In this document: one piece after another, positions 1 to 64,000 of the stretch | How the letters are laid out: each line of letters opens with the position of its first letter | Position numbering within the stretch: position 1 is the first letter of the stretch | Assembly: GCF_023913515.1 (NCBI RefSeq) | Contig: NZ_CP099391.1 | Location: 3,100,001-3,164,000, forward strand | Source: Natronococcus sp. CG52 | GTDB lineage: Archaea > Halobacteriota > Halobacteria > Halobacteriales > Natrialbaceae | DNA: 64,000 bases | Reading direction: 5' to 3' | Made by a program: the position numbers and the translations under genes | Notes under the pieces: model-generated | The model's database searches: none | Told to the model about the DNA's origin: nothing | The model's input: the letters and a program-made list of their open reading frames with translations, nothing else

Positions 1-473
1 AGCGCCGAGTCGCCGACCTTTCGCATGACGACGACGATGTCCGCGATCTCGGCACCGATATCGTCCAGGGACTCACAGATCGCCGCCAGCGTTCCGCCGG
101 TCGAGAGCATGTCGTCGATGACGACCACGCGGTCTCCCTCGCTGATATCGTTGATGTACATCTCCGACTCCGAGTAGCCCGTCTCCTGGTGGAGCGACAC
201 CTCGCCCTCGAGGCCGTACGGACGCTTGCGGATCACGACCAGCGGAACGTCGGTCTGGAGCGAGACGGCGGTCGCGAGGTGAATCCCCATCGCCTCCGGC
301 GCGACGATTTTGTCGACGTCCAGATCGGCGGTCTTCATCACCTCGACGACGACCTCTCGCAACAGGGCGGGATCGAGCATCGGGACGCCGTTGCTGATCG
401 GGTGGACGAGGTACTCGTAGCCGTCCTTGTCGATGATCGGTGCGTCGTCCAGCGAGTCGAGGAGTCGCTCCAT
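1..473 (-). CDS. hpt: Hypoxanthine/guanine phosphoribosyltransferase, archaeal type (3' end cut by window)
   Basis: Purine salvage enzyme that transfers the PRPP ribose-phosphate to hypoxanthine or guanine in the cytoplasm. The frame opens at the ATG at 471-473 ([12 protein letters not shown]) and stays open to the window edge, giving about 157 residues. It contains the type I PRTase PRPP loop [13 protein letters not shown] near residues 117-129, and an upstream segment typical of archaeal APRT/HPRT-like enzymes ([19 protein letters not shown]). Haloarchaeal members run to about 190 residues, so only the last 30 or so are missing. The base specificity (hypoxanthine rather than adenine) is inferred from family resemblance. 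Confidence 0.88.
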
Positions 474-592
474 ACCGTGGGTTCGGCCAATCCGAGTAAA
501 AGCGGTTCGTTCTCGAGGACGGCCGAGACGGCACCGTTCGACGGAGACGGTGAGCCGACGCCTCGTCCGCTCGGGACGAGTAGCGAACGAAG

Positions 593-678
593 CTATAGTA
601 CCAGCTGAAACGGTTTCCACACCGATCGCACAGCCGTCGTGCGATCGGGTGTGCACTGACTTTCAGCGGTTACTATAG
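593..678. repeat. 86-bp imperfect palindrome, MITE-like hairpin element
   Basis: The ends are perfect inverted repeats, CTATAGTA at 593-600 and TACTATAG at 671-678. The interior continues the dyad: GCTGAAA pairs with TTTCAGC, CACACC with GGTGTG, and the centre GATCGCAC (624-631) pairs with GTGCGATC (639-646) around a 7-nt loop. It lies between the start of hpt and the promoter of the histidine kinase, which point away from each other. It could be a non-autonomous mobile element, a folded RNA or a bidirectional terminator. No clear target-site duplication is visible. Confidence 0.7.
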
Positions 679-730
679 AGATCCGCAACGTTCGTTCGAC
701 GGTCGTTCGCCGCGCCGGTGATGCCCACAT

Positions 731-764
731 CACGTTTAACCGTTTCGCGTGAGAAGGGGTGTTA
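731..764 (+). promoter_or_regulatory. Promoter region of the histidine kinase
   Basis: The TATA-like TTTAAC at 735-740 lies 25-30 nt before the ATG at 765, the spacing expected for a leaderless or nearly leaderless haloarchaeal transcript. GAAGGGG just before the start could instead act as a ribosome binding site. Confidence 0.4.
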
Positions 765-3203
765 ATGAGCAGGCAGGCCGAAAACGGGACCCAGGAGGGT
801 GTGCTAGGCCTCAAGAGCGGACTCGACGCGCTCCGACGGAGCCGGGATTTTCGGGGACCCGTCGAACCCCTCGACGATCACGAGCACGCAAACGATCACT
901 TTGCGCTTATTTACGAGAGTCAGGAAGAGCAGTTTGCAGCCGTCATGCCGTTCATCCGACAGGGCCTGGAACGAGGCGAACGGTGTCTCTACATTGCCGA
1001 CGACCGCTCTCGGGAGACGGTTCTCGAGGCGATGCGGGAGTACGGAATCGACGCGGACGCCGCGCTCGAGTCGGGCGCGCTGATGGTTCAGACCAAGCAG
1101 GATACCTACCTCCGGAACGGTTCGTTCGATCCCGACGACATGATTGCCTTCCTCGCCGACGCCGTCGACGACGCGATCGAGGAGTACGAGGGGCTGCGGG
1201 TCACGGGCGAGATGAGCTGGGTGTTCGGTGACGATCTCGAGATCGAGGACCTCCTCGAGTACGAAGGAAAGCTCGACACGCTCTTCCCGGACGTGAACGG
1301 AATCGCGCTCTGTCAGTACAACCGCGAGCGGTTTGCCCCGGAGATCATCCGCGACGTCGTTCGGACTCACCCCCACATCATCCACGACACCGTCGTCTCT
1401 CACAACTTCTACTACACGCCGCCCGAGGAGTTCTTCGGCCCCGACCAGCCCGCCAACGAAGTCGACCGGATGCTCGGGACGCTACACGACAGAACCGAGG
1501 CGAAGGCGGAGCTAAAGGGACGCCAGCAGTTCCTGCGCAAACAGAACGAGGTGACGGCCGATCCGAACCGCTCGTTCGAGGAGAAGCTACAGACGCTGTT
1601 CGAACTGGGGTGCGAGCGGTTCGACCTCGAACTCGGCGCGATGGCCCGCGTCGACACCGACGACGACTGGTTCGAGGTCGAGTGCGTCAGCGACGACCAC
1701 GCCCACTTCGAGCCCGGCGTCGAACTGCCGCTCTCGGAGACCTACTGTACTGCTGCCACCGAAATCAAAGCCGCAGGGTGCGTCTCCAATCCTCGAGCGG
1801 AAGGGTACGACGACATCTTCGTCTATCAGGAGTTCGGCATCCGCGCGTATCTCGGCACCTACGTGGCGGTCGAGGGCGGCACCGACCGGACGTTCTTCTT
1901 CGTCTCCTCCGAACCGCGCGAAGACGGGTTTTCCGATGACGAACGCGCCTTCCTCCAGTTGATGGGCCAGTGGGTCCAGTACGAACTCGAGCACCACCGG
2001 CGCGAACAGGATCAGCAGACGCTGTACGAGATCGCCGCCAACACGGACCGGACGTTCGACGAGAAACTCCAGGCCCTGTTCGAACTCGGCTGTGAGCGGT
2101 TCGACCTCGAACTGGGCGGCCTCGCCCGTATCGAACCGGAAACCGATCTGTTCGAGGTCGAATCCATCAGCGGAGAACACGAGCACCTCGAACAGGGAGC
2201 CCAGGTCGATCTCTCCGAAACCTACTGCCGCGTCCTCACGGCAGACGGAGAGACTGCCGGTATCACGAATCCGACGGAAAACGGGTTCGACGACATCCGG
2301 GCGTTCGAGGAGTTCGGCGTAAACGCCTACCTCGGAACGCGTATCGGGTTCCAGGACGAGACCGACAGGACGCTGTTTTTCGTCGCGTCCGAGCCGCGAG
2401 ACGCGTCGTTCTCGGAGGCCGAACGCACGTTCCTCCACCTGATGGGACAGTGGTTGCAGTACGAACTCGAGTACCGCCAACGCGAACGAACCCTCAGAGA
2501 AACGGTCGACCAGTTACAGCAGTCGAACGATCGGCTGAAACAGTTCGCCTACGCCGCCTCCCACGACCTCCAGGAGCCGCTCCGGATGATCTCGAGTTAT
2601 CTGCAGTTACTCGAGAGTCAGTACGGCGACGAACTCGACGAGGACGCGATGGAGTACATCGACTTCGCGGTCGATGGCGCCGACCGAATGCGGGCGATGG
2701 TCGACGACCTCCTCGCGTACTCGCGGGTCGAACAGTCCGACGGAGAACTGCAACCGATCGACTGTGAGACGGTCCTCGAGCGAGTCACGAGCGACCTCCA
2801 AGTGCAGATCGAGGAGAGCGATGCGGAGATCGTCGCCGACTCCCTGCCGACGGTCCGGGGTAATCGCGAACAACTCGAGCAACTGTTCTCCAATCTGCTC
2901 TCGAACGCCATCAAGTACAGCGGCGACGACACGCCTCACGTGGAGATTACCGCCAGACGACGATCCGACCGGTGGCTGTTTTCGGTTGCCGACGACGGGA
3001 TCGGCATCGAACGGGAGAAAACGGAGAAGATCTTCGAGGTCTTCAAGCGACTCCACCACGACGACGAGTATCCGGGAACGGGGATCGGGCTCTCACTGTG
3101 CCAGGAAATCGTCGAAAACCACGGCGGAGACATCTGGGTCGACTCCGAACCCGACGCGGGATCGACGTTCTTCTTTACGCTCCCTGAACGAACGGCGAGG
3201 TAA
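765..3203 (+). CDS. MEDS-GAF-GAF sensor histidine kinase
   Basis: Soluble sensor kinase of 812 residues with no transmembrane segment. Residues about 40-205 match a MEDS domain (HFALIYESQEEQF, FIRQGLERGERCLYIADD). Two GAF domains follow (about 255-415 and 425-585). They are near copies of each other (LFELGCERFDLELG occurs in both), so they arose by internal duplication. A short coiled segment leads to HisKA with phospho-acceptor His600 (ASHDLQEPLRM) and an HATPase domain with its N, G1 and G2 boxes (LLSNAIKYS, DDGIGIE, GTGIGLSLC). The ATG at 765 was chosen over the in-frame GTG two codons upstream. The receiver gene starts 12 nt downstream, so they probably form one phosphorelay. The signal is unknown. 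Confidence 0.95.
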   Translation: MSRQAENGTQEGVLGLKSGLDALRRSRDFRGPVEPLDDHEHANDHFALIYESQEEQFAAVMPFIRQGLERGERCLYIADDRSRETVLEAMREYGIDADAALESGALMVQTKQDTYLRNGSFDPDDMIAFLADAVDDAIEEYEGLRVTGEMSWVFGDDLEIEDLLEYEGKLDTLFPDVNGIALCQYNRERFAPEIIRDVVRTHPHIIHDTVVSHNFYYTPPEEFFGPDQPANEVDRMLGTLHDRTEAKAELKGRQQFLRKQNEVTADPNRSFEEKLQTLFELGCERFDLELGAMARVDTDDDWFEVECVSDDHAHFEPGVELPLSETYCTAATEIKAAGCVSNPRAEGYDDIFVYQEFGIRAYLGTYVAVEGGTDRTFFFVSSEPREDGFSDDERAFLQLMGQWVQYELEHHRREQDQQTLYEIAANTDRTFDEKLQALFELGCERFDLELGGLARIEPETDLFEVESISGEHEHLEQGAQVDLSETYCRVLTADGETAGITNPTENGFDDIRAFEEFGVNAYLGTRIGFQDETDRTLFFVASEPRDASFSEAERTFLHLMGQWLQYELEYRQRERTLRETVDQLQQSNDRLKQFAYAASHDLQEPLRMISSYLQLLESQYGDELDEDAMEYIDFAVDGADRMRAMVDDLLAYSRVEQSDGELQPIDCETVLERVTSDLQVQIEESDAEIVADSLPTVRGNREQLEQLFSNLLSNAIKYSGDDTPHVEITARRRSDRWLFSVADDGIGIEREKTEKIFEVFKRLHHDDEYPGTGIGLSLCQEIVENHGGDIWVDSEPDAGSTFFFTLPERTAR

Positions 3204-3215
3204 AACGACGGGAAC

Positions 3216-3656
3216 ATGGACGACATCGACATTCTACTGGTAGAAGACAACCACGGCGACATTCACCTGGTCGAACGAGCGTTCGACACCCGAGCGCTAA
3301 CCGGGACGTTACACACGGTTCAGACCGGAGACGACGCCCTCGACTGGCTCCATCAGCGCGGGGAGTTCGCGGACGCGCCGCGTCCCGACCTCGTGTTGCT
3401 GGATCTGAACCTGCCGGGGACCAGCGGTCACACCGTACTCGAGGAGAGCAAATCCGACCCCGACCTGCGGCGGGTCCCGGTGATCGTCCTAACGAGTTCG
3501 CGGGCCGAAGACGATCTGATCGACGCCTACGATACCCACGCTAACGCGTGTCTGATCAAGCCCGTCGATCCCGAGGAGTTCGCGGATCGTATCCAGGCGT
3601 TCGTGGAGTTCTGGGTCACCACCGCGACGCTCCCCTCGACTCCGGGGGCACACTGA
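3216..3656 (+). CDS. Single-domain response regulator (CheY/Rcp-like)
   Basis: 146-residue receiver domain with no output domain. Acidic pocket residues lie in LLVEDNHGD, the phospho-acceptor is Asp63 in LVLLDLNLPG, the conserved Thr/Ser is in VIVLTSS and the conserved Lys in CLIKPVD. The LNLPG and KPVD signatures are those of Rcp1-type regulators that pair with soluble GAF/PAS kinases. It follows the kinase by 12 nt and is presumably its partner. It must act through protein contact, since nothing else is attached to the receiver. Confidence 0.93.
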   Translation: MDDIDILLVEDNHGDIHLVERAFDTRALTGTLHTVQTGDDALDWLHQRGEFADAPRPDLVLLDLNLPGTSGHTVLEESKSDPDLRRVPVIVLTSSRAEDDLIDAYDTHANACLIKPVDPEEFADRIQAFVEFWVTTATLPSTPGAH

Positions 3657-3756
3657 GAGTTCTGACGCCGGAAACCCGAGGCTACGCCGCCGCTCGGGTG
3701 TGAGGCCGTGTTCAGATACTACTGTGAGTGATCAGCGCACGGTGAGACCACCGTGT

Positions 3757-3900
3757 CAGCCCCTTTCAGTCCCACCCGCGATGGCTGGCCAGGAAGCCGA
3801 CTCAGGTGGGACTGAAAGGGGCTGGGCCTCTCGGGGAAGGCGGGCGACGTGAGCACGCGAGCGGGGCGAGCGCGCAGCGAGCCCCCCGATCCGAGAGGCC
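3757..3900. repeat. Nested inverted repeats in a 333-bp gene-free gap
   Basis: The gap 3657-3989 holds no convincing gene. A perfect 20-bp inverted repeat (cagcccctttcagtcccacc at 3757-3776 and its complement at 3805-3824) has a 28-nt spacer. Directly after it, GGCCTCTCGG (3825-3834) pairs with CCGAGAGGCC (3891-3900). The unit GTGGGACTGAAAGGGG recalls the end of haloarchaeal CRISPR repeats, but there is no array. A terminator or a dispersed intergenic repeat is more likely. Confidence 0.6.
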
Positions 3901-3989
3901 AAGGGGCTTTCGTGGTGGTCGATTCTCTCGGCGAGTCGGTGTGAACGGGGAAAGGCTAATACGGCCGTTCGAAGTCCGTTCACACGTGC

Positions 3990-5006
3990 ATGTCATTATC
4001 TAACAGGAATTCGTACCAGCGAGTTCGCGAGCGGGTGAAGAAGGGACTCTACCCGGTGATCGATCGCCTCGGGGTGGAGACGGCAATTCGGGTCGCGACG
4101 CCCGTCTCCGTCGCGGACGCCGAGGCGGCGCTTCGGGAAACGCTTACCGGGGCGGGATTCGAGGTGCTGGCGGACGTGGACGTTCAGGCCATCCACCACC
4201 ACTACAACCTCGAGTATCCCGAGTTCAAGATCCTCTGCGTGGGTAACCGGCCGGAGATGGAAGCGGGACTGGAGACCGATCCGGGTCTCGGTGCGTTCGT
4301 GCCGCTGTCGGTGATCCTCTACGACCTCGACGGGGAGACGCGCGTGAGTGCGATCCGGCCGACCACCCTGCTGGCACTGTTCACGGACGACGACCTTCGT
4401 CGAATCATCCGGGAGACCGAGGCGACCATCTGGGAAGCGCTCACCGCGGGCGTTCCCGACGCCGAGGTGCTCAGCGAGGAGCCACCGTTAGCACCAGGCG
4501 AGGGGGAAATCCGAGCGCGGATCAAGCAGTCGCTCAACCTCGTGCTCGCGCTGGTCGACGCCGAGTACAGTATTCACGTCTCGAGCCCGCTCCCGCGAGA
4601 GCAGGTCGAGGTCGAGGTGCGAGACGCCCTGGACCGACGCGGGCAAAAGGTCCTGGGCGAGGTCGGTGACACGCTGCTCGTCGGCAATCCCGGACAGGCG
4701 CACAAAGCGCTCGCGATCGAACCGGATATCGCGGTCTTCGTCCCGCTGTCGGTGACCATCTCCGAGGAGGACGGCGAGACGCACGTGCGAACGGTCCGGC
4801 CGTCGACGCTGCTCGCGTTCTTCGCCGATCCCGACCTTCGGGACGTTCTCCAGGAGATGGAGCTACTGCTGTGGAACGCGCTCGTCGACGGCGTGCCGGA
4901 CGCGACGGTCCACAGCCGACAGCCGCCGCTCCCGCCGAGCGGCGGACAGCGGACGACCGCGGCGGAACTGCCGGGGCGACTGGGATCGGTCGACCGCTCG
5001 CGGTGA
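3990..5006 (+). CDS. Tandem DUF302 domain protein
   Basis: 338-residue soluble protein made of two copies of a DUF302-type domain, about residues 35-165 and 190-310. The copies share the pattern of a helix, a GxxVLxxVD strand, and the motifs (A/V)FVPLSVxxxxxxGETxVxxxRPxTLLAxF and LRxxxxExExxxWxAL. DUF302 proteins are widespread and of unsettled function, and some are thought to bind small ligands. The start is the ATG at 3990, and its N-terminus (MSLSNRNSYQRVRERVKKG) is basic. It stands alone between the kinase pair and a convergent membrane gene. Confidence 0.85.
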   Translation: MSLSNRNSYQRVRERVKKGLYPVIDRLGVETAIRVATPVSVADAEAALRETLTGAGFEVLADVDVQAIHHHYNLEYPEFKILCVGNRPEMEAGLETDPGLGAFVPLSVILYDLDGETRVSAIRPTTLLALFTDDDLRRIIRETEATIWEALTAGVPDAEVLSEEPPLAPGEGEIRARIKQSLNLVLALVDAEYSIHVSSPLPREQVEVEVRDALDRRGQKVLGEVGDTLLVGNPGQAHKALAIEPDIAVFVPLSVTISEEDGETHVRTVRPSTLLAFFADPDLRDVLQEMELLLWNALVDGVPDATVHSRQPPLPPSGGQRTTAAELPGRLGSVDRSR

Positions 5007-5010
5007 GGCG

Positions 5011-5415
5011 TCAGGTCGGTCGCCGCCTGCCGCCCTCGAAGCCGACCGCCGCGACGAGAACGGCCAGCAGGAGGTGGAGCGCGTTCGTCGGCCAGTTGAC
5101 CCCGCCCCGTCCGGCGAGGATGCTGACGATGCCGCCGAGGGCGACGGCTCCGTAGATGACCCCGCCGAGTTTGTTGAACAGCGTCGCGCCCCCGACGTAA
5201 CGGGCCAGCCCCAGCCCGAGGAGCCCCGTCAGGACGTGGACCACGTTGATGCTCGGCGGGATGCGGAAAACGCCGAGGAGCCGGTCGCTGTTCGACAGGA
5301 CGCCGCTGGCGTCGACGACGCCGAGCGCGACGAGCGTCGCGCCGAAGAACGTCGCCGCGCCTCGCTGCGGGTCCCGCGGGCCGCTCGCCTCTCGAGTCGC
5401 CGTCGCGGTAGTCAT
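5011..5415 (-). CDS. DUF4383-like four-helix membrane protein
   Basis: 134-residue integral membrane protein with four hydrophobic segments (about residues 22-40, 55-75, 82-102 and 108-125). The motif HVLTGLLGLGLAR and the GVIYGAVALGGIV segment fit the DUF4383 family of small prokaryotic membrane proteins. Its stop is 5 nt from the stop of the convergent DUF302 gene. Function is unknown. Confidence 0.8.
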   Translation of the reverse strand: MTTATATREASGPRDPQRGAATFFGATLVALGVVDASGVLSNSDRLLGVFRIPPSINVVHVLTGLLGLGLARYVGGATLFNKLGGVIYGAVALGGIVSILAGRGGVNWPTNALHLLLAVLVAAVGFEGGRRRPT

Positions 5416-5538
5416 GGTGTGGTAGACACCAACGTGGAGATCGAAAAGCGTTGTGTCGGCCGGGATGCGAAGCGAACCGGGCGGGAGACGTGACGGATTC
5501 GCCCGAGACGTTTTGCCGCTCTCCGTGGGAGTACCGGT

Positions 5539-5910
5539 ATGAGCAGCGAGAGGCGTCGCGGCGAACTGACGCTCGTGTTCACGGTCGCGGCGGTGGAGCG
5601 ACTCGCGAACCCGCCGGTGGCCGTCGCCGACGCTCGTGGGTGGAGCACGTCCGTTGGCGTCGTCGGCGACGGCGAACCCGACGCCGTGACGGACGCCGTC
5701 GAGCGCGCGGACGTCGATCCGGACTTCGTCTCGGGAGCGAAGGGAACCGCGGGCAGTCTCGCGGCCGTTCGCCAGCGGCTCTCGACCGACCGGTACGTCG
5801 TCGTCGGTTCCGACGACGAGGTGCGACGAACCGCGCAGGCGCTCGGCTGGGAGTACCTGCCGCTCGAGGAGGCGGCCGCGAAGGCGGGTTGGGAACTCGC
5901 AGACGGGTGA
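5539..5910 (+). CDS. Haloarchaeal conserved hypothetical protein (DUF7124-like)
   Basis: 123-residue acidic protein with no membrane segment. The core reads as alternating strands and helices (LTLVFTVAAVERLANPP, RYVVVGSDDEVRRTAQALGWEY), which suggests a small Rossmann-like fold. I think it belongs to a haloarchaea-only family (DUF7124), but this is from memory of the pattern. It converges on the hydrogenase operon, with only 12 nt between the stops. No link to hydrogenase is evident. Confidence 0.75.
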   Translation: MSSERRRGELTLVFTVAAVERLANPPVAVADARGWSTSVGVVGDGEPDAVTDAVERADVDPDFVSGAKGTAGSLAAVRQRLSTDRYVVVGSDDEVRRTAQALGWEYLPLEEAAAKAGWELADG

Positions 5911-5922
5911 TTCGTCGTTCGT

Positions 5923-6600
5923 CTACGCCTCGGCGAGGGCGTCTTCCACGGACTCGAGCACCCGCTTGAGGACGTCCTCCAGAGTCTCCTCGACGGGATC
6001 GGTGAACTCCGCGACGGTCATCCCCCAGGAATCGTAGCCGGGCTCGACCGTAAGGATCCGCGTGTCGGCCGGAAGCGCGTCGAACGCGTTCGCGATGACG
6101 ACGACGTTCTCGACGGTGTTCGACCCCATCGCGCACTCGCCGATCCGCGCGACGAGGTCGTCGTCGGAGACTTCGAACGCGGCGGGGTCGTACTCGCGGA
6201 CGGTGCCGGGACTCTCCGAGGGCTCGCCGTCGTTCAGTTCCCCGCCCCGCTTCTCGGTGCCGACCAGGATCACGGTCTCGTACGCGCCCTCGTCGATCGT
6301 CTGGTAGGCCGCGATCGGGGTGTGGCTGCAGTCGGCGACCGCGACGCCGGGGAGATCCCACTCGAGGACGCGGTAGGCGACGACCGTTCCGAGCGCGAGG
6401 TCGCCGAGCAGCGGATAGCCGACGCCGGCGACCAGCACCGGGTCGTCGTCTCGGCCGCCGACGAGACCCGCCGCAGTCCCCGACTCCCCCGGTCGGTAGG
6501 CGTCGTCGAACAGCGGTCCCGACTCCGTCCCCTCGCGGAGGGTCCCCGCGCGGCCGTCGAACAGCGGTCGGGAACCATCCTCGCTTTCGTCGGTCGTCAT
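5923..6600 (-). CDS. Degenerate M52-family (hydrogenase maturation protease-like) protein
   Basis: 225 residues. After a 50-residue acidic extension containing two PLFD motifs, residues 55-170 follow the M52 endopeptidase plan: VLVAGVGYPLLGDLALG (55-71) lines up with the canonical G(N)xLxxDxGxG loop, and ETVILVGTEKRGG with the strand that normally reads VLVDAxxxG. By eye all three metal ligands are gone: the acidic residue after GD is Leu, the Asp of VDA is Gly, and no His matches the third ligand. It is the last gene of the structural operon, 14 nt after the large subunit. A binding or chaperone role for the large subunit is a guess. The operon's canonical protease is at 10172-10690. Confidence 0.72.
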   Translation of the reverse strand: MTTDESEDGSRPLFDGRAGTLREGTESGPLFDDAYRPGESGTAAGLVGGRDDDPVLVAGVGYPLLGDLALGTVVAYRVLEWDLPGVAVADCSHTPIAAYQTIDEGAYETVILVGTEKRGGELNDGEPSESPGTVREYDPAAFEVSDDDLVARIGECAMGSNTVENVVVIANAFDALPADTRILTVEPGYDSWGMTVAEFTDPVEETLEDVLKRVLESVEDALAEA

Positions 6601-6614
6601 CGGATCACCGGCGG

Positions 6615-8588
6615 TCAGTCCCCGCTGATGATGTCGCGGATCGCCTCCTCCGCGGGCTGGTCTCCGTCGGTGAACGAACAGCCACAGGAGGTGACGTCCT
6701 CCGCGATGACGTCGCGCTGGCGATCCGTGTGCAGGTGGACCGTACACGGCATACACGGGTCGAAGCTTCGGATCGATCGGAGGATGTCCATCCCCGAGAA
6801 GTCCTCCTCGTCGGTGAACTCCTCGAGCAGCGGCGTGTTCAGCGCGGCCTCCTCGTACGGGCCGGGGTTGCCGAAGGGATCGGTGGGCGACGCCATCCAG
6901 GTACTCGGCGTCAGGATCTGGTAGGTGTCGATAACGCCGTCCTCGATGACGACGTGGTGGGTGAGGTAGCCGCGGCCGGCCTCCCAGAAGCCGACGCCGC
7001 GCTGGGTACCCGACGATGGGACCTCGAACGGCGTGTGGATGTCGGACGCGCCCCGCTTCAGCAGTTCGAGCGCCTCGACGAACCCGGTGTAACAGACGAG
7101 CGAGCAGTAGGCGACGTGGTAGGCCTTCGCCCGCATCCGTTCGGCGGCGTTCAATCGGTCGGGAACGTCCCAGCGCAGTGTCATCTCGGGCTGTTCGGTC
7201 TCGGGCAGGTGGAGGTTCAGTCCGTCGCCGGTCGGCTCGATGTACGGGTTCTCGACCTCCTCGGCCATCGCGGTCAGCCAGTGTCGGGAGTGGGGGCCGG
7301 TCTCCATCACCTGACGGTCCCATCGGGGCGAAGTCCCCCACGTGTACTTCTCGCGCCAGGACTTCCCTTCCGGCTTCGGGCGCGTCTCCTTGTTCCAGGG
7401 ATGGTACGGGCTGATCGGACCGCCTGACGGCGTCTCCGAGAAGCGCGGCTCCTCGTCGTCGGTCCAGTCCTCGTAGTAGGAGTGGTCGACGAACTCCTCG
7501 AGGCCCATGTCCACGTCCGTCAGGTTCGTCGTCACCAGTTCGCCGTCGACGATGACGCCGGGCGTCGACAGTCGGGCCAGTCCCCACTCGTCGGCGTCCT
7601 CGTAGCGGGCGTTGTACACCGCGGGGTCGTCCCAGATGCCCGTTCCGACGAGGTTGATCGGTCGCTCGCCGACGTGCTCGTATCCCTCCAGATTCTCGAG
7701 CAGGAAGTCGAGCAGGTCGTCCCAGACGAACGCGACCTTCTTCGCGTAGTCGAAGAAGTGGTTGAGTCGCGTGTAGAACTGCTGGAACGACGTCCGGGTG
7801 AGCGTCGTCGTCAGCCCGCCCGGCGCGATGGTCGACGGGTGAGGGTACTTGCCGAGCATGAGCGACGCCGCCTGCCGCGCCTCGCGGGTGTTTTCCAGGG
7901 CTTCGAGGTAGAGTTCGCCCTCGAGCGGGTTCATCGCCGTCATGATCTCGCCGACCGTCTCGTAGCCGTGAACGTCTTCGTGGGGTGCGCTCGTCTCCTT
8001 CGCCTGCTCGACCACGTCCGGGTTGCTCTGGGAGAGCAGGGATTCGGAGTAGTCCGGCCCCGCCAGCAGGAACAGGTGCAGCGAGTGGTCGTAGAGGAAC
8101 GCCGCGGCCTGTCCCATGTTGCGCGCCCAGACGCCCATCGGCGGCGGTTCGACGGGGAACGCCATCTCGAGAGCCATCGACGAGACGATGGAGTGAACGG
8201 CCCCGCAGACGCCGCAGGCGCGACTGGACAGGTCGATGGCGTCTCGCGGATCGCGCCCCTCGAGGATGATCTCGTAGCCGCGAAACAGCGTCGCCTGGGA
8301 GTGTGCCTCGAGTACCTCCCGATTCTCGAGGTCGGCCTTCGCGTGGAACGCGAGCGCCCCGGCGACGCGGGTCACCGGATCGATGTTCACGTCCTTGACG
8401 TTCTCGCTGAGCTGATCCTCGCGTTCGGCCGACTCCTCGGTTACCCGTTCGCCGCCGTTGGTCTCCCCGTCCCCGAGGCCGTTGGTCGCGACGCCGTCGT
8501 GGTTGTCGGGAACTGCAAAGCCGGTTTCGTCGGTGAGGATCGAATTCCCCTCGTCGTCGAACTCGATCGGAAGGTTGTCGAATGTCAT
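6615..8588 (-). CDS. [NiFe] hydrogenase large (catalytic) subunit, group 1f/1h-like
   Basis: 657-residue subunit carrying the NiFe(CN)2CO active site for H2 oxidation. The N-terminal nickel ligands are C125 and C128 in RACGVCGAVH, and the C-terminal pair is C612 and C615 in DPCMPCTVH. The block LFRGYEIILEGRDPRDAIDL before the first pair, plus DHSLHLFLLAGPDYS, match my recollection of the group 1h (actinobacterial/Ralstonia AH) type. A 39-residue tail after His618 contains SCGCS and is presumably removed by the M52 protease. The start is the ATG at 8586-8588, which overlaps the stop of the preceding gene (ATGA). Residues 1-60 are an acidic extension. Group assignment is inferred by eye. Confidence 0.95.
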   Translation of the reverse strand: MTFDNLPIEFDDEGNSILTDETGFAVPDNHDGVATNGLGDGETNGGERVTEESAEREDQLSENVKDVNIDPVTRVAGALAFHAKADLENREVLEAHSQATLFRGYEIILEGRDPRDAIDLSSRACGVCGAVHSIVSSMALEMAFPVEPPPMGVWARNMGQAAAFLYDHSLHLFLLAGPDYSESLLSQSNPDVVEQAKETSAPHEDVHGYETVGEIMTAMNPLEGELYLEALENTREARQAASLMLGKYPHPSTIAPGGLTTTLTRTSFQQFYTRLNHFFDYAKKVAFVWDDLLDFLLENLEGYEHVGERPINLVGTGIWDDPAVYNARYEDADEWGLARLSTPGVIVDGELVTTNLTDVDMGLEEFVDHSYYEDWTDDEEPRFSETPSGGPISPYHPWNKETRPKPEGKSWREKYTWGTSPRWDRQVMETGPHSRHWLTAMAEEVENPYIEPTGDGLNLHLPETEQPEMTLRWDVPDRLNAAERMRAKAYHVAYCSLVCYTGFVEALELLKRGASDIHTPFEVPSSGTQRGVGFWEAGRGYLTHHVVIEDGVIDTYQILTPSTWMASPTDPFGNPGPYEEAALNTPLLEEFTDEEDFSGMDILRSIRSFDPCMPCTVHLHTDRQRDVIAEDVTSCGCSFTDGDQPAEEAIRDIISGD

Positions 8589-8876
8589 GGGTTCGTGGGT
8601 CGGTCGGTCTGGTCGGACGAGGTCGCCCGGTCGCGTTCCGCGGCGCGGACGCGCCGTCCGCGGTGGGCGGTGAGCCGCTCGCGGGCCTCCCGCGGCATTC
8701 CCGCCAGAATCGATTCGTACATTTCCTCGGGGTCCGCATCCTCGAGCGGGATGTCGGCCGTCGCGTCGTCGCAATCACAGGCGGCCGATTCGGTTTCCGT
8801 CGTCGGCCGCTCGACTGTTTCAGCCTCGCTCGCGAGGTACGGATCGCCCTCGTCGTCGAACTCGATCGGAAGGTTG
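8548..8876. repeat. 30-bp exact direct repeat at the starts of two adjacent genes
   Basis: Bases 8548-8577 and 8847-8876 are identical over 30 bp. On the minus strand both encode NLPIEFDDEG in the same frame, at residues 5-14 of the large subunit and of the 100-residue protein upstream of it. Third codon positions are identical too, so this is shared DNA (recent duplication or gene conversion) and not only a conserved peptide. Confidence 0.9.
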
Positions 8877-8887
8877 CTGAAACACAT
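8585..8887 (-). CDS. 100-residue hydrogenase-operon protein sharing the large subunit's N-terminus
   Basis: Lies between the small and large subunit genes: its ATG is 5 nt after the small subunit stop, and its TGA overlaps the large subunit ATG. It begins MCFSNLPIEFDDEG, against MTFDNLPIEFDDEG in the large subunit. Then come an acidic linker with ACDCDD (Cys37, Cys39), a predicted helix (DPEEMYESILAGMPREARERL, about 52-72) and a basic C-terminus. I do not recognise the family. Its position and translational coupling suggest an accessory or maturation partner. Cys2 and the CxC could bind metal, but that is speculation. Confidence 0.8.
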   Translation of the reverse strand: MCFSNLPIEFDDEGDPYLASEAETVERPTTETESAACDCDDATADIPLEDADPEEMYESILAGMPREARERLTAHRGRRVRAAERDRATSSDQTDRPTNP

Positions 8888-8892
8888 GCGAC

Positions 8893-10101
8893 TCAGCCAC
8901 CCCACTCCGGTTCGGGCTTTTCTTCCTCGGCGTAGTGGGCGTCGCGGCGCTGCATCCACCGGTACATGCGCTCTTCGATGCCGGGAGCCTCGTCCCAGCG
9001 GACCTCACGGTCGAGCTTCTCGATCGAGCGGTGGCGGAGCCGCTGCATGACGCCGCCGAGGAACTTCGAGGCCGTCGAGGAGATGCCCGCGCCGGGCGGC
9101 TGCGTGAAGTACGGGGTGAACTTGTCCGGGAAGCCCGGCATCGTACAGCCGATGCACTTGCCGCCCATGTTCATACAGCCGCCGATCCCGTCGCTGTTGC
9201 GCCGCGAAGGCATGTTACACTTCACGACGGGGCCCCAGCAGCCGGGCACCTTGACGAGACACTTCTCGCTCCCGTACTCCTCGGCGAAATCGCCTTCCTC
9301 GTAGTACGAGCCGCGCTCGCAGCGTCTGTGGACGGTCTCGCCGAACAGCCACTTCGGTCGGCCGAGTTCGTCGAGTTCGGGCAGCGGGCCGACGTCCTCG
9401 ACGTAGAACAGGAGGTGGGCGACGGTCTCGATGAAGTTGTCGCCGATCGGCGCACAGCCGGGGACGTTGACGACGGGGAGACCGAGGACGCTCCGGTAGT
9501 CCCGGCCGAGGTAGTCCATCGTCCCCATCGCGTCAGTGGCGTTCCCCTTCGCCGCCGGGATGCCGCCCCAGGTGGCGCAGGTACCGATGGCCAGCACCGC
9601 GGCCGCACCCGGTGCGAGGCGGTCGAGCCAGTCGACCATCTTGATCGGTTCGCCGTCCTCCTCGCCGAGCGAGATCCAGTAGCCGTCGCCGTCGATGAGT
9701 CGCTCGTTCGGGACGCTCCCCTCCACGATCACGACGTACGGGTCTCGCTCGCCGTTCGCGGCGGCCTGGAATTCGGCGACGTACTCGTCGCCCCACTCGA
9801 CGGACAGCACGGGGTGGTGGAGTTCGATCCTGGGCAGGTTCGGGATATCCCCCCGCAACAGGTGCTCGAGCCCCGGCTCGGTCGCCGAGAGCACCGACAC
9901 CGAACAGCCGTCGCAACTCTCGCCGGCGAGCCAGTAGGCGTGGAGGACGTCCTCCTCCTCGACGACCTCGCCTTCGCCGGCCTCTAGCCCTTCGGCCGTC
10001 CCCTCCGGTTCCTCGGGCCACAGCGCACCCTCGTCGGTGTCCGACTCGAGGCCGGCGTCGTGCTCGGTCGGCCGGGTCGGTTCGTCGGGTGTGCTATCCA
10101 T
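8893..10101 (-). CDS. [NiFe] hydrogenase small subunit, group 1f/1h-like
   Basis: 402-residue iron-sulphur subunit that passes electrons from the NiFe site. Proximal cluster ligands are C63 and C66 (ESCDGCSVSVL), then GTCATWGG and VPGCAPI. The distal cluster uses TVHRRCERG and EKCLVKVPGCWG. The medial region reads CNMPSRR...GGCMNMGGKCIGC, with an extra Cys where many group 1 enzymes have Pro. The rest resembles group 1h small subunits as I recall them (HHPVLSVEWGDE, CTMPGFPDKFTPY). No Tat signal and no C-terminal anchor helix are present, and residues 1-50 are a highly acidic extension. The ATG at 10101 was chosen over an in-frame TTG two codons earlier. Confidence 0.95.
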   Translation of the reverse strand: MDSTPDEPTRPTEHDAGLESDTDEGALWPEEPEGTAEGLEAGEGEVVEEEDVLHAYWLAGESCDGCSVSVLSATEPGLEHLLRGDIPNLPRIELHHPVLSVEWGDEYVAEFQAAANGERDPYVVIVEGSVPNERLIDGDGYWISLGEEDGEPIKMVDWLDRLAPGAAAVLAIGTCATWGGIPAAKGNATDAMGTMDYLGRDYRSVLGLPVVNVPGCAPIGDNFIETVAHLLFYVEDVGPLPELDELGRPKWLFGETVHRRCERGSYYEEGDFAEEYGSEKCLVKVPGCWGPVVKCNMPSRRNSDGIGGCMNMGGKCIGCTMPGFPDKFTPYFTQPPGAGISSTASKFLGGVMQRLRHRSIEKLDREVRWDEAPGIEERMYRWMQRRDAHYAEEEKPEPEWGG

Positions 10102-10171
10102 TACCAATCACTGGTACCAGTAAGGCCGACTGCGGTCATAAAGACCCGGTTCGAAAAACCGAAGTAACGGC

Positions 10172-10690
10172 TCAGTCCTCGAGCCGTCCGCTCGAGCGGA
10201 GTTCCTCGACGACGAGCTCGACGTGCTCGACGGCCCGCGGCACCGCCTCCCGAACTGGATCGCTCAGTCGGTCCTCGAGATCGTCCGTCTCGTACGGTTC
10301 GCAGCCGACCAGTATCGTCGGCTCCGGCAAGACGCCCAGAGCTTCCCCGAGCACCAGTACCTTCGAGGGATCGGTCTGGTGCATGTCGGCCGCGAAGCCG
10401 CCGATCTCGCGATTCGAGTACTCATCCAGATCCGGCACCTCCGCGCGTTCGACGTAGAGCGTCCCCGGCTCGTCGCCCCGTTCCATCGCGTCGACCAGGA
10501 CGAGCGCGTCGTACTCGTCGAGCAGCTCCTGGGCCATGCTCACGCCGGAGATGCCGACCTCGACGACCGTCACCGACGGGGGGAGGTCGCGGTCCTCGAG
10601 CGCCTCCGCGACTGCGACGCCGAAGCCGTCGTCGCCGCGAAGCAGGTTCCCCATGCACGCGACGAGGATCCGTTCGCTCACACGGTCCAT
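10172..10690 (-). CDS. Hydrogenase maturation protease (M52, HyaD/HycI family)
   Basis: 172-residue nickel-dependent endopeptidase that removes the C-terminal tail of the large subunit after nickel insertion. The canonical loop GNLLRGDDGFG is at residues 14-24 with the acidic ligand at D21. VLVDAMERGDEPGTLY supplies the second Asp, and the His of ADMHQTDPSKVL the third ligand. The length is normal for the family. It is the first gene of the structural operon, 70 nt upstream of the small subunit, and diverges from the winged-helix gene at 10765. Confidence 0.92.
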   Translation of the reverse strand: MDRVSERILVACMGNLLRGDDGFGVAVAEALEDRDLPPSVTVVEVGISGVSMAQELLDEYDALVLVDAMERGDEPGTLYVERAEVPDLDEYSNREIGGFAADMHQTDPSKVLVLGEALGVLPEPTILVGCEPYETDDLEDRLSDPVREAVPRAVEHVELVVEELRSSGRLED

Positions 10691-10700
10691 ACGCCGATCG

Positions 10701-10715
10701 CAACGATAATTGTTG
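10701..10715. promoter_or_regulatory. Near-palindrome between divergent hydrogenase-operon and winged-helix genes
   Basis: CAACGATAATTGTTG has 7-nt arms with one mismatch around a central A. It sits in the 74-bp gap between the start of the maturation protease gene (10690, minus) and the winged-helix gene (10765, plus), close to where both promoters must lie. TTTATG at 10735-10740 could be the plus-strand TATA box. An operator for the neighbouring winged-helix protein is possible but untested. Confidence 0.35.
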
Positions 10716-10764
10716 TGCTACCACGCCGCACAGGTTTATGGCGCCGGGAACGGTACCTCGAGTC

Positions 10765-11154
10765 ATGGCCCGCGACGCCAGCACCGACGAGGTCGACGAG
10801 CTGTTCTGGCGCGACGAGGTGCTGGAGGCGATGTACTGGATGATCGGCGAGGGAATCGAGGAGGCGGTCGCCCCGAGAGATCTCCGGGGATTCCTCGACG
10901 CGCCGGCCGACGTCGTCGAGCGGACGTTCGCGGCCCTCGAGGCGCGGGAACAGGTCCGGGAAACGTCTCGAGGGTACGTGTTCACGGAGCACGGCGAGGA
11001 GGAGGCCAAACGCCGATTCGCCGACGAGTTCGCCGACGTGCAGGGCTTTACCGCCTCGCACACCGACTGCGGCCCGGACTGCTGGTGTCACGACCCCGAC
11101 CACGCCGAGGACGAGTGTCCCTCCGAGCACGACCACCAGCACACCCACCACTGA
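10765..11154 (+). CDS. Winged-helix protein with Cys/His-rich metal-binding tail
   Basis: 129 residues. Residues 1-85 read as a winged helix (EAVAPRDLRGFL, VVERTFAALEAREQVRE, GYVFTEHGEEEAKRRF). The C-terminal tail, about 96-129, holds Cys at CGPDCWC and DECPSEH, and ends in HDHQHTHH. Such tails bind soft or borderline metals such as Ni, Zn or Cu. It diverges from the hydrogenase operon. It could be a metal-sensing repressor of that operon or a nickel-storage factor analogous to the His-rich region of HypB. The ATG at 10765 begins the conserved-looking part; an in-frame ATG at 10738 would add nine poorly matching residues. Confidence 0.78.
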   Translation: MARDASTDEVDELFWRDEVLEAMYWMIGEGIEEAVAPRDLRGFLDAPADVVERTFAALEAREQVRETSRGYVFTEHGEEEAKRRFADEFADVQGFTASHTDCGPDCWCHDPDHAEDECPSEHDHQHTHH

Positions 11155-11356
11155 CCGACCGGAGCCTCGACCGGTGCCGAGTGGTACGATCGGATCCGAC
11201 GGGTCGCCGTGGATTCACCGAATCGACCGAGAGGATGTATACGGCCGGCCGCCGCTTCTATCGATCGTCCTCGAATTTCGCCCCGTCTCGCGGAAGGATG
11301 GCAAAAATTGATGTAGGCTCGAGTGGTCTGTCAAGCTATAACAAGGGTGGTGAGAC

Positions 11357-11590
11357 ATGACCGACGCATACGTCAATATCCTGGTCGACGCCGGTGCGGT
11401 CACCGCTGCCGCGGACGAAATCACCGATCTCGACGCGGTCAGTACAGTCCACGTCGTTACTGGCGAATACGACATCATCGCGCAGCTCGAACTCGACGAT
11501 CCCGACGATCTCCCGGGGATCGTTGCTGACGAAATTCATTCCGTCTCGGGCGTCGTAGACACGATAACGAACGTGGCCTTCGAACCGTAA
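11357..11590 (+). CDS. Stand-alone Lrp/AsnC ligand-binding (RAM) domain protein
   Basis: 77-residue protein equal to the C-terminal effector domain of Lrp/AsnC regulators, without the HTH. It shows the βαββαβ pattern: AYVNILVDAG, VSTVHVVTGEYDIIAQLEL and GVVDTITNVAF. Such proteins form dimers or octamers and may bind amino acids or modify a full-length Lrp. GGTGGTGAG just before the ATG is a good ribosome binding site. It lies inside the hydrogenase region, but a link is not evident. Confidence 0.88.
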   Translation: MTDAYVNILVDAGAVTAAADEITDLDAVSTVHVVTGEYDIIAQLELDDPDDLPGIVADEIHSVSGVVDTITNVAFEP

Positions 11591-11785
11591 CTGCTCGCCG
11601 CAGCGACGCGGGAGAGCAGCCAGTATCGAGAGTAGCGGAATCAGCCCTCGAGTCGTGCATTCCACGAACTACCTGTCCTGTTTTTGTTAAGATCGGAGCG
11701 GTCAGTCGGCACGTGCAATGAGAGAAGCGTTCTCCGGGCACCCGTTTCTGGAGAATCGGATGCTAACAGGGCCACGACTCCCCCG

Positions 11786-12544
11786 TTAGAAGAGCCCCTC
11801 GAGCTTCTGGAGGGCGTGCGTGCGGATCTCGTCGGGATCGAGGTCGGCGAACGCCGCCGGCGCGATGCCGAGTCGGAGGCGCATCCAGATCTCGTCGTCG
11901 ACCTCGTCGAACGACAGCGTTTCGACCGAGGGCGAGTCGGTTCCGAACTCCGCGACCGCGAACGCCCGGATGTCCTCCTCGAGTTCGGCCTCGACGGCCG
12001 TCGGCACGAGGTCCGCCGCCTCGTCGGGGAGGCGAATGTCGTCGGGAAGCCGCGCACAGATCTCGAGCGCGACGAGGTAGCCCTCGGTCCCACCCTGTTT
12101 GATGCGAGATTGTCCGGGAGTTCGCGCCGTGTTCGGCCGGCCCGCCGTCGGATCGGCGTTCCGATCGTTTGCACCCGGGGTACCGACCTGATCGTCCGGA
12201 TCTGCGGCATCCGTCGCGCCGCCGAAACCTACCGGTTCCTCGGCGCGGATCTCGAACTCCGGGATCTCGTCCGGATCGATCCGATCCCATCTCGGCTCCG
12301 CGGGCTCCGCCTCGCCCGCGTCGGTGACGTCGACGGCCGAGCGACCGGCGTCGGCCTCTTCCTCCAGTTCCGCCTCGTTCTCGCCGTCCGCAGCACCGTC
12401 GCTCTCCTCGTCTTCGTCCGCACCTTCCTCTCGATCCCGCCGTTCGCCCCCGTCGGCCCGGAGTCGATCACCGGGAGACCGCTTCCCCTCGGTACCCCCG
12501 TCCGAACGGTCGACGACTGTTTCCAGCAGTGTCCAGGGATCCAT
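11786..12544 (-). CDS. Hypothetical protein with long acidic linker
   Basis: 252 residues, not recognised. The N-terminal MDPWTLLETVVD helix is followed by about 130 residues of low-complexity Asp/Glu/Gly-rich sequence. The last 100 residues (from GTEGYLVALEICARLPDDIRLP) look folded and helical, with EIWMRLRLGIAPAAFADLD. No Cys cluster apart from one Cys, and no membrane segment. It is transcribed towards the RAM-domain gene and diverges from the CooC-like gene at 12656. A hydrogenase role would rest only on location. Confidence 0.7.
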   Translation of the reverse strand: MDPWTLLETVVDRSDGGTEGKRSPGDRLRADGGERRDREEGADEDEESDGAADGENEAELEEEADAGRSAVDVTDAGEAEPAEPRWDRIDPDEIPEFEIRAEEPVGFGGATDAADPDDQVGTPGANDRNADPTAGRPNTARTPGQSRIKQGGTEGYLVALEICARLPDDIRLPDEAADLVPTAVEAELEEDIRAFAVAEFGTDSPSVETLSFDEVDDEIWMRLRLGIAPAAFADLDPDEIRTHALQKLEGLF

Positions 12545-12655
12545 AGTCGGTACTCGACGCGAACGCGGATAAAACCGGCCGACAGCCGCGTTACGGGCCG
12601 GGTGTGTTACGTTCCCCCAACGCTCATAGTGTGCGGCGACGAACACGACTCGCAC

Positions 12656-13426
12656 ATGAAGATCGCAGTATCAGGCAAGGGCGGTTCGGGAAAGACGACC
12701 GTCTCCGGGACGCTCGCCCGGTCGTTCGCCGCGGACGGCCGCGACGTGCTGGCGATCGACGACGACGAGAACCCGAACCTCGCGCTCACCCTCGGCATTC
12801 CGCGCGAGCGGGAGGTACCGCCGATCCCGGGCGACCTGCTCAAGCGGATCGAGACGCCCGACGGAGAGACGGAACTCGAGCTCGCGAAGACGCCGGACGA
12901 GATCGTCGACGACTACGGCGTCGAAGCTCCCGACGGGATCCGGCTGCTCAAGATGGGCGAGGTCGAGCACGCCGGCAGCGGCTGCATGTGTCGCGCTCAC
13001 TCGACCGCCCGCGAGGTGCTCTCGGAGGTCGTCGAGGACCGCGAGGAGGTGACCGTGATGGACATGGTCGCCGGCGTCGAGCACCTCGGTCGCGGGACGG
13101 CGAAGGACGTAGACACGCTGCTGGTCGTCGTCGAACCGTACTACAAGTCCCTCGAGACGGGCCGGCGGACCCGCGACCTCGCCGACGATCTCGAGATTCC
13201 CGACGTCCGCGTCGTCGCGAACAAGGTCCGCGACGACCACGACCGCGAGGCCATCGAGGAGTTCTGCGAGGACAACGACCTCGAGATCGCCGCAACCGTG
13301 CCGTTCGACGACGCCATCCGCCGCGCCGACCAGGAGGGGACCGCGCCGATAGATCACGATCCCGACGCACCGGGTGTCGGCGCCGTCCGGGAGTTGGCCG
13401 ACGAAGTGCTCGCGACCCACAGCTAA
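12656..13426 (+). CDS. CooC-like nickel-insertion ATPase (MinD/ParA family)
   Basis: 256-residue P-loop ATPase of the CooC class, known from nickel insertion into CO dehydrogenase. The deviant Walker A GKGGSGKTT is at residues 7-15, the switch-like DDDENPN at 36-41, and the CxC metal motif is C110/C112 in GSGCMCRAHS, close to the C112/C114 of characterised CooC1. VMDMVAGVEHLGRG corresponds to the Walker B/switch II region. No CODH gene is in the window and no HypB is seen. I infer that this protein serves hydrogenase nickel loading. Its stop is 2 nt before the next gene. Confidence 0.88.
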   Translation: MKIAVSGKGGSGKTTVSGTLARSFAADGRDVLAIDDDENPNLALTLGIPREREVPPIPGDLLKRIETPDGETELELAKTPDEIVDDYGVEAPDGIRLLKMGEVEHAGSGCMCRAHSTAREVLSEVVEDREEVTVMDMVAGVEHLGRGTAKDVDTLLVVVEPYYKSLETGRRTRDLADDLEIPDVRVVANKVRDDHDREAIEEFCEDNDLEIAATVPFDDAIRRADQEGTAPIDHDPDAPGVGAVRELADEVLATHS

Positions 13427-13428
13427 CG

Positions 13429-14019
13429 ATGGCCGAGCGAGCGGAGCTGTACCACCTCCCCGAGTTCCTCGCGCAGGTTCGCGAGGCCGGCGTCCACGAC
13501 GTCCGCGAGAACCTGGATGGCGACATCGGCGGCGTGCTCTACCACCACCGCGGCGTCCGGGTACCGGGGCACAACGCGACGTTCGTCTGGCGCGAGGACG
13601 AAGCGGCGTTCGAACTCGTGATCGACGGCGTCGGCGACCGCGGCGCGTGGGTGACGTTCGATGCCGACCGGTCGTGGGACGTCTACTTCGCTCGACCGGC
13701 GGAGAGCGCGCCGCACCTGGCCTGGATGACCGACGCCGAGTTCGAGAGCGACGAGGCCGATCGGTTCGACGAGAAGTCGGCGGCCGTCGGGGCGGGACGG
13801 TTCTCGTTCGGGCTCTACCTCCAGCCCGCGGCCGTCTGGGCCGACCTCGAGGAGCGCGCCCGCGAGGCCGACGCGCCGTGTTTCGTCTACCGCCCCAGCG
13901 GCCGGACGCTCGTTCCCGAGGGCGACGTCGAGGACTACGAACACGCGCTCCCCCCGGAGCTGATCGGCGAGGAGCCGCCCGACTACCTCGGGCTGGTCGA
14001 GGCGGACGTCGGGCTCTAA
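13429..14019 (+). CDS. Hypothetical protein cotranscribed with the CooC-like ATPase
   Basis: 196-residue acidic protein whose ATG follows the CooC-like stop by 2 nt, so the two are very probably translated from one message. It has no membrane segment or signal. Aromatic-rich stretches (AELYHLPEFLAQVREAG, NATFVWREDEAAFELVIDG, RFSFGLYLQPAAVWADLEE) suggest a mixed alpha/beta fold. I do not recognise a family. An accessory role in nickel handling is inferred only from coupling. Confidence 0.78.
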   Translation: MAERAELYHLPEFLAQVREAGVHDVRENLDGDIGGVLYHHRGVRVPGHNATFVWREDEAAFELVIDGVGDRGAWVTFDADRSWDVYFARPAESAPHLAWMTDAEFESDEADRFDEKSAAVGAGRFSFGLYLQPAAVWADLEERAREADAPCFVYRPSGRTLVPEGDVEDYEHALPPELIGEEPPDYLGLVEADVGL

Positions 14020-14060
14020 GTGGATCTCTCGAGTCGTTCACCGGGATCTCGAGCGGACAC

Positions 14061-14246
14061 CTACTTTCTCGTCTCGTAGTACCGGTCGCCGTACAGCCGG
14101 TGTTCCGTGTAGCCGCAGCCGTGCTTGCTGCACTCGAAGACGTCGCCTCGTCGGTCGCCCTCGAGCGACCCCACCTTGCGAAGCGGGCTCCCGCAACCGG
14201 CGCAGACGTCCTTTCGCTCGCGGATCGTCTCGCGGTCGATGTCCAT
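14061..14246 (-). CDS. Small zinc-ribbon protein
   Basis: 61-residue protein with a four-Cys ribbon: CAGCGSPL near the N-terminus and FECSKHGCGYTEHRLYG after 20 residues. The C-terminal part is rich in Tyr, Arg and His. The start is the ATG at 14244-14246; a longer frame upstream adds eight Pro/Gly/Arg-rich residues that look like non-coding sequence. A role in RNA or protein contacts is typical of such ribbons. Function is unknown. Confidence 0.75.
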   Translation of the reverse strand: MDIDRETIRERKDVCAGCGSPLRKVGSLEGDRRGDVFECSKHGCGYTEHRLYGDRYYETRK

Positions 14247-14322
14247 ACGATTCCCACGGCCAGGAGGCACGTAAAGGCCGAGACGTTTCGCCCTCGAGCC
14301 GAAATCGGAACCCCCGAGAGCG

Positions 14323-15306
14323 CTACTCGAAGGCTGTCTGCAGCGCCGCCCCCGCGCGCTCGAGCACGTCGTCGGCCGCCTCGAGGTCCGGAAACGGGTC
14401 GGGGAGCCGCCGCATGTTGGCGACGTCGTGGATCAGGTCGGTATAGTTCGCGTGCTCGACCGAAACCCCCGCGCGTTCGAGCGCCTCGGCGTAGGCGACC
14501 CCCTCGTCCCGGAGCGGGTCGAAGCCGCAGGTGATGACCGTCGCCGGGGGGAGCGCGGCGAGGACGCTCTCACGGGCGCGAAGCGGCGACGCCCGCGGGT
14601 TCGCCCCGTCGACGTCGCTGCGGAGGTAGCGGGTCCAGAACCACACCATCGCCCGCGCCGTCAGCGCGAACCCGTCGGCGTTCTCCTCGTAGGAGGGCGT
14701 GTCGAAGGCGTAATCCGTCGCCGGGTAGAGCAGCACCTGGTGGTCGATCTCCGGCGCGTCGATCGCTTTCTCAGCGGCCATTTGCGGGACGACGGCCGCG
14801 AGGGTGCCGCCCGCGCTGTCGCCGGCGACGGCCAGACCGTCGCCGGCACCGATCTCGGCGGCGTTGTCGGCCGCCCACTTCGTCGCGAGGTAGGCGTCCT
14901 CGACGGCCGCGGGAAACGGGTGTTCCGGCGCCTTCCGGTAGTCGGAGGCGACGACGACGCAGTCACCCCGGAGCGCCAGCGAGCGGGCGACCGAGTCGTG
15001 GGTCTCGAGGTCGCCGGCGATCCAACCGCCGCCGGGGAAGTAGACGACTGCTGGGAGCGCCGCGTCGGGCGCCGGATCGTAGATTCGTACCCGAACGTCG
15101 CGGGCGGGCGCCCGGATCGTTCGCTCGGTCACGTCGGCGACGGGCTCGGGTTCGACGTTCGGCGTGTACAGTCCCTCGAGGGCCGCTCGAGCCTGCTCGA
15201 TCGAGAGGTGAGTGAGATCGGGAGCGTCGAGCGCCGCCGCCGTCTCCAGGAACGCTCGCGCGTCCGGGTCGAGTTCGGCAGCCCGCCGCTCTCCGGAATC
15301 GGACAT
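14323..15306 (-). CDS. Alpha/beta hydrolase, hormone-sensitive lipase family esterase
   Basis: 327 residues with the catalytic triad of the HSL family: Ser in GDSAGG, Asp in CGFDPLRDEG and His in DLIHDVANM. The oxyanion-hole motif, usually HGGG, reads FPGGGW, so the leading His is Pro. Expected substrates are short-chain acyl esters in the cytoplasm. It sits between the zinc-ribbon gene and hypE on the same strand, 73 nt from hypE, but no functional link to hydrogenase is apparent. Confidence 0.88.
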   Translation of the reverse strand: MSDSGERRAAELDPDARAFLETAAALDAPDLTHLSIEQARAALEGLYTPNVEPEPVADVTERTIRAPARDVRVRIYDPAPDAALPAVVYFPGGGWIAGDLETHDSVARSLALRGDCVVVASDYRKAPEHPFPAAVEDAYLATKWAADNAAEIGAGDGLAVAGDSAGGTLAAVVPQMAAEKAIDAPEIDHQVLLYPATDYAFDTPSYEENADGFALTARAMVWFWTRYLRSDVDGANPRASPLRARESVLAALPPATVITCGFDPLRDEGVAYAEALERAGVSVEHANYTDLIHDVANMRRLPDPFPDLEAADDVLERAGAALQTAFE

Positions 15307-15379
15307 AGGAGTCCTCCTGCGACCGAGAACGATAAAACCGGCTCCCCGTCGGGACGCTGTCCGATCGTGCGTGCGCGAC

Positions 15380-16432
15380 TCAACAGATCCGCGGCGCCGG
15401 TTCGCTCGAGGGCTCGCGGAGGTAGCGGTCCCCCATCCCGGTGTCGAGGACGACTCTTCCCCGGTGGTCGTCGATCACCTTCCCGATCGCCGCCGCGTTC
15501 CGGCCCTTCGGGTGATCCCGCAGCGCGGCGAGCACGTCTTCGGCCACCGTCGGAGCGACGCCGAGTACGGCCACGCCCTCGTTGGCGATCTGGAACGGAT
15601 CGAGCCCGAGCATCTCGCCCGTCCCCTTCACGTCGCTGGTTACGGGAACGCGCTCCTCGCGGATCTCGAGGCCGACGTCTCCCTTCGCGGCCATCTCGTT
15701 CAACGCGCCGGCCAGTCCCATCCGCGTCGGATCCTTCATCGCGGTCACGTCCGCGCCGGCGGTCTCGAGCGCGACCGCGAGCAGGTCGTTCAGCGGTTTG
15801 ACGTCCGACTCGAGGTCGCTCCCGAACTCGATGCCCTCGCGCTCGGCCAGCAGCGAGATGCCGTGTTCGCCGACGGAGTCGGTGACGATGAGCACGTCGT
15901 TCGGCGAGAGGCCGGCGTCGGAGACGACGTGGTCCGCGACGCCGATTCCGGTCGTGTTGATCACGACGCCGTCGAGTTCGCCGTTTCCCATCACCTTCGT
16001 GTCGCCGGTGACGACCGACGCGTCGGCCTCCTCGCAGGTCGACGCCATCGAGTCGGCGATTCGCTCTAAGTTCGCGATCGGATAGTTCGCCTCGACGACG
16101 ACCGCGCTCGTGAGCGCCCGGACGTCCGTCGCCCCCATCACCGCGAGGTCGTTGACCGTCCCGGAGACGGCGAGTCGGCCGATATCGCCGCCGGGAAAAA
16201 AGGGCGGATCGATCACGTGGGTATCGGTCGTCACCACGACGCTCGCGTCGCCAACCGGCACGACCGCGCCGTCGTCCATCTCGGCGAGACCGACGAGCGC
16301 GTCGTCCGGGTCCGCGAAATCCGCGGCGAGCGTCTCGGTGACGAGGTCCCGCGTCGCCGTCCCGCCGGCGCCGTGTTTGAGTTCGACGCGTCGCTCGTCG
16401 TCGGCCGCCGACGGATCCGTGGTGCCGCTCAT
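15380..16432 (-). CDS. hypE: Hydrogenase expression/formation protein HypE
   Basis: 350-residue PurM/AIR-synthase-like enzyme. It dehydrates the carbamoyl group placed by HypF on its C-terminal cysteine to give the thiocyanate that becomes CN on the active-site iron. The protein ends in PRIC, with Cys350 as the acceptor. Conserved blocks are HGAGG near the N-terminus, MDDGAVV, TDTHVIDPPFFPGGDIG and GNDLAVMGA-like TVNDLAVMGA. Its ATG overlaps the hypD stop by 4 nt (ATGA). It is the third gene of hypC-hypD-hypE. Confidence 0.97.
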   Translation of the reverse strand: MSGTTDPSAADDERRVELKHGAGGTATRDLVTETLAADFADPDDALVGLAEMDDGAVVPVGDASVVVTTDTHVIDPPFFPGGDIGRLAVSGTVNDLAVMGATDVRALTSAVVVEANYPIANLERIADSMASTCEEADASVVTGDTKVMGNGELDGVVINTTGIGVADHVVSDAGLSPNDVLIVTDSVGEHGISLLAEREGIEFGSDLESDVKPLNDLLAVALETAGADVTAMKDPTRMGLAGALNEMAAKGDVGLEIREERVPVTSDVKGTGEMLGLDPFQIANEGVAVLGVAPTVAEDVLAALRDHPKGRNAAAIGKVIDDHRGRVVLDTGMGDRYLREPSSEPAPRIC

Positions 16433-17589
16433 ATGTCGGGTCGCCCTCCGTACTCGTGCCAGATCTTGCAGGTACCCTCACTGCTCACCATGCAGGCGCC
16501 GACGGGGTCGTCCGGGGTACACTCCTCGCCGAACATCTCGCAATCGGTCGGCTCGGCCGTTCCGGACATGATGTCCCCGCAGATGCAGTCGTCGGCGAGT
16601 CCCGTCGCTCCGGCGTCTGCGAGGGAGGCGGTGTCGATCTCGAACCGCTCGCGGGCGTCGTACTCGGCGTACTCCCCCCGGAGGACGAGGTTGGCGTCGG
16701 GAATGTCGGCGATACCGCGCCACTGTCCGCTGACGCCCTCGAACACTTCCCAGAGCTGCTCCTGTGCGGGTTCGTTCCCCTCTCGAGTTACACACCGGGG
16801 ATAGGCGTTCTCGACGCCCGCCTCACCGTCGCGGATCATCTCGACGAGCCTGGTAACGCCGGCGAGGATGTCGAGCGGTTCGAAGCCGCCGACAACGACC
16901 GGGAGTTCGTGGCGCTCGGCCAGCTCCTCGAAGATTCCGGAACCGGTGATAATCGCAGCGTTACCCGCCGCGAGATAGCCCTGAATGTCGGTGTCGGGCA
17001 TCTCCGCGACGATCTCCATCGCCGGCGGGACGTACTTGTGTGCGGAGAGGATCGACAGGTTCGGCGGCGGATCGGACAGCACGACCGCCGCGGTCGGCGC
17101 GGCCGTCGTCTCGAACCCGGTCGCGAAGAAGACCACCTCTCCGTCCTCTTCCTCGGCGATCTCCACGACGTCGCCGGCGCTGTAGATGATGCGGACGTCG
17201 GCGCCCGCGGCTCGAGCGTCGTCGAGCGACTTCGACGTCCCCGGAACCTTCAGCATGTCGCCGTACGTCGCGACCGTAACGCCCGACTCGGCGAGCGCCA
17301 CCGCCTCGTCGACCTCCGGCATGTCGGTGATACAGACCGGACAGCCGGGCCCCATGATGAGCCGCACCGTGTCGGGCAGCATGCTACGGATCCCGAACTT
17401 GGCGATCGACTGCTCGTGGCTGCCGCAGACGTGCATGACGGTCGCCGGCGGATCCTCGAGTTCCTCGCCGATCTCCGCGAGCGTGTCGGCGATCGCTCGC
17501 GCCTTCTCGGGGTCGCGGAACTCGAGCGCGTTCTCGCCGTCGCCGGTCGGTAGGCCGCCCGTCGGGCCGCCCGGCGGCGTTTCAGACAT
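16429..17589 (-). CDS. hypD: Hydrogenase maturation protein HypD
   Basis: 386-residue [4Fe-4S] scaffold on which the Fe(CN)2CO group is assembled together with HypC. Signature motifs are HVCGSHE (Cys55), GPGCPVC (Cys83 and Cys86) and GFETTAAP. The C-terminal cysteine set (DDCICGDI, DCEMFGEEC, ACMVSSEGTCKIW) binds the cluster. The first 20 residues are a Gly/Pro-rich extension. It overlaps hypC by 8 nt upstream and hypE by 4 nt downstream. Confidence 0.97.
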   Translation of the reverse strand: MSETPPGGPTGGLPTGDGENALEFRDPEKARAIADTLAEIGEELEDPPATVMHVCGSHEQSIAKFGIRSMLPDTVRLIMGPGCPVCITDMPEVDEAVALAESGVTVATYGDMLKVPGTSKSLDDARAAGADVRIIYSAGDVVEIAEEEDGEVVFFATGFETTAAPTAAVVLSDPPPNLSILSAHKYVPPAMEIVAEMPDTDIQGYLAAGNAAIITGSGIFEELAERHELPVVVGGFEPLDILAGVTRLVEMIRDGEAGVENAYPRCVTREGNEPAQEQLWEVFEGVSGQWRGIADIPDANLVLRGEYAEYDARERFEIDTASLADAGATGLADDCICGDIMSGTAEPTDCEMFGEECTPDDPVGACMVSSEGTCKIWHEYGGRPDI

Positions 17590-17956
17590 CGATATCCAGC
17601 TCCTCGAGCAGATCTTCGGCGTCCTCCGCGTCGGCCGGCTCTTCGGCGTCGTCCGGCGCGATACCGGCGGCGCTCGCCGGGACGCTACCGCCGGCTTCGA
17701 TCTCGTCGACGACGTCCTCCCGCAGCATGTCGTCGGGGTCGCCGTCCACGAACGACTCGTACAGCGCCATCGTCTCGTCGATCTCGCCGTCCGGGATGCG
17801 GCGAATGGCGAAGCCGACGTGGTTCAGGATGTAGTCGCCCGGTTCGACCGGTGCGTCGACCGTATCGAGTCGCACCTCCTTTCGCACTCCCCAGAAGTCG
17901 ACGGTCGCCCGTAATCCGTCGACGGATTTCACCTCGCCGGGCACTCCGAGACACAT
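17582..17956 (-). CDS. hypC: Hydrogenase maturation chaperone HypC with acidic C-terminal extension
   Basis: Begins MCLGVPGEV with the essential Cys2 that holds the Fe(CN)2CO moiety and delivers it to the large subunit. The OB-fold core runs to about residue 78 (VDFWGVRKEV, VEPGDYILNHVGFAIRRI). HypC is usually 75-90 residues. Here the protein has 124, and the added tail is almost entirely Asp/Glu/Ala. It is the first gene of hypCDE, and its promoter lies in the 189-bp gap shared with the divergent hypF. Confidence 0.96.
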   Translation of the reverse strand: MCLGVPGEVKSVDGLRATVDFWGVRKEVRLDTVDAPVEPGDYILNHVGFAIRRIPDGEIDETMALYESFVDGDPDDMLREDVVDEIEAGGSVPASAAGIAPDDAEEPADAEDAEDLLEELDIDV

Positions 17957-18145
17957 GGTTGGTAGATAGTGCCACACACGCAAAGTAGTTTGCCGTGAGC
18001 CGCTTCGACTCGCCGAACCGACTTCGAGATCGAGAACGAACGTCGCCGAGCGGCGTCTCCCGGCCGCACGCGTCGGCTCGTCGCTCGGATTCGTTCTGTG
18101 CCACTCGGTGTCGCGATTATGTGGCCGGAGCGCGAACTCGTCCGT

Positions 18146-20548
18146 ATGGAGCGCGCGACCGTTCGCGTGACCGGCGTCGTTCAGAGCGTGGGCTTTCGGC
18201 CGTTCGTCTACCGGCGCGCGGTCGACCGCGACCTGCGGGGAACGGTCCGCAACCTCGGCGACGCCGGCGTCCGCATCGAACTCGAGGGACCGAGCGACGG
18301 CGTCGACGCGCTGCTCGCGGACCTGCGGGAGGACGCGCCGCCGCTCGCTCGAGTGGAAACCGTCCGCGTCGATCGAGAACGAGTCGCCGACACCGCCTAC
18401 GAGACCTTCGAGATCGTCGACTCCGCCGGAAGCGACGGCGACGGCGGCGGGACGATCCCGCCGGACACGGCGATCTGCGAGGCGTGTCTCGAGGACGTTC
18501 GCGACCCCGATTCCCGATACCACGACTACTGGGCGGCCTCCTGCGTCGACTGCGGGCCGCGCTTTACCGTCGTCGAGTCGCTGCCGTACGACCGACCGAC
18601 GACCTCGATGGCCGCGTTTCCCATGTGCGACGCCTGCCGCGAGGAGTACGAGGAGCCGACCGACCGCCGCTACCACGCGCAGACGATCGCGTGTCCGCGC
18701 TGCGGGCCGCGGCTGCGGTACGGTCGGGTGTACGACGATGCCGCCGTTCCCGTCGGGGAAGACGCGGACGGGGAGCGCGATCCGTTCCCCGACGCGCTCG
18801 AGGAGCCGACGGACGGACGGACGGCGATCGAACGCGCCGCCGAGGCGCTCGGACGCGGCGAGACGGTCGTGCTGAAGGGAATCGGCGGCGCACACCTCGC
18901 CTGCGACGCGACCGACGCCGCGGCCGTCTCGCGGCTCCGCGAGCGGACCGGTCGCCCCGAGAAGCCGTTCGCCGTTATGGCACCGGACGCCGACGCGGTC
19001 CGGTCCTTCGCCGCCCTCTCGGAGCGCGAGCGGGAGGTACTCGAGTCCCCACGGCGGCCGATCCTCTTGCTCGAGCAAAATCGGTTCGCCGCGGGATCGA
19101 CCGGCACCGATCTCGCGGCCGACGTCGCACCCGGACTTCACACCGTCGGCGCGATGCTTCCCTACTCGGGGCTCCACTACCTCCTGTTCGACGAGATCGA
19201 CGCACCGCTGGTGATGACGTCCGCCAACCTCCCGGGGACGCCGATGCTGACCGACAACGGACCGCTGGTCGATGGCCTCGCGGCCGTCGCCGACGGCTTC
19301 TGCCTCCACGACCGGCGCATCGTCGCTCGCTGTGACGACTCCCTCGCGCGAGTCGTCGACGGCGAGCGGCGACTCGTCCGCCGCTCGCGGGGATTCGCTC
19401 CGATTCCGGTCCCCCTCGAGAACGTGCCCTCGACGCCCGTCCTCGGAACGGGACCCGAACTCGACGCGACCGCCGGCGTCCTGCACGAGGGCGAGTGTTA
19501 CCTCACCCAGTACCTCGGCGACGTCGACGACCTCGAGACCCTCGCGTCCTTCGAGGACGCCGTCGATCATCTACTCGACGTCACCGGCCTCGATTACCCA
19601 CCGATCGTCGCCCACGACGCCCACCCCGAGTTCAACACGACCGACTACGCCCGTCGACTGGTCGCGGACGGCCTTACCGAGCGCAGCGTCGCCGTCCAGC
19701 ACCATCACGCCCACGCCGCGAGCGTCCTCGCCGAGCGCGACCTCGAGCGCGCCGTCGCGCTCACGCTGGACGGAGTAGGCTACGGTTCGGACGGCACCGT
19801 CTGGGGCGGCGAGGTGCTCGACGCTTCCCTGTCCGACTTCGAGCGAGTCGGCGGCCTCGACCCGGTGCCGATGCCGGGCGGCGACCGGGCGACGCGCTAC
19901 CCCGGTCGGATGGTCGCCGGGCTGCTGTACGCCCACGATCCGGATCGCGTGACCCGACTGCTCGATCACCACGGCGTCCCGTTTCCCGACGGCGACGAGG
20001 AGCGCGATCTCGTCCGCCAGCAACTCGAGACCGACGTCAACGTCCCCCTGACGAGCAGCGCCGGGCGATTCCTCGACGCGGTCGCCGCCCTGCTCGGCGT
20101 CTGCGACGAACGGCGTTACGAGGGCGAGCCGGCGATGAAGCTCGAGGCGCTCGCGGCCGACGGAAGGCCGGTCGACGTCGACGTCCCGACCGCGCACGGA
20201 GACGGGCGACCCGTGGTCGACACCCCGGCGCTCTTCGCCGAACTCGTCGACCTGCTCGAGTCGGGACGCTCCGAGGAACGCGTCGCGGCCACCGCCCAGG
20301 ACGCGCTGGCTCGCGGACTCGCCGATCTCGCCGTCGACGCGGCGACCGAGCGGAATCGAGCGGCGGTCGCGCTGACCGGCGGCGTGGCGTACAACGATCA
20401 CGTCGCGACGCGAATTCGCGAGGAGGTTACCGACGCGGGGCTCGCGTTCCTCGGCAACGAGCGCATCCCGCCGGGTGACGGCGGGATCGCCTACGGTCAG
20501 ATGGCGGTCGCAGCGGCTCGGGTCGCTCGAGGTGAGGTCGACCCGTGA
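18146..20548 (+). CDS. hypF: Carbamoyltransferase HypF
   Basis: 800-residue enzyme that turns carbamoyl phosphate and ATP into carbamoyl-AMP and transfers the carbamoyl to HypE. Domains in order: acylphosphatase (residues 3-90, SVGFRPFVYRRA), two zinc fingers (Cys111/114/133/136 and Cys161/164/183/186), YrdC-like domain (about 220-400, PFAVMAPD, MTSANLPG), and a Kae1-like carbamoyltransferase (about 415-795) with metal-binding His in HHHAHA (519-524). The ATG at 18146 starts directly at the acylphosphatase strand; an ATG at 18119 would add nine residues. It diverges from hypCDE, and its stop overlaps the next start. Confidence 0.97.
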   Translation: MERATVRVTGVVQSVGFRPFVYRRAVDRDLRGTVRNLGDAGVRIELEGPSDGVDALLADLREDAPPLARVETVRVDRERVADTAYETFEIVDSAGSDGDGGGTIPPDTAICEACLEDVRDPDSRYHDYWAASCVDCGPRFTVVESLPYDRPTTSMAAFPMCDACREEYEEPTDRRYHAQTIACPRCGPRLRYGRVYDDAAVPVGEDADGERDPFPDALEEPTDGRTAIERAAEALGRGETVVLKGIGGAHLACDATDAAAVSRLRERTGRPEKPFAVMAPDADAVRSFAALSEREREVLESPRRPILLLEQNRFAAGSTGTDLAADVAPGLHTVGAMLPYSGLHYLLFDEIDAPLVMTSANLPGTPMLTDNGPLVDGLAAVADGFCLHDRRIVARCDDSLARVVDGERRLVRRSRGFAPIPVPLENVPSTPVLGTGPELDATAGVLHEGECYLTQYLGDVDDLETLASFEDAVDHLLDVTGLDYPPIVAHDAHPEFNTTDYARRLVADGLTERSVAVQHHHAHAASVLAERDLERAVALTLDGVGYGSDGTVWGGEVLDASLSDFERVGGLDPVPMPGGDRATRYPGRMVAGLLYAHDPDRVTRLLDHHGVPFPDGDEERDLVRQQLETDVNVPLTSSAGRFLDAVAALLGVCDERRYEGEPAMKLEALAADGRPVDVDVPTAHGDGRPVVDTPALFAELVDLLESGRSEERVAATAQDALARGLADLAVDAATERNRAAVALTGGVAYNDHVATRIREEVTDAGLAFLGNERIPPGDGGIAYGQMAVAAARVARGEVDP

Positions 20549-20931
20549 CAGCTTCCCGTCCAGAACTCGTTCCCGTCGGGGTCGCTCGCACGCCGTACGA
20601 TTCGCCGGAGGACGCCCCGCACCAGGGCTTCGCCGGCGACGCCGAAGCGACGATCGAGATCGTCGAACCGTACGCGGACGCGCTCGACGGCATCGACGAC
20701 TGTTACCGGTTGACTATCGTCTACTGGGCCGATCGTGCCGATCGCGATTCGCTCGGCCGGGACGGCGTCGGCGCGTTCGCGAAGCGGACGCCACACCGAC
20801 CGAACCCGCTCGGGATCTGTACCTGCCTGCTGCTGGATCGAACGGGCCTTGAGCTCCGCGTTCGCGGTCTCGACGCGCTCGACGGCTCGCCGGTAGTGGA
20901 CGTCAAACCGGCGCTGCAAGCGGAGCGTTGA
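20545..20931 (+). CDS. TrmO/TsaA-family tRNA methyltransferase-like protein
   Basis: 128-residue protein of the TsaA-like beta-barrel family. In bacteria, TrmO N6-methylates t6A37 in tRNA using SAM. Motifs are PVGVARTPY near the start and KRTPHRPNPLGICTCLLL, the family signature. The GTG start at 20545 overlaps the hypF TGA (GTGA), so it is translationally coupled to hypF. Archaeal members can have other substrates. The coupling may simply reflect operon packing. Confidence 0.88.
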   Translation: MTASRPELVPVGVARTPYDSPEDAPHQGFAGDAEATIEIVEPYADALDGIDDCYRLTIVYWADRADRDSLGRDGVGAFAKRTPHRPNPLGICTCLLLDRTGLELRVRGLDALDGSPVVDVKPALQAER

Positions 20932-20958
20932 TCCGGCGTCCCCGACATCCCACACGCG

Positions 20959-21501
20959 ATGAGCGACGATCGCGACCGCTGGAACGACCGGTACCGGGAG
21001 AATACGCCCTCCGAGGAAGCCGCGACGATCGTCCGGGAACACGCCGACGAGCTACCCGGAGGAACCGCCCTCGATCTGGCGTGTGGCGGCGGCCGGAACG
21101 CGATCTTCCTCGCGGAGCGCGGACTGGACGTTACGGGCGTCGACGTCTCCGACGAAGCGCTCGCACACGCTCGCCGTCGGGCGGACGACGCCGGCGCCGA
21201 CGTCGACTTTCTGCGGGCCGACGCGAACGAGATGGATCTCGAACCGGAGGCGTACGACGTCGTCGTCGTCACCTACTTCCGAACGCGGGAGCGCCTTCCG
21301 GATCTCCTCGATGCGCTGGCGCCCGGCGGACTGTTGCTCTACGAGCACCGGCTGGAGACGGGTGAGGACCGCCGGTTTCGCGTACGGACGAACGAACTCC
21401 TCCACGCGTGTCTCGACCTGCGGATCGTCCGCTACGAGGAACCGGTCGACGTGACTCCGGACGACTGTACGGTGCGCCTGGTCGCTCGTCGGCAACGATG
21501 A
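20959..21501 (+). CDS. Class I SAM-dependent methyltransferase (TehB-like)
   Basis: 180 residues. Motif I is ALDLACGGGRNAIFLA, followed by VTGVDVSDEAL, DVDFLRADANEM and DVVVVTYFRTRERLPDLLDALAPGG, the order seen in TehB-type small-molecule methyltransferases. The N-terminal DRWNDRYRENTPS is typical of the group. It follows the TrmO-like gene by 27 nt and may share the hypF transcript. Substrate unknown. Confidence 0.88.
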   Translation: MSDDRDRWNDRYRENTPSEEAATIVREHADELPGGTALDLACGGGRNAIFLAERGLDVTGVDVSDEALAHARRRADDAGADVDFLRADANEMDLEPEAYDVVVVTYFRTRERLPDLLDALAPGGLLLYEHRLETGEDRRFRVRTNELLHACLDLRIVRYEEPVDVTPDDCTVRLVARRQR

Positions 21502-21559
21502 GCGCACGACGCTGAGAGCGGGCCGTGGCGTTATACCGTTCGCCACCGTACGGCAAGTC

Positions 21560-21931
21560 ATGTCACAGCACGGGAGCTGCGATTGCTGTTCGCCGGCGTC
21601 CGTCGAGGCCTCGACGTCGACCGACGAAGCGGTCTGTTACTGTCCGGTGGACGGCCTCATCGAGACGATCAGCAAGCGGTACGCGCTCCAGATCGTCGGA
21701 CTGCTGGGCGCGCACGGACCGATGCGCTACGGCGAACTCGAGGAGCAACTCGGCGCGACGAGTTCGTCTCTACTCTCGACCCGGCTCGAGGAACTGACCG
21801 ACGAGGGGCTGATCGAGCGCCGGAGCTTCGACGAGATCCCGCCGCGCGTCGAGTACTCGCTGACGCCTCGCGGCCGGGAACTCGAGGTGCGCATTCAGCC
21901 GCTGCTGGAGTGGACGGCGGAAGAGGGGTGA
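21560..21931 (+). CDS. HxlR-family winged-helix regulator with Cys-rich N-terminus
   Basis: 123 residues. Residues 28-118 are an HxlR winged helix (ISKRYALQIVGLLGAHGPMRYGELEEQL as helix-turn-helix entry; RVEYSLTPRGREL as the wing). Before it, the N-terminus has CDCC and CYCP, five cysteines in total within the first 30 residues, which suggests metal or redox sensing. HxlR proteins often control adjacent genes. The next gene is the solute-binding protein of a peptide/nickel-type ABC transporter, so metal- or redox-controlled uptake is a reasonable guess. Confidence 0.88.
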   Translation: MSQHGSCDCCSPASVEASTSTDEAVCYCPVDGLIETISKRYALQIVGLLGAHGPMRYGELEEQLGATSSSLLSTRLEELTDEGLIERRSFDEIPPRVEYSLTPRGRELEVRIQPLLEWTAEEG

Positions 21932-22181
21932 GTCGTCGGCACAACCGCGGCAGTGCGTCTCCGGATCCGGTCCCTGGGTTCTCCGCCGGTACCGATAACT
22001 GAACCTCGGTTCGTAGCACAGCCGGTCAGAGAGAGAAGACAACCGCTCGTTTCTGACGTGACCGGGTCGTAGTCGACCTCGAACTCGCGATCCGTCGTCA
22101 GCTCACCTCGCGGAGCCGAACACGTCACGACTCGTCAATTCGCAGAAAGTTATTTGGCAGTAGTTGGCACACTATACGCCT

Positions 22182-22200
22182 AGAACCTGAATCCGGTTCT
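22182..22200 (+). promoter_or_regulatory. Candidate operator before the ABC transporter operon
   Basis: AGAACC and GGTTCT form a perfect 6-bp dyad with a 7-nt spacer, 18 nt before the ATG at 22219. The TATA-like ACTATACG lies at 22170-22178, so the dyad covers the likely transcription start. It could be the site for the HxlR regulator encoded just upstream. Confidence 0.38.
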
Positions 22201-22218
22201 GGAATCAGAAGCATCGGT

Positions 22219-23991
22219 ATGTTCGACTCACACAACTCTACAGACGGAACGCGACCGAACGGAACGACTTCCGACGATCCGCGAGGCGATGCGGCGAAGC
22301 GCTCGCTCGCCTCGCGCCGGCGCGTACTCTCGGCGTTCGGCGCCGCCGGCGCCGCGGCGCTGGCGGGATGTGGAGCCCCAGCCGACGGAGGGGAGTCAGA
22401 AGCCGATGGAGACGCTGACAGTCTCCGGATCTCGATCATCCTCGATCCCGGTGCGCCGTTGAACTCGTACATCGCGATGAACGCCAGGTGGGACTGGCTC
22501 AACGATCTCGTGTTCGACCGGCTGTTCCTGCCGTCGCCGCAGGTCGACGATTCGATCCCGGGTCTCGCGACCGAAGCCGAGCAGGTCGACGAGACGACGT
22601 GGCGGGTAACCCTCCGAGAGGACGTCGAGTGGCACGACGGCGAGCCGTTCACCGCCGCGGACGTCGAGTTCAGCTACCGGTTCTACCGCGACGGCCCGCA
22701 CTCCCGGCACGCCCACCACGTGAATCAGGTGCCCGAGATTCCGACAATCGAGGCCGAAAACGAGCGAACGGTCCGCTTCGAGACCGCGTATCCCGCGCCG
22801 ACGCTCCGACGAGTTACCTTCGCCGACCTCCCGATCATGGCCGAGCACGTCTGGTCGGGGGTCGAGGAACCGCTCGAGTACCAGGGGCTGCCCGTCGGCA
22901 CCGGGCCGTACGAACTCGTCGAGTACGAAGAGGGCGAGCGACTCCGATTCGAGGCCACGGGCGACTACTACCTCGGCGAAACGGTCGTCGACGAGATCGT
23001 CGTCCCCATCGTTCCGGATCCGTCCGTAACGTTCACGGCGCTGAAGACGGGCGAACTCGACTCGACGGTGCGACCGATCCCGCCGGAGACGCTCCAGGAG
23101 TTCGAGGAAGACGACGAGATCGAGGTCGTGGAGGCGACCCAGCTCCAGGGCGTCGAACTCCGGCTCAACTTCTCGCAGCTACCGTTCCGGGATCACGAGT
23201 TCCGGTGGGCGCTGTCGCGAGCGCTCGATATCGACGCGATCGTCGACGTCGTCATGCTCGGTGAGGCGATCCCGGGAACCGAGGGATTCCCCCACCCCCG
23301 TTCGCCGTGGACGGCCTCGGACCTGGAAATTCCCCACCGTCCCGAGGAGGCCCGCGAGACGTTCGACGAACTGGGCTACGAGGAAGGCGACGACGGGATC
23401 CGCGAGTCGCCCGAGGGCGAGCCGCTCTCCTTCGAGCTGACCGTCGCCTCCAACGAGCCGCAGTACGTCCGCGCCGCCCAGCTGATCGCCGACCAGCTCG
23501 AGGGTTTCGGCCTCGACATCGAGGTGGTGACGACCGACCCTGGAACCGTCCGCGGATTCTTCGGCGACCTCGACGCCTTCGACATGTACATCTCCTTTAC
23601 CAACCTCCACCTCTCGGCGGACCCCGACCAGTTCCTGATGAACCACCGGGGCGGGCCGAACCTCCTGTGGAACGTCGATCCGGATCAGGGACTGCTCGGC
23701 GACCACGACGTCGACCCGGAAGATCTCGAGTATCCGGCCTACGAGGAGCTGCAGGAGGAGTACTTCGAGGCCGAGACGCTCGACGAGCAGTCCGAGGTGC
23801 TTCACGAGATGCAGCGACTCCACAACGAGCAGCCGGTGGCGATCCCGCTGTGGTATCCGCTGTCGTTGCAGGCCTATCGGACCGACTCTCACGACGCGTG
23901 GGCCGAATCTCCGGGGCTCGGGATCAACCACAAGTACTCGTTCCTCGAGCCGGAGGCCCGGGGCGACGTCGTGACCGAAACGTTCGACTGA
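22219..23991 (+). CDS. ABC transporter solute-binding lipoprotein, family 5 (peptide/nickel)
   Basis: 590-residue extracytoplasmic binding protein. The N-terminus has a Tat-type signal (SRRRVLSAFGAAGAAALAGC) with a lipobox whose lipid-carrying residue is Cys51. The mature part follows SBP_bac_5: GLATEAEQVDETTWRVTLREDV-type entry, WHDGEPFTAADVEFSY, GTGPYELVEYEEGE and a C-terminal IPLWYPLSLQAY. Family members bind di- or oligopeptides, nickel or opines; the ligand cannot be read from sequence. It starts a three-gene operon with two membrane components downstream. Confidence 0.93.
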   Translation: MFDSHNSTDGTRPNGTTSDDPRGDAAKRSLASRRRVLSAFGAAGAAALAGCGAPADGGESEADGDADSLRISIILDPGAPLNSYIAMNARWDWLNDLVFDRLFLPSPQVDDSIPGLATEAEQVDETTWRVTLREDVEWHDGEPFTAADVEFSYRFYRDGPHSRHAHHVNQVPEIPTIEAENERTVRFETAYPAPTLRRVTFADLPIMAEHVWSGVEEPLEYQGLPVGTGPYELVEYEEGERLRFEATGDYYLGETVVDEIVVPIVPDPSVTFTALKTGELDSTVRPIPPETLQEFEEDDEIEVVEATQLQGVELRLNFSQLPFRDHEFRWALSRALDIDAIVDVVMLGEAIPGTEGFPHPRSPWTASDLEIPHRPEEARETFDELGYEEGDDGIRESPEGEPLSFELTVASNEPQYVRAAQLIADQLEGFGLDIEVVTTDPGTVRGFFGDLDAFDMYISFTNLHLSADPDQFLMNHRGGPNLLWNVDPDQGLLGDHDVDPEDLEYPAYEELQEEYFEAETLDEQSEVLHEMQRLHNEQPVAIPLWYPLSLQAYRTDSHDAWAESPGLGINHKYSFLEPEARGDVVTETFD

Positions 23992-23995
23992 GACG

Positions 23996-24994
23996 ATGCG
24001 CTGGAATCCCGGATCGTTCGGCTATCGAATACTCGAGTACGGGCTGACGTTCCTGATCGCGGTAGCGATCAACTTCGCGCTGCCCCGCCTCGCGCCGGGC
24101 GACCCTCTGCTGTACCTCATCGGGCCCGAAGCCACGGAGCTCGGCCCCGAGGAGCGCCGGGAGGTGCTCGCGGTGTACGGGCTCGACCAGCCGCTTCCCG
24201 TCCAGTTCTGGGAGTACCTCGTCGGCGTCCTCCGTGGGGACCTCGGCACGTCGGTCATGTACGGCCGGCCGGTGAGCGACGTCCTGCTCGCCCGCCTCCC
24301 GTGGACGCTGCTGCTCGTCGGATCGGCGCTCCTCATCGCCGTCGTCTGCGGGACGCTGCTCGGGGCGCTCTCCGCGTGGCACGAGGGAGATCGGACCGAC
24401 GTCGGGCTTATGACCGCCGTCGTCTTCGCGATGTCGGCGCCGGGGTTCTGGGTCGGTATGCTGTTCATCGCGATCTTCGCGGCCTGGCTCGGGTGGTTTC
24501 CCTCCTACGGGATGCGGTCGCTCGAGGGTAGCGCGACGTCGCTCGGAGCGGTCCGTGACGTTATCTGGCACCTGACGCTGCCGGTCGCGGCCCTGTCGCT
24601 CACGCACCTGGGCGGAATCTACCTCATCGCCCGGAATTCGGTGCTCTCGACGCTCGGCGAGGACTTCCTGTTGCTCTCGCGGGCCAAGGGATGCTCGGAT
24701 CGGGAGATACTGCTCCGACACGCGGTTCCGAACTCGCTCCTGCCGGTGTACACCCGATTCACCCTTCAGGTCGGCGCTGCGATCGGCGGCGCCGTAGTGA
24801 TCGAGACCGTCTTCACCTATCCCGGCGTCGGCCGGCTGATCTTCGACGCCGCCATCGCTCGCGATTACCCGACGCTGCAGGGGGCGTTCCTGCTCCTCAC
24901 CGTCACCGTGATCGGCGCGAATCTGGTCGCCGACCTGACGTACTCGAGACTCGACCCGCGAACGAACGCCGCACGGGAGGAGTCGGCGCCGTGA
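23996..24994 (+). CDS. ABC transporter permease (DppB/NikB type)
   Basis: 332-residue permease with about six membrane helices. The N-terminal signature LPRLAPGDPL and GLDQPLPVQFWEYL are typical of DppB-like proteins. The EAA loop is LLSRAKGCSDREILLRHAVPNSLLP, followed by ETVFTYPGVGRL. Its ATG is 4 nt after the binding-protein stop, and its TGA overlaps the next start (GTGA). It pairs with the DppC-like domain of the downstream fusion protein. Confidence 0.93.
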   Translation: MRWNPGSFGYRILEYGLTFLIAVAINFALPRLAPGDPLLYLIGPEATELGPEERREVLAVYGLDQPLPVQFWEYLVGVLRGDLGTSVMYGRPVSDVLLARLPWTLLLVGSALLIAVVCGTLLGALSAWHEGDRTDVGLMTAVVFAMSAPGFWVGMLFIAIFAAWLGWFPSYGMRSLEGSATSLGAVRDVIWHLTLPVAALSLTHLGGIYLIARNSVLSTLGEDFLLLSRAKGCSDREILLRHAVPNSLLPVYTRFTLQVGAAIGGAVVIETVFTYPGVGRLIFDAAIARDYPTLQGAFLLLTVTVIGANLVADLTYSRLDPRTNAAREESAP

Positions 24995-27582
24995 GTAGCG
25001 ATCGGGACGGCGTTCTCGGCCGATTGCTCGCCTCCTCGAGTGCGACCGACGGACGGCGCGAGTGGTTCGCCGTCGTCGGCGGGATCGGCATCCTCGTGTT
25101 CGTCGTCGTGGGTGTACTGGGACCGACGCTCGCGCCGTATCCGGCCGACGAGATGGCCGGACCGCCGTTCGAGGACCCCGGCGAGGACCACCTCCTCGGT
25201 ACCGACGACGTGGGTCACGACATCCTCTCGCTGCTGCTGGTCGGTGCGCGGGTGTCGATGTTCGTCGGGCTCGTCGCCGGAACGATCGCCGTCCTCGTCG
25301 GCACCCTGGTCGGCGTCACCGCGGGTCTCCTCGGAGATCGGGTCGATCGGGGCCTGATGCGGTTCGTCGACGTCGTTCTGACGATCCCGTTTCTCCCCCT
25401 GATAATCGTCGTCGCGGCCGTGCTGGGGCCGGGACTGTGGACGACCATCGGCGTCCTGTCGGCCGTGATGTGGGCGCGGCCCGCCAGGGAGCTCCGCTCG
25501 GAGGTGCTCTCGATCCGGAACCGGGAGTACATCGAGGCCTCGCGGTCGATGGGTGCATCAGTACTCCACGTCGCGACGCGGTACGTCGTACCCGCCGTGT
25601 CGCTGATCGTCATCGCGCAGTACGCCAGGGTCGTGAGCATGGCTATCCTCCTCGAGGCGGCGCTCGCCTTCCTCGGCCTCGGCGATCCGACGGCGCCGAG
25701 CTGGGGAACGATCCTGTTCTACGCCCAGCAGCGGAGCGCATTTCTGACCGAGGCGTGGAAGTGGTGGGTGCTCCCGCCGGGGCTGGCAATCACCTGCAGC
25801 GTCCTGTCGTTTATCTTCGTCACGCTCGGCGTCGAGCGACGCACCGGTGCGGAACGCCGCAGCGTCGCGACACCGGCGTCGGGACCCGACGTCGACGTCG
25901 TCCAGGGCGGGCGCGAGGACCCCGCGGCGGGCGCCGCTCCCGACGGCGGAACCGCTTCCGGTCGGCCGGTCCTCGAGGTATCCGATCTCAGCGTCGAGTA
26001 CGGCGAGGATAGGTCTCCGGCGGTGGACGGCGTCTCCCTCGAGGTTCGCGCGAACGAGCGCCTCGGGATCGTCGGCGAGTCCGGGAGCGGCAAGAGCAGC
26101 GTCGCGCTCGCGCTGCTCGACCTTCTCGGGCCGCCCGCCCGGGTCACCGACGGGCGCGTGACGCTGTACGCCGACCGCGACGCCCCCGTCGGCGCCGACA
26201 TGGCGGACGTCCGCGGCGACGAGATCGCGTTCGTCCCACAGGAGGCGATGAACGCCCTCGATCCGCGGCTGTCGCTCGAGGACCAGCTCGTCGAAGCGGT
26301 ACGAGTGCACCGGCCGGTCGACCGCGGCCGGGCGAGGGGGATCGCGCACGACGCCCTCGAGGGCGTCGGACTGCCCGCCGAGAGCTACGACCGGTACCCA
26401 CACGAACTCAGCGGCGGGATGCGCCAGCGTGGCGTGATCGCGATGGCGCTCGTCAACGATCCCGCGGTGCTCGTCGTCGACGAACCGACGACCGGGCTGG
26501 ACATGGTGACGACGGTGACCGTCCTCGAACTCTTGGAGGAACTGCAGGCGCAGCGAGAGCTCTCGCTGGTGGTTATCTCTCACGACCTGCCGGCAGTGAC
26601 CCGGCTCGCGGACCGGATCGCCGTGATGCGGGACGGGGAGTTGGTCGAGGTCGGCGCCGTCGACCGCCTTCAGCGGGCGCCGGAGCACTCCTACACCGAA
26701 GCGTTGCTCGAGGCCCGACCGACGATGCCCGAACCCGACCGACTGCCGGCCGAGTCGACGGCTGCCGAGACGGCGGCGCCGCACCTGGTCTACGAGGGCG
26801 TCGCCAAGTCCTTCGGCGACGAGCGCGTGCTCGAGGGAGTCGACCTCCGCGTCGAGCGCGGGCAGTCGGTGGCCCTCCTCGGCGAGAGCGGCGCCGGCAA
26901 GACCACGCTCGGCAAGATGGCCCTCGGGCTGGTCGCTCCAGACTCGGGGGTCGTTCGGATCGACGGGGAAACCGTCGGTCAGTGGCTGTCGCTCGATCCG
27001 AAGCGTCTCGGACGGGAGGACCACTACCTGTTCCAGGATCCGTACAGTTCGCTCGCGCCCAACCGGACGGTTGAGCGTCTCGTCTGCGAACCCCTCGAGA
27101 TTCACGACGTGGGAAGCGAGGCGGAGCGCGACGAGCGCGTTCGCGCGGCGCTCGCCGACGTCGGACTCGACTCCACCGACGAGTACGCCCGCCGCTACCC
27201 GACGGAACTGTCCGGCGGCGAGCGCCAGCGGGTCGCCGTCGCTCGAGCGCTCGTCCTGGAGCCCTCGCTGCTCGTCGCCGACGAGCCGACGTCGATGCTG
27301 GACGCGCCGCTCCAGGAGGACCTCCTCGACCTCCTCTACGACCTCGTCGACGAGCGCGGGATCACGCTGTTGCACATCACGCACGACGTCGCCCGAGCGA
27401 GCACGTTCGCCGACGAGATCGCCGTCCTCCACGGCGGCCGCATCGTGGAGCAGGCATCCGTGGCGTCGATCCTCCGGGAGCCCGAACACGAACAGACACG
27501 GCGGCTCATCGAGGCCGCGGTTGCGCTCTCGCCGGCCGGCGAAGACGACCGGTCCGTCGGTGATGGCGGACCCGACAACTGA
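24991..27582 (+). CDS. Fused ABC transporter: DppC-type permease plus two ATPases in one chain
   Basis: 863-residue protein that joins three normally separate subunits. Residues 1-290 form a DppC-type permease (HLLGTDDVGHDILS, EAA loop EYIEASRSMGAS, GLGDPTAPSWGT). A 35-residue Gly/Ala-rich linker leads to ATPase 1, with Walker A GESGSGKSS at 362-370, signature LSGGM at 473 and Walker B VLVVDEPTTGLD. A shorter linker leads to ATPase 2, with Walker A GESGAGKTT at 631-639, signature LSGGE at 740 and Walker B LLVADEPTSMLD. All catalytic motifs look intact and no stop or frameshift intervenes. The GTG start overlaps the upstream stop. Confidence 0.93.
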   Translation: MSSDRDGVLGRLLASSSATDGRREWFAVVGGIGILVFVVVGVLGPTLAPYPADEMAGPPFEDPGEDHLLGTDDVGHDILSLLLVGARVSMFVGLVAGTIAVLVGTLVGVTAGLLGDRVDRGLMRFVDVVLTIPFLPLIIVVAAVLGPGLWTTIGVLSAVMWARPARELRSEVLSIRNREYIEASRSMGASVLHVATRYVVPAVSLIVIAQYARVVSMAILLEAALAFLGLGDPTAPSWGTILFYAQQRSAFLTEAWKWWVLPPGLAITCSVLSFIFVTLGVERRTGAERRSVATPASGPDVDVVQGGREDPAAGAAPDGGTASGRPVLEVSDLSVEYGEDRSPAVDGVSLEVRANERLGIVGESGSGKSSVALALLDLLGPPARVTDGRVTLYADRDAPVGADMADVRGDEIAFVPQEAMNALDPRLSLEDQLVEAVRVHRPVDRGRARGIAHDALEGVGLPAESYDRYPHELSGGMRQRGVIAMALVNDPAVLVVDEPTTGLDMVTTVTVLELLEELQAQRELSLVVISHDLPAVTRLADRIAVMRDGELVEVGAVDRLQRAPEHSYTEALLEARPTMPEPDRLPAESTAAETAAPHLVYEGVAKSFGDERVLEGVDLRVERGQSVALLGESGAGKTTLGKMALGLVAPDSGVVRIDGETVGQWLSLDPKRLGREDHYLFQDPYSSLAPNRTVERLVCEPLEIHDVGSEAERDERVRAALADVGLDSTDEYARRYPTELSGGERQRVAVARALVLEPSLLVADEPTSMLDAPLQEDLLDLLYDLVDERGITLLHITHDVARASTFADEIAVLHGGRIVEQASVASILREPEHEQTRRLIEAAVALSPAGEDDRSVGDGGPDN

Positions 27583-27756
27583 GTTCGCCCTCGATCGACA
27601 GTACTCCGCGCTCGGTCACCCGACGATCACGGGTGTCGATTCCCGCTCCGGAACTGGCAGCGTGGAGCTCCGGCGTGGTGAGTTCGACGCGGACGGTAGC
27701 ACCCCCGAAGAGCAAAGCCGCTGCTTCGGGTAGTGTGTGAGCTAGGTGTCACCACG

Positions 27757-28953
27757 ATGAACGCCCACGCGGAACAGACTCGGCGAACCCTCCTCCGGAC
27801 GGTCGGCATCGCGGGACTCGCTGGCGTCGCCGTCCCGTCCGGATCGCGAACCGGACGAACGAACTACGAGACGATTCGCGTACCCGGGGACCGACCGACG
27901 ATTCAGGGCGCCGTCGACGACGCCGAGCCCGGAGCCCTCGTTCTCCTCGAGCCGGGCACGTACGAGGAGCGCGTCGAGGTCGCGACGCCGGAGCTCACGA
28001 TCCGGGGAACGGACCGCAACGAGGTCGTTCTGGACGGCGAGTTCGATCGAGATCACGGGATCGTCGTCGAAGCGGACGGGGTCGCACTGGAGAACGTGAC
28101 CGCGCGACACTACCGGGTCAACGCCTTCTACTGGCGGTACGTCGAGGGGTTCCGGGGGAGTTTCCTCACGGCGTACAACAACGGTGACTACGGCGTCTAC
28201 GCCTACCGCTCTCGCGACGGTCGATTCGAACACAGCTACGCCTCGGGGCACGTCAGCGCCGGGTTCTACCTCGGGCGGAATCACCCCTTCGAGGCGGTGA
28301 TCGAGAACGTCGTGGCCGAGCACAACAACCTGGGGTACTCCGGCACGAGCGCGGGCGGCGATCTGACCATCCGGGACTCGACCTGGCGGTACAACAGGGC
28401 CGGAATCGTTCCGAACACGTTAGACGAGGCAGATCCGCCACAGGAGTCGAACCGCATCGTGAACAACGAGGTCTACGAGAACCACAACACCGACGCACCC
28501 GCAAAAGAGCTCACCTACCCGGCGTTCGGGACGGGGATCCTTCTCTGGGGCGGACTGGACAACCTCGTCGAAGACAACGAGGTGCGCGACCACGAGAACT
28601 TCGGCATCGCCGTCGAACCGAACGTGGTCGAGCCGTCGGGAAACGAGGTGCGGGAGAACGACGTCAGCGAATCCGGAGTCGCGGATCTTGCGCTCGGACA
28701 TCCTGCAGGGGAGGACAACCGATTCGCGGACAACGAGTTCCGCACGAGTCTCCCCGGAGATATCGAGACTGACGCGAGTGACGGGGACGACCGGGTCACC
28801 ACGGTGTACGAAGAACAGGAGCGGCGCGGCGAGGACGACGATTTCGAAGCTGGTGACTGGCGCGACCAGCCGGTTCCCGAGGACCGACCGACGATGCCCG
28901 ATCCGGAGGCGCCGCCCCGGCTCGCAGAGAAAGAGACGTCGTGGGAGACGTAG
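27757..28953 (+). CDS. Secreted right-handed beta-helix protein (NosD/PbH1 type)
   Basis: 398 residues. The N-terminal TRRTLLRTVGIAGLAGVAV is a Tat-like signal without a lipobox Cys. The rest is a repetitive parallel beta-helix: PTIQGAVDDAEPGALVLLEPGTY opens a pectate-lyase/NosD-type fold, followed by many turns with the pattern NxVxxN (for example RIVNNEVYENH, NLVEDNEVRDHENFGIAV). These folds bind carbohydrates or act as lyases or epimerases; no catalytic residues can be assigned. The ATG at 27757 was chosen because it starts just before the twin Arg. Confidence 0.85.
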   Translation: MNAHAEQTRRTLLRTVGIAGLAGVAVPSGSRTGRTNYETIRVPGDRPTIQGAVDDAEPGALVLLEPGTYEERVEVATPELTIRGTDRNEVVLDGEFDRDHGIVVEADGVALENVTARHYRVNAFYWRYVEGFRGSFLTAYNNGDYGVYAYRSRDGRFEHSYASGHVSAGFYLGRNHPFEAVIENVVAEHNNLGYSGTSAGGDLTIRDSTWRYNRAGIVPNTLDEADPPQESNRIVNNEVYENHNTDAPAKELTYPAFGTGILLWGGLDNLVEDNEVRDHENFGIAVEPNVVEPSGNEVRENDVSESGVADLALGHPAGEDNRFADNEFRTSLPGDIETDASDGDDRVTTVYEEQERRGEDDDFEAGDWRDQPVPEDRPTMPDPEAPPRLAEKETSWET

Positions 28954-29189
28954 CGACGTGTGCCGCCGTACCAGTTTCTCGGTCGGCTCGAGACGGCGAG
29001 GCGGCGCTCGAGGACGGCGGAGACGAGCGACGGGTTTAGAGTCGATCGCCGCCGATCGGTTCGTGATCGACAGCTCATCGCAAACCGCTCGGCGACCTCG
29101 AGTTTACCGCCCCCGAAGACGATCCCGAGCGCGGGCTGAGTATCTACGACGTCTCGACCCTCGCCGTCGAAACACGGCGCGAAAACGGA

Positions 29190-30470
29190 TCACTCCCGCA
29201 GAATCCACCAGCCCTCGAGGCGATCCGTCACGGCGTCGGTTACGTCGGTGAGGTAGGGAAGACCCCAGCGTGCGACGACGATCGCACCGATCGTGTTGAA
29301 CACGATGTCTGACATCGTGTCGTCGAGCCCGTGCTGGGCGAGGGGCATCTGGAGGTCGGTGAAGCCGGCGACGACGTCGAGGCTGAACTCGCCGATCTCC
29401 CAGAAGACGCCGAACGAAAGAACGAAGATCACGACGAACCCCGGCGTCAGTTCGGACGGAAGGTGAATCTCGTCGCGGTGCTCGTCGAGGATTCGGATCG
29501 CGACGTAGCCGATCGCGCCGACGAGCGTCGCCGAGAGGGGATGGGTGAGGTTGTGCCACCAGAACGAGCGGTCGTAGACGTAGAACGAACCGATCGCGTG
29601 GAGAAAGACGACTCCCGTGATCCAGAGCACGAGTCCCGAGTCGAACGGAATATCGAACCGGCGACGGAGCAGGGTTGGCACGAACGTAACCGCGAGCATC
29701 GCGGCCGCGTTGGAGATCGCCCCGGTATCGAGCGTCGCGACGCCGTAGGCGAGAATCGCGACCATGCCGAGCCGTAGCGTCCAGACGAGTCCCCGTTGCC
29801 CGCGTTCGGAGAGCGGAAGTCGCTCCTCGAGCGGCGGGTAGCCGTCGATGTCGGCTTTCGTCGCGAACACCTCTTCCTCGACGCCCTCGACCGGTGCCGA
29901 GACGAGTTCGTCCCCGGGAAACCGCCGGTAGTAGCGGTCGAAGCACACGCCCGCGAAGATGCCCGCCGCAGTCGCGGTGATCAGGAGCCACATCAGCTCC
30001 GCGTTTGTCGCGAGGATGTCGGTCCCGGTGACGAGGTCTTGCGCCCACGTGAGCGTCGCCCAGGTCGCCGCGACCGCCGCCGACAGCATCGTGACGAAGG
30101 TGACGGCGAGCCACCGTTCGAGGCGAACCTCGGTGAGCGCGTGTACCTCGAGCGTGAGCGCGAGTGCGATCGTCGCAGCGCCGACGTAGAGGACGAGCTG
30201 CCGGCTCCAGAGGTCGGGTGCAAACACGGCCGCGAGCAGCGGTGCGATCGTGATCGCCGTCACTTCCCACGGGAGTGCGGCGCGTTTCGACTCGAGTGCG
30301 ATTGCGGGGACGAGTGCGACCGTCGTCACCGTCGCGGCGAACAGTACTTCGTGAACGAGCCCGTCGAGGAGTGCTTGCGTTCCAACGGCAAGGACGACGG
30401 CGATCGCTAACCAGGAGATTGCGGCGTTCGATCGCTCGCCGTGAAACGCTCGGGTTGGAGTGCGTGACAT
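29190..30470 (-). CDS. Polytopic membrane protein (YjdF/DUF2238-like)
   Basis: 426 residues with about ten to eleven hydrophobic segments. The C-terminal third (WWHNLTHPLSATLVGAIGY, FGVFWEIGEFSLD, DDTMSDIVFNTIGAIVVA) carries the conserved His, Glu and Asp residues of the YjdF/DUF2238 membrane family, which is functionally uncharacterised. A cytosolic loop in the middle (ELVSAPVEGVEEEVFATKAD) separates two membrane halves. The start is the ATG at 30468-30470; the open frame upstream adds 13 residues that do not look membrane-related. About 235 bp on its 3' side (28954-29189) hold no supported gene. Confidence 0.82.
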   Translation of the reverse strand: MSRTPTRAFHGERSNAAISWLAIAVVLAVGTQALLDGLVHEVLFAATVTTVALVPAIALESKRAALPWEVTAITIAPLLAAVFAPDLWSRQLVLYVGAATIALALTLEVHALTEVRLERWLAVTFVTMLSAAVAATWATLTWAQDLVTGTDILATNAELMWLLITATAAGIFAGVCFDRYYRRFPGDELVSAPVEGVEEEVFATKADIDGYPPLEERLPLSERGQRGLVWTLRLGMVAILAYGVATLDTGAISNAAAMLAVTFVPTLLRRRFDIPFDSGLVLWITGVVFLHAIGSFYVYDRSFWWHNLTHPLSATLVGAIGYVAIRILDEHRDEIHLPSELTPGFVVIFVLSFGVFWEIGEFSLDVVAGFTDLQMPLAQHGLDDTMSDIVFNTIGAIVVARWGLPYLTDVTDAVTDRLEGWWILRE

Positions 30471-30719
30471 CGTCAGGCGACAGGTGCGCTCGTCTCGCGT
30501 CGCACGCAAGCGATAGTGGTTCGATTCCTCGTACAGCCGTTTTCAGGTAAAGTTCGAGGCTTGCAGAATTCGATCGCTGATGAAAGGTCGTGCGTGCGGT
30601 ATCCGGACGAGGGAGTCACGGAAGCGAATCCTCGAGCGAGCACGGAGACGCGTGTCGACCGCTTGCTCGAACACGCGACGCTCATATGTGGCCCCCTGCC
30701 GAACACGTATCATCACACG

Positions 30720-31355
30720 ATGATGGCAACGACTCACGCGTTCGCGGGACTCGTGCTCGCCGCCGTCCTCGCGCTCGTTGCGCCGCAGTTCGCGTTCGTC
30801 GTCGCCGTCGCAGCGATCGCCGGCGGCCTGTTTCCCGACTTCGACCTCTACGCGGGCCATCGACGGACGCTTCACTTTCCCGTCTACTACTGGCTGCTCG
30901 CGGCGCCGGCGACCGTCGTCGCGGTGCTCGTCACGACCGAGACGACCGTCGCCGTCGCGGTCTTCCTCCTCGCCGCCGCGCTGCACTCGTTCATGGACGT
31001 GTTCGGCAGCGGCCTCGAGTTGAAGCCGTGGAAGGGGAGCTCCGACCGGGCGGTCTACAGCCACTATCACGGCCGGTGGCTCGAACCGCGACGCTGGATT
31101 CGCTACGACGGCTCGCCGGCGGACCTCGCGCTCGCTGGCGCGCTGGCGATCCCCGGGCTGGTGGTATTCGACGGGATCGTTCGGACCGTCGTGATCGCGC
31201 TGCTCGCGATTTCGGCGGGCTATACGCTCGTGCGAAAGCCGCTCGTCGTGGTCGCCGAGTGGCTGCTCGAGCGAGTCCCCGAACCCGTCCTGGAGTACCT
31301 CCCGGAACGGTTCTTGCCGGTCGAGGAATCGGACCTCGAGCGCATCGGCGACTGA
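30720..31355 (+). CDS. YdjM-like membrane-bound metal-dependent hydrolase
   Basis: 211-residue membrane protein of the LexA-regulated YdjM/metal-dependent hydrolase type. MATTHAFAGL, GGLFPDFDLY, RTLHFP and HSFMDVFGSG contain the ordered His and Asp residues of the family. About five hydrophobic segments are present. Two adjacent ATG codons (30720 and 30723) are possible starts; a longer frame upstream (from 30516) has non-membrane sequence and is discounted. Substrate unknown. Confidence 0.85.
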   Translation: MMATTHAFAGLVLAAVLALVAPQFAFVVAVAAIAGGLFPDFDLYAGHRRTLHFPVYYWLLAAPATVVAVLVTTETTVAVAVFLLAAALHSFMDVFGSGLELKPWKGSSDRAVYSHYHGRWLEPRRWIRYDGSPADLALAGALAIPGLVVFDGIVRTVVIALLAISAGYTLVRKPLVVVAEWLLERVPEPVLEYLPERFLPVEESDLERIGD

Positions 31356-31385
31356 GAAATCGGCCGCACGGCCTCGACGGCCGGA

Positions 31386-32477
31386 TTACGACAGCCGTCT
31401 GGAACCGAGTTCGTCGGCCGCGATCATCGCGTCGCGGACCTCGTCGCTACTCACGTCGAACGCGTTGTGAACGGTCTCCTCGTCGGCAACCGCCGCCTCC
31501 GCAACGCGGCTGAGGTCGTCGTGTGAGGGGTCATCGACGCCGAGTTCGCCGAGCGTCACGGGAAGCCCGACGTCCACCGAGAAGTCGATCACGTCCGCGA
31601 TGAAGTCGTTACTCCGTCCCTCGAGGACGAGTTGCGTGACCGTCCCGAAGTTTACCTTCTCGCCGTGGGTCGCGTGGTGGGTATCCTCGAGTTGCGTGAG
31701 TCCGTTGTGAACCGAGTGCGCGGCCGCGATACCGCCGTTTTCGAACCCGAGTCCGCTCAGGAGGGTGTTCGCCTCGGTGACCGCCTCGACGCTCTCGGTG
31801 ACGGTACCGTGCTCGACGGCCCGTATCGACGAGACGCCGTGGTCTCGCAACAGGTCGTAGCAGAGCTTCGAGAGCGAGTGCGCGGCGTAGGTTGGATCCT
31901 CGTCGAAGAAGTTGTCGCCGCCGGTTCTGTGCACCGCGTCGGCCTCGAACCACGTCGCCATCGCGTCCCCGATCCCCGACGAGAAGAACCGGGCGGGCGC
32001 GCCGGCGATAACCGACGTGTCGACGAGCACCAGGTCCGGGTGCGACTCGTAGAACCAGTACCGCTCGAACTCGCCCTCCTCGGAGTAGATCACGGAGAGA
32101 CTCGAGGTCGGCGCGTCGGTCGAGGCGATCGTCGGCATCGAAACCATCGCCCCGCCCGCGTTCTCCCGGACGGCTTTGGCCGTATCGAGCGCTTTCCCGC
32201 CGCCGGCGCCGACGATCACGTCCGCGTCGGTCTCCCGGGCGACCTCCGTTATCCGATCGATCTCCGTCTCGGAGGCCTCCCCGCCGAACTCCTCGACCGT
32301 CGCGTCGACGTCGCTCCCCTCGAGGCTCGCTTCGGCCCGTTCGCCGACGATCTCGAGGACCTCCGAGTCGCCGAGTACCAACGCTGACTCCGCGAGCGGC
32401 GCGACTCGCTCGCCGAGCTGACTAACTGCGTCACGTCCCTGGACGTACTCCATCGGGGATTTGAACGATCGAATCAC
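31386..32477 (-). CDS. gldA: Glycerol dehydrogenase (NAD-dependent, iron/zinc alcohol dehydrogenase fold)
   Basis: 363 residues. Oxidises glycerol to dihydroxyacetone. NAD-binding GAGGGKALDTAK, then MPTIASTDAPTSSLSVIY with the metal-binding Asp, and AAHSVHNGL and HATHGEKV with the metal His, are GldA signatures and separate it from archaeal glycerol-1-phosphate dehydrogenase. The GTG at 32475-32477 is chosen as the start: GGGAGG lies 6-11 nt upstream, and the product begins VIRSFKSPMEYVQG, the usual GldA N-terminus. Glycerol is abundant in hypersaline water. Confidence 0.92.
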   Translation of the reverse strand: MIRSFKSPMEYVQGRDAVSQLGERVAPLAESALVLGDSEVLEIVGERAEASLEGSDVDATVEEFGGEASETEIDRITEVARETDADVIVGAGGGKALDTAKAVRENAGGAMVSMPTIASTDAPTSSLSVIYSEEGEFERYWFYESHPDLVLVDTSVIAGAPARFFSSGIGDAMATWFEADAVHRTGGDNFFDEDPTYAAHSLSKLCYDLLRDHGVSSIRAVEHGTVTESVEAVTEANTLLSGLGFENGGIAAAHSVHNGLTQLEDTHHATHGEKVNFGTVTQLVLEGRSNDFIADVIDFSVDVGLPVTLGELGVDDPSHDDLSRVAEAAVADEETVHNAFDVSSDEVRDAMIAADELGSRRLS

Positions 32478-33102
32478 GGCTTTTCCTCCCACGACCAGCG
32501 CAAAAATAGGTGTATGCTCGCAATGCAAACCGTCAGTTCGACTGTCTCGAGGACGGAGCCTCCTCGAGGAGCGCTTCGACCGCCGATTCGCCTCTGACGC
32601 CCGACGAACACCGCCTCACCGCCGTCGTCACGAACCTGTCGCACTGTCTTCGCACCGCGGTCAGCATTCCGTCCGTTGACGACGGCGTTGGTCCCTTCCC
32701 GCTCGAACGCGGTCGCGATCCCCCCGTCCGATCCCTCTCGTCGATCCCGTTTCAGTACGACCGAACCCGCGGCAACCCCTCGATTCGATCCAACCCCTAG
32801 CAGCGGCTCGCTTGGGGTAGCTCGGGTGTGTAGCGAGTCGCGCTCGAGGACTGGTGATGAACGCGGCGAACGCACGTCGTCGCGACGTCTCGCGGTTACC
32901 GATCACACTCTCGAGCGGCTCGTAGACGTGGAAGCTAGCTCTCGTGAATCACACGTCTTTGATAACTCGGAACAGCATAGTGGTGTAGTCTCGGTAACCG
33001 AATCTACCAGGTCGGTGCTGTCTGCTCGCAGCCACGGTGTGTAGCGGGGTATTTCTCGGCTTTCGGTGGGTTTCGGGTGGCTGTTCACGTCCGGTGTGAC
33101 AG
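32478..33102. other. Gene-free gap
   Basis: About 620 bp between gldA and the Hsp20 gene. Several short open frames cross it on both strands, but none has a start, composition or product that looks real. GC content falls towards the right, marking the entry to a more AT-rich segment. No repeat stood out. Confidence 0.5.
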
Positions 33103-33387
33103 TCAGGGTCGGGTCGGTCGCACGCGAACTTCGAGGACACCGTTGTTGAATCGGACAGTGGTTGCTTCAGTCGGCTGCCAGGGAAGGGGAATCCGCTCGA
33201 GGACGATCCCGACCTTGCTAATTACGAGGGTGTTCGTTTTCGGGTTGATGCCAACCGAGAGATCGTCCTTGCTCACCCCTGGAATGTCAGCAATGACGAT
33301 GAATTCGTCGTCGAAGCGAGTGTCGATCAGACAGTCGTCCGACGCGGGCTCACGTGCCCGATTGCCCCGGTTATTATTTTGGCTCAT
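33103..33387 (-). CDS. Hsp20/GvpH-like small heat-shock protein
   Basis: 94 residues, almost only an alpha-crystallin domain: FDDEFIVIADIPGVSKDDLSV, NTLVISK, ERIPLPW and FNNGVLEVRV, the last being the family hallmark. The ERIPLPW...TTVRFNNGVLEVRV ending resembles gas-vesicle accessory protein GvpH more than canonical Hsp20. No other gvp gene is near. Its ATG (33385-33387) lies inside the 3' end of the preceding small gene (14-nt overlap). The protein is shorter than usual Hsp20 or GvpH proteins (140-180 residues) because it lacks the N-terminal arm. Confidence 0.85.
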   Translation of the reverse strand: MSQNNNRGNRAREPASDDCLIDTRFDDEFIVIADIPGVSKDDLSVGINPKTNTLVISKVGIVLERIPLPWQPTEATTVRFNNGVLEVRVRPTRP

Positions 33388-33580
33388 CTTCGCGTTGCTG
33401 ACGATCGGTATCGATTCCGTCAACTGTCGTCCAGTCTACCGAACGACCAGACGAGGTCGGCGACTTGCTGACGCTCGCTTCAACTACTGTGACGAGCGGG
33501 TCCGATAGTGGCTGCAATTCCGCCTTCAGACGGAATCCACGCGATCTATTTTCGACGCCGGAGGGGACTGATTCGACCAT
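33374..33580 (-). CDS. Small hypothetical protein upstream of and overlapping the Hsp20 gene
   Basis: 68 residues beginning MVESVPSGVENRSRG. It starts 4 nt after the stop of the DUF7344-like gene and runs 14 nt into the Hsp20 gene in another frame, so the three form a tight operon. No family recognised. It might be a separate peptide, or the N-terminal arm of a GvpH-like protein split by a frameshift: the overlap contains an AAAA run just before the TAA. Packing is the main support. Confidence 0.55.
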   Translation of the reverse strand: MVESVPSGVENRSRGFRLKAELQPLSDPLVTVVEASVSKSPTSSGRSVDWTTVDGIDTDRQQREDEPK

Positions 33581-33584
33581 CCTC

Positions 33585-34013
33585 TTATTGCTGACATTCG
33601 ATATCCGCACAGTAATCGAGGTACTTCTCGAGAGAGTCCGGTAAGTGCTGAAGGTATATGGACCCGTTCCGACGATCGAACCGGATTATTCCTGTATCTT
33701 CGAGTTTCGGAAGGTGTGAGTGACGGAGATCGATTCGAATATTCCTTCTCGTCTGTTCGTCCAGTTCTTCGGGCGGCGTTTCGGTCTCCCAGGCGGTGAC
33801 CTGTTCGGTTACCGCTTCAAATTCGGTATTCCCTCGGTTTCGAAGAAAGTACAGCACGTATCTCCGCCGTTTGTCGGCGATCAACTCTATGAACTCGTTT
33901 ATCTGGTTCCCCCCGTCTGCAACGACGACCCCCTCGTCGATGCGTTTCGACTCGTATTTCTGGGGGGCTGTCAATTTTCGCTCTCTTTCGGCCGGTAGTC
34001 GCTCGTCCTTCAT
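33585..34013 (-). CDS. DUF7344-type winged-helix regulator
   Basis: 142 residues. The core from NEFIELIADKRRRYVLYFLRN, through RRNIRIDLRHSHLPKLEDTGIIRFDRRNGSI, is the haloarchaeal winged-helix domain that I know as DUF7344 (the HSHLPKLxDxGxI block is typical). It heads the three-gene operon with the small protein and Hsp20, and is likely to control it or other stress genes. A charged N-terminal extension of about 35 residues precedes the domain. Confidence 0.85.
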   Translation of the reverse strand: MKDERLPAERERKLTAPQKYESKRIDEGVVVADGGNQINEFIELIADKRRRYVLYFLRNRGNTEFEAVTEQVTAWETETPPEELDEQTRRNIRIDLRHSHLPKLEDTGIIRFDRRNGSIYLQHLPDSLEKYLDYCADIECQQ

Positions 34014-34581
34014 CGGGTATCTATTACCTGGTCAAGCAGCAAAGCCACCAGTCCTAAAGAAAGCAATCGCCGCAGTTCACTCGAGCAATAGCTCCCTCTC
34101 GGCAATTTTCGGCCGGTACAGATTCTGGAACGCGTATTCTATATTTTGGTGGTTCGCTATCTCTTTCAGCTGTGAACGCGCGGTGTCTCGTCCGCTGACA
34201 GTTTTCGCTGTCACGGACAGGAGATACCTACACGAATTGGGTGCCTAGTAGAATTGGATTCCGCCCGAGTCAGTCTGCGCTCCGCCCGCCAGCAGAGCCC
34301 AGCCGTGATCTGATAGCAGTGCGATCGGGTTGCAGGACGAGTACTGCGGCAAATTCGACGTTTTGGGATCTCGCTGGACTATCGGCGCCGCCCGTCGAAT
34401 CAAAACCGGCGCCCAACGTAATTAGGTCCCCGTTCGCCTGCTGTTTCCATATTATGTGGTGCTGGAGCGGTCGGGCTACATGCTTCAACTCGCAGCCCCA
34501 CGAGACGATCTTCGTTGGCGGGATGTTGCCACGGTCGACCAGGTAGATCGCCGTATCCAGTCGGGACGGGAGAACTCGAGG
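34014..34581. other. Gene-free, AT-richer gap
   Basis: About 570 bp between the DUF7344-like gene and the 3' end of the large PAS regulator. Short open frames exist on both strands (for example 34270-34488 minus, 72 codons), but none has family features or a convincing start. I see no long inverted repeat. Confidence 0.5.
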
Positions 34582-37500
34582 TTACGCGACCGGTACATCT
34601 TCGATGTACGTTTCGACCAGCTTCTGCATCCCCTCTCGAGCGTGCTGGTGGAACGTCGCCGGGGCGACATCGAGCGAATCAGCCACGTCTTCGCCGGAGC
34701 TGTCCCGCGGCCACTCGAAGTACCCCGCGTAGTACGCGGTCTCGAGTGTCGATCGCTGGCGCTCCGTGAGCATCTCCTCGAGCGTCGCCTGAAATTCCCA
34801 GTTCGAGTGGACCGAGTGCTCGCGCTCCTGCTTGCTGATGAGTTCGGTCTGTACAAACGTCGACTGGATAGCCTCGACGACGTTCCTGACGTCGGCCGAC
34901 CGGGAGAACGCTGCGGCGACAGTCCCCTTTCCCTCGGTAAACCTGGCAGCACGGATGGTACCGCCATACTCGGCCAAGGCAGTTGCCAGTGATGGGCCGC
35001 CAACGATAAATTCGAGGAGAGCGCCGCCTTCGTGATCGGTAACGATGCGCGCATGCTCGATACTCCGATCGCCGTTGGCAAATTCGAGTACTCGTTCCGA
35101 TGAGCTACCGGTTACCGTAAAATACTGGAGATACGAGCCGTCGGACTGTGACGTGATGCCCTCCATCTCGAATTCGGCGGCGAGCTCGTCCGATGCTCTC
35201 ACGAAGAATACGCTCGAGTCGTGGATACCGAACTCGAGTTCCACGATCTCATCGGTGAGCAGCGCCTCCTTCCGTTCGACCGCGTTGATCGCGAGCCCGA
35301 TCGTCTTGCCAAGCTCGAACAGTACGGCCTGCTCCCGAACGCTGAACGCATTCGCACGCGACGAGTACGCGACGAGTACGTCGTAGACCGTTTCCTGGTA
35401 TATTACCGGGATCACCGCTGCGGACGACTGCCAGCTCTCGAACGCATCTTCCTCGCTGGAGTCGGAAAGAGCCAGTCCCGCCGGGAGGTCGCTACTGTTG
35501 CGGATGATCTGGATGTCGCCCGACTCGACTGCCATCGAGATCGCGTCGACCGCGTCGATATCGAACGATCTCTCGAACAACCCACTACGATGTCCATCGC
35601 CGGTCTTTGGCGTGACATCACGGATCCCGGTATCGATTTCGCCGATCCACGCGGCGTGGTACAGTTTCGAGTCGGTGAGGGTTTCACAGACCTGGCGCTC
35701 GATCTCCTCTCGGGTAGCCGCCTGGACCAGCCCCTGGTTGACTCGTCGGATGACGGTATTGATCTGGTTGAGCGTTTCCAGCTCGTCGCGCTGGCGGCCG
35801 AGTTCGAGCTGCTGTTCTTTCACTTCGGTGATGTCGTCGACGACACCGACGAACCGGTACACCTCACCGTCGTCGTTTTGCAACGGGAACGCGAAGCTGT
35901 TGACCCACCGGATGGAGCCGTCGGGCTGGACGACGCGATACTTCTCCTGAAATCTGATCGCGGTAGCGTCGTTGCTCGATGCGTAGGCCACTTCCTTCAT
36001 TGCCGTCTCGACCCGGTGCTGATCCTGTGGGTGGACCGCGTCGAAATGATTCGTCAAGTTGTCGTATACCGAGTCCCGCGAACGGCCAGTGATGGCCTCG
36101 TAGGCGGGATTGATGTAGAAGACTTCGCTCAGGTCAGCGTCGGCCATCCAGATGGCGCTGTTGATGTTTTCGGCGATCTGGCGAAGCCGGGCCTCGCTCT
36201 CGCGCAGCCGCTTCTCGCGTTCTTTTCGGTCGGAGATGTCCGTCGCGATAACGACCGCTTTCTCGACGTCGCCCTCGGGGTTCTCGATCGGTGCGATGCT
36301 GAGAGCGGTCCAGACGCGCTCACCGTGGGGGCGCTCGAGCCTGAACTCGGAGTTGAGAACACGCTCGTGGTCGTCGAACACGCGGCTCAACAGATCCTCG
36401 GGCTGTACCTGCTGTCCGCTAGCGCCGTAGAACCGGCGCTGAGAGACGTCGAGTGTCTGGTTCGTGATCTCTTCGATCGTCAGGCCCAGCAGTTCCTCGG
36501 CTTGATCGTTCACGCGGGAGATGTCTCCGTCGGGCGTGATCACGCCGATGCCGATCGGGCTGGTCTCGAGGACGTGCTCGATGACGTCGCGCTCTTCTCG
36601 AAGCGTCTCCTCGCGTTCCTTCCGATCGGTGATATCGGTCGCAATGATAGCAGCCTTCTCGACGTCCCCGGCGGCGTCCGTCATCGGCGCGATACTGATC
36701 GAGGCCCAGACGTGGTCACCGCCCGGCCGTTCAAGGGTGAATTCGGTGTCTATGACTTGCTCTCGGTCGTCGAATACTCGACTCAGCAGGTCTTCGGGCG
36801 ATACCTGTTTGCCCTCGAAATCGTACAGTTTTCGCTGGGACGCGTCGAAGGTCTGATTGGAGAGTTCCTCCATGGTCAGACCGAGCAACTCTTCGGCCCG
36901 GTCGTTGACCCGAGAGATGTCGCCGTCGGGTGTGATCACGCCGATGCCGACGGGGCTCGTTTCGAGAACGTGCTCGATCAGTCCTCGTTCTTTCCGGAGT
37001 TCCTCGGCGCGTTCCTTGCGGTTGGAAATGTCGCGAACGATACCGACCGTCCCTCGTACCGAGCCATCAGTGCGGAGCGGCGTAATCCGCGCCTCGCAGG
37101 GGATCGTTGCGCCGTCAGCGGTACGGACGTTGAATTCGAGGGTCGAAACCCGTTCATTCTCGCTATCGATCAGGTTCTCGATAGCGTTCCGGAACGTAGA
37201 GAGATCATCCTCGACGACGACCATCGACGCGTGTTCCCCCAACAATTCATCGCGCGAGTATCCGAGCCGCTCGATGATGGTTCCGTTGACCATTTCGAAG
37301 TGTCCGTCACGGTCCAGTTGATAGATACCGTATCCCGTCACCTGAGTGAGCGCCTCGTAGCGGTCGATCGTCCGGTCGTACGTTTCACGCTCTATCGAGT
37401 CACGAACGAATACCGCGTAGAGCTGTCGATCCTCGAGTTCGACTTCTCGAACGTCGGCACTGATGCGGATCTCGCCGCCGGCTGCGTGCCGTGCGAACAC

Positions 37501-37788
37501 GTCCAGCCGATCGCTTCTGTCGTCGTCGGATACGATATTCGAGAGATCCACGTTGACGAAGTCTGCGAAAGATTCACCCGCGAGTGCGCCTGACGAGTGG
37601 CCAAGAACGGTCGTAATCGACTCGCTGGCAAATACGATACTGCCATCGTTATCGACGATGATAGTATCGATCGGTGCGGTTTCGACCACACTTCGGAAGA
37701 GCACCGAACTATCCGGTTCATCGAGGCTGAATTCGGGGGCGACGTCCCCGTCAGTTTCTACATTATCCGATGGAGAGTCGTTATCCAT
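34582..37788 (-). CDS. Multi-PAS/GAF bacterioopsin-activator-type HTH regulator
   Basis: 1068 residues. Five PAS or PAS-like domains run from residue about 25 to 620. The third and fourth are a near-duplicate pair (both contain EHVLETSP, GIGVITPDGDISRVND and PEDLLSRVFDD). A PAS_3-type domain (YEAITGRSRDSVYDN) follows, then a GAF domain (about 640-790) and a Bat-specific GAF/HTH module ending in an HTH_10 (RQRSTLETAYYAGYFEWPRDSSGEDVA as the key block). No kinase domain is present, so it should bind DNA directly in response to light, oxygen or redox signals. The ATG at 37786-37788 begins MDNDSPSDN; upstream in-frame sequence looks non-coding. Confidence 0.92.
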   Translation of the reverse strand: MDNDSPSDNVETDGDVAPEFSLDEPDSSVLFRSVVETAPIDTIIVDNDGSIVFASESITTVLGHSSGALAGESFADFVNVDLSNIVSDDDRSDRLDVFARHAAGGEIRISADVREVELEDRQLYAVFVRDSIERETYDRTIDRYEALTQVTGYGIYQLDRDGHFEMVNGTIIERLGYSRDELLGEHASMVVVEDDLSTFRNAIENLIDSENERVSTLEFNVRTADGATIPCEARITPLRTDGSVRGTVGIVRDISNRKERAEELRKERGLIEHVLETSPVGIGVITPDGDISRVNDRAEELLGLTMEELSNQTFDASQRKLYDFEGKQVSPEDLLSRVFDDREQVIDTEFTLERPGGDHVWASISIAPMTDAAGDVEKAAIIATDITDRKEREETLREERDVIEHVLETSPIGIGVITPDGDISRVNDQAEELLGLTIEEITNQTLDVSQRRFYGASGQQVQPEDLLSRVFDDHERVLNSEFRLERPHGERVWTALSIAPIENPEGDVEKAVVIATDISDRKEREKRLRESEARLRQIAENINSAIWMADADLSEVFYINPAYEAITGRSRDSVYDNLTNHFDAVHPQDQHRVETAMKEVAYASSNDATAIRFQEKYRVVQPDGSIRWVNSFAFPLQNDDGEVYRFVGVVDDITEVKEQQLELGRQRDELETLNQINTVIRRVNQGLVQAATREEIERQVCETLTDSKLYHAAWIGEIDTGIRDVTPKTGDGHRSGLFERSFDIDAVDAISMAVESGDIQIIRNSSDLPAGLALSDSSEEDAFESWQSSAAVIPVIYQETVYDVLVAYSSRANAFSVREQAVLFELGKTIGLAINAVERKEALLTDEIVELEFGIHDSSVFFVRASDELAAEFEMEGITSQSDGSYLQYFTVTGSSSERVLEFANGDRSIEHARIVTDHEGGALLEFIVGGPSLATALAEYGGTIRAARFTEGKGTVAAAFSRSADVRNVVEAIQSTFVQTELISKQEREHSVHSNWEFQATLEEMLTERQRSTLETAYYAGYFEWPRDSSGEDVADSLDVAPATFHQHAREGMQKLVETYIEDVPVA

Positions 37789-38170
37789 ACTTCCCAATAA
37801 CTGTACGGGAGGTAAGAAATATCTCCTCATAAGCCGGATTTTTGCACTAATTAGAATTATTTTAGGAACCGCACGGTAGAAATGAGCGTTCAGCAGCGGA
37901 ACGGAACACCGGCACTGGATTATCACCGTTATTGTAACGATTCAAACACGTTTGAAATAGGCGTTTGGACCTCGCTTTGGAAGGTCCACCAGTTATTACG
38001 AAAATCCAGGGGTAATTACGAGGCGTCGACACTCCAATGCCGCGAAACTTGTATAATACGCCATATGTGTTTGCGACGATCAGTCACGATCGTAGCAGAT
38101 AGTCACGGTGTGACCGATGGCTTTTATCCGGTGGTTTGAAGGCATAAAACGGATTCCGACCGTGTTTCGT

Positions 38171-38261
38171 CCGAGATCAGCCGGTGCCGATGCTCCGCTT
38201 ACTCATAGCAGACGATGTGTTCAGGCGCGGAGTGACCGAGAGTGGAGAGATGATACCCTAC
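38171..38261. repeat. Copy A of a ~90-bp imperfect direct repeat, in a 559-bp gap
   Basis: The gap 37789-38347 holds no supported gene and is AT-rich. From 38171 the sequence ccgagatcagccggtgcc and the next ~70 bp match 39554-39646 at roughly three quarters of positions with about one indel (shared blocks include CGGTGCCGAT, CTCCG, TTACTC and TTCAGGCGCG). The two copies flank the DUF7331-like/amphi-Trp/Dps genes in the same orientation. This may be an old element or the scar of a duplication. Confidence 0.55.
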
Positions 38262-38323
38262 CCGCTTCACGTATAGCTATACCCTTCCTTGGAAGGAGAT
38301 CATCGAAACCATACCCTTTTTAT

Positions 38324-38339
38324 TTTAGGTCTACCTAAA
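38324..38339 (+). promoter_or_regulatory. DtxR/SirR-type metal-repressor palindrome
   Basis: TTTAGGTCTACCTAAA is a perfect 7-bp dyad with a 2-nt centre. It closely resembles the TTAGG-type boxes bound by DtxR-family metal repressors. It overlaps a TATA-like TATTTT (38321-38326) and ends 8 nt before the ATG of the small gene at 38348, so a bound repressor would block the promoter. The operon it controls faces Dps, an iron-storage protein, which fits iron or manganese control. Confidence 0.6.
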
Positions 38340-38347
38340 CACGGCTG

Positions 38348-38515
38348 ATGTCCGCTGATACGCTGTCCCACGCTGAATCCCAATTTGAGGCAGATCTGCC
38401 TTCAGTCCCCGAAATATCCGTCTGCGAAAGCCGCCCTGGAACCATGGTTTTCATGGAATCGGGGAATACCGACGGGTGGATTGCAAGCGATCTCACTGTT
38501 GAGGTCATTCAATAA
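38348..38515 (+). CDS. DUF7331-like 55-residue small protein
   Basis: Short gene with ATG at 38348 and TAA at 38513-38515, giving MSADTLSHAESQF and, after a linker, SRPGTMVFMESGNTDGWIAS, a pattern I recall from a family of tiny haloarchaeal proteins (ESGNTDGWIA(S/T)D). Its TAA overlaps the amphi-Trp ATG (TAATG), so they are translationally coupled. It is preceded by the DtxR-like palindrome. Function unknown. Confidence 0.75.
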   Translation: MSADTLSHAESQFEADLPSVPEISVCESRPGTMVFMESGNTDGWIASDLTVEVIQ

Positions 38516-38808
38516 TGGAAGACGAAGAATCCAATACGGACGATCTGACGACAATTCGAACCGGACGCAACTTCGAACAGGAGTACCGTCTTGATGCGAG
38601 CGACGCCGGTGAGTTCCTGATCGAGCTGGGCGAACAACTCCGCGATGACGACGAACTCACGCTCGTTGGTGATGAATGGGAACTCCCGTTCTCCTTCGGC
38701 GAGCCGATCGGATTGGAGATCGACTTCGATGGTATCGGAGAGCCGGAACTCGAAATTGAGATAGAACTCCCCGGGCGCACCGACGACGAAGCGCCGGATA
38801 TCGCCTAA
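38515..38808 (+). CDS. Amphi-Trp domain protein
   Basis: 97 residues. The segment QEYRLDASDAGEFLIELGEQL followed by DDELTLVGDEWELPFSFGEPIGLEIDF matches the amphi-Trp domain (TIGR04354), a short domain with an amphipathic helix and conserved Trp common in haloarchaea. It is coupled to the 55-residue gene upstream and converges on dpsA with a 19-nt gap. The role is unknown; the metal-repressor-like site upstream suggests iron-linked control. Confidence 0.82.
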   Translation: MEDEESNTDDLTTIRTGRNFEQEYRLDASDAGEFLIELGEQLRDDDELTLVGDEWELPFSFGEPIGLEIDFDGIGEPELEIEIELPGRTDDEAPDIA

Positions 38809-38827
38809 AAGCGGGCCGGACAGCGGA

Positions 38828-39373
38828 TTACTTCGTTGCCTCCTCGAGGACCAGCGTATCGTCTTCGAGGTAGTGGTCGATGACGTGGGCGTGCTCCTCG
38901 AGATCGACTAGCTGTTCGCGGAGCATTTCGCTCGTGGCGAAGTCACCGAGTCCCTCAACGAGTTCGATGTGCTCACGGTAGCTCTCGATGATGCTGCCGT
39001 ACATCTCGAGGTCGTTTTCGAAGGACGTGCGGATGTCGTAGACGTCCTCGTCTTCGGACTCGACGGTCGCTGCGTCTGAGAGTGCCTGCATACTGGCGTG
39101 CGGGACGCCGCCGAGTGCCTGGATCCGTTCGGCGATATCGTCGGCGGCTTCTTCCACGTCTTCGTAGGCTTCTTGAAGGAAGCGGTGGATAGGGAGGTGT
39201 TCCGCACCTTCGACATTCCAGTGGTGCTTGTGGAGCTGGTGGTACAGGACGTACGCGTCGGCAAGGTCGGTATTCAACGCGTCGATAACCTGCTCCGCCT
39301 TATCTTGATCGAGTCGGACAGGGTTCTCTTCAACGGTATCGGCCTCTTGGCGGACGATTTCTTGGGTGCTCAT
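38828..39373 (-). CDS. dpsA: DNA-protecting ferritin-like protein Dps
   Basis: 181 residues. Forms 12-mers that oxidise and store iron and protect DNA from peroxide. Ferroxidase-site residues lie in HKHHWNVEG (His and nearby) and in the EAYEDVEEAADDIAERIQALGG helix. HASMQAL and the C-terminal four-helix pattern fit haloarchaeal DpsA. A TATA-like element (AAAATTATAAG on the minus strand, about 39400-39412) lies 30-35 nt before the ATG. Confidence 0.95.
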   Translation of the reverse strand: MSTQEIVRQEADTVEENPVRLDQDKAEQVIDALNTDLADAYVLYHQLHKHHWNVEGAEHLPIHRFLQEAYEDVEEAADDIAERIQALGGVPHASMQALSDAATVESEDEDVYDIRTSFENDLEMYGSIIESYREHIELVEGLGDFATSEMLREQLVDLEEHAHVIDHYLEDDTLVLEEATK

Positions 39374-39553
39374 CGCACCGGGAGATAGCCCCCCGGCTCC
39401 CTTATAATTTTCAACTTGTGTACATTTTCGCCCCGCCTAAAACTATGCTATCTCTTTTTAGCACGATTGAATTCTACCCAAGTGGATATGAAAACTATAT
39501 GGGTTTCTCGATAGAAACGATAGACAGTGGACGGCGGAGAAGAGACCTTTTGG

Positions 39554-39646
39554 CCGAGACGAGTCGGTGCCGATACTCCGTTTACTCGTGAGAGATCACG
39601 TATTTCAGGCGCGTAGTAACGAAGGGTAGAGGGGTGAGTTGCTACC
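39554..39646. repeat. Copy B of the ~90-bp imperfect direct repeat
   Basis: Partner of 38171-38261, about 1.4 kb to the right and in the same orientation. It begins CCGAGACGAGTCGGTGCC and stops just inside the 3' end of the small gene at 39642. The rest of the gap 39374-39553 has only the dpsA promoter and a short dyad, GTTTCT-CGAT-AGAAAC (39503-39518). Confidence 0.55.
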
Positions 39647-39866
39647 TCTCCTCAGTGGAAGTAGTCGCGCGGAGGCTGCCGTCAATCTCGCAAAGGTACC
39701 CGCGTTCAATCAGTCGTGTGATCGCGCGATGGGTGCATTCAGGTTCAAACGTCAGTTCGTTGAACGTACAGAGTGCGTCTACTGCCCGTTCACGGCTGAT
39801 CGCCGGCACCTGGTCTTCGCTGCTACCGATCTCTGAATCAGTTATCCGAGTAGAAACGATCGTCAT
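39642..39866 (-). CDS. Small winged-helix-like protein
   Basis: 74 residues starting MTIVSTRITDSEIG. The part ISRERAVDALCTFNELTF, then HRAITRLIERGYLCEIDGSLRA, has the helix, turn, helix and strand order of a minimal winged helix. It diverges from the FilR1-type regulator at 39908, with only 41 bp between the two starts. The ATG at 39864-39866 is preferred over upstream ATGs, which would run through the neighbour's promoter. No family assigned. Confidence 0.55.
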   Translation of the reverse strand: MTIVSTRITDSEIGSSEDQVPAISRERAVDALCTFNELTFEPECTHRAITRLIERGYLCEIDGSLRATTSTEER

Positions 39867-39907
39867 TGTAGAGGAATAACTATACCGGTTGTGTGCGTAG
39901 GAGTACC

Positions 39908-40717
39908 ATGACATCAACTACCGCTATATCGTCCATCGACGATATTGCGTATCTCGCGCGAGCGGAACACCGTATCCCGGCGCTTGTCGCGTTGACTGTC
40001 CGTCCCCGGAGTCGGTCCGAACTCTGGGAAATGACTGGGGTATCGTCGTCGACGATTCGGCGGACGCTCAGCGAGTTCGAAGACCGCAGCTGGATTCGCA
40101 AGAACGGATATCAGTACGAGACGACGCAGTTGGGCGCGTATATCGCCTCTGCGATGGCGGAGCTGATTGAGCGGGTCGAAACTGAGCGGGAGATTCGTGA
40201 CGTCTGGCACTGGCTTCCGGGTGAGGAGAGCGGGTTCACGATCGATATGTGCGCTGATGCGGTCGTGACGGTCGCTGATGCCGATGATCCGTACCGCCCG
40301 GTGACCCGGTTCACGTCCTTGCTCCGGAAGACCGATCGGTTTCGGTTCGTCGGGTTCGATGTGGCTCTGCTCCAGCCGTGTAAGGACGAGCTCTGTCAGC
40401 GGATCATCGACGGTATGCAGGCGGAGATTATCGATCCGCCACGAGTCGCCAGATACATTCGTTCGACCTGCCCAGAACTCTTTTCCGAGACGTTAGAGAG
40501 CGGCAATCTCACCGTCTGGTTGCACGACGATTTACCGTCCTACGGCGTCGGTCTCTTCGACGATCGAATCGCGCTCAGTGGCTACGACCCCGATAGCGTG
40601 ATGGTCCGAGTATTGGTCGATACTGATGCCGAAGAGGCGCGTGAGTGGGCGGAATCGGTCTACGAATCATATCAGCGCAAGACCCCGACGGTCCCTCTCG
40701 AAACGATGGTGGAGTGA
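39908..40717 (+). CDS. HTH regulator with FilR1-like effector domain
   Basis: 269 residues. The N-terminal winged helix (RIPALVALTVRPRSRSELWEMTGVS, SSTIRRTLSEFEDRSWI) is followed by a domain resembling the FilR1 'methanogenesis regulatory protein' middle domain (about residues 120-260, with PVTRFTSLLRKTDRFRFVGF and LTVWLHDDLPSYGVGLFDDRIAL). Many haloarchaea encode paralogs of this type; ligands are unknown. The ATG at 39908 was chosen over one five codons upstream, which lies in the promoter region. Confidence 0.88.
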   Translation: MTSTTAISSIDDIAYLARAEHRIPALVALTVRPRSRSELWEMTGVSSSTIRRTLSEFEDRSWIRKNGYQYETTQLGAYIASAMAELIERVETEREIRDVWHWLPGEESGFTIDMCADAVVTVADADDPYRPVTRFTSLLRKTDRFRFVGFDVALLQPCKDELCQRIIDGMQAEIIDPPRVARYIRSTCPELFSETLESGNLTVWLHDDLPSYGVGLFDDRIALSGYDPDSVMVRVLVDTDAEEAREWAESVYESYQRKTPTVPLETMVE

Positions 40718-41339
40718 TCGTACGGCTACCGTGACCGGAGTCGGGGGAAACTCCGTCGGGTCTTTTTGTATCGATATCGTGGGCGCTGTCGACGGGCTTG
40801 GACGTTGCGGTGGGCCACGTAGCGGGCGGTGCCTCCGTCTCCAGGGGGAGACGACCCTTCCATCGTCTGCACGGTCGTCAGCGGTTGCCGAATTGGTACC
40901 AGATATAGTAGCCAAAGATCACGTGAAGGAAGTTCACGGTCACGATTACACGGACGAGGAACTTCAGGCGGACCATCTACAAGCTGTGTAACGGCGTTCA
41001 ACGTCGATTCCGTCCTCTTTTCCTCACTCGACGTCGACGGCGTATATCACGATCCTGAATCGTCCCGGTAGTGCTAGGGCGGATCCGGTGTCGTGGCTCG
41101 TCGATATAGTCGGGTCCCCGAGCACTTCACCACTATACCGGCTCTAGAAGGCATCGAGTCCGCTATCAACGGCTTCTCCTTGTGAGATCAGTGTTCGGAT
41201 TGGCGGACTGCTCTCAGCTTCCAGATGGCGACCACCCTTCCACCACCTGCAGGGACGGTCAGCAGCTGCCGGAATCTCAGCAGGTAGCTACCTAACCCAC
41301 ACGCTCGTACTGTTCTTTGCCGAGAGGCGCAGTGATACC
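40718..41339. other. Gap with two decayed repeat copies and a possible tiny membrane peptide
   Basis: About 620 bp. The segments 40838-40893 and 41218-41275 are similar over about 55 bp (shared blocks: GACCC/CACCCTTCCA, CTGCA, GGTC and CAGC) and lie about 380 bp apart in the same orientation. On the minus strand, 40976-40878 could encode a 32-residue peptide (MVRLKFLVRVIVTVNFLHVI, then aromatic residues) with one membrane helix. Support for that is weak. Nothing else is visible. Confidence 0.4.
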
Positions 41340-41945
41340 ATGACAGAGGGCCAGCAAATCGCTCACGGAGTAGATGTTGAGAAACTCGAGGAGTTCGCCG
41401 AATACGCGGCCGAACATCCCGACGAGGTACGGCTCGGACTCGGGGCCCGATCGACCTACGAGGGGACGTGCGCCCACAGCCTCGCGCAGATGGATTCGTA
41501 CACGCTTGGCGACGAGACGATCGTGCGCGAGACCCGCGAGTACACGATCCCGTACGGCGGGTGGAAGGAAGTGTTGGACGCTGGCGGGTGGGCCGGCGCG
41601 ACCGATCGGATGGAACCGATCGAAGTTGCGCTCTCCGCGCTCGCTTCGTGCATCAACGTTGGCATCACCATCAACGCCGTCGCGAACGGTGTCAACATCG
41701 AGCAGCTTCAAACGCGCGTCCGGGTAGATACCGATCCGGGCGTCCTCTTCAGCATCAGGGATCTCGACGAATCCGATAGCGTCTTCGAGAATCTGACCGC
41801 TGAAATCGAGATCGAAGGCGAGGATCTCGACGAGGACCAGATCGACGAGTGGGCGCGGCGTGCGCCGGTTTACACGCTCGTCTCGTCCTCCCAAGACGTC
41901 GAACTCACGGTCAACACTCCCGCTGAGGTGCGAGCCGACGACTAA
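41340..41945 (+). CDS. OsmC-family protein
   Basis: 201 residues. Cys in PIEVALSALASCINVGIT is the usual resolving cysteine of OsmC/Ohr-like proteins, and the fold pattern (TYEGTCAHSLAQMDSY, IEIEGEDLDEDQ, PVYTLVSSSQDVEL) fits. The second catalytic Cys is not obvious: CAH in TYEGTCAHS lies near the start. OsmC-type proteins reduce organic hydroperoxides or act in sulphur chemistry. It is the first gene of an apparent operon with the methyltransferase at 41960 and the membrane protein at 42730. Confidence 0.88.
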   Translation: MTEGQQIAHGVDVEKLEEFAEYAAEHPDEVRLGLGARSTYEGTCAHSLAQMDSYTLGDETIVRETREYTIPYGGWKEVLDAGGWAGATDRMEPIEVALSALASCINVGITINAVANGVNIEQLQTRVRVDTDPGVLFSIRDLDESDSVFENLTAEIEIEGEDLDEDQIDEWARRAPVYTLVSSSQDVELTVNTPAEVRADD

Positions 41946-41959
41946 CGAGGTGATGATGA

Positions 41960-42727
41960 ATGGCAAATACACTCGACGTGGACCGACTCGAGCGGGCGGT
42001 CAAGAACGTCTACCGCGACGTCGCGGAGGCGCCGACCGAAGACTATCACTTCGAGATGGGGGGGCCGTTGGCCGAGCGGCTCGGCTACCCGACGGAGGAT
42101 CTCGAACGGGTGCCCGGGGAGGCCATGGAGTCCTTCGCGGGCGTCGGATACCACTTCGATCTCGCCGGCATCGAGGAGGGCGACGACGTGCTCGACCTGG
42201 GGAGCGGCTCGGGGACCGACGTGTTCGTCGCGGCGCTCCACGTCGGAGATTCCGGGAGCGTCACCGGATTGGACATGACTGACGAACAGCTCGAGAAGGC
42301 CCGTCAGTTGCGAGACGAGGTGGAGTTGGATACCGTCTCCTTCGAAAAGGGGTACATCGAGGACATGCCGTTCGATGATGGCACGTTCGACGTCGTGATC
42401 TCGAACGGGGTCATCAACCTCTCGTCGGACAAAGAGCAGGTGTTCGAGGAAACGAATCGCGTTCTCGCCTCGGGAGGACGGCTCGCTATCTCTGACATCA
42501 TCAGCGAGCGGCAGATGCCGGAGAGCATCAAGACCGATGCGGATCTCTGGGCGGCCTGTATCGGCGGGGCCGAACAGATCGACCGCTACACGACTCTCGT
42601 CGAAGATGCGGGATTCGAGGTACTGGACGTTCGGGATAACACTCAGTACGAGTTCATCTCCGATCAGGCGGCAAACGCGTGTCAGAAGTACGGCGTAAAG
42701 AGCGTCTCACTCGGCGCACGGAAGTAA
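41960..42727 (+). CDS. ArsM-like SAM-dependent methyltransferase
   Basis: 255 residues. Motif I is VLDLGSGSGTDVFVAA, followed by VTGLDMTDEQLEKAR, the block FDVVISNGVINLSSDK and ISDIISERQMPE, all characteristic of arsenite methyltransferase-like enzymes. Two Cys are well placed (WAACIGGAEQ and ANACQKYG); the N-terminal Cys of bona fide ArsM is missing, so the substrate may not be arsenite. The start follows a GAGGTGATG ribosome binding site 14 nt after the OsmC stop. Confidence 0.85.
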   Translation: MANTLDVDRLERAVKNVYRDVAEAPTEDYHFEMGGPLAERLGYPTEDLERVPGEAMESFAGVGYHFDLAGIEEGDDVLDLGSGSGTDVFVAALHVGDSGSVTGLDMTDEQLEKARQLRDEVELDTVSFEKGYIEDMPFDDGTFDVVISNGVINLSSDKEQVFEETNRVLASGGRLAISDIISERQMPESIKTDADLWAACIGGAEQIDRYTTLVEDAGFEVLDVRDNTQYEFISDQAANACQKYGVKSVSLGARK

Positions 42728-42729
42728 TT

Positions 42730-43227
42730 ATGGGAGCAACAGAACAACCGGTTGCGGGCGAACGGGTAGAACAGGTCGAACTCAACGCGAAGCTTCGGAA
42801 CGGATCATTGTTGATGGCGCTTGCGGGCGTCGGGTTCATCGGCTACGGGATCGTCTTTCTCGTCTTGAATTTCGTGGGTGGCGGCTTCGAGCTCGGGGTC
42901 AGTCACCTCGGTGGGATGACTCCAGCGGAGTTGAACCCGACCGTCGCGTACTACATCAGTCACCTACACGTCGCTACGGCGGCGTTCATCATCTCGACGG
43001 GGATCGCGGTCACCGCGCTCTCCTGGTACGGGGTCCGCCAACGGCTGCGGTGGGCGTGGGCGACCGCCGTCGTGGCCGCCGTCGTCGGGTTGGCAATCGC
43101 CTTACCGATGCACTACACCGGCGGATTCGCACACGACTGGATAACGCACCTCGGCCCGATCTATCTGGCTACGATCGTGTTCGTCATCGGGGTCGTGTTA
43201 GCCTACCAAGGAATGCAGACCGAATAA
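42730..43227 (+). CDS. Four-helix membrane protein
   Basis: 165 residues with four hydrophobic segments (about 30-52, 75-100, 108-128 and 140-160) and His residues near membrane boundaries (HLHVATAAF, PMHYTGGFAHDW). It follows the ArsM-like gene by 2 nt, so it belongs to the same operon. I do not recognise a family; efflux or electron transfer cannot be decided. Confidence 0.78.
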   Translation: MGATEQPVAGERVEQVELNAKLRNGSLLMALAGVGFIGYGIVFLVLNFVGGGFELGVSHLGGMTPAELNPTVAYYISHLHVATAAFIISTGIAVTALSWYGVRQRLRWAWATAVVAAVVGLAIALPMHYTGGFAHDWITHLGPIYLATIVFVIGVVLAYQGMQTE

Positions 43228-43264
43228 CGAGTGATGGTACCGCCCCGCGCAAGCGAACACTTTT

Positions 43265-43624
43265 TTGAAAAGTCCTGCCGGTAGCCCTCGAAACGACATC
43301 AAAATTGAGACGACCACGCAAGCCAACGAACTGCCGACGTACGTATTTCTGACCCGCTTCACCCGACGAGGGTTTGAAGGCGTCACCGAAAGTCCCGATC
43401 GAACGGAAGAGGCGAAAGCTTTGGTCGAGTCGATGGGCGAGACGTGGAAGGAATTTTTCGTCACGATGGGCCGGTATGACGGCCTCGTCATCGCCGAATT
43501 CCCGGATGATGCAGCGGCGGCGCAAGCGGCTCTCGCGCTCGCAAGCGGCGGTAACGTGACGACCGAGACGCTTCGGGCCTTCCCGCTGGACGAGTTTCGC
43601 GACATCGTCGACGCTGTGCCGTGA
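43265..43624 (+). CDS. GYD-domain protein with uncertain start
   Basis: The frame encodes a GYD domain: LPTYVFLTRFTRRGFEGV, then MGRYDGLVIAEFPDDAAAAQAALALA. Family members normally start MPTYV, but here that codon is CTG (43331-43333) and no ATG lies upstream in frame. The TTG at 43265 gives 119 residues with 22 poorly conserved ones. Either a TTG or other non-standard start is used, or the start codon has mutated. It follows the membrane protein by 37 nt. Confidence 0.72.
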   Translation: MKSPAGSPRNDIKIETTTQANELPTYVFLTRFTRRGFEGVTESPDRTEEAKALVESMGETWKEFFVTMGRYDGLVIAEFPDDAAAAQAALALASGGNVTTETLRAFPLDEFRDIVDAVP

Positions 43625-43836
43625 AGTGCTCCACGCCTGCGAGATACGAGCCTCCACTCCGTCTCTCGAGGCGTTGATAGTACAGCCGCTCTCCGTATCA
43701 CCGGGTTCGCGGATGGTAGGCGCCTGAGGCGAATCGGCAGCCGATCACCCGGTCCACGTTGATGCTCTCTCTGGGTGTATACGACCGAGAATAGGCAGGG
43801 ACAGGATCTTTCCGATCGGATCGCGGTTATCGGCGA

Positions 43837-45618
43837 ATGAGGATACCGTCTCGAGCGCGGACCGGACTTCGAACCGCCGCAGCGATGCTGATCGACTCGG
43901 TCAGAACCCTCCGCCCGACCGATCGGGACCGAACCGCGATCGCCGTCCTCCTCGCCGCCGGCGTGTACGTCTACTACGTCGACCTCGGCGGGTCGACGCT
44001 CCAGTCCTACGACGAAGCGATCTACGCGTCGATCGCGCGGAGGCTGATCCGCGGCGGGTCGTGGTTCGTCCCTCGAGTCGACTGGGCCGCCGATGGGGCC
44101 GTCGTCGCCGAGATGCTCTTCCTGCAGAAGCCCCCGGGTGCGTTCTGGCTGCAGGCGATCTCGATGCGCGTCTTCGGTGCCACCGCGTTCGGCGCCCGCT
44201 TTCCGTCGGCGACGTTCGCGATCGCGACCGGCGTGCTCGCCTACGTTTTCGGTCGGGACCTCTTCGACCGCAGGGCGGGGTTCGTGGCCGGGCTGGTCTG
44301 GTTGACGACGCCGCAGGTGTTCGCGGGGATGAACGGCGGTCGGAACGGCGGAACCGACACCGCGCTCGTGTTCTTCGGCACCCTGTTCGTCTACCTCGTC
44401 TGGAAGGGCGTCGCCGACGATCGACGATACCTCGCGTACGCGGGGTTCCCGGCGGCGGGCGCACTCCTCGTCAAGGGACTGGCGGCCAGCACGTACCCGC
44501 TGGCGCTCCTCGCGCTCGTCCCCTTCGATCTGCTCGGGCGTCGACGGCTCCTCTCGCAAGAGGCGGCGATCGGCGCGGCGGTAACGCTCGTACTGGCGTT
44601 GCCGTGGCCGATCCTCGCCTGGCTCCGTCACGGTGACCTGATCCTCAAGGAACTCGTCTTCAAGCACGTGATCGATCGGGCGAGCGGCTCGTTCCCACCG
44701 TTCCACGAAACGACGTTCGGATTCATATCCTATCCGTACTTTCGGCACCTTCCCTCGTACTTCGATCCGTGGCTGTACTTCCTGCTCCCGGCGGTCGGCG
44801 TCGTCGCCGTCGTCGCGGTTCGCGTTCGGGTTACGGAGGGGCGCTCGCAGCCGCTACGCGATACGACGTTCCTGCTGTGGTGGGCCGCGAGCGTCTTCAC
44901 CTTCTTTTCGGTCACCGGGAACCAGGCCTGGTACATCCTGCCGCTGTACGTTCCAGCGGGGCTGCTGGTCGGTCGCTTGGTCTCGCTGGTCGCGTCGCCC
45001 CGATCGATCGACCACTCCCTCGCGGTCGGCGGCGTCGTCACGGGCTGCGTCCTCGCGCTGGTCTTTACGTTTCGACTCGACGTGACCTCGCTCGTCCGGT
45101 ACCGACTGCAGGACCACATTCCCGGCGGCGTCGCGTTCGCGCTCGTCCTCGTCGTCGCTGCGATCGCGGTTATCGCCGAGCGGCCGCTCGACTCGACGCT
45201 GCGGCGGCGATGGCGCGACGTCGACGTCTCGCGACTCCGGACCGTCGCGTTCGTAGCCCTCGCGCTCCTTCTAGTGTCTACAACCGCCGCACCGGTCGAA
45301 ATGGGCGGCTCGGCGTTGGACGAGCAACAGGAGGCCGCGGGGACGCTGATCGACCACCAGACGCCCCCGGACGCGACGGTCTTCGTCGTCCCCGAATCCA
45401 CGCGGGCTGGCGGGTTTCACTCGCTGGTGTTCTACTCCGATCGGTCGATCGAGCCAGTCGAGGAGACGCGGGCCGAATCGAACGATCGAATCAGGTACCT
45501 ATTCGTCCACCAGAAAGCGGCAGCCGACCTCGATCGGGAGCGCCGCGTCGTCGCCACGATCCACGGCGAGGACGAGACGTACTACCTACTCGAGTTGGGG
45601 CCGCCCGACGGCGGATAG
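43837..45618 (+). CDS. Family-39 (ArnT/PMT-like) membrane glycosyltransferase
   Basis: 593 residues with about eleven membrane helices and an extracytoplasmic C-terminal domain. The first loop has the conserved acidic pair: YVDLGGSTLQSYDEAIYASIARRLIRGG, with Asp/Glu in YDEAIYA. LFLQKPPGAFWLQA and RFPSATFAI are GT-39/ArnT landmarks, and LPWPILAWL follows. Such enzymes transfer sugar from a polyprenyl-phosphate carrier to lipid or protein. It may act in S-layer or lipid glycosylation. Confidence 0.9.
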   Translation: MRIPSRARTGLRTAAAMLIDSVRTLRPTDRDRTAIAVLLAAGVYVYYVDLGGSTLQSYDEAIYASIARRLIRGGSWFVPRVDWAADGAVVAEMLFLQKPPGAFWLQAISMRVFGATAFGARFPSATFAIATGVLAYVFGRDLFDRRAGFVAGLVWLTTPQVFAGMNGGRNGGTDTALVFFGTLFVYLVWKGVADDRRYLAYAGFPAAGALLVKGLAASTYPLALLALVPFDLLGRRRLLSQEAAIGAAVTLVLALPWPILAWLRHGDLILKELVFKHVIDRASGSFPPFHETTFGFISYPYFRHLPSYFDPWLYFLLPAVGVVAVVAVRVRVTEGRSQPLRDTTFLLWWAASVFTFFSVTGNQAWYILPLYVPAGLLVGRLVSLVASPRSIDHSLAVGGVVTGCVLALVFTFRLDVTSLVRYRLQDHIPGGVAFALVLVVAAIAVIAERPLDSTLRRRWRDVDVSRLRTVAFVALALLLVSTTAAPVEMGGSALDEQQEAAGTLIDHQTPPDATVFVVPESTRAGGFHSLVFYSDRSIEPVEETRAESNDRIRYLFVHQKAAADLDRERRVVATIHGEDETYYLLELGPPDGG

Positions 45619-46107
45619 GGCTGCGGTCGTGCACCTGACGCCGGCGATCAGTCCGTCCGACTCCGACCGGCGATCGAACGGCGAGTACCGTTTCGAGGAG
45701 CGTCCGATCGATGGGGTTCGAACGGGAGAGGAGTGCAGAGTGGTGCGCTCCGAATAGAGGGGGTCAGTCCGCTACGAGTTCCGAATCCGCACCGCTCCCC
45801 GTCGTCACCACGACGTTTCCTCTGGCGGTCCGTCCTCGAGATGGGGGCATACATATAAAGATAATAATTAGCCAATGGAAGTTGGATTCTCTAATCATTC
45901 GGGCTCGGCACTTACGTTGTGCGCTGCTGCCTGCAACCTATAATTCTACATAGAATAAGTGAAATGAATTGTCGGTAATAGGTCGGCCTCGGCACTCATA
46001 GGGCTCGTCACTACCGGGTGCCGAGTCCGGCTCGGAGCGGGTGCGTCGTCATCGGCCGCTCGAGCCTACGCTCGGGACCCCAAAGACCGTTCGGATCGAC
46101 GACGCGG
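45619..46107. other. Gene-free, AT-rich gap
   Basis: About 490 bp with no supported gene. 45845-45980 is unusually AT-rich. CTCGGCAC (45988-45995) and GTGCCGAG (46018-46025) form an 8-bp dyad, and CTCGGCACTTA occurs once more at 45904. These could mark a terminator or promoter of the neighbouring small gene. Confidence 0.45.
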
Positions 46108-46308
46108 TCACTCCGCCGACGCGGCGAAGCCGGCGTTCCACTCGTCGACGAGGTTCTCGAGTCGGTCGGTCCGTCCGCGGGAGAACGTCGCCGGCGCGCG
46201 CTCGGTCGGCGATTCGGTCGGCTTCTCGGACGTCGCGGCGGGGTTCGGGCCGGTCGTCGGTTGCTTCTGGGTCGGTTCCGGCTGGGAGTGGTGTGGTTGC
46301 GTGCTCAT
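46108..46308 (-). CDS. Possible small Pro/Thr-rich protein
   Basis: 66 residues. The first 45 are a Pro/Thr/Ser-rich low-complexity stretch (starting MSTQPHHSQPEPTQKQ) and the end looks folded (FSRGRTDRLENLVDEWNAGF). The ATG is plausible, but there is no family match or operon partner, so this is a weak call. Confidence 0.4.
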   Translation of the reverse strand: MSTQPHHSQPEPTQKQPTTGPNPAATSEKPTESPTERAPATFSRGRTDRLENLVDEWNAGFAASAE

Positions 46309-46511
46309 TGTCGGTCGTGATCGGCTCGTTCGGCGGCGGACGGTACTGGTTCGTCGAGAATTAGGCGAGTACTGCTACGTGTACGACCAACATCTGTACC
46401 TCTCCCTTCTGGACGGTAGATAATAAACGTTCGTGATGGACCAAATGTGCGCGAACGCACGACGCGCTCCGCCGAACGGCGACCGCGTCGGCGACTGCGG
46501 CCCGATACGTT

Positions 46512-47219
46512 ATGGCGGCGGCGGTGGAGTACTCGAGTACACCGATGCCAGCGACCGGATCCGGGCCGGACGCGAGTTTCGTCGTTCCCGCGAAGAACGA
46601 GGCGGATTACCTTCGCGAGACGCTCGAGAGCATCGAGGCCCTCGAGACGGACTACGCGTACGAGGAGCTGGTCGTCGACGGCGAATCGACGGACGACACC
46701 CCGGCGATCGCCCGCGAGTACGGCGCGACCCTGGTTGCGGGCGACGGCTCGAGCATCGCCGCGGACAGGAATCGCGGTGCGACACGCGCGGGCGGCGAGT
46801 GGCTGGCCTTTATCGACGCCGACACCCGCGTCCGGCCGACCTACCTGACGGAGATGCTCGGCTTCGTCGAGGCGAACGGGCTGGCGGCCGCGAGTTCGGC
46901 CTGTCGGATCACCGGTCCCCGGCGGGCGAAACTCGTGGAGGTGACGATCAACCACCTCTTCCCGCGACTCGAGTACCCCATCCTGCCCGGGTTCAACTTC
47001 TTCGTCCACCGCGACGCCTTCGAAGCGGCGGGCGGCTTTCCGACGGTTCCCAACGAGGACACCGCGTTCAGCCGCCGACTCGCCCGCCGGATGCCGACCG
47101 ACTACCACTCCGCGGTCCTCGTGGAGAGTTCGGGCCGGCGGGTCGCCGACGACGGACTGACGGGGACGCTCTGGCACTACGCGACGCTGGATCTCGAGCG
47201 GATCCGCGCGAGCGACTGA
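46512..47219 (+). CDS. Family-2 glycosyltransferase
   Basis: 235 residues with a GT-A fold: SFVVPAKNEADYLRETLESI, VVDGESTDDTPAIAREYGA, AADRNRGATRAGGEWLAFIDADTRV with the DxD motif, and a C-terminal hydrophobic patch (PRLEYPILPGFNFFVHRDAF). It transfers sugar from a nucleotide donor at the membrane surface. The ATG at 46512 is the longest start; the ATG at 46545, nearer the first strand, is equally possible. Confidence 0.9.
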   Translation: MAAAVEYSSTPMPATGSGPDASFVVPAKNEADYLRETLESIEALETDYAYEELVVDGESTDDTPAIAREYGATLVAGDGSSIAADRNRGATRAGGEWLAFIDADTRVRPTYLTEMLGFVEANGLAAASSACRITGPRRAKLVEVTINHLFPRLEYPILPGFNFFVHRDAFEAAGGFPTVPNEDTAFSRRLARRMPTDYHSAVLVESSGRRVADDGLTGTLWHYATLDLERIRASD

Positions 47220-47306
47220 CCCGCCGTCGGCTCCGACTAGCGGCAGCAGCCCCTCTCGGCACCGTCAGGGCGACCGCTTTTGCGGTTGCGACCGGAGACT
47301 AGCACC

Positions 47307-47693
47307 GTGACGACGGTTCCACCGGAAGCCGAGCGGCTGCTCGAGAGCGAACCGCTGATGGCCCACTTCGGCACCTGCGTCGACGGCCGGCCCCACGTCG
47401 CGCCCGTCTGGTACCGGTACGACGACGACGCGGTCGAGGTCGTCACGACCGGACGCAAGCTGGCAAACGTGCGGGAGAACCCGCAGGTTTCCCTCTCGAT
47501 ACAGGCCGACGAGGCGGGACGGGCGAAGTGGATGGTGACCCTGCTCGGGACCGCGACGGTCGTCGACGACGACGGGGAGACGGCCGCCGCACGACGGCGG
47601 ATCAACGAGAAGTACGACGCCTCGCCGGAGGCCTACGCCGAGAACACGCTGGTCCGGATCGATATCGGTTCGGCGACGTACCAGCGGTACTGA
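47307..47693 (+). CDS. Pyridoxamine 5'-phosphate oxidase-family flavoprotein
   Basis: 128 residues. The split-barrel pattern is clear: PLMAHFGTCVDGRPHVAPVWYRY, then VVTTGRKLANVRENPQVSLSI and WMVTLLGTATVV. Family members bind FMN, F420 or haem; the ligand is not readable. The GTG at 47307 (VTTVPPEAERLL) was chosen because the longer frame starts with Arg-rich non-coding-like sequence. Confidence 0.85.
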   Translation: MTTVPPEAERLLESEPLMAHFGTCVDGRPHVAPVWYRYDDDAVEVVTTGRKLANVRENPQVSLSIQADEAGRAKWMVTLLGTATVVDDDGETAAARRRINEKYDASPEAYAENTLVRIDIGSATYQRY

Positions 47694-47740
47694 GAGTCCG
47701 TCGTTCGACGCCCGAGACGGAACGGTCGATCGCCGCCCGT

Positions 47741-48871
47741 TCAGTCCAGTCTCGGCGACGGCTCGCGAAGCCCCGGGTGGGTTTTCAGCTCGCGCACGCG
47801 TCGCATCTTGGCCCGAAGGTCCGGTGCCGCCCCCGGCACCGCGAGGTCGTCGTCGACGCTCTCGTCGCCGTCCTCGAGTTCCTCGAGCGACTTCGGGAAC
47901 CGCCGCAATCCCTTGTGAATCGCGAGTCCGGCGTACGCGCCGTCGCCGATCGCGATCGTCGTCTGGTTCTGGCCGTGAGTGACGTCGCCGACGGCGTAGA
48001 CGCCGTCGAGGCTCGTCTCTCGACGCTCGTCGACGTCGATCGCCCCGTCGTCGGTGAGGTCACAGCCGAGGTCGGCAGCCAGGTCGGTGTTGTATACGGA
48101 TCCGTACATCGCGAAGCCGCCGAGGTAGTCCCGTTCGGTCCCGTCGCCGGACTCCGTCCGGCTGCCAGTGGGACGTGGTCCCACGCTGTCGGCGAAGGCG
48201 AGTCCGCCGAGCCACGGCGGTTCGTCCTCGTCGATGCTCTCGTCCGCGTACGTCGACACGACGTTCGTGTCGATCCGGTCGATCGGGTGCGCGCGCAACT
48301 GCTCGTCGGTCTCGTCGCTCCACGCCGGCTCCCGGCCGTCCAGCAGGAGGTCGACGTCGGCAGTGAAGTTGAGCATCGACATCGCGACGTGGGCCGCGCT
48401 CTCGTCGTGTCCGAGGACGAAGACGGGGCCGTCGCCCAGCGCGTAGGCATCGCAGTGCAGACAGTAGTGCAGTCCCCGACCGGTGAACCGCTCGAGTTCC
48501 GGAACGCCCGGACTGCGGTCCCGAAAGCCGGTCGCGAAGACCACGCGATCGGCTTCGACGGTTCCGTGACCCGCCTCGAGGCGGAACCGCGGCTCGTCGT
48601 CTCCGATCTCCGTGACGGAGTCGACCGCGTCGGGGTAGAAGTCGCCGCCATAGTGTTCGAGCTGAGCGACCGCGTGCGCGGCGAGCTCGCGCCCGGAGAT
48701 ACTCTCGGAGACGCCGAGCAGGTTGTGGACGTGATTGGCCGCCGCGTGACGCCCCCCTTCCTTCTCGAAGACGGCGGTGCGGTGGCCGAGGCGGGTCGTG
48801 TACAGCGCGGTCGTGAGGCCGGCCGGCCCCCCGCCGACGACGACGACCTCGTACGCAGGGTGATCGCTCAT
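47741..48871 (-). CDS. NAD(P)/FAD-dependent oxidoreductase, thioredoxin-reductase-like
   Basis: 376 residues. FAD-binding GGGPAGLTTALYTTRLG near the N-terminus, the redox-type motif HYCLHCDAYA, NADPH-site-like VLGHDESAAH and VYAVGDVTHGQNQTTIAIGDGAYA at the C-terminus fit the TrxR-like group. The CxxC (CLHC) differs from the usual CATC, and the substrate is unknown. The start is the ATG at 48869-48871, which begins MSDHPAYEVVVVGGG; upstream sequence is not coding in character. Confidence 0.88.
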   Translation of the reverse strand: MSDHPAYEVVVVGGGPAGLTTALYTTRLGHRTAVFEKEGGRHAAANHVHNLLGVSESISGRELAAHAVAQLEHYGGDFYPDAVDSVTEIGDDEPRFRLEAGHGTVEADRVVFATGFRDRSPGVPELERFTGRGLHYCLHCDAYALGDGPVFVLGHDESAAHVAMSMLNFTADVDLLLDGREPAWSDETDEQLRAHPIDRIDTNVVSTYADESIDEDEPPWLGGLAFADSVGPRPTGSRTESGDGTERDYLGGFAMYGSVYNTDLAADLGCDLTDDGAIDVDERRETSLDGVYAVGDVTHGQNQTTIAIGDGAYAGLAIHKGLRRFPKSLEELEDGDESVDDDLAVPGAAPDLRAKMRRVRELKTHPGLREPSPRLD

Positions 48872-49047
48872 GACGACTGCCACTCCGACGGCCAGCGGGT
48901 TGAGGCTGGGCCGCGCGTGTGCGGCCGCGACGTTTTCCGTCGATTCCCAGTCACCTCGAACGCAGCGTCGCATCAGCGACGGCATCAGTCTCCCGGGGAC
49001 GGAACGAGGTCGAAGCGTTGGCACGGCGTAGTCCCGTCATGAGTTAG

Positions 49048-49434
49048 TCACCCGCCCTCGAGCTGCCGGCAGACCCGTCCGATGACGCCGACCTCGAGGA
49101 GATCCCCCGACGCTCCCCGGAGATCGATCTGGCGCTGCTCCACCTCGGCGGAACGAAGATCTTCGGGGTCCTCCTGACGGTGGACGCGGGCCGGGGCGTC
49201 GAAGCGGTAACGCTGATCGACGCGGGGACGTCGATCCCGATCCACTACGACGGTTACGAGGTGTTCCGGTCCCCGCTCTCGGCGTTTCAGCGGGCCGTCG
49301 CCGACGCGGGCCTCAAGGATCGCGTCGCGCACCTGGCACGCGGGGAGACGTACGCGTTCGAGATCCCCGGACCGACGGTGAGCGCTATCCCTCGAGTCGT
49401 TCCCGCGCGGCCGCCACCACGAGCGGCAGCGTGA
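49048..49434 (+). pseudogene. Remnant of a metallo-beta-lactamase-fold hydrolase (C-terminal part)
   Basis: The + frame after a TAG at 49045-49047 encodes EIDLALLHLGGTKIFGVLLT, then AIPIHYD-like SIPIHYDGYEVFRSPLSAF and RVAHLARGETYAFE. This is the C-terminal third of MBL-fold (UlaG-like) hydrolases, including the metal His. No start codon or N-terminal two thirds exists upstream; that DNA is the 5' flank of the oxidoreductase. The 3' end runs past the expected end into the convergent dys gene. It looks like a truncated gene left by deletion. Confidence 0.7.
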
Positions 49435-50434
49435 TCGTCGCGTCGCCGTAGACCGAAACGTTCTCGGCGTCCTTCTCGAGTTTTCCCCAGGAACGGGCCT
49501 CCTCGAGCGACGCGCCCGAGAGGCCGCCCGTCTGCTTGGGGTCCATCGTCAACTGGACGCCGTAGTCGTAGGCGCCCGGCGTGACGAGCATCGTCTGGAG
49601 GGTGAAGTTCTTCGGGACGCCGCCGCCGACGACGAACGCGCCGGCCTCCTCGGCCTCGAACGCGAGATCGGTGAGCGCGGTCATATCCGCAAGCGCGTCG
49701 AGCGAGAACGGCGAGGTCTGGGAGTACATCCACGCCTGGAGGCCGAGCACGGAGTCCTGGATCGCGGGACAGTAGATCGGGACGTCGTTCTCGTAGGCCG
49801 CGGCGGCGACGCCGGGCCCCTCGTCGATGTCCTCGCGTTCGTTGACTTCGGCGTTGGCTCGGCCGAGTTCGCGGGTGAGGCGTTCGATGGAGACGGGGCC
49901 CTCCTCTTCGGCTTCGGCCTCGAGCACGGGGAAGACCTCCTCGCGGAGGTGCGACTCGAAGGTCGCGAAGAACTCCTGGGGGAGGTAAACGTTGTAGATG
50001 CGGTCGACCTCCTCGTCGCGAAGCGTCTCGTCGTGCTCGCGCTCAGTCTTCCCCTCGGCGCGGGCGCAGCCGTGGTGGTGTTTGCCGCCGATCGCCTCGA
50101 TCGAGTCGTGCGTGAGGTTCGCCCCGGTCGTGACGAGCGCGTCGATGTACCCGTCCCGGATCAGGTCGGCGACGATCCGTCGCATTCCCGTCGGCACCAT
50201 CGCTCCCGCGAGTCCGAAGAAGACGGACACGTCGTCGTCGAACATGGCCGCCGTCACGTCGACCGCCTCGTGGAGGTCCGCCGCCCCGACGCCCGCGTCG
50301 CCGTACTCGTCGACGAGTTCGCCGACGGTCATCCCGGCGCGTGCCTCCGCGTGACCGACCGGATCGTGTTCGAACGTCTCTCGGTCCGGCTCGTGGTGTC
50401 CGTGGCCGTCGCCGCTGTCGTGCTCCTCGGTCAT
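49385..50434 (-). CDS. dys: Deoxyhypusine synthase
   Basis: 349 residues. Transfers an aminobutyl group from spermidine (in halophilic archaea possibly from agmatine-derived substrates) to a lysine of aIF-5A. The NAD-binding and catalytic blocks are present: VTTGANLTHDSIEAIGG, NDVPIYCPAIQDSVLG and GGGVPKNFTLQ with the catalytic Lys. A His-rich acidic N-terminal segment (HDSGDGHGHHEPD) precedes the core. Its target, aIF-5A, is in this window at 57981-58355. The start is the ATG at 50432-50434. Confidence 0.95.
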   Translation of the reverse strand: MTEEHDSGDGHGHHEPDRETFEHDPVGHAEARAGMTVGELVDEYGDAGVGAADLHEAVDVTAAMFDDDVSVFFGLAGAMVPTGMRRIVADLIRDGYIDALVTTGANLTHDSIEAIGGKHHHGCARAEGKTEREHDETLRDEEVDRIYNVYLPQEFFATFESHLREEVFPVLEAEAEEEGPVSIERLTRELGRANAEVNEREDIDEGPGVAAAAYENDVPIYCPAIQDSVLGLQAWMYSQTSPFSLDALADMTALTDLAFEAEEAGAFVVGGGVPKNFTLQTMLVTPGAYDYGVQLTMDPKQTGGLSGASLEEARSWGKLEKDAENVSVYGDATITLPLVVAAARERLEG

Positions 50435-50590
50435 GTCATCGAGTCGGCGGGCCAGCGCTTTGAACGCCGCGGTCTCGCCCGCTCCGCAGGCAGTCGGATC
50501 GTCGAGATGAAACCGAAGGCCCAACTCCGACCGGTACGAGCTCCCGCGGTTCGCGTCCTCCGCACGGGATTTCAGGGAGATGCCGCAGGC

Positions 50591-51517
50591 TCAGTCGCGG
50601 GTTGCCGACAGGTGCGCTTCCAGGAACTTCGTCGGAAGCGTGACGGGCCCGATCCGTTCGACCGGGATCGGGAACGGGCACGGCACGTCCAGGGCGCTGG
50701 ATCGTTCAGCGAGCAGTTCACCGTCGCGGAAGAGCTGGACGGCGATCAGGCCGTCGGGTGCCTCGACGGGGAAACACGCCGTCGCGCCCGGCGGCACCGT
50801 CAGCGTCTCGAGGTCGTCAGCGGGGTCCTCGTCATCGCCTTTCTCGGCGGGTTCTTGCTCGTGGCCGTCGTCGGTGGCGCCGTCCGCACCGTCCGCACGG
50901 TTAGCATCGTCCGCGCCGTTCCCCACGATAATCTCGCCGAAGAACGCCTCCTGACAGGCGTCGAACGCGGGGTTCGATACCGTCAGCTCGCCGAGGCCGG
51001 GAACGGTAGGATCCTCCCGGAACGCCTCGGCGGTGCCGACGACGGCGTCGTCGGGTATCTGCTCGAGTTCGCGCACGTCGAAGGTTCTGACGCCGTCGAC
51101 CGCACCGACCGGTTCGATCACGTTTCCGATCTCGCCGCCGGAGAGGAACGTCGCCTCGAGGATCACGTCGACGAACTCGCCGAAGACGCGGACGGTCTGG
51201 CAGTCGACGAACTCGATTTGCTCCTCGGGCGGGATTACGGTCCGCCACTCGAGCGTAACCTCGTGCGTACCGTCGTTAGTCACGCAGAAGACCGCCGTAC
51301 CGTGTTTCTCGTCCGCACAGGCGGGCGTGAGCCGAACGTCCGTCGGCGGGACGCAGGCGTCCTCGTCGCCGCCCTTCGGGCCGTCTGTCGTCGTCTCGTC
51401 GGTTTTTCGATCGTCGCCGGCGGCGCCCGCGACGGTTCCCGATGCACCGCCGATCACCGCGGTCGTAACGGTGACCCTTCGCAGCCACTCTCGTCTAGAA
51501 GGGGTCTCTTGTGTCAT
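50591..51517 (-). CDS. Tat-secreted hypothetical protein
   Basis: 308 residues. The N-terminus SRREWLRRVTVTTAVIGGASG is a Tat-type signal. The mature protein is acidic, with a Thr/Asp/Gly-rich linker and six cysteines spaced in what may be disulphides (DACVPPTDVRLTPACAD, FVDCQTVRVF, FDACQEAFFG, DVPCPFPIPV). Its beta-rich sequence suggests an extracellular immunoglobulin-like fold. Family not recognised. The gap 51518-51787 on its 5' side holds no supported gene. Confidence 0.78.
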   Translation of the reverse strand: MTQETPSRREWLRRVTVTTAVIGGASGTVAGAAGDDRKTDETTTDGPKGGDEDACVPPTDVRLTPACADEKHGTAVFCVTNDGTHEVTLEWRTVIPPEEQIEFVDCQTVRVFGEFVDVILEATFLSGGEIGNVIEPVGAVDGVRTFDVRELEQIPDDAVVGTAEAFREDPTVPGLGELTVSNPAFDACQEAFFGEIIVGNGADDANRADGADGATDDGHEQEPAEKGDDEDPADDLETLTVPPGATACFPVEAPDGLIAVQLFRDGELLAERSSALDVPCPFPIPVERIGPVTLPTKFLEAHLSATRD

Positions 51518-51787
51518 TGGTTGGTCTCCCCGGGAGCGACCCCGAGAACAAGAGTGAGTTGCGACGCATCGACCATTGTTATCGGCAGTCTGCAGGGCGG
51601 TTCACGGCGCCCAACACCGTTCCGGAGCGCAAACCGCTCCGTCTCGTGGCCGTTCAGCCGCTCGAGGGGTCGTCTACCCGTTATGTCCCGCTGGAGCGAC
51701 GACGACGGCCTGTACGCCCCGGTTACACGCCGCTACGACGGTGTACGTCTCCCCATCTCCCGTCAGGGGGGACTTACAGCAGGTGGC

Positions 51788-52561
51788 TCACAACCCGGTC
51801 GGTACCTCGAGATAGGTCGTCTCGAGCCCCCAGCCGTCGACGAGTTCCTGAAGCGCTCGGACGCCGAACGTCTCGGTGGCGTAGTGACCCGCCAGCGCGA
51901 CGTGGATCCCCGCCTCCCTGGCCTCGTGATAGACCTTCTGTTTGCCCTCGCCCGTGACGAGCGCGTCCGCATCCGCGGCGACGGCGTCGTCGAGCCAGTC
52001 GGTTCCGCTGCCGGTGACGATCGCGATCTCCTCGATCTCGTCGGAGCCGAACTCGAGGAGCCGGACCGGCCGATCGTCGGTCTCGAGTTCCGACTCGAGG
52101 ACCCGCTGTAGCTCGTCAGGCGCGTACGGATTTGGCGCCCTCCCGCGCTGGCCGATGTGTTCGGGCCCCAGTTCGCCGAAGGGGGAGCGGTCCTCGAGAC
52201 CGAGGATATCGGCGACGCCGGCGGCGTTGCCGAGGTCCTGGTGGCCGTCCAGGGGCAGGTGCGAGACGTACAGCGCGAGGTCGTCCTCGAGCAGAGGCTC
52301 GAGGCGGTCGTAGGTGCGGCCGGTCACCCGGTCGAAACCGCTCCAGGAGATGCCGTGGTGGACGACGAGCGCGTCCGCGCCGATGTCGACCGCGCGCTCG
52401 AAGGTCTCGGCGACGCCGTCGACGGCGAACGCGACGTGGTCGACGGTTCCGTCGCCGGGACCCACCTGAAGTCCGTTCGCGCTGGCGTCGATATCGGCGT
52501 AATCGTCCGTCCGTAGCTTCTCGTCGAGTCGGTCGACGAACGTCGAGAGCTCGAGCGTCAT
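51788..52561 (-). CDS. Nif3-like dinuclear metal-centre protein
   Basis: 257 residues of the NGG1p-interacting factor 3 family (GTP cyclohydrolase I type 2/NIF3). Metal-ligand motifs are LVVHHGISW, HLPLDGHQ and AGHYATE near the C-terminus. SANGLQVG near the start is also conserved. The biochemical role of this universal family is unsettled. It starts at the ATG at 52559-52561 and stands alone. Confidence 0.92.
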   Translation of the reverse strand: MTLELSTFVDRLDEKLRTDDYADIDASANGLQVGPGDGTVDHVAFAVDGVAETFERAVDIGADALVVHHGISWSGFDRVTGRTYDRLEPLLEDDLALYVSHLPLDGHQDLGNAAGVADILGLEDRSPFGELGPEHIGQRGRAPNPYAPDELQRVLESELETDDRPVRLLEFGSDEIEEIAIVTGSGTDWLDDAVAADADALVTGEGKQKVYHEAREAGIHVALAGHYATETFGVRALQELVDGWGLETTYLEVPTGL

Positions 52562-52750
52562 GACGGGCAGTTGCGCCGCTGGTGGCTTGTATCCTTGCGA
52601 TCGAATCCCGTTCGACGCCGCTCCCGACGCAACGGGAAAGAGCCGAGCTCTCGTCGACGGAACCTCGCGTCGAGTGCGCCGTCGACGACGCTCAGGCGGG
52701 CTCGAGTTCTACGATCGAATCGAAAACCACCGACGGTCGTGACGCCGCGC

Positions 52751-55210
52751 TCACATCAGGTAGAACAGCGGGAAGAGGATGACCCACACGATGTCGACGA
52801 AGTGCCAGTAGAGGCCGAAGAACTCCACCGGCCGGTTGTCCTCGAGGTAGGCGTCGATCGACCAGATCCGGTAGAGCATGAAGCTAGCGATCAGCAGCCC
52901 GAGAATCACGTGAAGCGCGTGCAGGCCCGTGGTTACGAAGTAGACCGAGTACTGCAGTTCGGTGAACCAGTAGATACCGTGTGCGAATTCGAAGCTCCAC
53001 TCCCAGGACTTCACCCCCAAAAACGTCAGCCCGAGCAGCAGGGTCGCGCCGAGCGTCGCGAGCACTCCTCGCTTGTTCTGGCGTTCGGCCATCACGAGCG
53101 CGAGGATGACCGTGAAACTCGAGGTCAGCAGAATGTACGTGTTGACGAGACCGGCCAGCGTCGACGGCGGAACGGGCTCCCAGGCGTTCCAGCCGGTGTG
53201 GATGCGCAGGAAAATGTACCCTCCGATGACGGCGCCGAAGACGATGACGTCGGAGGCGAGGAAGAACCAGACGCCGAGCTTCGTCCGCCCGACGCCCTCG
53301 AACGGCCAGCGCTCGGCGATGGCCATCTCGGGGGCGTAGAACCGCTCCCGTCCGTACTCGAAGAGGGTGTACGCGAGGATCGCCACGCCGAGCAAGACGA
53401 GGATCGGGTACACGATGTTCGGCTCGGCGGCGGTCCCGACGAGCCCCTCGGACGCGGCGCCGGTTCCCTCGGCGAAGTCGACGACGTACGGCGTTAGCCC
53501 CGAGAGACCGAGGAAGAACGTGAACATTCCGAACCCGATCCCGAGCGGCCAGATGCTCGCGTGGTCGGCGTGTTGTTCCTCACTCCTCGCCTCGTGTACC
53601 GTCGCACCCCCATCGGCGGCCGCCGAGTCGTCGACGAACTCGAGTTGACCGCTGGCGTAGCTGGGACGACCGTCCCAGTTTTCGAGCGGCGGGGGCGAGG
53701 GAACCGCCCACTCCGCCGTGCGCGAGAACTCCCACGGATTGTCCGGGGCGCGGGGTCCTGCAATCCAGCTGTGAGCGAGCGTCACGAATACGAGCAGCCA
53801 CGACACGGCGAGAACGAACGCCCCGACGGTCGCGATCTGGTGGTAGATCTCCAGTCCCTCGCCGAAGTGGAAGACGCGCCGCGGCGTCTCCCAGGCGAGG
53901 AACATCGGGAAGTACAGCAGGTTGAAGCCGATGAAGTAGACCGCGAAGCTGAGTTTGCCCAGCGTCTCGGAGTACATCTTGCCGGTGATCTTCGGCCACC
54001 AGTAGTAGAGGCCGGCGACCAGGGCGGTGACTCCGGAGACCATCACGTAGTGGAAGTGGGCGACGACCCAGTAGGTCCCCCGGAACTCGTAGTCGAGCAC
54101 GACGGCGCCGAGGAACACCCCGGTGATGCCCCCCAGGATGAACAGCACGAGTGCGCCGAGGCTGAACAGGAACGGCGTCGTGAACCGGACGCGTCCCTTG
54201 ACCATCGTGTAGATCAGCGCGAAGACCATCAGGTCGAACGGTAACGAAATCCCGATGGTCGTCGCCATCATCAGCGTCTTGATCTCGAGGTTGATGGTCG
54301 TCAGGAACATGTGGTGCATCCAGACCAAAAAGGACTGGACGGCCACCAGCACCATCGCGATGATGACCCACTTCCGACCGACGAGTCGACGCCCCGTAAA
54401 CGTCTGGAACGTCTCGAATATGATCCCCAGCGCGGGGAAGAAGACGATGTACACCTCCGGGTGACCGAAGAACCAGAACAGGTGCGCCCACATCAGACTC
54501 GAGCCCTGATCCGTCGCGAAGTACTGCGTGAGGAGGAGGCGATCGCTTGACAACAGGAGGAGCGCGGCCAGCAGCGCGGCGAACGCCAACAGCATCATCC
54601 AGACCGTCAGCAGCCACGACCAGGTGAAAAGCGGCATGTTCCACAGGCCGAGCCCCTCCGCTCGCGAGTAGTGGATCGTCGTGAGAAAGTTCACCGACCC
54701 CAGCGTGATCGAGAACACGAACAGCATCAGCGCGAGGATCGTCCCGTTGCCGCCCGTAGTCGCCTCCATCGCCGGATGATACATCGGCACGTTCAGCGGC
54801 GCGTACATGTACCACCCGCCGGCGAACGCGTGTCCCTGAAAGTACGAAATCGCGAGCAGGACGCCCGAGAATAGGTAAAACCAGTAACTCAGGGCGTTCA
54901 GCCGGGGGAACGCAAGGTCCTTCGCCCCGATCTGGAGGGGGACGAAGTAGTTCGCGAGTCCAGCCGCGAACGGCGAGAGAAACCAGAACACCATCAGCAG
55001 TCCGTGCGTCGTCACCGCCTGATTGTACTCGGTGTTGGTGAGCAGCCCCGTGCCGCCGGCCTCCCACAGTTGGAGGCGGAACAGGAGCGACATGACGCCG
55101 GCCAGAACGAGAAAGAACAGCGCGGTCACGAGGTACAGGATGCCGACGTCTTTGTGATTGGTCGTCACCAGCCAGCGCTTGACCGCCGTTCGCGGCGGAA
55201 GATCACTCAC
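52751..55210 (-). CDS. Haem-copper cytochrome oxidase, fused subunits I and III
   Basis: 819-residue membrane protein. Residues 1-510 are subunit I of an aa3-type oxidase: haem ligand His in TTHGLLMVF, Glu in WFFGHPEVY (His250, with the Tyr cross-link partner and the D-channel Glu), CuB His in WMHHMF, and AHFHYVM with both haem ligands. A hydrophilic linker (about 515-570) leads to subunit III (residues 570-819, about seven helices, with GLHALHVILGL and YWHFVDIVWVILFPLFYL). The GTG at 55208-55210 is the start. No coxB (subunit II, CuA) lies next to it, so that subunit must be elsewhere. Confidence 0.96.
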   Translation of the reverse strand: MSDLPPRTAVKRWLVTTNHKDVGILYLVTALFFLVLAGVMSLLFRLQLWEAGGTGLLTNTEYNQAVTTHGLLMVFWFLSPFAAGLANYFVPLQIGAKDLAFPRLNALSYWFYLFSGVLLAISYFQGHAFAGGWYMYAPLNVPMYHPAMEATTGGNGTILALMLFVFSITLGSVNFLTTIHYSRAEGLGLWNMPLFTWSWLLTVWMMLLAFAALLAALLLLSSDRLLLTQYFATDQGSSLMWAHLFWFFGHPEVYIVFFPALGIIFETFQTFTGRRLVGRKWVIIAMVLVAVQSFLVWMHHMFLTTINLEIKTLMMATTIGISLPFDLMVFALIYTMVKGRVRFTTPFLFSLGALVLFILGGITGVFLGAVVLDYEFRGTYWVVAHFHYVMVSGVTALVAGLYYWWPKITGKMYSETLGKLSFAVYFIGFNLLYFPMFLAWETPRRVFHFGEGLEIYHQIATVGAFVLAVSWLLVFVTLAHSWIAGPRAPDNPWEFSRTAEWAVPSPPPLENWDGRPSYASGQLEFVDDSAAADGGATVHEARSEEQHADHASIWPLGIGFGMFTFFLGLSGLTPYVVDFAEGTGAASEGLVGTAAEPNIVYPILVLLGVAILAYTLFEYGRERFYAPEMAIAERWPFEGVGRTKLGVWFFLASDVIVFGAVIGGYIFLRIHTGWNAWEPVPPSTLAGLVNTYILLTSSFTVILALVMAERQNKRGVLATLGATLLLGLTFLGVKSWEWSFEFAHGIYWFTELQYSVYFVTTGLHALHVILGLLIASFMLYRIWSIDAYLEDNRPVEFFGLYWHFVDIVWVILFPLFYLM

Positions 55211-55534
55211 CGACGTTCACCTCACGGATCGCGTCGTTTGCTGCGCCGGCCGTCCCGCCGGTCGGCGCTCGAGCGCTGCCCCTCGATACGCCGGTCCGTG
55301 ATGCCGCGCTGATCGAGGACTGTGAAACGAAGACCATCAACAAGGAAACGCTCTCGACTGTCGGGGATATGAAGCTATCCAGTTGCGTTTGCAAGCCGGA
55401 CGCTCCGAGAGCGCCGTCGTCCGCTCTCTCGGGGTTTCAGCACGCTCTCGAGTATCGTCGATTCGCGGTTATCGTAGCTGCTGACGGCCGATACGCACCC
55501 GTTGCTCGATGGCTGCGAGACGGGAGCGCTCGTT
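55211..55534. other. Gap upstream of the oxidase gene
   Basis: 324 bp between the oxidase start and the 3' end of the methyltransferase gene. A 63-codon minus-strand frame (55203-55394) overlaps the oxidase start, but its Ser/Ala/Thr/Gly product has no sign of being real. No TATA box stands out. Confidence 0.4.
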
Positions 55535-56242
55535 TCAGTCGATACCAGAGGGCGAGGGCGATCGAAACGCCCTGATCGTGTGATACTCGAGCGCCGTCGC
55601 GTCGCGCTCGAGTTCGACCCAGCCGCGCTCGGTGAAGATGCGCCGCCAGTCGCGGACGTACAGCGGGATGCCGTCGACGGTCCGCGTTTCGCACGCGGTC
55701 GATTCCGACTCGTCCGTGCTGTTTTCGGTGGTCGGTGGACGGTCGTCCGCGCGCTCTTTCGCTGACGAGTTCGAATCGGTCGCTCGCCTGGCGTCGGTTT
55801 CCGCCGTAATGAGAAGCGTCTCCGCCAGGCGAGTCAGTTCGTCGAACACCCACTCCGCCTCGGGATGAAGGTGCTGCAGCGTCTCGACGGAGTAGACGAC
55901 GTCGAACGCATCGTCCCCGGCGTCGCGGACGACGTCCTCGATAGCTGAACGGTAGAACGTGCCAGCGTCGGCGAGATCGGGATAGGCGTCGGCCATCACG
56001 TCGAAGGCCGCGTCGTTGATGTCGACGCCGTACAGGTTCTCGTACCCGTGCTCGCGGAGGTGTGCGAGGTGGCGGCCCGAACTGCAGCCGAGTTCCAGCA
56101 CGTCGGCGTCGTAGCTCACGACGCGATCCAGCGTTCGCCGGATCCGGTCGCTCGTCTCGTTCGGACCGTAGTAGGCGTAGTACGCCGGCGAGTACGCGCC
56201 CGTCCGCGTCGCCCACCGGTCGTGTACTTCGTTTCCGTCCAT
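55535..56242 (-). CDS. Class I SAM-dependent methyltransferase
   Basis: 235 residues. Motif I is VLELGCSSGRHLAHLREHG, then NLYGVDINDAAFDVM, and DVVYSVETLQHLHPEAEWVF as motif IV. The N-terminal VHDRWATRTGAYSPAYYAYYG is Tyr-rich. Near the C-terminus a Thr/Ser/Glu linker separates a last strand pair (IPLYVRDWRRIFTERGW). Substrate unknown. Confidence 0.85.
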   Translation of the reverse strand: MDGNEVHDRWATRTGAYSPAYYAYYGPNETSDRIRRTLDRVVSYDADVLELGCSSGRHLAHLREHGYENLYGVDINDAAFDVMADAYPDLADAGTFYRSAIEDVVRDAGDDAFDVVYSVETLQHLHPEAEWVFDELTRLAETLLITAETDARRATDSNSSAKERADDRPPTTENSTDESESTACETRTVDGIPLYVRDWRRIFTERGWVELERDATALEYHTIRAFRSPSPSGID

Positions 56243-56311
56243 GGTCGTCGGAATCCACCGGTCCGCACCGCTGCTCGGAGGACCGATCGGGACGTCGGAG
56301 CCTGCCTCGCA

Positions 56312-56506
56312 CTACAGTCGCGTCAGGTTCTTCGCCCGGGGCCCCTTGTCCGCCTGCTCGATCTCGAACTCTACTTCCTGGCCCTCCTCGAGGTCGTCAC
56401 CGCCAACGTCCTCCATGTGGAAGAAGACGTCGTCGTCGGTCTCTTCGGTCTCGATGAAGCCGTATCCGCCCGTGTCGTTGAAGAACGCAACCGTTCCGGT
56501 TGGCAT
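56312..56506 (-). CDS. cspA: Cold-shock protein (CspA family)
   Basis: 64-residue OB-fold RNA chaperone. TGTVAFFNDTGGYGFIETEE contains the RNP1 motif (GGYGFIE) and DVFFHMEDV the RNP2 motif (VFFH). GPRAKNLTRL ends it as in other haloarchaeal Csp proteins. The ATG at 56504-56506 gives MPTGTVAFF; an ATG three codons earlier is less conserved. Confidence 0.95.
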   Translation of the reverse strand: MPTGTVAFFNDTGGYGFIETEETDDDVFFHMEDVGGDDLEEGQEVEFEIEQADKGPRAKNLTRL

Positions 56507-56656
56507 CACCGACACTCCGTCGGCCGACCGTATATATCCGAGGCCGGAGAGTGCTACGGAGTGACGTCTCCCACGAACGGAGTAGACCGACGGAAGCCCG
56601 TTCGTGGCGCTACCGGCGAAGCGTATCCGGATCCGGAGACGGAACTCGAGCGGTCG

Positions 56657-56986
56657 CTACTCGAGTAGCCGTTCGAGCCGTCGAGGGCTGTCGAATTCTC
56701 GCTTCAGGACGACGATCCTCTCCGCGGGGGCATACGTTATCACGCCGTGATCGGCGAGTCGCGGAAGGTGGTTGTGAACCAGCGAAATATCGATTCGGCG
56801 GACCACCGTTCGATCAACGTCGTCGATGGAAGCGTCTCGATTCCGCGTCGCGATATCGCGGACCAGTTCGTCGACGGTGGTCGGTTCGCCCGGCTCGAGC
56901 CGCGAGAGCAGATCTCTTCGGTCGGGATCCGAGAGAAGCCGATACGCCGTCACCGAACTCAGTGAAGGTACTTTCGCATCGGTCAT
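56657..56986 (-). CDS. DUF7344-type winged-helix regulator
   Basis: 109 residues. The haloarchaeal winged-helix pattern AYRLLSDPDRRDLLSRLE, VVRRIDISLVHNHLPRLADHGVITYAP is present, with the same H(N/S)HLP(R/K)L block as the regulator at 33585-34013. It probably binds DNA; targets are unknown. The ATG at 56984-56986 begins MTDAKVPSLSS; the longer frame adds ten unlikely residues. It starts the gap of about 140 bp before the agmatinase gene. Confidence 0.85.
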   Translation of the reverse strand: MTDAKVPSLSSVTAYRLLSDPDRRDLLSRLEPGEPTTVDELVRDIATRNRDASIDDVDRTVVRRIDISLVHNHLPRLADHGVITYAPAERIVVLKREFDSPRRLERLLE

Positions 56987-57123
56987 ACGGTCGAACCAGA
57001 GTGCCGGGCGGTTCAACCGTGACGCCTAACGAGTATGGTGATCCCCGGTTCCGTCGGTACAGCCGACCGCGCTTCCAAACCGGAAGACCGTCGATATCCG
57101 CAGTAGCGAGCCGATAGTGGCCG

Positions 57124-57981
57124 TTACGTCTGTGCTTCGCCGTGGCTGTAGACGAACTCTCGCACCAGTTTCCCCGCGAGTGCCGCGGCCTGGCCGTCGT
57201 CTCGGTCGTTGACCTCGACGACGTCGAATCCCGTGACGGCGGGCGCGAGCGCGCGGACAGCGTCGCGCATCTCGCGGGGCTCGAGTCCGAACGGTTCTTT
57301 GGTCCCCGTTCCCGGCGCGTAGGCGGGGTCGGCGGCGTCGATGTCGACGCTGCAGTAGACGTCCCGCTCCGCGAGCGCTGCGTCGGGCTCCCAGTCGGCG
57401 ACGTCCTCGGGTGGAACGACGGTCACGTCGTCCGCGGCGGCCCGCTCCCACTCCTCCTCGCTTCCGGTCCGCGCGCCGAGGATGACGACCTCCTCGACGG
57501 ACTCGACCTCCTCGAGGATACGCCGCGTCACGCAGGCGTGGGACAGCGAGTTGCCGTCGTACTCGCCGCGAAGGTCGAGGTGGGCGTCGAGCGCGACGAC
57601 GACTTCGGGTTCGACGGCGCGTGCGCCCGCGAGCGAGACGGTGTGCTCGCCGCCCAGCATCAGCGGGACGGCGTCGTCCCAGACGACGTCGCGGAGGGTC
57701 CCCTCGAGCCACTCGAGGTACTCGTCGACGTCGTCCCAGGACCGGACGTCGCCGTGGTCGGCGACGCCGAGCGCTGAAAAGTGCTGGTCCGTTCGCCGGT
57801 CGTAGTCGTCGAACGTCTCGGCAAAATGACGGATGCGCCGGGGGCCGAAACGGGTCCCCGGCTGAAAGGTCGTCGATGCGTCCAGGGGCGCACCGACGAC
57901 CACGAAGTTCGCGCCTCCACGGTCGGGCGTTCGCCCTCGCGTGTCGGTCTCCTCGCGTTCGTCGGTCGCCCCGGGAAACAT
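57124..57981 (-). CDS. speB: Agmatinase/arginase-family ureohydrolase
   Basis: 285 residues. Manganese-site motifs are intact: GGEHTVSL, DAHLDLRGEYDG, SVDIDAADPAYAPG and the HACVTRR-type loop. Its ATG overlaps the aIF-5A stop (TAATG), so the two genes are coupled. In Haloferax, the same pairing next to aIF5A has been tied to hypusine-type modification, where agmatine may feed the aminobutyl donor. That role is inferred from family and position. Confidence 0.93.
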   Translation of the reverse strand: MFPGATDEREETDTRGRTPDRGGANFVVVGAPLDASTTFQPGTRFGPRRIRHFAETFDDYDRRTDQHFSALGVADHGDVRSWDDVDEYLEWLEGTLRDVVWDDAVPLMLGGEHTVSLAGARAVEPEVVVALDAHLDLRGEYDGNSLSHACVTRRILEEVESVEEVVILGARTGSEEEWERAAADDVTVVPPEDVADWEPDAALAERDVYCSVDIDAADPAYAPGTGTKEPFGLEPREMRDAVRALAPAVTGFDVVEVNDRDDGQAAALAGKLVREFVYSHGEAQT

Positions 57982-58355
57982 TAGACGATCTTTCGCTGGT
58001 CTTCCATCTCGAGGAACTCGATGTTCTCGTCGGGCGAGACGTCCTGATCCTCGGGAACGCGCATCGTAATCGTCTCGTACGTTTCGAGGTCCATGACCTG
58101 CATGTCGTTTCCGTCGACGGAGACGATCTGTCCCTGCTTGCGCTCGATGATCGGGACCCAGATCTTCGCGTCGACCGGCTGCGAGAGCGACCGCTTCTTG
58201 TCGTCGAAGACGCCGCGGGCCTCGATCCGTGCCTTGGCGCTGCCGTGTTTGCCCGGCTTCGCCGTCGAGTAGGAGTCGATCTCGCACGCCGTTTCTTCGA
58301 TGAGTACGTAGCTTCCTTCCTGGAGGTCACGAACTTCTTGCTGCTGTTTCGCCAT
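57981..58355 (-). CDS. eif5A: Translation initiation factor aIF-5A
   Basis: 124-residue SH3-OB protein that binds the ribosome and eases peptide-bond formation. The modification loop [12 protein letters not shown] places the hypusine (deoxyhypusine) lysine at about Lys36 (GKHG). The OB part follows ([20 protein letters not shown]). The ATG is at 58353-58355. Its partner enzyme dys is 7.5 kb upstream in window coordinates, and the agmatinase gene follows directly. Confidence 0.97.
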
Positions 58356-58510
58356 GTCCCGGGGTAATCAACCGATCGCCATAAACCGTTTGGAATGGAC
58401 GCTCTTCCGGGTGTAGTCCGCTACCACCCCCCGATCGTCGCGTGGCGAGACGGACGACTCCCGCGGACCTGTAGAAACTTCCTCGGTGGTCGGGGACGAA
58501 CGGGTCGGTG

Positions 58511-59110
58511 ATGCGAACCGGTCTCCTCGTCGCGCTGCTCGTCGTCGCCCTCGCCGGTACCGCGTTTCTCGTCCGCTACGAGCTGTCGTCACCGAATCGA
58601 GGCCCCCTGATGGACGAGATCGACGGGCGACTCGCCGAGACGCTACCGCCGGGAAGGGGGTCACACCTCGAGCAGGCCCCGACGGTCCGCCGACTCGCGG
58701 TTTCCGCGGAACGCGACGGTGAATCCGTCTACATCCCGGTCATCCGAATCGAGTTCGGGACGACCGACGCGCCGGGAACGCGGATCGTCTTCGAGTACGT
58801 CGCGGACGTCCTCGAGGCGATCCACCCCGTCTTCGAGGCGCGTGACGAACGCGTCGCACACTACGACGTGGAGTTTCGCTTCGGCCCCGACGGCCTGCTC
58901 GTCGACGGCGAGTGTCGCCGCGTCTCGGTGCCGATCGAGTTTGCCGACGAGTTGCTCGAGAACGACAGCTACCGGGCGTTCGACCTCTGGCGAGATGTCG
59001 AGCGCGGCGACGGCGACGAGACGGTCACGACGTTGTGGGGCGCGTGTCGGTCCGGATCGCGGTTCGGCGCCACTCGACAGGTAGACGCCGATTCTCCGCG
59101 CTCCGAGTAA
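58511..59110 (+). CDS. Membrane-anchored hypothetical protein
   Basis: 199 residues. The N-terminus MRTGLLVALLVVALAGTAFLV is a single hydrophobic helix, and the rest is a soluble domain presumably outside the membrane, with beta-strand-rich segments (VYIPVIRIEFGTT, HYDVEFRFGPDGLLVDGEC). One Cys is present in each of GECRRVS and GACRSG. Family not recognised. The start is the ATG at 58511, one codon after a GTG. Confidence 0.78.
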   Translation: MRTGLLVALLVVALAGTAFLVRYELSSPNRGPLMDEIDGRLAETLPPGRGSHLEQAPTVRRLAVSAERDGESVYIPVIRIEFGTTDAPGTRIVFEYVADVLEAIHPVFEARDERVAHYDVEFRFGPDGLLVDGECRRVSVPIEFADELLENDSYRAFDLWRDVERGDGDETVTTLWGACRSGSRFGATRQVDADSPRSE

Positions 59111-59127
59111 TATCGGAACGAGCGAGG

Positions 59128-59145
59128 TAACAGAAAAGCTATTAC
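59128..59145 (+). promoter_or_regulatory. BRE/TATA promoter of the first beta-propeller lipoprotein gene
   Basis: TAACAGAAAAGCTATTAC reads as a purine-rich BRE (CAGAAAA) followed by a TATA box (CTATTAC). It ends 28 nt before the ATG at 59174, matching a leaderless transcript. The same element, differing at two positions, precedes the second copy of the gene at 60507-60524. Confidence 0.7.
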
Positions 59146-59173
59146 ACGGCAGTTTACACCGTTGATATCACTC

Positions 59174-60451
59174 ATGCTCACCAGACGCGCTGTGCTCGCG
59201 ACCGGCGGAAGCGCACTGCTCGCCGGCTGTAGCGCGTTCGAGACGATGTCCGAGACGACAGGGTCGTGGCCACAGCAGGGATACGACAGCGCTCGGACCG
59301 GCCATCCGGCGGATCTTGAGGGACCCGATGCGTCCCTGACGACCGGCTGGACCGCCGAGTACCCTCGTTACGGCGGCACCCCGACGTCACCCGTTCTCGC
59401 CGATGGATCGGTCTACATCGCCTACACGGACGGTCCACCGCCGATCGGAGACGGCGAACGGACCGTTTCCGTCGCCGCGTTCGATCCCGAGACGGGGGAT
59501 CGACAGTGGACGACGGCAGTGATGACGAGTCGGGAGGACAGCGGAACGGAGTACCACGCCGACTCGCTCGCCGTCGCCGGCGACACGATACTGGTACAGA
59601 CTGCGAACGGCATCCACGCGGTCGGAACCGACGGCGACCGGCGGTGGCGATTCGACAACGTCGGCGACGGTCATCTCAGTATCAGAGCCGTTAGTCCGAG
59701 TTTCGACGACGACGCCGTCTACGTGGGTCACTACCGACAATCGCGGGACGAGTACGAGTCGGTGTTCTACGCGGTCGACCGCGAAGATGGATCCGAGCGC
59801 TGGCGCCACGAGTTCTCGGAGTGGGAGAGTCGCAGCGTCTACTCCTCGGCCGTCGTCGACGGCGTCGTCTACCTCGCGGCGTACGACGACGGCGTCAAGG
59901 CGCTCGACGCGGACGACGGATCCGAGCGCTGGCGCTCGTCGATTCCCGTCAACAGCACGCCGACCGTCGTGGACGGGACCGTCTTCGTCGGCACGGACCG
60001 GGACGACGAAAGCGGCGTCGTCGCACTCGAGGCCGACACCGGCGAGGTTCGCTGGTCCCGCGGGGACGCCGGACAGTCGTGGGCGCCGCGCCACCTCGCG
60101 GCGACCCCCGACGCCATCTACTACCCCGAACACGACCGCCTCGTCGCTCGAGAGATCGAGACGGGAGCCCCGCTCTGGGAGGACGACGCCGGCCGTCCCG
60201 AGGCGGAAGGAGAATTCATCGGCGGCGGCACGCCAGCAGTCGTCGGTGATCGCATCTACGCCGGCGGGTCGGGCGTCTACGTGCTCGATCGGGAGAGCGG
60301 CGAGGTCCTCGAGCGGTACGAACTGAACGCCGGAACGGTCCGGAACTCGGTCGCGGTAGCCGACGGCTGGCTGTACGCGAACACGAACGGGCGCACGCTG
60401 TACGGGCTCACCGACTGCGAAACGGAAGTGTTCGGCCGCTGTCTTCGGTAA
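59174..60451 (+). CDS. PQQ-like beta-propeller lipoprotein, copy 1
   Basis: 425 residues. The Tat-type lipoprotein signal is MLTRRAVLATGGSALLAGC with its lipobox ending at the Cys. The mature part is an eight-bladed PQQ-like propeller with recurring blade motifs (SPVLADGSVYIAYTD, FDPETGDRQWTT, DGVVYLAAYDDGVKALDADDG, ALEADTGEVRWS). Such proteins bind outer-surface complexes or PQQ-like ligands; no catalytic residues can be assigned. The ATG is at 59174. It is paralogous to the next gene. Confidence 0.9.
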   Translation: MLTRRAVLATGGSALLAGCSAFETMSETTGSWPQQGYDSARTGHPADLEGPDASLTTGWTAEYPRYGGTPTSPVLADGSVYIAYTDGPPPIGDGERTVSVAAFDPETGDRQWTTAVMTSREDSGTEYHADSLAVAGDTILVQTANGIHAVGTDGDRRWRFDNVGDGHLSIRAVSPSFDDDAVYVGHYRQSRDEYESVFYAVDREDGSERWRHEFSEWESRSVYSSAVVDGVVYLAAYDDGVKALDADDGSERWRSSIPVNSTPTVVDGTVFVGTDRDDESGVVALEADTGEVRWSRGDAGQSWAPRHLAATPDAIYYPEHDRLVAREIETGAPLWEDDAGRPEAEGEFIGGGTPAVVGDRIYAGGSGVYVLDRESGEVLERYELNAGTVRNSVAVADGWLYANTNGRTLYGLTDCETEVFGRCLR

Positions 60452-60506
60452 GCGAACGCGGTCCCGGCCCCTTTATTAGAGCAACCACCCGTTGGGATCC
60501 AGAACT

Positions 60507-60524
60507 TAACAGAAAAAATATTAC
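60507..60524 (+). promoter_or_regulatory. BRE/TATA promoter of the second beta-propeller lipoprotein gene
   Basis: TAACAGAAAAAATATTAC, the same 18-nt element as at 59128-59145 with two changes, ends 29 nt before the ATG at 60554. The conserved promoter suggests that both copies are expressed under the same control. Confidence 0.7.
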
Positions 60525-60553
60525 TCGTCGGTGTCGACACTCGACTACTACAG

Positions 60554-61852
60554 ATGCCCTCCAGACGCGCCGTCCTCGCGGCCTGCGGGAGCGCAGCGCT
60601 CGCCGGCTGTTCGACGCTCCGAGACGATCCGACGATAACCGTCTCGTGGCCCCAGCGGGGATACGATCGGGCTAGAACCGGATCCGTCGACGACGCGTTC
60701 ACTGGCCCCGAACCGCCACTGGCCGACGGCTGGACGCGATCGCTCCCCGACGGCCGCGGGTCCGAAACGTCCCCGATTCTCGCGGACGGCACGCTCTACG
60801 TGGGAGATACGAACGGTCCCCTACCCGGGACGGCGGGAGAGCGAACCGTCACGATCGACGCCCTGGATCCGGGAACGGGCGAGCGCCGCTGGAGCGCGAC
60901 CGCGACGACGACTCGAGAATCTCACGGGACGTACTACCACGCGGATTCGCTGGCGTTCGCCCGGGAGACGGAACTAATCCTGCTCCAGACTTCGAACGGC
61001 CTCTGCGCGGTCGGCACCGACGGCGCCGAGCGGTGGTGTTTCGACAACGTCGGCGACGGACAGCTCAGCTACCAGCCGGTCGCTCCGGCCGTCGACGCCG
61101 AAACAGCCTACGTCGGGCGGTATCGACGGATCGCGACGGACGATACCGAACCGGCGTTCTACGCCGTCGACCTCGAGGACGGGTCCGAGCGCTGGCGTCA
61201 CGAGTTCTCGGCGTGGGACGGACGACTCGTTTACTCGCCCGCGGTCGCCGACGGCGTCGTCTACCTCGCGGCGTACGACGAAGGCGTCATGGCGCTCGAC
61301 GCGAGCGACGGAACCGAACTGTGGCGCGAGTCGGTTCCCGTCGACAGTGCGCCGACAGTAGCGAACGGGGCCGTCTACGTGACGACCGTCCACTACGACG
61401 ACGAGGAACTCGGCGCGAGCGCGCTCGAGGCCGATACCGGAGAAGTCCGCTGGTCGGTGACGGACGAGCGACAGGATGCGTGGGCGCCGCGTCACCTCGC
61501 AGTGACCGATAAGGAAGTCTACTACCCGACGTTCGGACGACTCGTCGCTCGGGATGCGGAAACGGGAGCACAGCTCTGGGAGGAGACCGACGACCAGGCC
61601 CCGGCGGGGGTGGGCCGGATCGGAAGCGGAGCCCCGGCCGTCGTCGGAGATCGGATCTACGCCGCCGGCTCCGACGTGTTCGTGCTCGACCGCTCCGACG
61701 GATCGGTTCTCAGCCGGTACGAGACCGATCGGGATACCGAGAGTTCCGTCGCCCTCGCGGGCGGCTGGCTCTACGTAAACACGGGCCCGACGCTGTACGG
61801 GTTGACCACCTGTGAAACCGAAGTGCTCGACCGCTGTCTCCGTCAGGGATAA
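60554..61852 (+). CDS. PQQ-like beta-propeller lipoprotein, copy 2
   Basis: 432 residues. Same architecture as copy 1: lipoprotein signal MPSRRAVLAACGSAALAGC, then propeller blades with SPILADGTLYVGDTN, LDPGTGERRWSAT, DGVVYLAAYDEGVMALDASDG and ALEADTGEVRWSV. Whole stretches match copy 1 (WRHEFS, VVYLAAYD, AVVGDRIYA, CETEV), so this is a tandem duplication. The stop is 4 nt from the stop of the convergent aminotransferase. Confidence 0.9.
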   Translation: MPSRRAVLAACGSAALAGCSTLRDDPTITVSWPQRGYDRARTGSVDDAFTGPEPPLADGWTRSLPDGRGSETSPILADGTLYVGDTNGPLPGTAGERTVTIDALDPGTGERRWSATATTTRESHGTYYHADSLAFARETELILLQTSNGLCAVGTDGAERWCFDNVGDGQLSYQPVAPAVDAETAYVGRYRRIATDDTEPAFYAVDLEDGSERWRHEFSAWDGRLVYSPAVADGVVYLAAYDEGVMALDASDGTELWRESVPVDSAPTVANGAVYVTTVHYDDEELGASALEADTGEVRWSVTDERQDAWAPRHLAVTDKEVYYPTFGRLVARDAETGAQLWEETDDQAPAGVGRIGSGAPAVVGDRIYAAGSDVFVLDRSDGSVLSRYETDRDTESSVALAGGWLYVNTGPTLYGLTTCETEVLDRCLRQG

Positions 61853-61856
61853 TCTT

Positions 61857-62927
61857 CTAACGACTACCCTCGAGCGCGCGTTCGATCCGGGTCAGCCCTT
61901 CCTCGAGTTCTTCCGCCGGGAGCCCGAACCCGATCCGGAACCGGTCCGGGTGGCCGAAGAACTCGCCGGGCGCGAGGACGACGCCCTCCTCGAGGACCGC
62001 GCGGCAGAACTCCTTACCGGTCTCGAAGCCGTCGGGAACCGTCACGAAGCCGTTGACGCCGACGGGGTCGTACCACCCGAGGCCGTGTTTCTCGAGGAAC
62101 TCTTGCACTCGATCGCGGTGGTCGGCGACGAGCGCGCGGTTCTCCGCGAGGATCTCCTCCTCCCGCTCGCCGAGAGCCTGCTTCGCGACGTGCTGGCCGA
62201 AGATGGAGGGCGAGATGGTCGTGTAATCCTTCCAGTTCCAGGCCGTCTCGAGCAGGTCGGCGTCCCCGACGAGCCAGCCGAAACGCAGGCCCGCGAGCCC
62301 GTAGGCTTTCGACAGACTCGCCGTCGAGAGCCCGTGCGGTCCCAGGCTCGCAACCGGCGGGAGGGGATCCTCGGCCAGCAGGCGGTACACCTCGTCACAG
62401 AGCAGGTAGGCACCGTTGTCCTCGGCCAGGTCGTACAGGGCCTCGACTTTCTCGAGCGGGTGGTACCGTCCGGTCGGGTTGTTCGGGTTGTTGCACACGA
62501 TCAGTTCCGTCTCGGGCCGGATCGCGTCGGCGACGGCGTCGACCGAGAGCTCCCAGTTCGGCGGCTCGAGCGAAACCGTCGTGACCTCACCGACGGACTT
62601 CGGCACGGCGTGGAGCGCCTGGTAGGTCGGGGTGACGACGACCGCGTGCGCGTTCCGTTCCTGGAGCGTCGAGAGGAACGCCAGGAAGTTCGCCTCCTGG
62701 GTCCCGCAGGTGCACAGCACCTCGTCGGCCTCGCGGTCGTAGCGGTCGGCGAGTTCCGCACGGAAGTCCGGATCGCCGTTCGTCGGGATCACGTAGCCGA
62801 GTTCGCCGGGATCTGTGTCGAAGCGGTCCGTCGAGAGGCTTCGGACGCCGCTCTCGGCGAGCATGACGTCCGCCTCGTGTTCGTACTCGGCGAACCAGCG
62901 CTCGAGGCCGAAGGTATCGATCTGCAT
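61857..62927 (-). CDS. PLP-dependent aminotransferase, class I/II
   Basis: 356 residues of the aspartate aminotransferase fold. Substrate-arm NNPNNPTGRY, CDEVYRLL, and the PLP lysine in SLSKAYGLAGLRFGW identify the family; RIGFG near the C-terminus carries the carboxylate-binding Arg. The length and CTCGTQEANFLAF block resemble haloarchaeal enzymes of unassigned substrate. It converges on the second lipoprotein gene with 4 nt between stops. Confidence 0.92.
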   Translation of the reverse strand: MQIDTFGLERWFAEYEHEADVMLAESGVRSLSTDRFDTDPGELGYVIPTNGDPDFRAELADRYDREADEVLCTCGTQEANFLAFLSTLQERNAHAVVVTPTYQALHAVPKSVGEVTTVSLEPPNWELSVDAVADAIRPETELIVCNNPNNPTGRYHPLEKVEALYDLAEDNGAYLLCDEVYRLLAEDPLPPVASLGPHGLSTASLSKAYGLAGLRFGWLVGDADLLETAWNWKDYTTISPSIFGQHVAKQALGEREEEILAENRALVADHRDRVQEFLEKHGLGWYDPVGVNGFVTVPDGFETGKEFCRAVLEEGVVLAPGEFFGHPDRFRIGFGLPAEELEEGLTRIERALEGSR

Positions 62928-63206
62928 ACGGAAGCGTTGGCGGCAGTTCGTAATACGGGTTGTTCATTCGGAAGCGAGATGTCGAATCCGCTAGGAGAGA
63001 CCGCGAACGATGGCCCGTTTCGACCAACTCGAACCACGTCGCGGCGGCGCGCGCTGTCAATCACGTTCGAGCGAAGCGAGGTGCGAGCGTGCGAGCACCT
63101 CGAAAAACGAGCGGTGACCGGCAGGAACCGCGAGTACAGCGGGAACTGATCGACGACTCTGTGCGAGGTCTTCGCTCGTTCGCCTTCGCTCACTCGCTCA
63201 TCCACC

Positions 63207-63349
63207 GGAAGACGCCTCGCGTCTTCCGAGCCGTTCGCTCACTTCGTCTGCTCACGGGCGTTGCGGGACGGCAAAGCCGTCCCGACAGTCGCGGCACGTA
63301 GTGCCGCGCACTGCCCGTTCGCACGGTACGCGGGACCGAAGGTCCCGCG
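63207..63349. repeat. Row of four perfect hairpins in a 580-bp gene-free gap
   Basis: The gap 62928-63508 holds no supported gene. Within 143 bp there are four perfect stem-loops, all with 3-nt loops: 63207-63227 (9-bp stem, loop CTC), 63265-63283 (8 bp, loop AAA), 63291-63307 (7 bp, loop GTA) and 63329-63349 (9 bp, loop GAA). They are GC-rich and the stem sequences differ. They could be a cluster of bidirectional terminators, protein-binding sites or a folded RNA. Confidence 0.65.
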
Positions 63350-63508
63350 CTATTCACGAAGACCTCGCGCAATTTCGGCTGAGGGGTCGCGCCTCGCGTC
63401 GCTCGCCCTTCAGCCAGCGCGCGCCACCGCGGCATCGCTCGGTCTGCTCGAGTCGGACCCTCGTTCATCGCTACTCCGTCCCATACGGCTCACCGCTGCG
63501 AGGAGCCG

Positions 63509-64000
63509 TCAGGACCACCGGAATCCGAGCGGTTCGGCCGGCGGCTCGAGCGGACTCGCCGGCAACCCGTCCCCGACCTCGGGATCGTTGTACGCTCCCG
63601 GCGCGACGTCGTTCGGCGTGTCGGGGTAGAACAGCGAGGCGAGCGCCTGGATCTGGCCTCGACCCACGCCGAGTTCGAACTGGCCGCCGCCGTACAGCCG
63701 GATGCCGCGCTCCCGACAGTACGATACCGTCTCGAGCAGCGACTCGAGCGAGCCGAAGCGCGACGGTTTGATGTTGAGCCACCGGGGCTCCCACGGCAGG
63801 TCCTCGACGTCGGCCAGTCCGTGAATCGGCGCGTCCCAGGACACCCGATCTCGAACCCGGGAATCGTCGAACAGCGGCTCCGTCGCCGACTCTAGCGCGG
63901 GATCTTCGACCACGGCGTCTGGGAACTCCTCGAGCACCAGTTCGTAGAGTTCGGGATCGGCCTCGACGTCGACCTCGGTGCCGTGGTACTGTCCCTTCAG
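63509..64000 (-). CDS. Enolase-superfamily (mandelate racemase-like) protein, 5' end cut by window
   Basis: 164 codons, open at the window edge. Starting LKGQYHGTEVDVEADPELYE, it continues with EFPDAVVEDPALES, WEPRWLNIKPSRFGSLE and LYGGGQFELGVGRGQIQALA. The EDPA and NIKPSRFG strands and the GGGQFELGVGRGQIQ end are those of the C-terminal barrel of muconate-cycloisomerase/o-succinylbenzoate-synthase-like proteins. The N-terminal capping domain lies outside the window, so substrate cannot be set. Confidence 0.82.
   Translation of the reverse strand: MKGQYHGTEVDVEADPELYELVLEEFPDAVVEDPALESATEPLFDDSRVRDRVSWDAPIHGLADVEDLPWEPRWLNIKPSRFGSLESLLETVSYCRERGIRLYGGGQFELGVGRGQIQALASLFYPDTPNDVAPGAYNDPEVGDGLPASPLEPPAEPLGFRWS

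Follow-up and report, generated by a model that had tools for sequence, protein, structure and literature searches.

The hydrogenase of Thermomicrobium roseum has been placed in group 1h and oxidizes H2 to sub-atmospheric levels (PMC6776052), and the hydrogenases of some haloarchaea cluster with group 1h (PMC11018855). The closest solved large subunit to the one described here is that of the actinobacterial-type group 1h enzyme HofG/HofK (PDB 5aa5). A small extra subunit encoded in a structural operon is known from mycobacterial Huc, a group 2a enzyme (PMC10017518). The HypC/HupF proteins, which begin with Met-Cys followed by Pro, act on large subunits. We analysed a window of 64,000 nucleotides from the haloarchaeon Natronococcus sp. 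CG52 (contig NZ_CP099391.1, positions 3,100,001 to 3,164,000), in which a hydrogenase operon contains a small gene whose product opens with the same peptide as the large subunit.

The gene order on the minus strand is hydrogenase small (FeS) subunit (P0003, 8893-10101, by eye without a Tat-like signal), a 100-aa protein (P0001, MCFSNLPIEFDDEGDPYLASE..., 8585-8887) and [NiFe]-hydrogenase large subunit (P0002, 657 aa, MTFDNLPIEFDDEG..., 6615-8588), the stop codon of the small gene overlapping the start codon of the large-subunit gene (ATGA). Directly downstream of the large-subunit gene, on the same strand, lies a gene for a protein that by eye is maturation-protease-like (5923-6600), which has no Pfam match and is kept in the related operons read. 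Adjoining the small-subunit gene is a HycI-type maturation protease gene (10172-10690, minus strand) that is conserved in haloarchaea and whose Chloroflexota counterpart matches Pfam HycI (9.2e-20). A further operon-conserved protein (10765-11154) has a Cys/His-rich C-terminus (CGPDCWCHDPDHAEDECPSEHDHQHTHH) that might bind metal, and gives a weak match to the N-terminal domain of HVO_A0261.

The large subunit contains both NiFe-ligand motifs, RxCGxCxxxH (R123-C125-C128-H132) and DPCxxCxxH (D610-P611-C612-C615-H618), and matches Pfam NiFeSe_Hases (6.9e-72). Its best PDB match is HofG (5aa5, E 7.4e-151), in an alignment that begins no earlier than residue 64 of the window protein and matches no N-terminal tag. 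In a collection of 84,980 species, the closest genomes among the best matches listed, beyond which there may be further tagged lineages, are Thermomicrobiaceae/Chloroflexota (52-55%, alignment from residue 1), followed by actinobacterial, acidobacterial and verrucomicrobial enzymes, for which the figure is about 41-44% and the alignment begins only around residue 27-70. A maximum-likelihood tree separates the haloarchaeal and Chloroflexota large subunits from other group 1h enzymes with branch support of 100/100, and within it the haloarchaea fall on one side of a branch with support of 100/100 and the Chloroflexota with 99/94. The closest relatives are group 1h enzymes: HofG in the PDB, Thermomicrobia-type genomes among the matches listed, and a position in the tree beside the plain 1h enzymes.

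An earlier note on this DNA had claimed that two adjoining proteins begin with the same peptide, that the DNA encoding it is identical even at silent sites, and that the rest of the two proteins is unrelated. The first claim is borne out by sequence comparison: the exact 30-mer CCCTCGTCGTCGAACTCGATCGGAAGGTTG (plus strand) occurs as a direct repeat at 8548-8577, in the large-subunit gene, and at 8847-8876, in the small gene. It sits within a direct repeat of about 55 nt (82%) that starts from both ATG codons and spans codons 1-18, the exact block running from the third base of codon 4 to the second base of codon 14. The 100-aa protein begins with MCFSNLPIEFDDEG (opening sequence MCFSNLPIEFDDEGDPYL) and the large subunit with MTFDNLPIEFDDEG (opening sequence MTFDNLPIEFDDEGNSIL). 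Codons 1-18 encode a Cys-containing tag in the small protein (8834-8887, minus strand, tag profile E 2.0e-14) and a Cys-less tag in the large subunit (8535-8588, minus strand, E 3.8e-8). Beyond the tag no alignment joins the two proteins, and the profile comparison ends at residue 21-23, which agrees with the third claim. The silent identity holds for 29 of the 30 bases of the ten codons for NLPIEFDDEG, but one codon differs, Gly being GGG in the large subunit and GGC in the small gene.

A repeat of 30 nt is far beyond chance, because in Markov resamplings of orders 1, 3 and 5 no repeat exceeded 22 nt for the 8-kb region or 20 nt for the whole window; in the 64-kb window itself there are just two exact direct repeats of at least 24 nt, the 30-mer being one. 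For a fixed peptide, at least 9 of 10 codons would be identical through local codon usage alone with p 0.07, so the silent identity is in itself a weak argument for recent copying. The presence in both copies of the rare Leu codon CTT (3% usage) is a stronger hint in that direction.

The enzyme is present in 7 of 391 haloarchaeal genomes, and in only 3 of the 125 genomes of the window's own family; an eighth operon (G825) came from a family search. In all eight of these operons, which belong to three families, a small gene with a Cys tag lies between the subunit genes, directly upstream of the large subunit. The small proteins are 77-100 aa long, and their tags read MCFSNLPIEFDD (three operons), MCLDK[FI]PVEFD (four) or MCMSNLPIEFDEN (one). 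The large-subunit tags, all of them Cys-less, read MTFDNLPIEFDD (three operons), VDYEFRNLPIAFDDDG from a GTG start (one) or the drifted MFE(N/K/H)LP(I/L)xRxDDG (four). Related haloarchaeal operons, which the earlier note had proposed to inspect, therefore carry a recognisable tag in both genes in every case, the large-subunit copy being canonical in four, including the window, and drifted in the other four. In the tree G825 groups with the window's lineage (91/81), in keeping with a large-subunit tag that is canonical in both and drifted in the other four. A search of 15 hydrogenase-bearing genomes (G825 not among them) with the tag profile, at a sensitivity at which the drifted copies of the large subunits stay above E 1, gave no further tag copies. 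The small protein had no match in Pfam, NCBIfam, the PDB or plasmids, and neither the tag peptide nor the tag profile gave anything significant against the PDB and plasmids.

The earlier note knew of no such shared tag in other hydrogenases, and on this point it has to be corrected. Nine Chloroflexota large subunits, from the Thermomicrobium-like sister clade within group 1h, bear the tag as their own N-terminus and open with [MV]CF[KQ]NLP[IV]xFD, Cys2 being invariant in them. The MCFKNLP tag was found in Thermomicrobiaceae and other Chloroflexota read here, T. roseum itself not being among them. Profile alignments link the N-termini of the small protein and of the haloarchaeal and Chloroflexota large subunits over 21-23 residues (E 1.5e-12 to 2.2e-9), and the consensus of the module is MC-[FLM]-x-x-[LFI]-P-[IV]-x-F-D-x-x-G-x-x-x-L. 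The T. roseum-type group 1h enzymes (hhyLS; PMC6776052) resemble those of haloarchaea in that their large subunits form the sister clade and in operon content, the Chloroflexota and haloarchaeal operons having neighbouring genes in common. Unlike the haloarchaeal enzymes, they have the tag on the large subunit only, and no separate small gene or second tag gene was found in the operons of the nine relatives. The tag is absent from the large subunits of ordinary group 1h enzymes, within Chloroflexota as well as outside them, and the tag profile gave no match below E 0.05 on 25 whole genomes with ordinary group 1h enzymes. Each operon has a single Cys-bearing tag, in Chloroflexota as part of the large subunit and in haloarchaea as part of a separate protein, which suggests that the module is able to work in trans.

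We consider it fairly probable that an ancestral N-terminal module of the large subunit was duplicated to a stand-alone gene on the haloarchaeal stem, its product most likely acting in trans and docking like the built-in tag. The repeated peptide would be the ancestral N-terminal module of the large subunit of one group 1h [NiFe]-hydrogenase lineage, which in the Thermomicrobium-like Chloroflexota would have stayed as the N-terminus of that subunit. A copy of the 5' end of the large-subunit gene would, on the haloarchaeal stem, have become a gene of its own between the subunit genes, a direction, from large subunit to small gene, that we infer. The small protein would have retained the Cys-bearing canonical tag and the large subunit a Cys-less copy, canonical in the window's lineage and drifted in others, and in this window both copies would be held near-identical in DNA by purifying selection and codon bias, probably with the help of gene conversion. 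The small protein would then be an accessory or assembly subunit acting in trans, its tag docking on the surface used by the built-in tag, either inside the enzyme or on a single partner common to both. This course of events is the simplest reading, although a loss of the small gene in Chloroflexota, instead of a gain in haloarchaea, would also account for the distribution. No homologue of the body of the small protein was found in the Chloroflexota operons, and therefore the small protein is not simply the whole extension split off; the body is alike by eye to a helix of the Chloroflexota extension, but profile comparison gives no support to that likeness.

More tentatively, the N-terminal module copied to its own gene may have become a dedicated trans subunit of an archaeal atmospheric-H2-type hydrogenase, in which the Cys-bearing free tag and the Cys-less built-in tag share the labour and gene conversion keeps them in step. 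AlphaFold models of two large subunits, from 22-row alignments, have a mean pLDDT of 61-62, with the tag at about 30-50 and not placed; they weakly suggest that the tag is perhaps a small beta-hairpin. We also considered the tag Cys as a transferred FeS ligand, but, by eye, none of the usual Cys/His ligands seems to be missing from the small subunit and therefore the tag Cys is not obviously needed. If the duplication reading is true, haloarchaeal group 1h-like hydrogenases have in the small protein a subunit or assembly factor not described before, the Thermomicrobium-type enzyme has in the tag a conserved N-terminal element covered by no solved structure, and the locus is a clean case of an N-terminal piece of an enzyme turned into a separate gene.

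The main rival to the accessory-subunit reading is a role in maturation. The small protein would then serve as a dedicated chaperone: by imitating the start of the large subunit it would hold or let go of a maturation protein (HypC/HypD or a protease) while the NiFe site is assembled, and its N-terminal Cys may bind metal. Such a role would suit a locus that also encodes HypC, HypD, HypE, HypF and proteases, the Met-Cys start followed by Pro that recalls HypC, and the invariance of Cys2 in both the small protein and the Chloroflexota large subunits, yet we regard it as unlikely. The Chloroflexota do without a separate protein, and identification of the small protein as HypC/HupF, judged by an MC[LIV][AGS][IV]P start and by profile, was rejected because the spacing of the Pro is off by one residue, the profile of the tag fails to align with that of HypC (hhalign probability 0.8%) and there is no Pfam match. 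A scaffold of the HucM type was likewise rejected: HucM is a 188-aa helical protein encoded upstream of hucS with no tag reported, whereas the protein here is 77-100 aa, is encoded between the small and large subunits and has no PDB match.

The earlier note had also allowed for a neutral local duplication, in which a recent and functionless copy opens a dispensable reading frame. The near-identical DNA in this window and the drift of the large-subunit copy in four related operons could be taken in this way, but the reading is very improbable, as the small gene with its Cys tag is kept in all eight operons across three families and the same tag is conserved in Chloroflexota. The tag of the small protein is, moreover, under strong purifying selection, with pN/pS of 0.03-0.23 in most pairs versus 0.28-0.64 in the body of the protein, despite many silent changes between lineages. 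Hardly any credit is left for a translation-control or mRNA element without a protein tag, to which the position exactly at two start codons and the ATGA overlap of the genes might point, since within haloarchaeal groups the amino acids of the tag are conserved while its codons change (pS about 0.2-0.8 at pN about 0.03-0.13) and the peptide is conserved in bacteria too.

With regard to gene conversion, both tag copies encode Leu6 by CTT and residue 13 by GAG in this genome (G000) and G008, Leu6 by CTG and residue 13 by GAC in G153, and Leu6 by CTC in G825. Codon identity between the copies within a genome is 9, 8, 8 and 7 of 10, which equals or exceeds most between-genome values. Gene conversion is efficient between the genome copies of polyploid Haloferax volcanii (PMC8223754, PMC11276520), and it has probably occurred between the two tag copies in this window, the signal being suggestive only, as it comes from few sites and only three or four lineages. 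The near-identical DNA here reflects conservation and codon bias, probably together with gene conversion. Of the earlier suggestion of a recent copy kept by gene conversion, the gene conversion is thus retained as probable in view of the within-genome codon matching, while a fresh local duplication is not. The other suggestion, an N-terminal docking tag, gains from the conservation of the tag in both genes of the eight operons and from the selection on it; the docking function itself and its partner are hypothetical.

Several minor observations were also made. The C-terminal peptide of the large subunit past the cleavage His contains a CxC motif (TSCGC / NTCAC) in haloarchaea and Chloroflexota (window 6615-6740; in Chloroflexota e.g. 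L014:10780-10869). A hydrogenase large-subunit-like protein in G825 (L183, G825:C34:1425-3095) has no tag, is missing one Ni-ligand Cys (SRVCGDTG) and stops right after DPCMVCAGH, with none of the peptide that is usually cleaved from the C-terminus. Of six Chloroflexota operons read, five (L014, at about 7779-8984, and L161-L164) have several small hydrophobic open reading frames between the subunit genes, every one of them with a single strongly hydrophobic stretch at the N-terminus and a tail that is more polar; the sixth (L165) has a 300-base gap there and no small open reading frames, and they are absent at that place in haloarchaea. The longest exact direct repeat of the window is one of 33 nt (CGACGGCGTCGTCTACCTCGCGGCGTACGAC...) at 59857-59889 and 61249-61281, in which one forward frame resembles an internal protein repeat (DGVVYLAAYDDG).

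Follow-up and report, generated by a model that had tools for sequence, protein, structure and literature searches.

A CooC-type ATPase as a candidate nickel chaperone for a haloarchaeal [NiFe]-hydrogenase without HypA and HypB, and its TGA-bearing bacterial relatives

In the known pathway of [NiFe]-hydrogenase maturation, HypF and HypE, together with HypC and HypD, build and deliver the Fe(CN)2CO group, and the ATP-using HypB of the Thermococcus type, which is MinD/Mrp-like, works with HypA. The accessible text of PMC12134894 describes six Hyp proteins (A to F) as necessary for synthesis of the [NiFe] cofactor, with HypB loading HypA and HypA delivering nickel after insertion of Fe(CN)2CO, and presents the archaeal, ATP-using HypB (Thermococcus type) as an ATPase that fills the role of HypB in archaea. 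CooC and HypB are described as having a similar architecture (PMC9164220, accessible text). For CooC1, the accessible text of PMC6006190 reports that the protein dimerises with ADP or Zn and that Zn is bound at the dimer interface by Cys112 and Cys114 from each monomer, nickel competing for this site. Our literature search, with subscription papers mostly outside its reach, found no report of a CooC that matures a hydrogenase without HypA and HypB.

The hydrogenase locus and its CooC-type ATPase

The window (the whole stretch of 64,000 nucleotides of Natronococcus sp. CG52 that was analysed) contains the following features.

5539..5910, + strand: DUF7124 protein, cassette member (PF23439, E 1.1e-36; in 7/7 cassettes)
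6615..8588, - strand: hydrogenase large subunit, group-1h-like, with a long C-terminal extension (HofG, 5aa5; start by ORF inspection)
8893..10101, - strand: hydrogenase small subunit, group-1h-like (HofK, 5aa5; start by inspection)
10172..10690, - strand: hydrogenase maturation protease (TIGR00072, over cut-off)
10738..11154, + strand: 138-aa protein, winged helix with a Cys/His tail; candidate HypA stand-in or metal regulator
11786..12544, - strand: acidic protein, cassette member, start uncertain (in 7/7 cassettes; no Pfam family over cut-off)
12656..13426, + strand: CooC-type SIMIBI ATPase of 256 aa, proposed chaperone for nickel insertion into the hydrogenase (PDB 3kje match and genome distribution)
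12983..12991, + strand: codons for Cys110-Met111-Cys112, the CxC metal motif; site of TGA in most bacterial copies
13429..14019, + strand: P196, 196-aa protein, haloarchaeal cassette member (in 7/7 cassettes and at L068)
15380..16432, - strand: HypE (TIGR02124, over cut-off)
16429..17589, - strand: HypD (TIGR00075, over cut-off)
17582..17956, - strand: HypC (TIGR00074, over cut-off)
18146..20548, + strand: HypF (TIGR00143, over cut-off)

The protein encoded at 12656-13426 has a deviant Walker A motif (SGKGGSGKTT, with Lys8 and Lys13) and only three Cys residues, at positions 110, 112 and 204. Its best match among solved structures was 3kje, CooC1 of Carboxydothermus hydrogenoformans (E 1e-38), with MinD next (1.1e-12), and its CMC aligned with the CYC of CooC1, the CxC that PMC6006190 gives as Cys112/114 in its accessible text. 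This bears out the sequence-only reading, which had described a CooC-type ATPase with a CxC motif at Cys110/112, and the same reading was right that HypC, D, E and F are all present, each passing its NCBIfam cut-off. The catalytic Lys residues (K8 and K13, in GKGGSGKTT) and the CxC positions were invariant. HypB was absent from the 25 best NCBIfam matches of the protein listed.

That reading had also noted that the HypA/HypB pair is not in the window and had pointed to the rest of the genome (haloarchaeal, 4.74 Mb, three contigs) as the place to look for hypA, hypB and CODH. We searched it and found none of the three: the best genome-wide match to the HypB profile TIGR00073 scored 29 bits against a cut-off of 121 bits and lay at another site than CooC, TIGR00100 (HypA) had no match in the window or elsewhere, and there was no match to PF03063 (CODH). 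A sub-threshold PF01155 match was rejected as a HypA candidate, being a zinc-ribbon ORF without a HypA match in NCBIfam. As PF03063 had no match in any of the seven focal genomes described below, the gene is a CooC homologue but not a CODH-type CooC, and a CODH link was rejected.

Among solved hydrogenases, the large subunit matched HofG of 5aa5 with 507 bits (next 186) and the small subunit matched HofK of 5aa5 with 367 bits (next 149), and the large-subunit ORF carries the L1 and L2 CxxC motifs (RACGVCGAVH and DPCMPCTVH). The enzyme is termed group-1h-like because its subunits match the AH hydrogenase HofG/HofK so far above the next solved hydrogenase, an assignment made from these matches. 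Directly 3' of hypF lies TrmO (window 20545-20931), and at 21560-21931 a regulator with a Cys-rich N-terminus resembles the redox regulators RrpA/RrpB, below cut-off; homologues also occur near several other cassettes.

The P196 ORF starts two bases past the CooC stop, and the sequence-only reading had treated the two as coupled. This stands in so far as they are adjacent here and P196 is present in all seven cassettes, but P196 adjoins CooC in only 4/8 haloarchaeal loci examined (G000, G297, G118 and L068), so an obligate pair was rejected, and P196 is part of the cassette without being a constant neighbour of CooC. P196 has a paralogue of 40% identity elsewhere in the genome (L001:824-1465, C1 at ~2.83 Mb). 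Family profile searches gave no family over cut-off for P196, and its predicted structure was uninformative (pLDDT 37). The paralogue lies beside a zinc-ribbon ORF.

The 138-aa protein has a HxxCxxxCxC tail, in which His108, Cys111, Cys115 and Cys117 are invariant in 15 sequences, and is predicted to form a winged helix (core pLDDT about 85-95). Foldseek matched the model to winged-helix regulators, including the MntR/DtxR type, none under E 0.001, and for this reason a regulator reading remains. As the HypA-like partner that is missing, this protein is the strongest candidate, but a metal-sensing regulator would fit as well.

CooC, HypA and HypB across haloarchaea and bacteria

HypD was present in 41 of 391 genomes of the class. 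HypB passed its cut-off in 34 of the 41, and the same 34 had a HypA match at E<=0.001, with one only passing the HypA cut-off; the other seven (G000, G297, G118, G220, G240, G280 and G289) were without both. CooC of the window type (76-100% identity) was found in 7/7 of the genomes lacking HypA and HypB versus 0/34 of those bearing them (Fisher p 4e-8, uncorrected for kinship), the next CooC-like matches in the class reaching at most 40% identity. The seven genomes come from families f1, f3 and f4, all with HypAB members too, and both types are found within genera g41 and g57. Eight other haloarchaea have a CooC of 36-40% identity, with a CODH gene beside it in all eight.

A 12-gene cassette is conserved in the window and the six other genomes, comprising both subunits, the protease, CooC, HypC-F, the 138-aa and 196-aa proteins, the protein at 11786 and the DUF7124 protein. 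The window-type large subunit (68-100% identity) was confined to these same seven, and the 34 HypAB-bearing genomes have other hydrogenases; hydrogenase type and maturation type are thus confounded in haloarchaea, which counts against the nickel-route reading. At ten HypAB-type loci the hydrogenase was a different one (large subunit 26-30% identity; locus L048 ends before the structural genes) and the accessory set of the cassette was absent. A CODH-type CooC lies near one of these loci, L047. Separately, a Halobacteriales MAG has a large-subunit match (L068:1413-3431) with three stops and no recognisable L1/L2 motifs, decayed or badly assembled.

In a scan of a genome collection, of which the best 80 of 451 CooC loci were examined, cassette genes occurred at five (L068-L072): two haloarchaeal (one being G220), two from Chloroflexi and one acidobacterial. 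Common to the haloarchaeal and bacterial loci were CooC, the hydrogenase subunits, the protease and the 138-aa protein. The acidobacterium has HypB in a second, canonical cluster. Among the same best 80 loci, Lokiarchaeal CooC genes lie near Hyp genes and hydrogenase genes of another type (L075, L078, L080, L090, L096, L097, L119 and L120), and both Lokiarchaeal genomes checked have HypB.

With a small-subunit profile, 301 Chloroflexota genomes separated into a group of eight scoring 520-603 bits, a group of 26 scoring 383-434 bits (best match of each genome) and the rest at 283 bits or less. All eight of the first group have CooC. In seven it is close to the small-subunit gene; G394 has that gene at the end of one contig and its CooC copies on a different one, within a hyp cluster. 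The 138-aa protein was found in 7/8. At the 29 loci of the 26 sister-type genomes, many of them cut by contig ends, CooC and the 138-aa protein were each found at none and HypB at 12. Genome-wide, HypB was present in 2/8 CooC-type versus 19/26 sister-type Chloroflexota (p 0.03), the two being G521, which has a complete hypABCDEF operon on another contig, and G392, in which no other hyp genes were recognised within 19 kb. In the sister-type genomes G432 (L236) and G468 (L237) HypB is absent, the hydrogenase loci have the protease and HypF, and neither CooC nor HypA was found there; HypB loss alone therefore does not demand CooC.

In a small-subunit tree built only from sequences gathered here, a single branch with modest support (82/57, 81% of bootstrap trees) sets apart the 16 CooC-linked small subunits, which come from two domains. 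The HypD tree (20 rows) groups by host and requires at least three changes of the CooC label, with no bootstrap tree requiring just one; HypD of the CooC-type Chloroflexota sits with a HypAB-type HypD (89/80), and that of the haloarchaeal HypAB-type G049 is nested among CooC-type HypD. Given this disagreement between the small-subunit and HypD trees, CooC follows the structural genes, whereas each lineage has its own HypD. The CooC tree (76 rows) unites 18 hydrogenase-linked copies in one clade (97/96), with 43 others in its sister group (99/96); two divergent extra G492 copies and 13 more distant rows lie outside. The CooC-hydrogenase pairing belongs to one hydrogenase subclade of bacteria and haloarchaea.

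We read this pattern as a CooC-based nickel route that would replace HypB, and HypA either directly or via the winged-helix HxxCxxxCxC protein. The Fe(CN)2CO stage would run in the usual way, with HypF/E and HypC/D making and delivering the group. By analogy with CooC1, a CooC homodimer would bind a single nickel between the CxC motifs of its two monomers and release it, driven by ATP, into the Fe-loaded large subunit, after which the protease would cleave the large-subunit C-terminus. CooC would thus take over the NTPase step of HypB, and the docking step of HypA would fall to CooC itself or to the winged-helix protein. We put the probability at roughly three in four that the gene encodes a nickel chaperone of the CooC family whose client is a [NiFe]-hydrogenase rather than CO dehydrogenase; gene content, complementary distribution, co-phylogeny and TGA codons are what the sequences show, with nickel as the metal, the client and every step of the mechanism inferred. 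The replacement of HypA/HypB by a CooC route had already been suggested from the window; the complementarity in haloarchaea, the recurrence in bacteria and the discordance of the trees uphold it, but two of the eight CooC-type Chloroflexota keep HypB, so the replacement does not hold everywhere. It also counts against the reading that, according to the accessible text of PMC6006190, the CO-linked hydrogenase of R. rubrum is not matured by CooC.

CooC could instead be an extra helper specific to the subclade, the HypB step being carried out by another GTPase, for example of the COG0523/CobW type or UreG. G521, with CooC alongside HypA and HypB, would suit this, as would two adjacent CobW/COG0523-like GTPases (named by eye) in the window's own genome (L249:1368-3950, C1 about 309-311 kb), the second with a His-rich loop. 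However, G3E matches below cut-off are also present in genomes with HypAB and in Haloferax volcanii and hence are no marker of HypAB loss. G220 has UreG (its HypB-model match of 82 bits), which would also suit this explanation, but UreG is not general among the seven and was rejected as a HypB stand-in for the window genome, where it did not rise over background. We consider this explanation unlikely.

In-frame TGA codons in the bacterial CooC genes

An in-frame TGA occupies the first Cys position of the CxC motif in 9/12 bacterial hydrogenase-linked CooC copies, from 7/9 genomes, a count that leaves out one further divergent G492 copy without the motif. The TGA-bearing loci are L070:687-1445, L071:2623-3369, L072:10891-11640, L186, L188, L189 and L190. 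Both Cys positions are TGA in two bacterial copies, and Cys is kept in G394 copy 1, G638, G478 and all eight haloarchaeal copies. Among 20 CooC matches in 396 acidobacterial genomes, one was hydrogenase-type by score, and it alone had a TGA. Around one hydrogenase of G492 (L190, 3079-7780) lie four CooC-like copies, of which one lacks CxC and another has TGA-Pro-TGA.

Sequencing or assembly errors, or gene decay, could produce such codons: all copies come from draft or metagenome assemblies, and one of the nine TGA copies is frameshifted. In the eight unframeshifted copies, however, 10/10 stops are TGA and all fall at CxC Cys positions, in two phyla. SelB passed its cut-off in 6/7 TGA genomes (G612 being the exception), in 1/2 Cys-only bacterial genomes and in 0/8 haloarchaea, but since 24/26 other Chloroflexota have SelB regardless, this is permissive only. 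In a general test of SECIS energy the genes did not exceed their synonymous shuffles. Against this, a stem that pairs columns 16-23 to 29-36 around a CGUGC or GGUCC loop, lies 20 nt 3' of the TGA and was chosen from these sequences, was 84% paired with two compensated pairs in the eight TGA genes, compared with 14-48% in slid controls and with 66% and no compensated pairs in four Cys genes, and it fits the bSECIS limits given in the accessible text of PMC13188914. We regard the SECIS evidence as weak, and error or decay as improbable.

The TGA at the CxC of bacterial CooC probably encodes selenocysteine, which would make these proteins a candidate new selenoprotein family, and selenium there would, we infer, tune nickel binding or oxygen tolerance. 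The NCBIfam matches listed for five bacterial copies include no selenoprotein model, the accessible text of a 2026 review of 119 selenoprotein families does not mention CooC, and a literature search, subscription papers being mostly outside its reach, found no report of a CooC selenoprotein. A wider proposal, for which we see the balance as even, is that the CooC-type ATPase would be the dedicated nickel-insertion system of the whole hydrogenase subclade in Bacteria and Archaea, replacing HypA and HypB, with most bacterial members selenoproteins whose metal site is UxC or even UxU, putting selenium ligands on a nickel chaperone, and with haloarchaea keeping the Cys form.

Significance and comparison with known systems

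That CooC serves another metal or a nearby-encoded enzyme and merely travels with the hydrogenase genes is very doubtful: the cassette does hold several proteins without an assigned function, but CooC recurs with the hydrogenase subunits, protease and 138-aa protein in haloarchaea and bacteria alike, and CODH is absent from all seven genomes.

Should CooC be the nickel chaperone of this hydrogenase, the natural swap would show the nickel step to be a module that different nickel enzymes can exchange, and would help to explain the movement of the hydrogenase between bacteria and haloarchaea; a selenocysteine nickel chaperone, if confirmed, would add a new family to the selenoproteins. The question is testable in a named isolate, since the cassette is present in Natronomonas aquatica F2-12.

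The window CooC shares its fold family and the deviant Walker A with Lys8 with CooC/CooC1 of Ni-CO dehydrogenase, but differs in sitting with a hydrogenase in a genome without CODH and in a separate clade, and in that the first Cys is TGA in most bacterial hydrogenase-linked copies. With HypB, acting with HypA, it would have in common the proposed NTP-driven nickel step of [NiFe] maturation, although by profile it is not HypB and it is present where HypA and HypB are absent. The Thermococcus-type HypB is likewise an ATPase for the HypB job in archaea, as proposed for the window CooC, but none of the 60 best solved matches of the latter is named HypB. Finally, the window subunits resemble the group 1h enzyme (Cupriavidus AH, HofGK), matching 5aa5 far above other solved hydrogenases, whereas the window type forms a separate small-subunit branch beside the HypAB-linked Chloroflexota enzymes and has CooC and the 138-aa protein at its loci.
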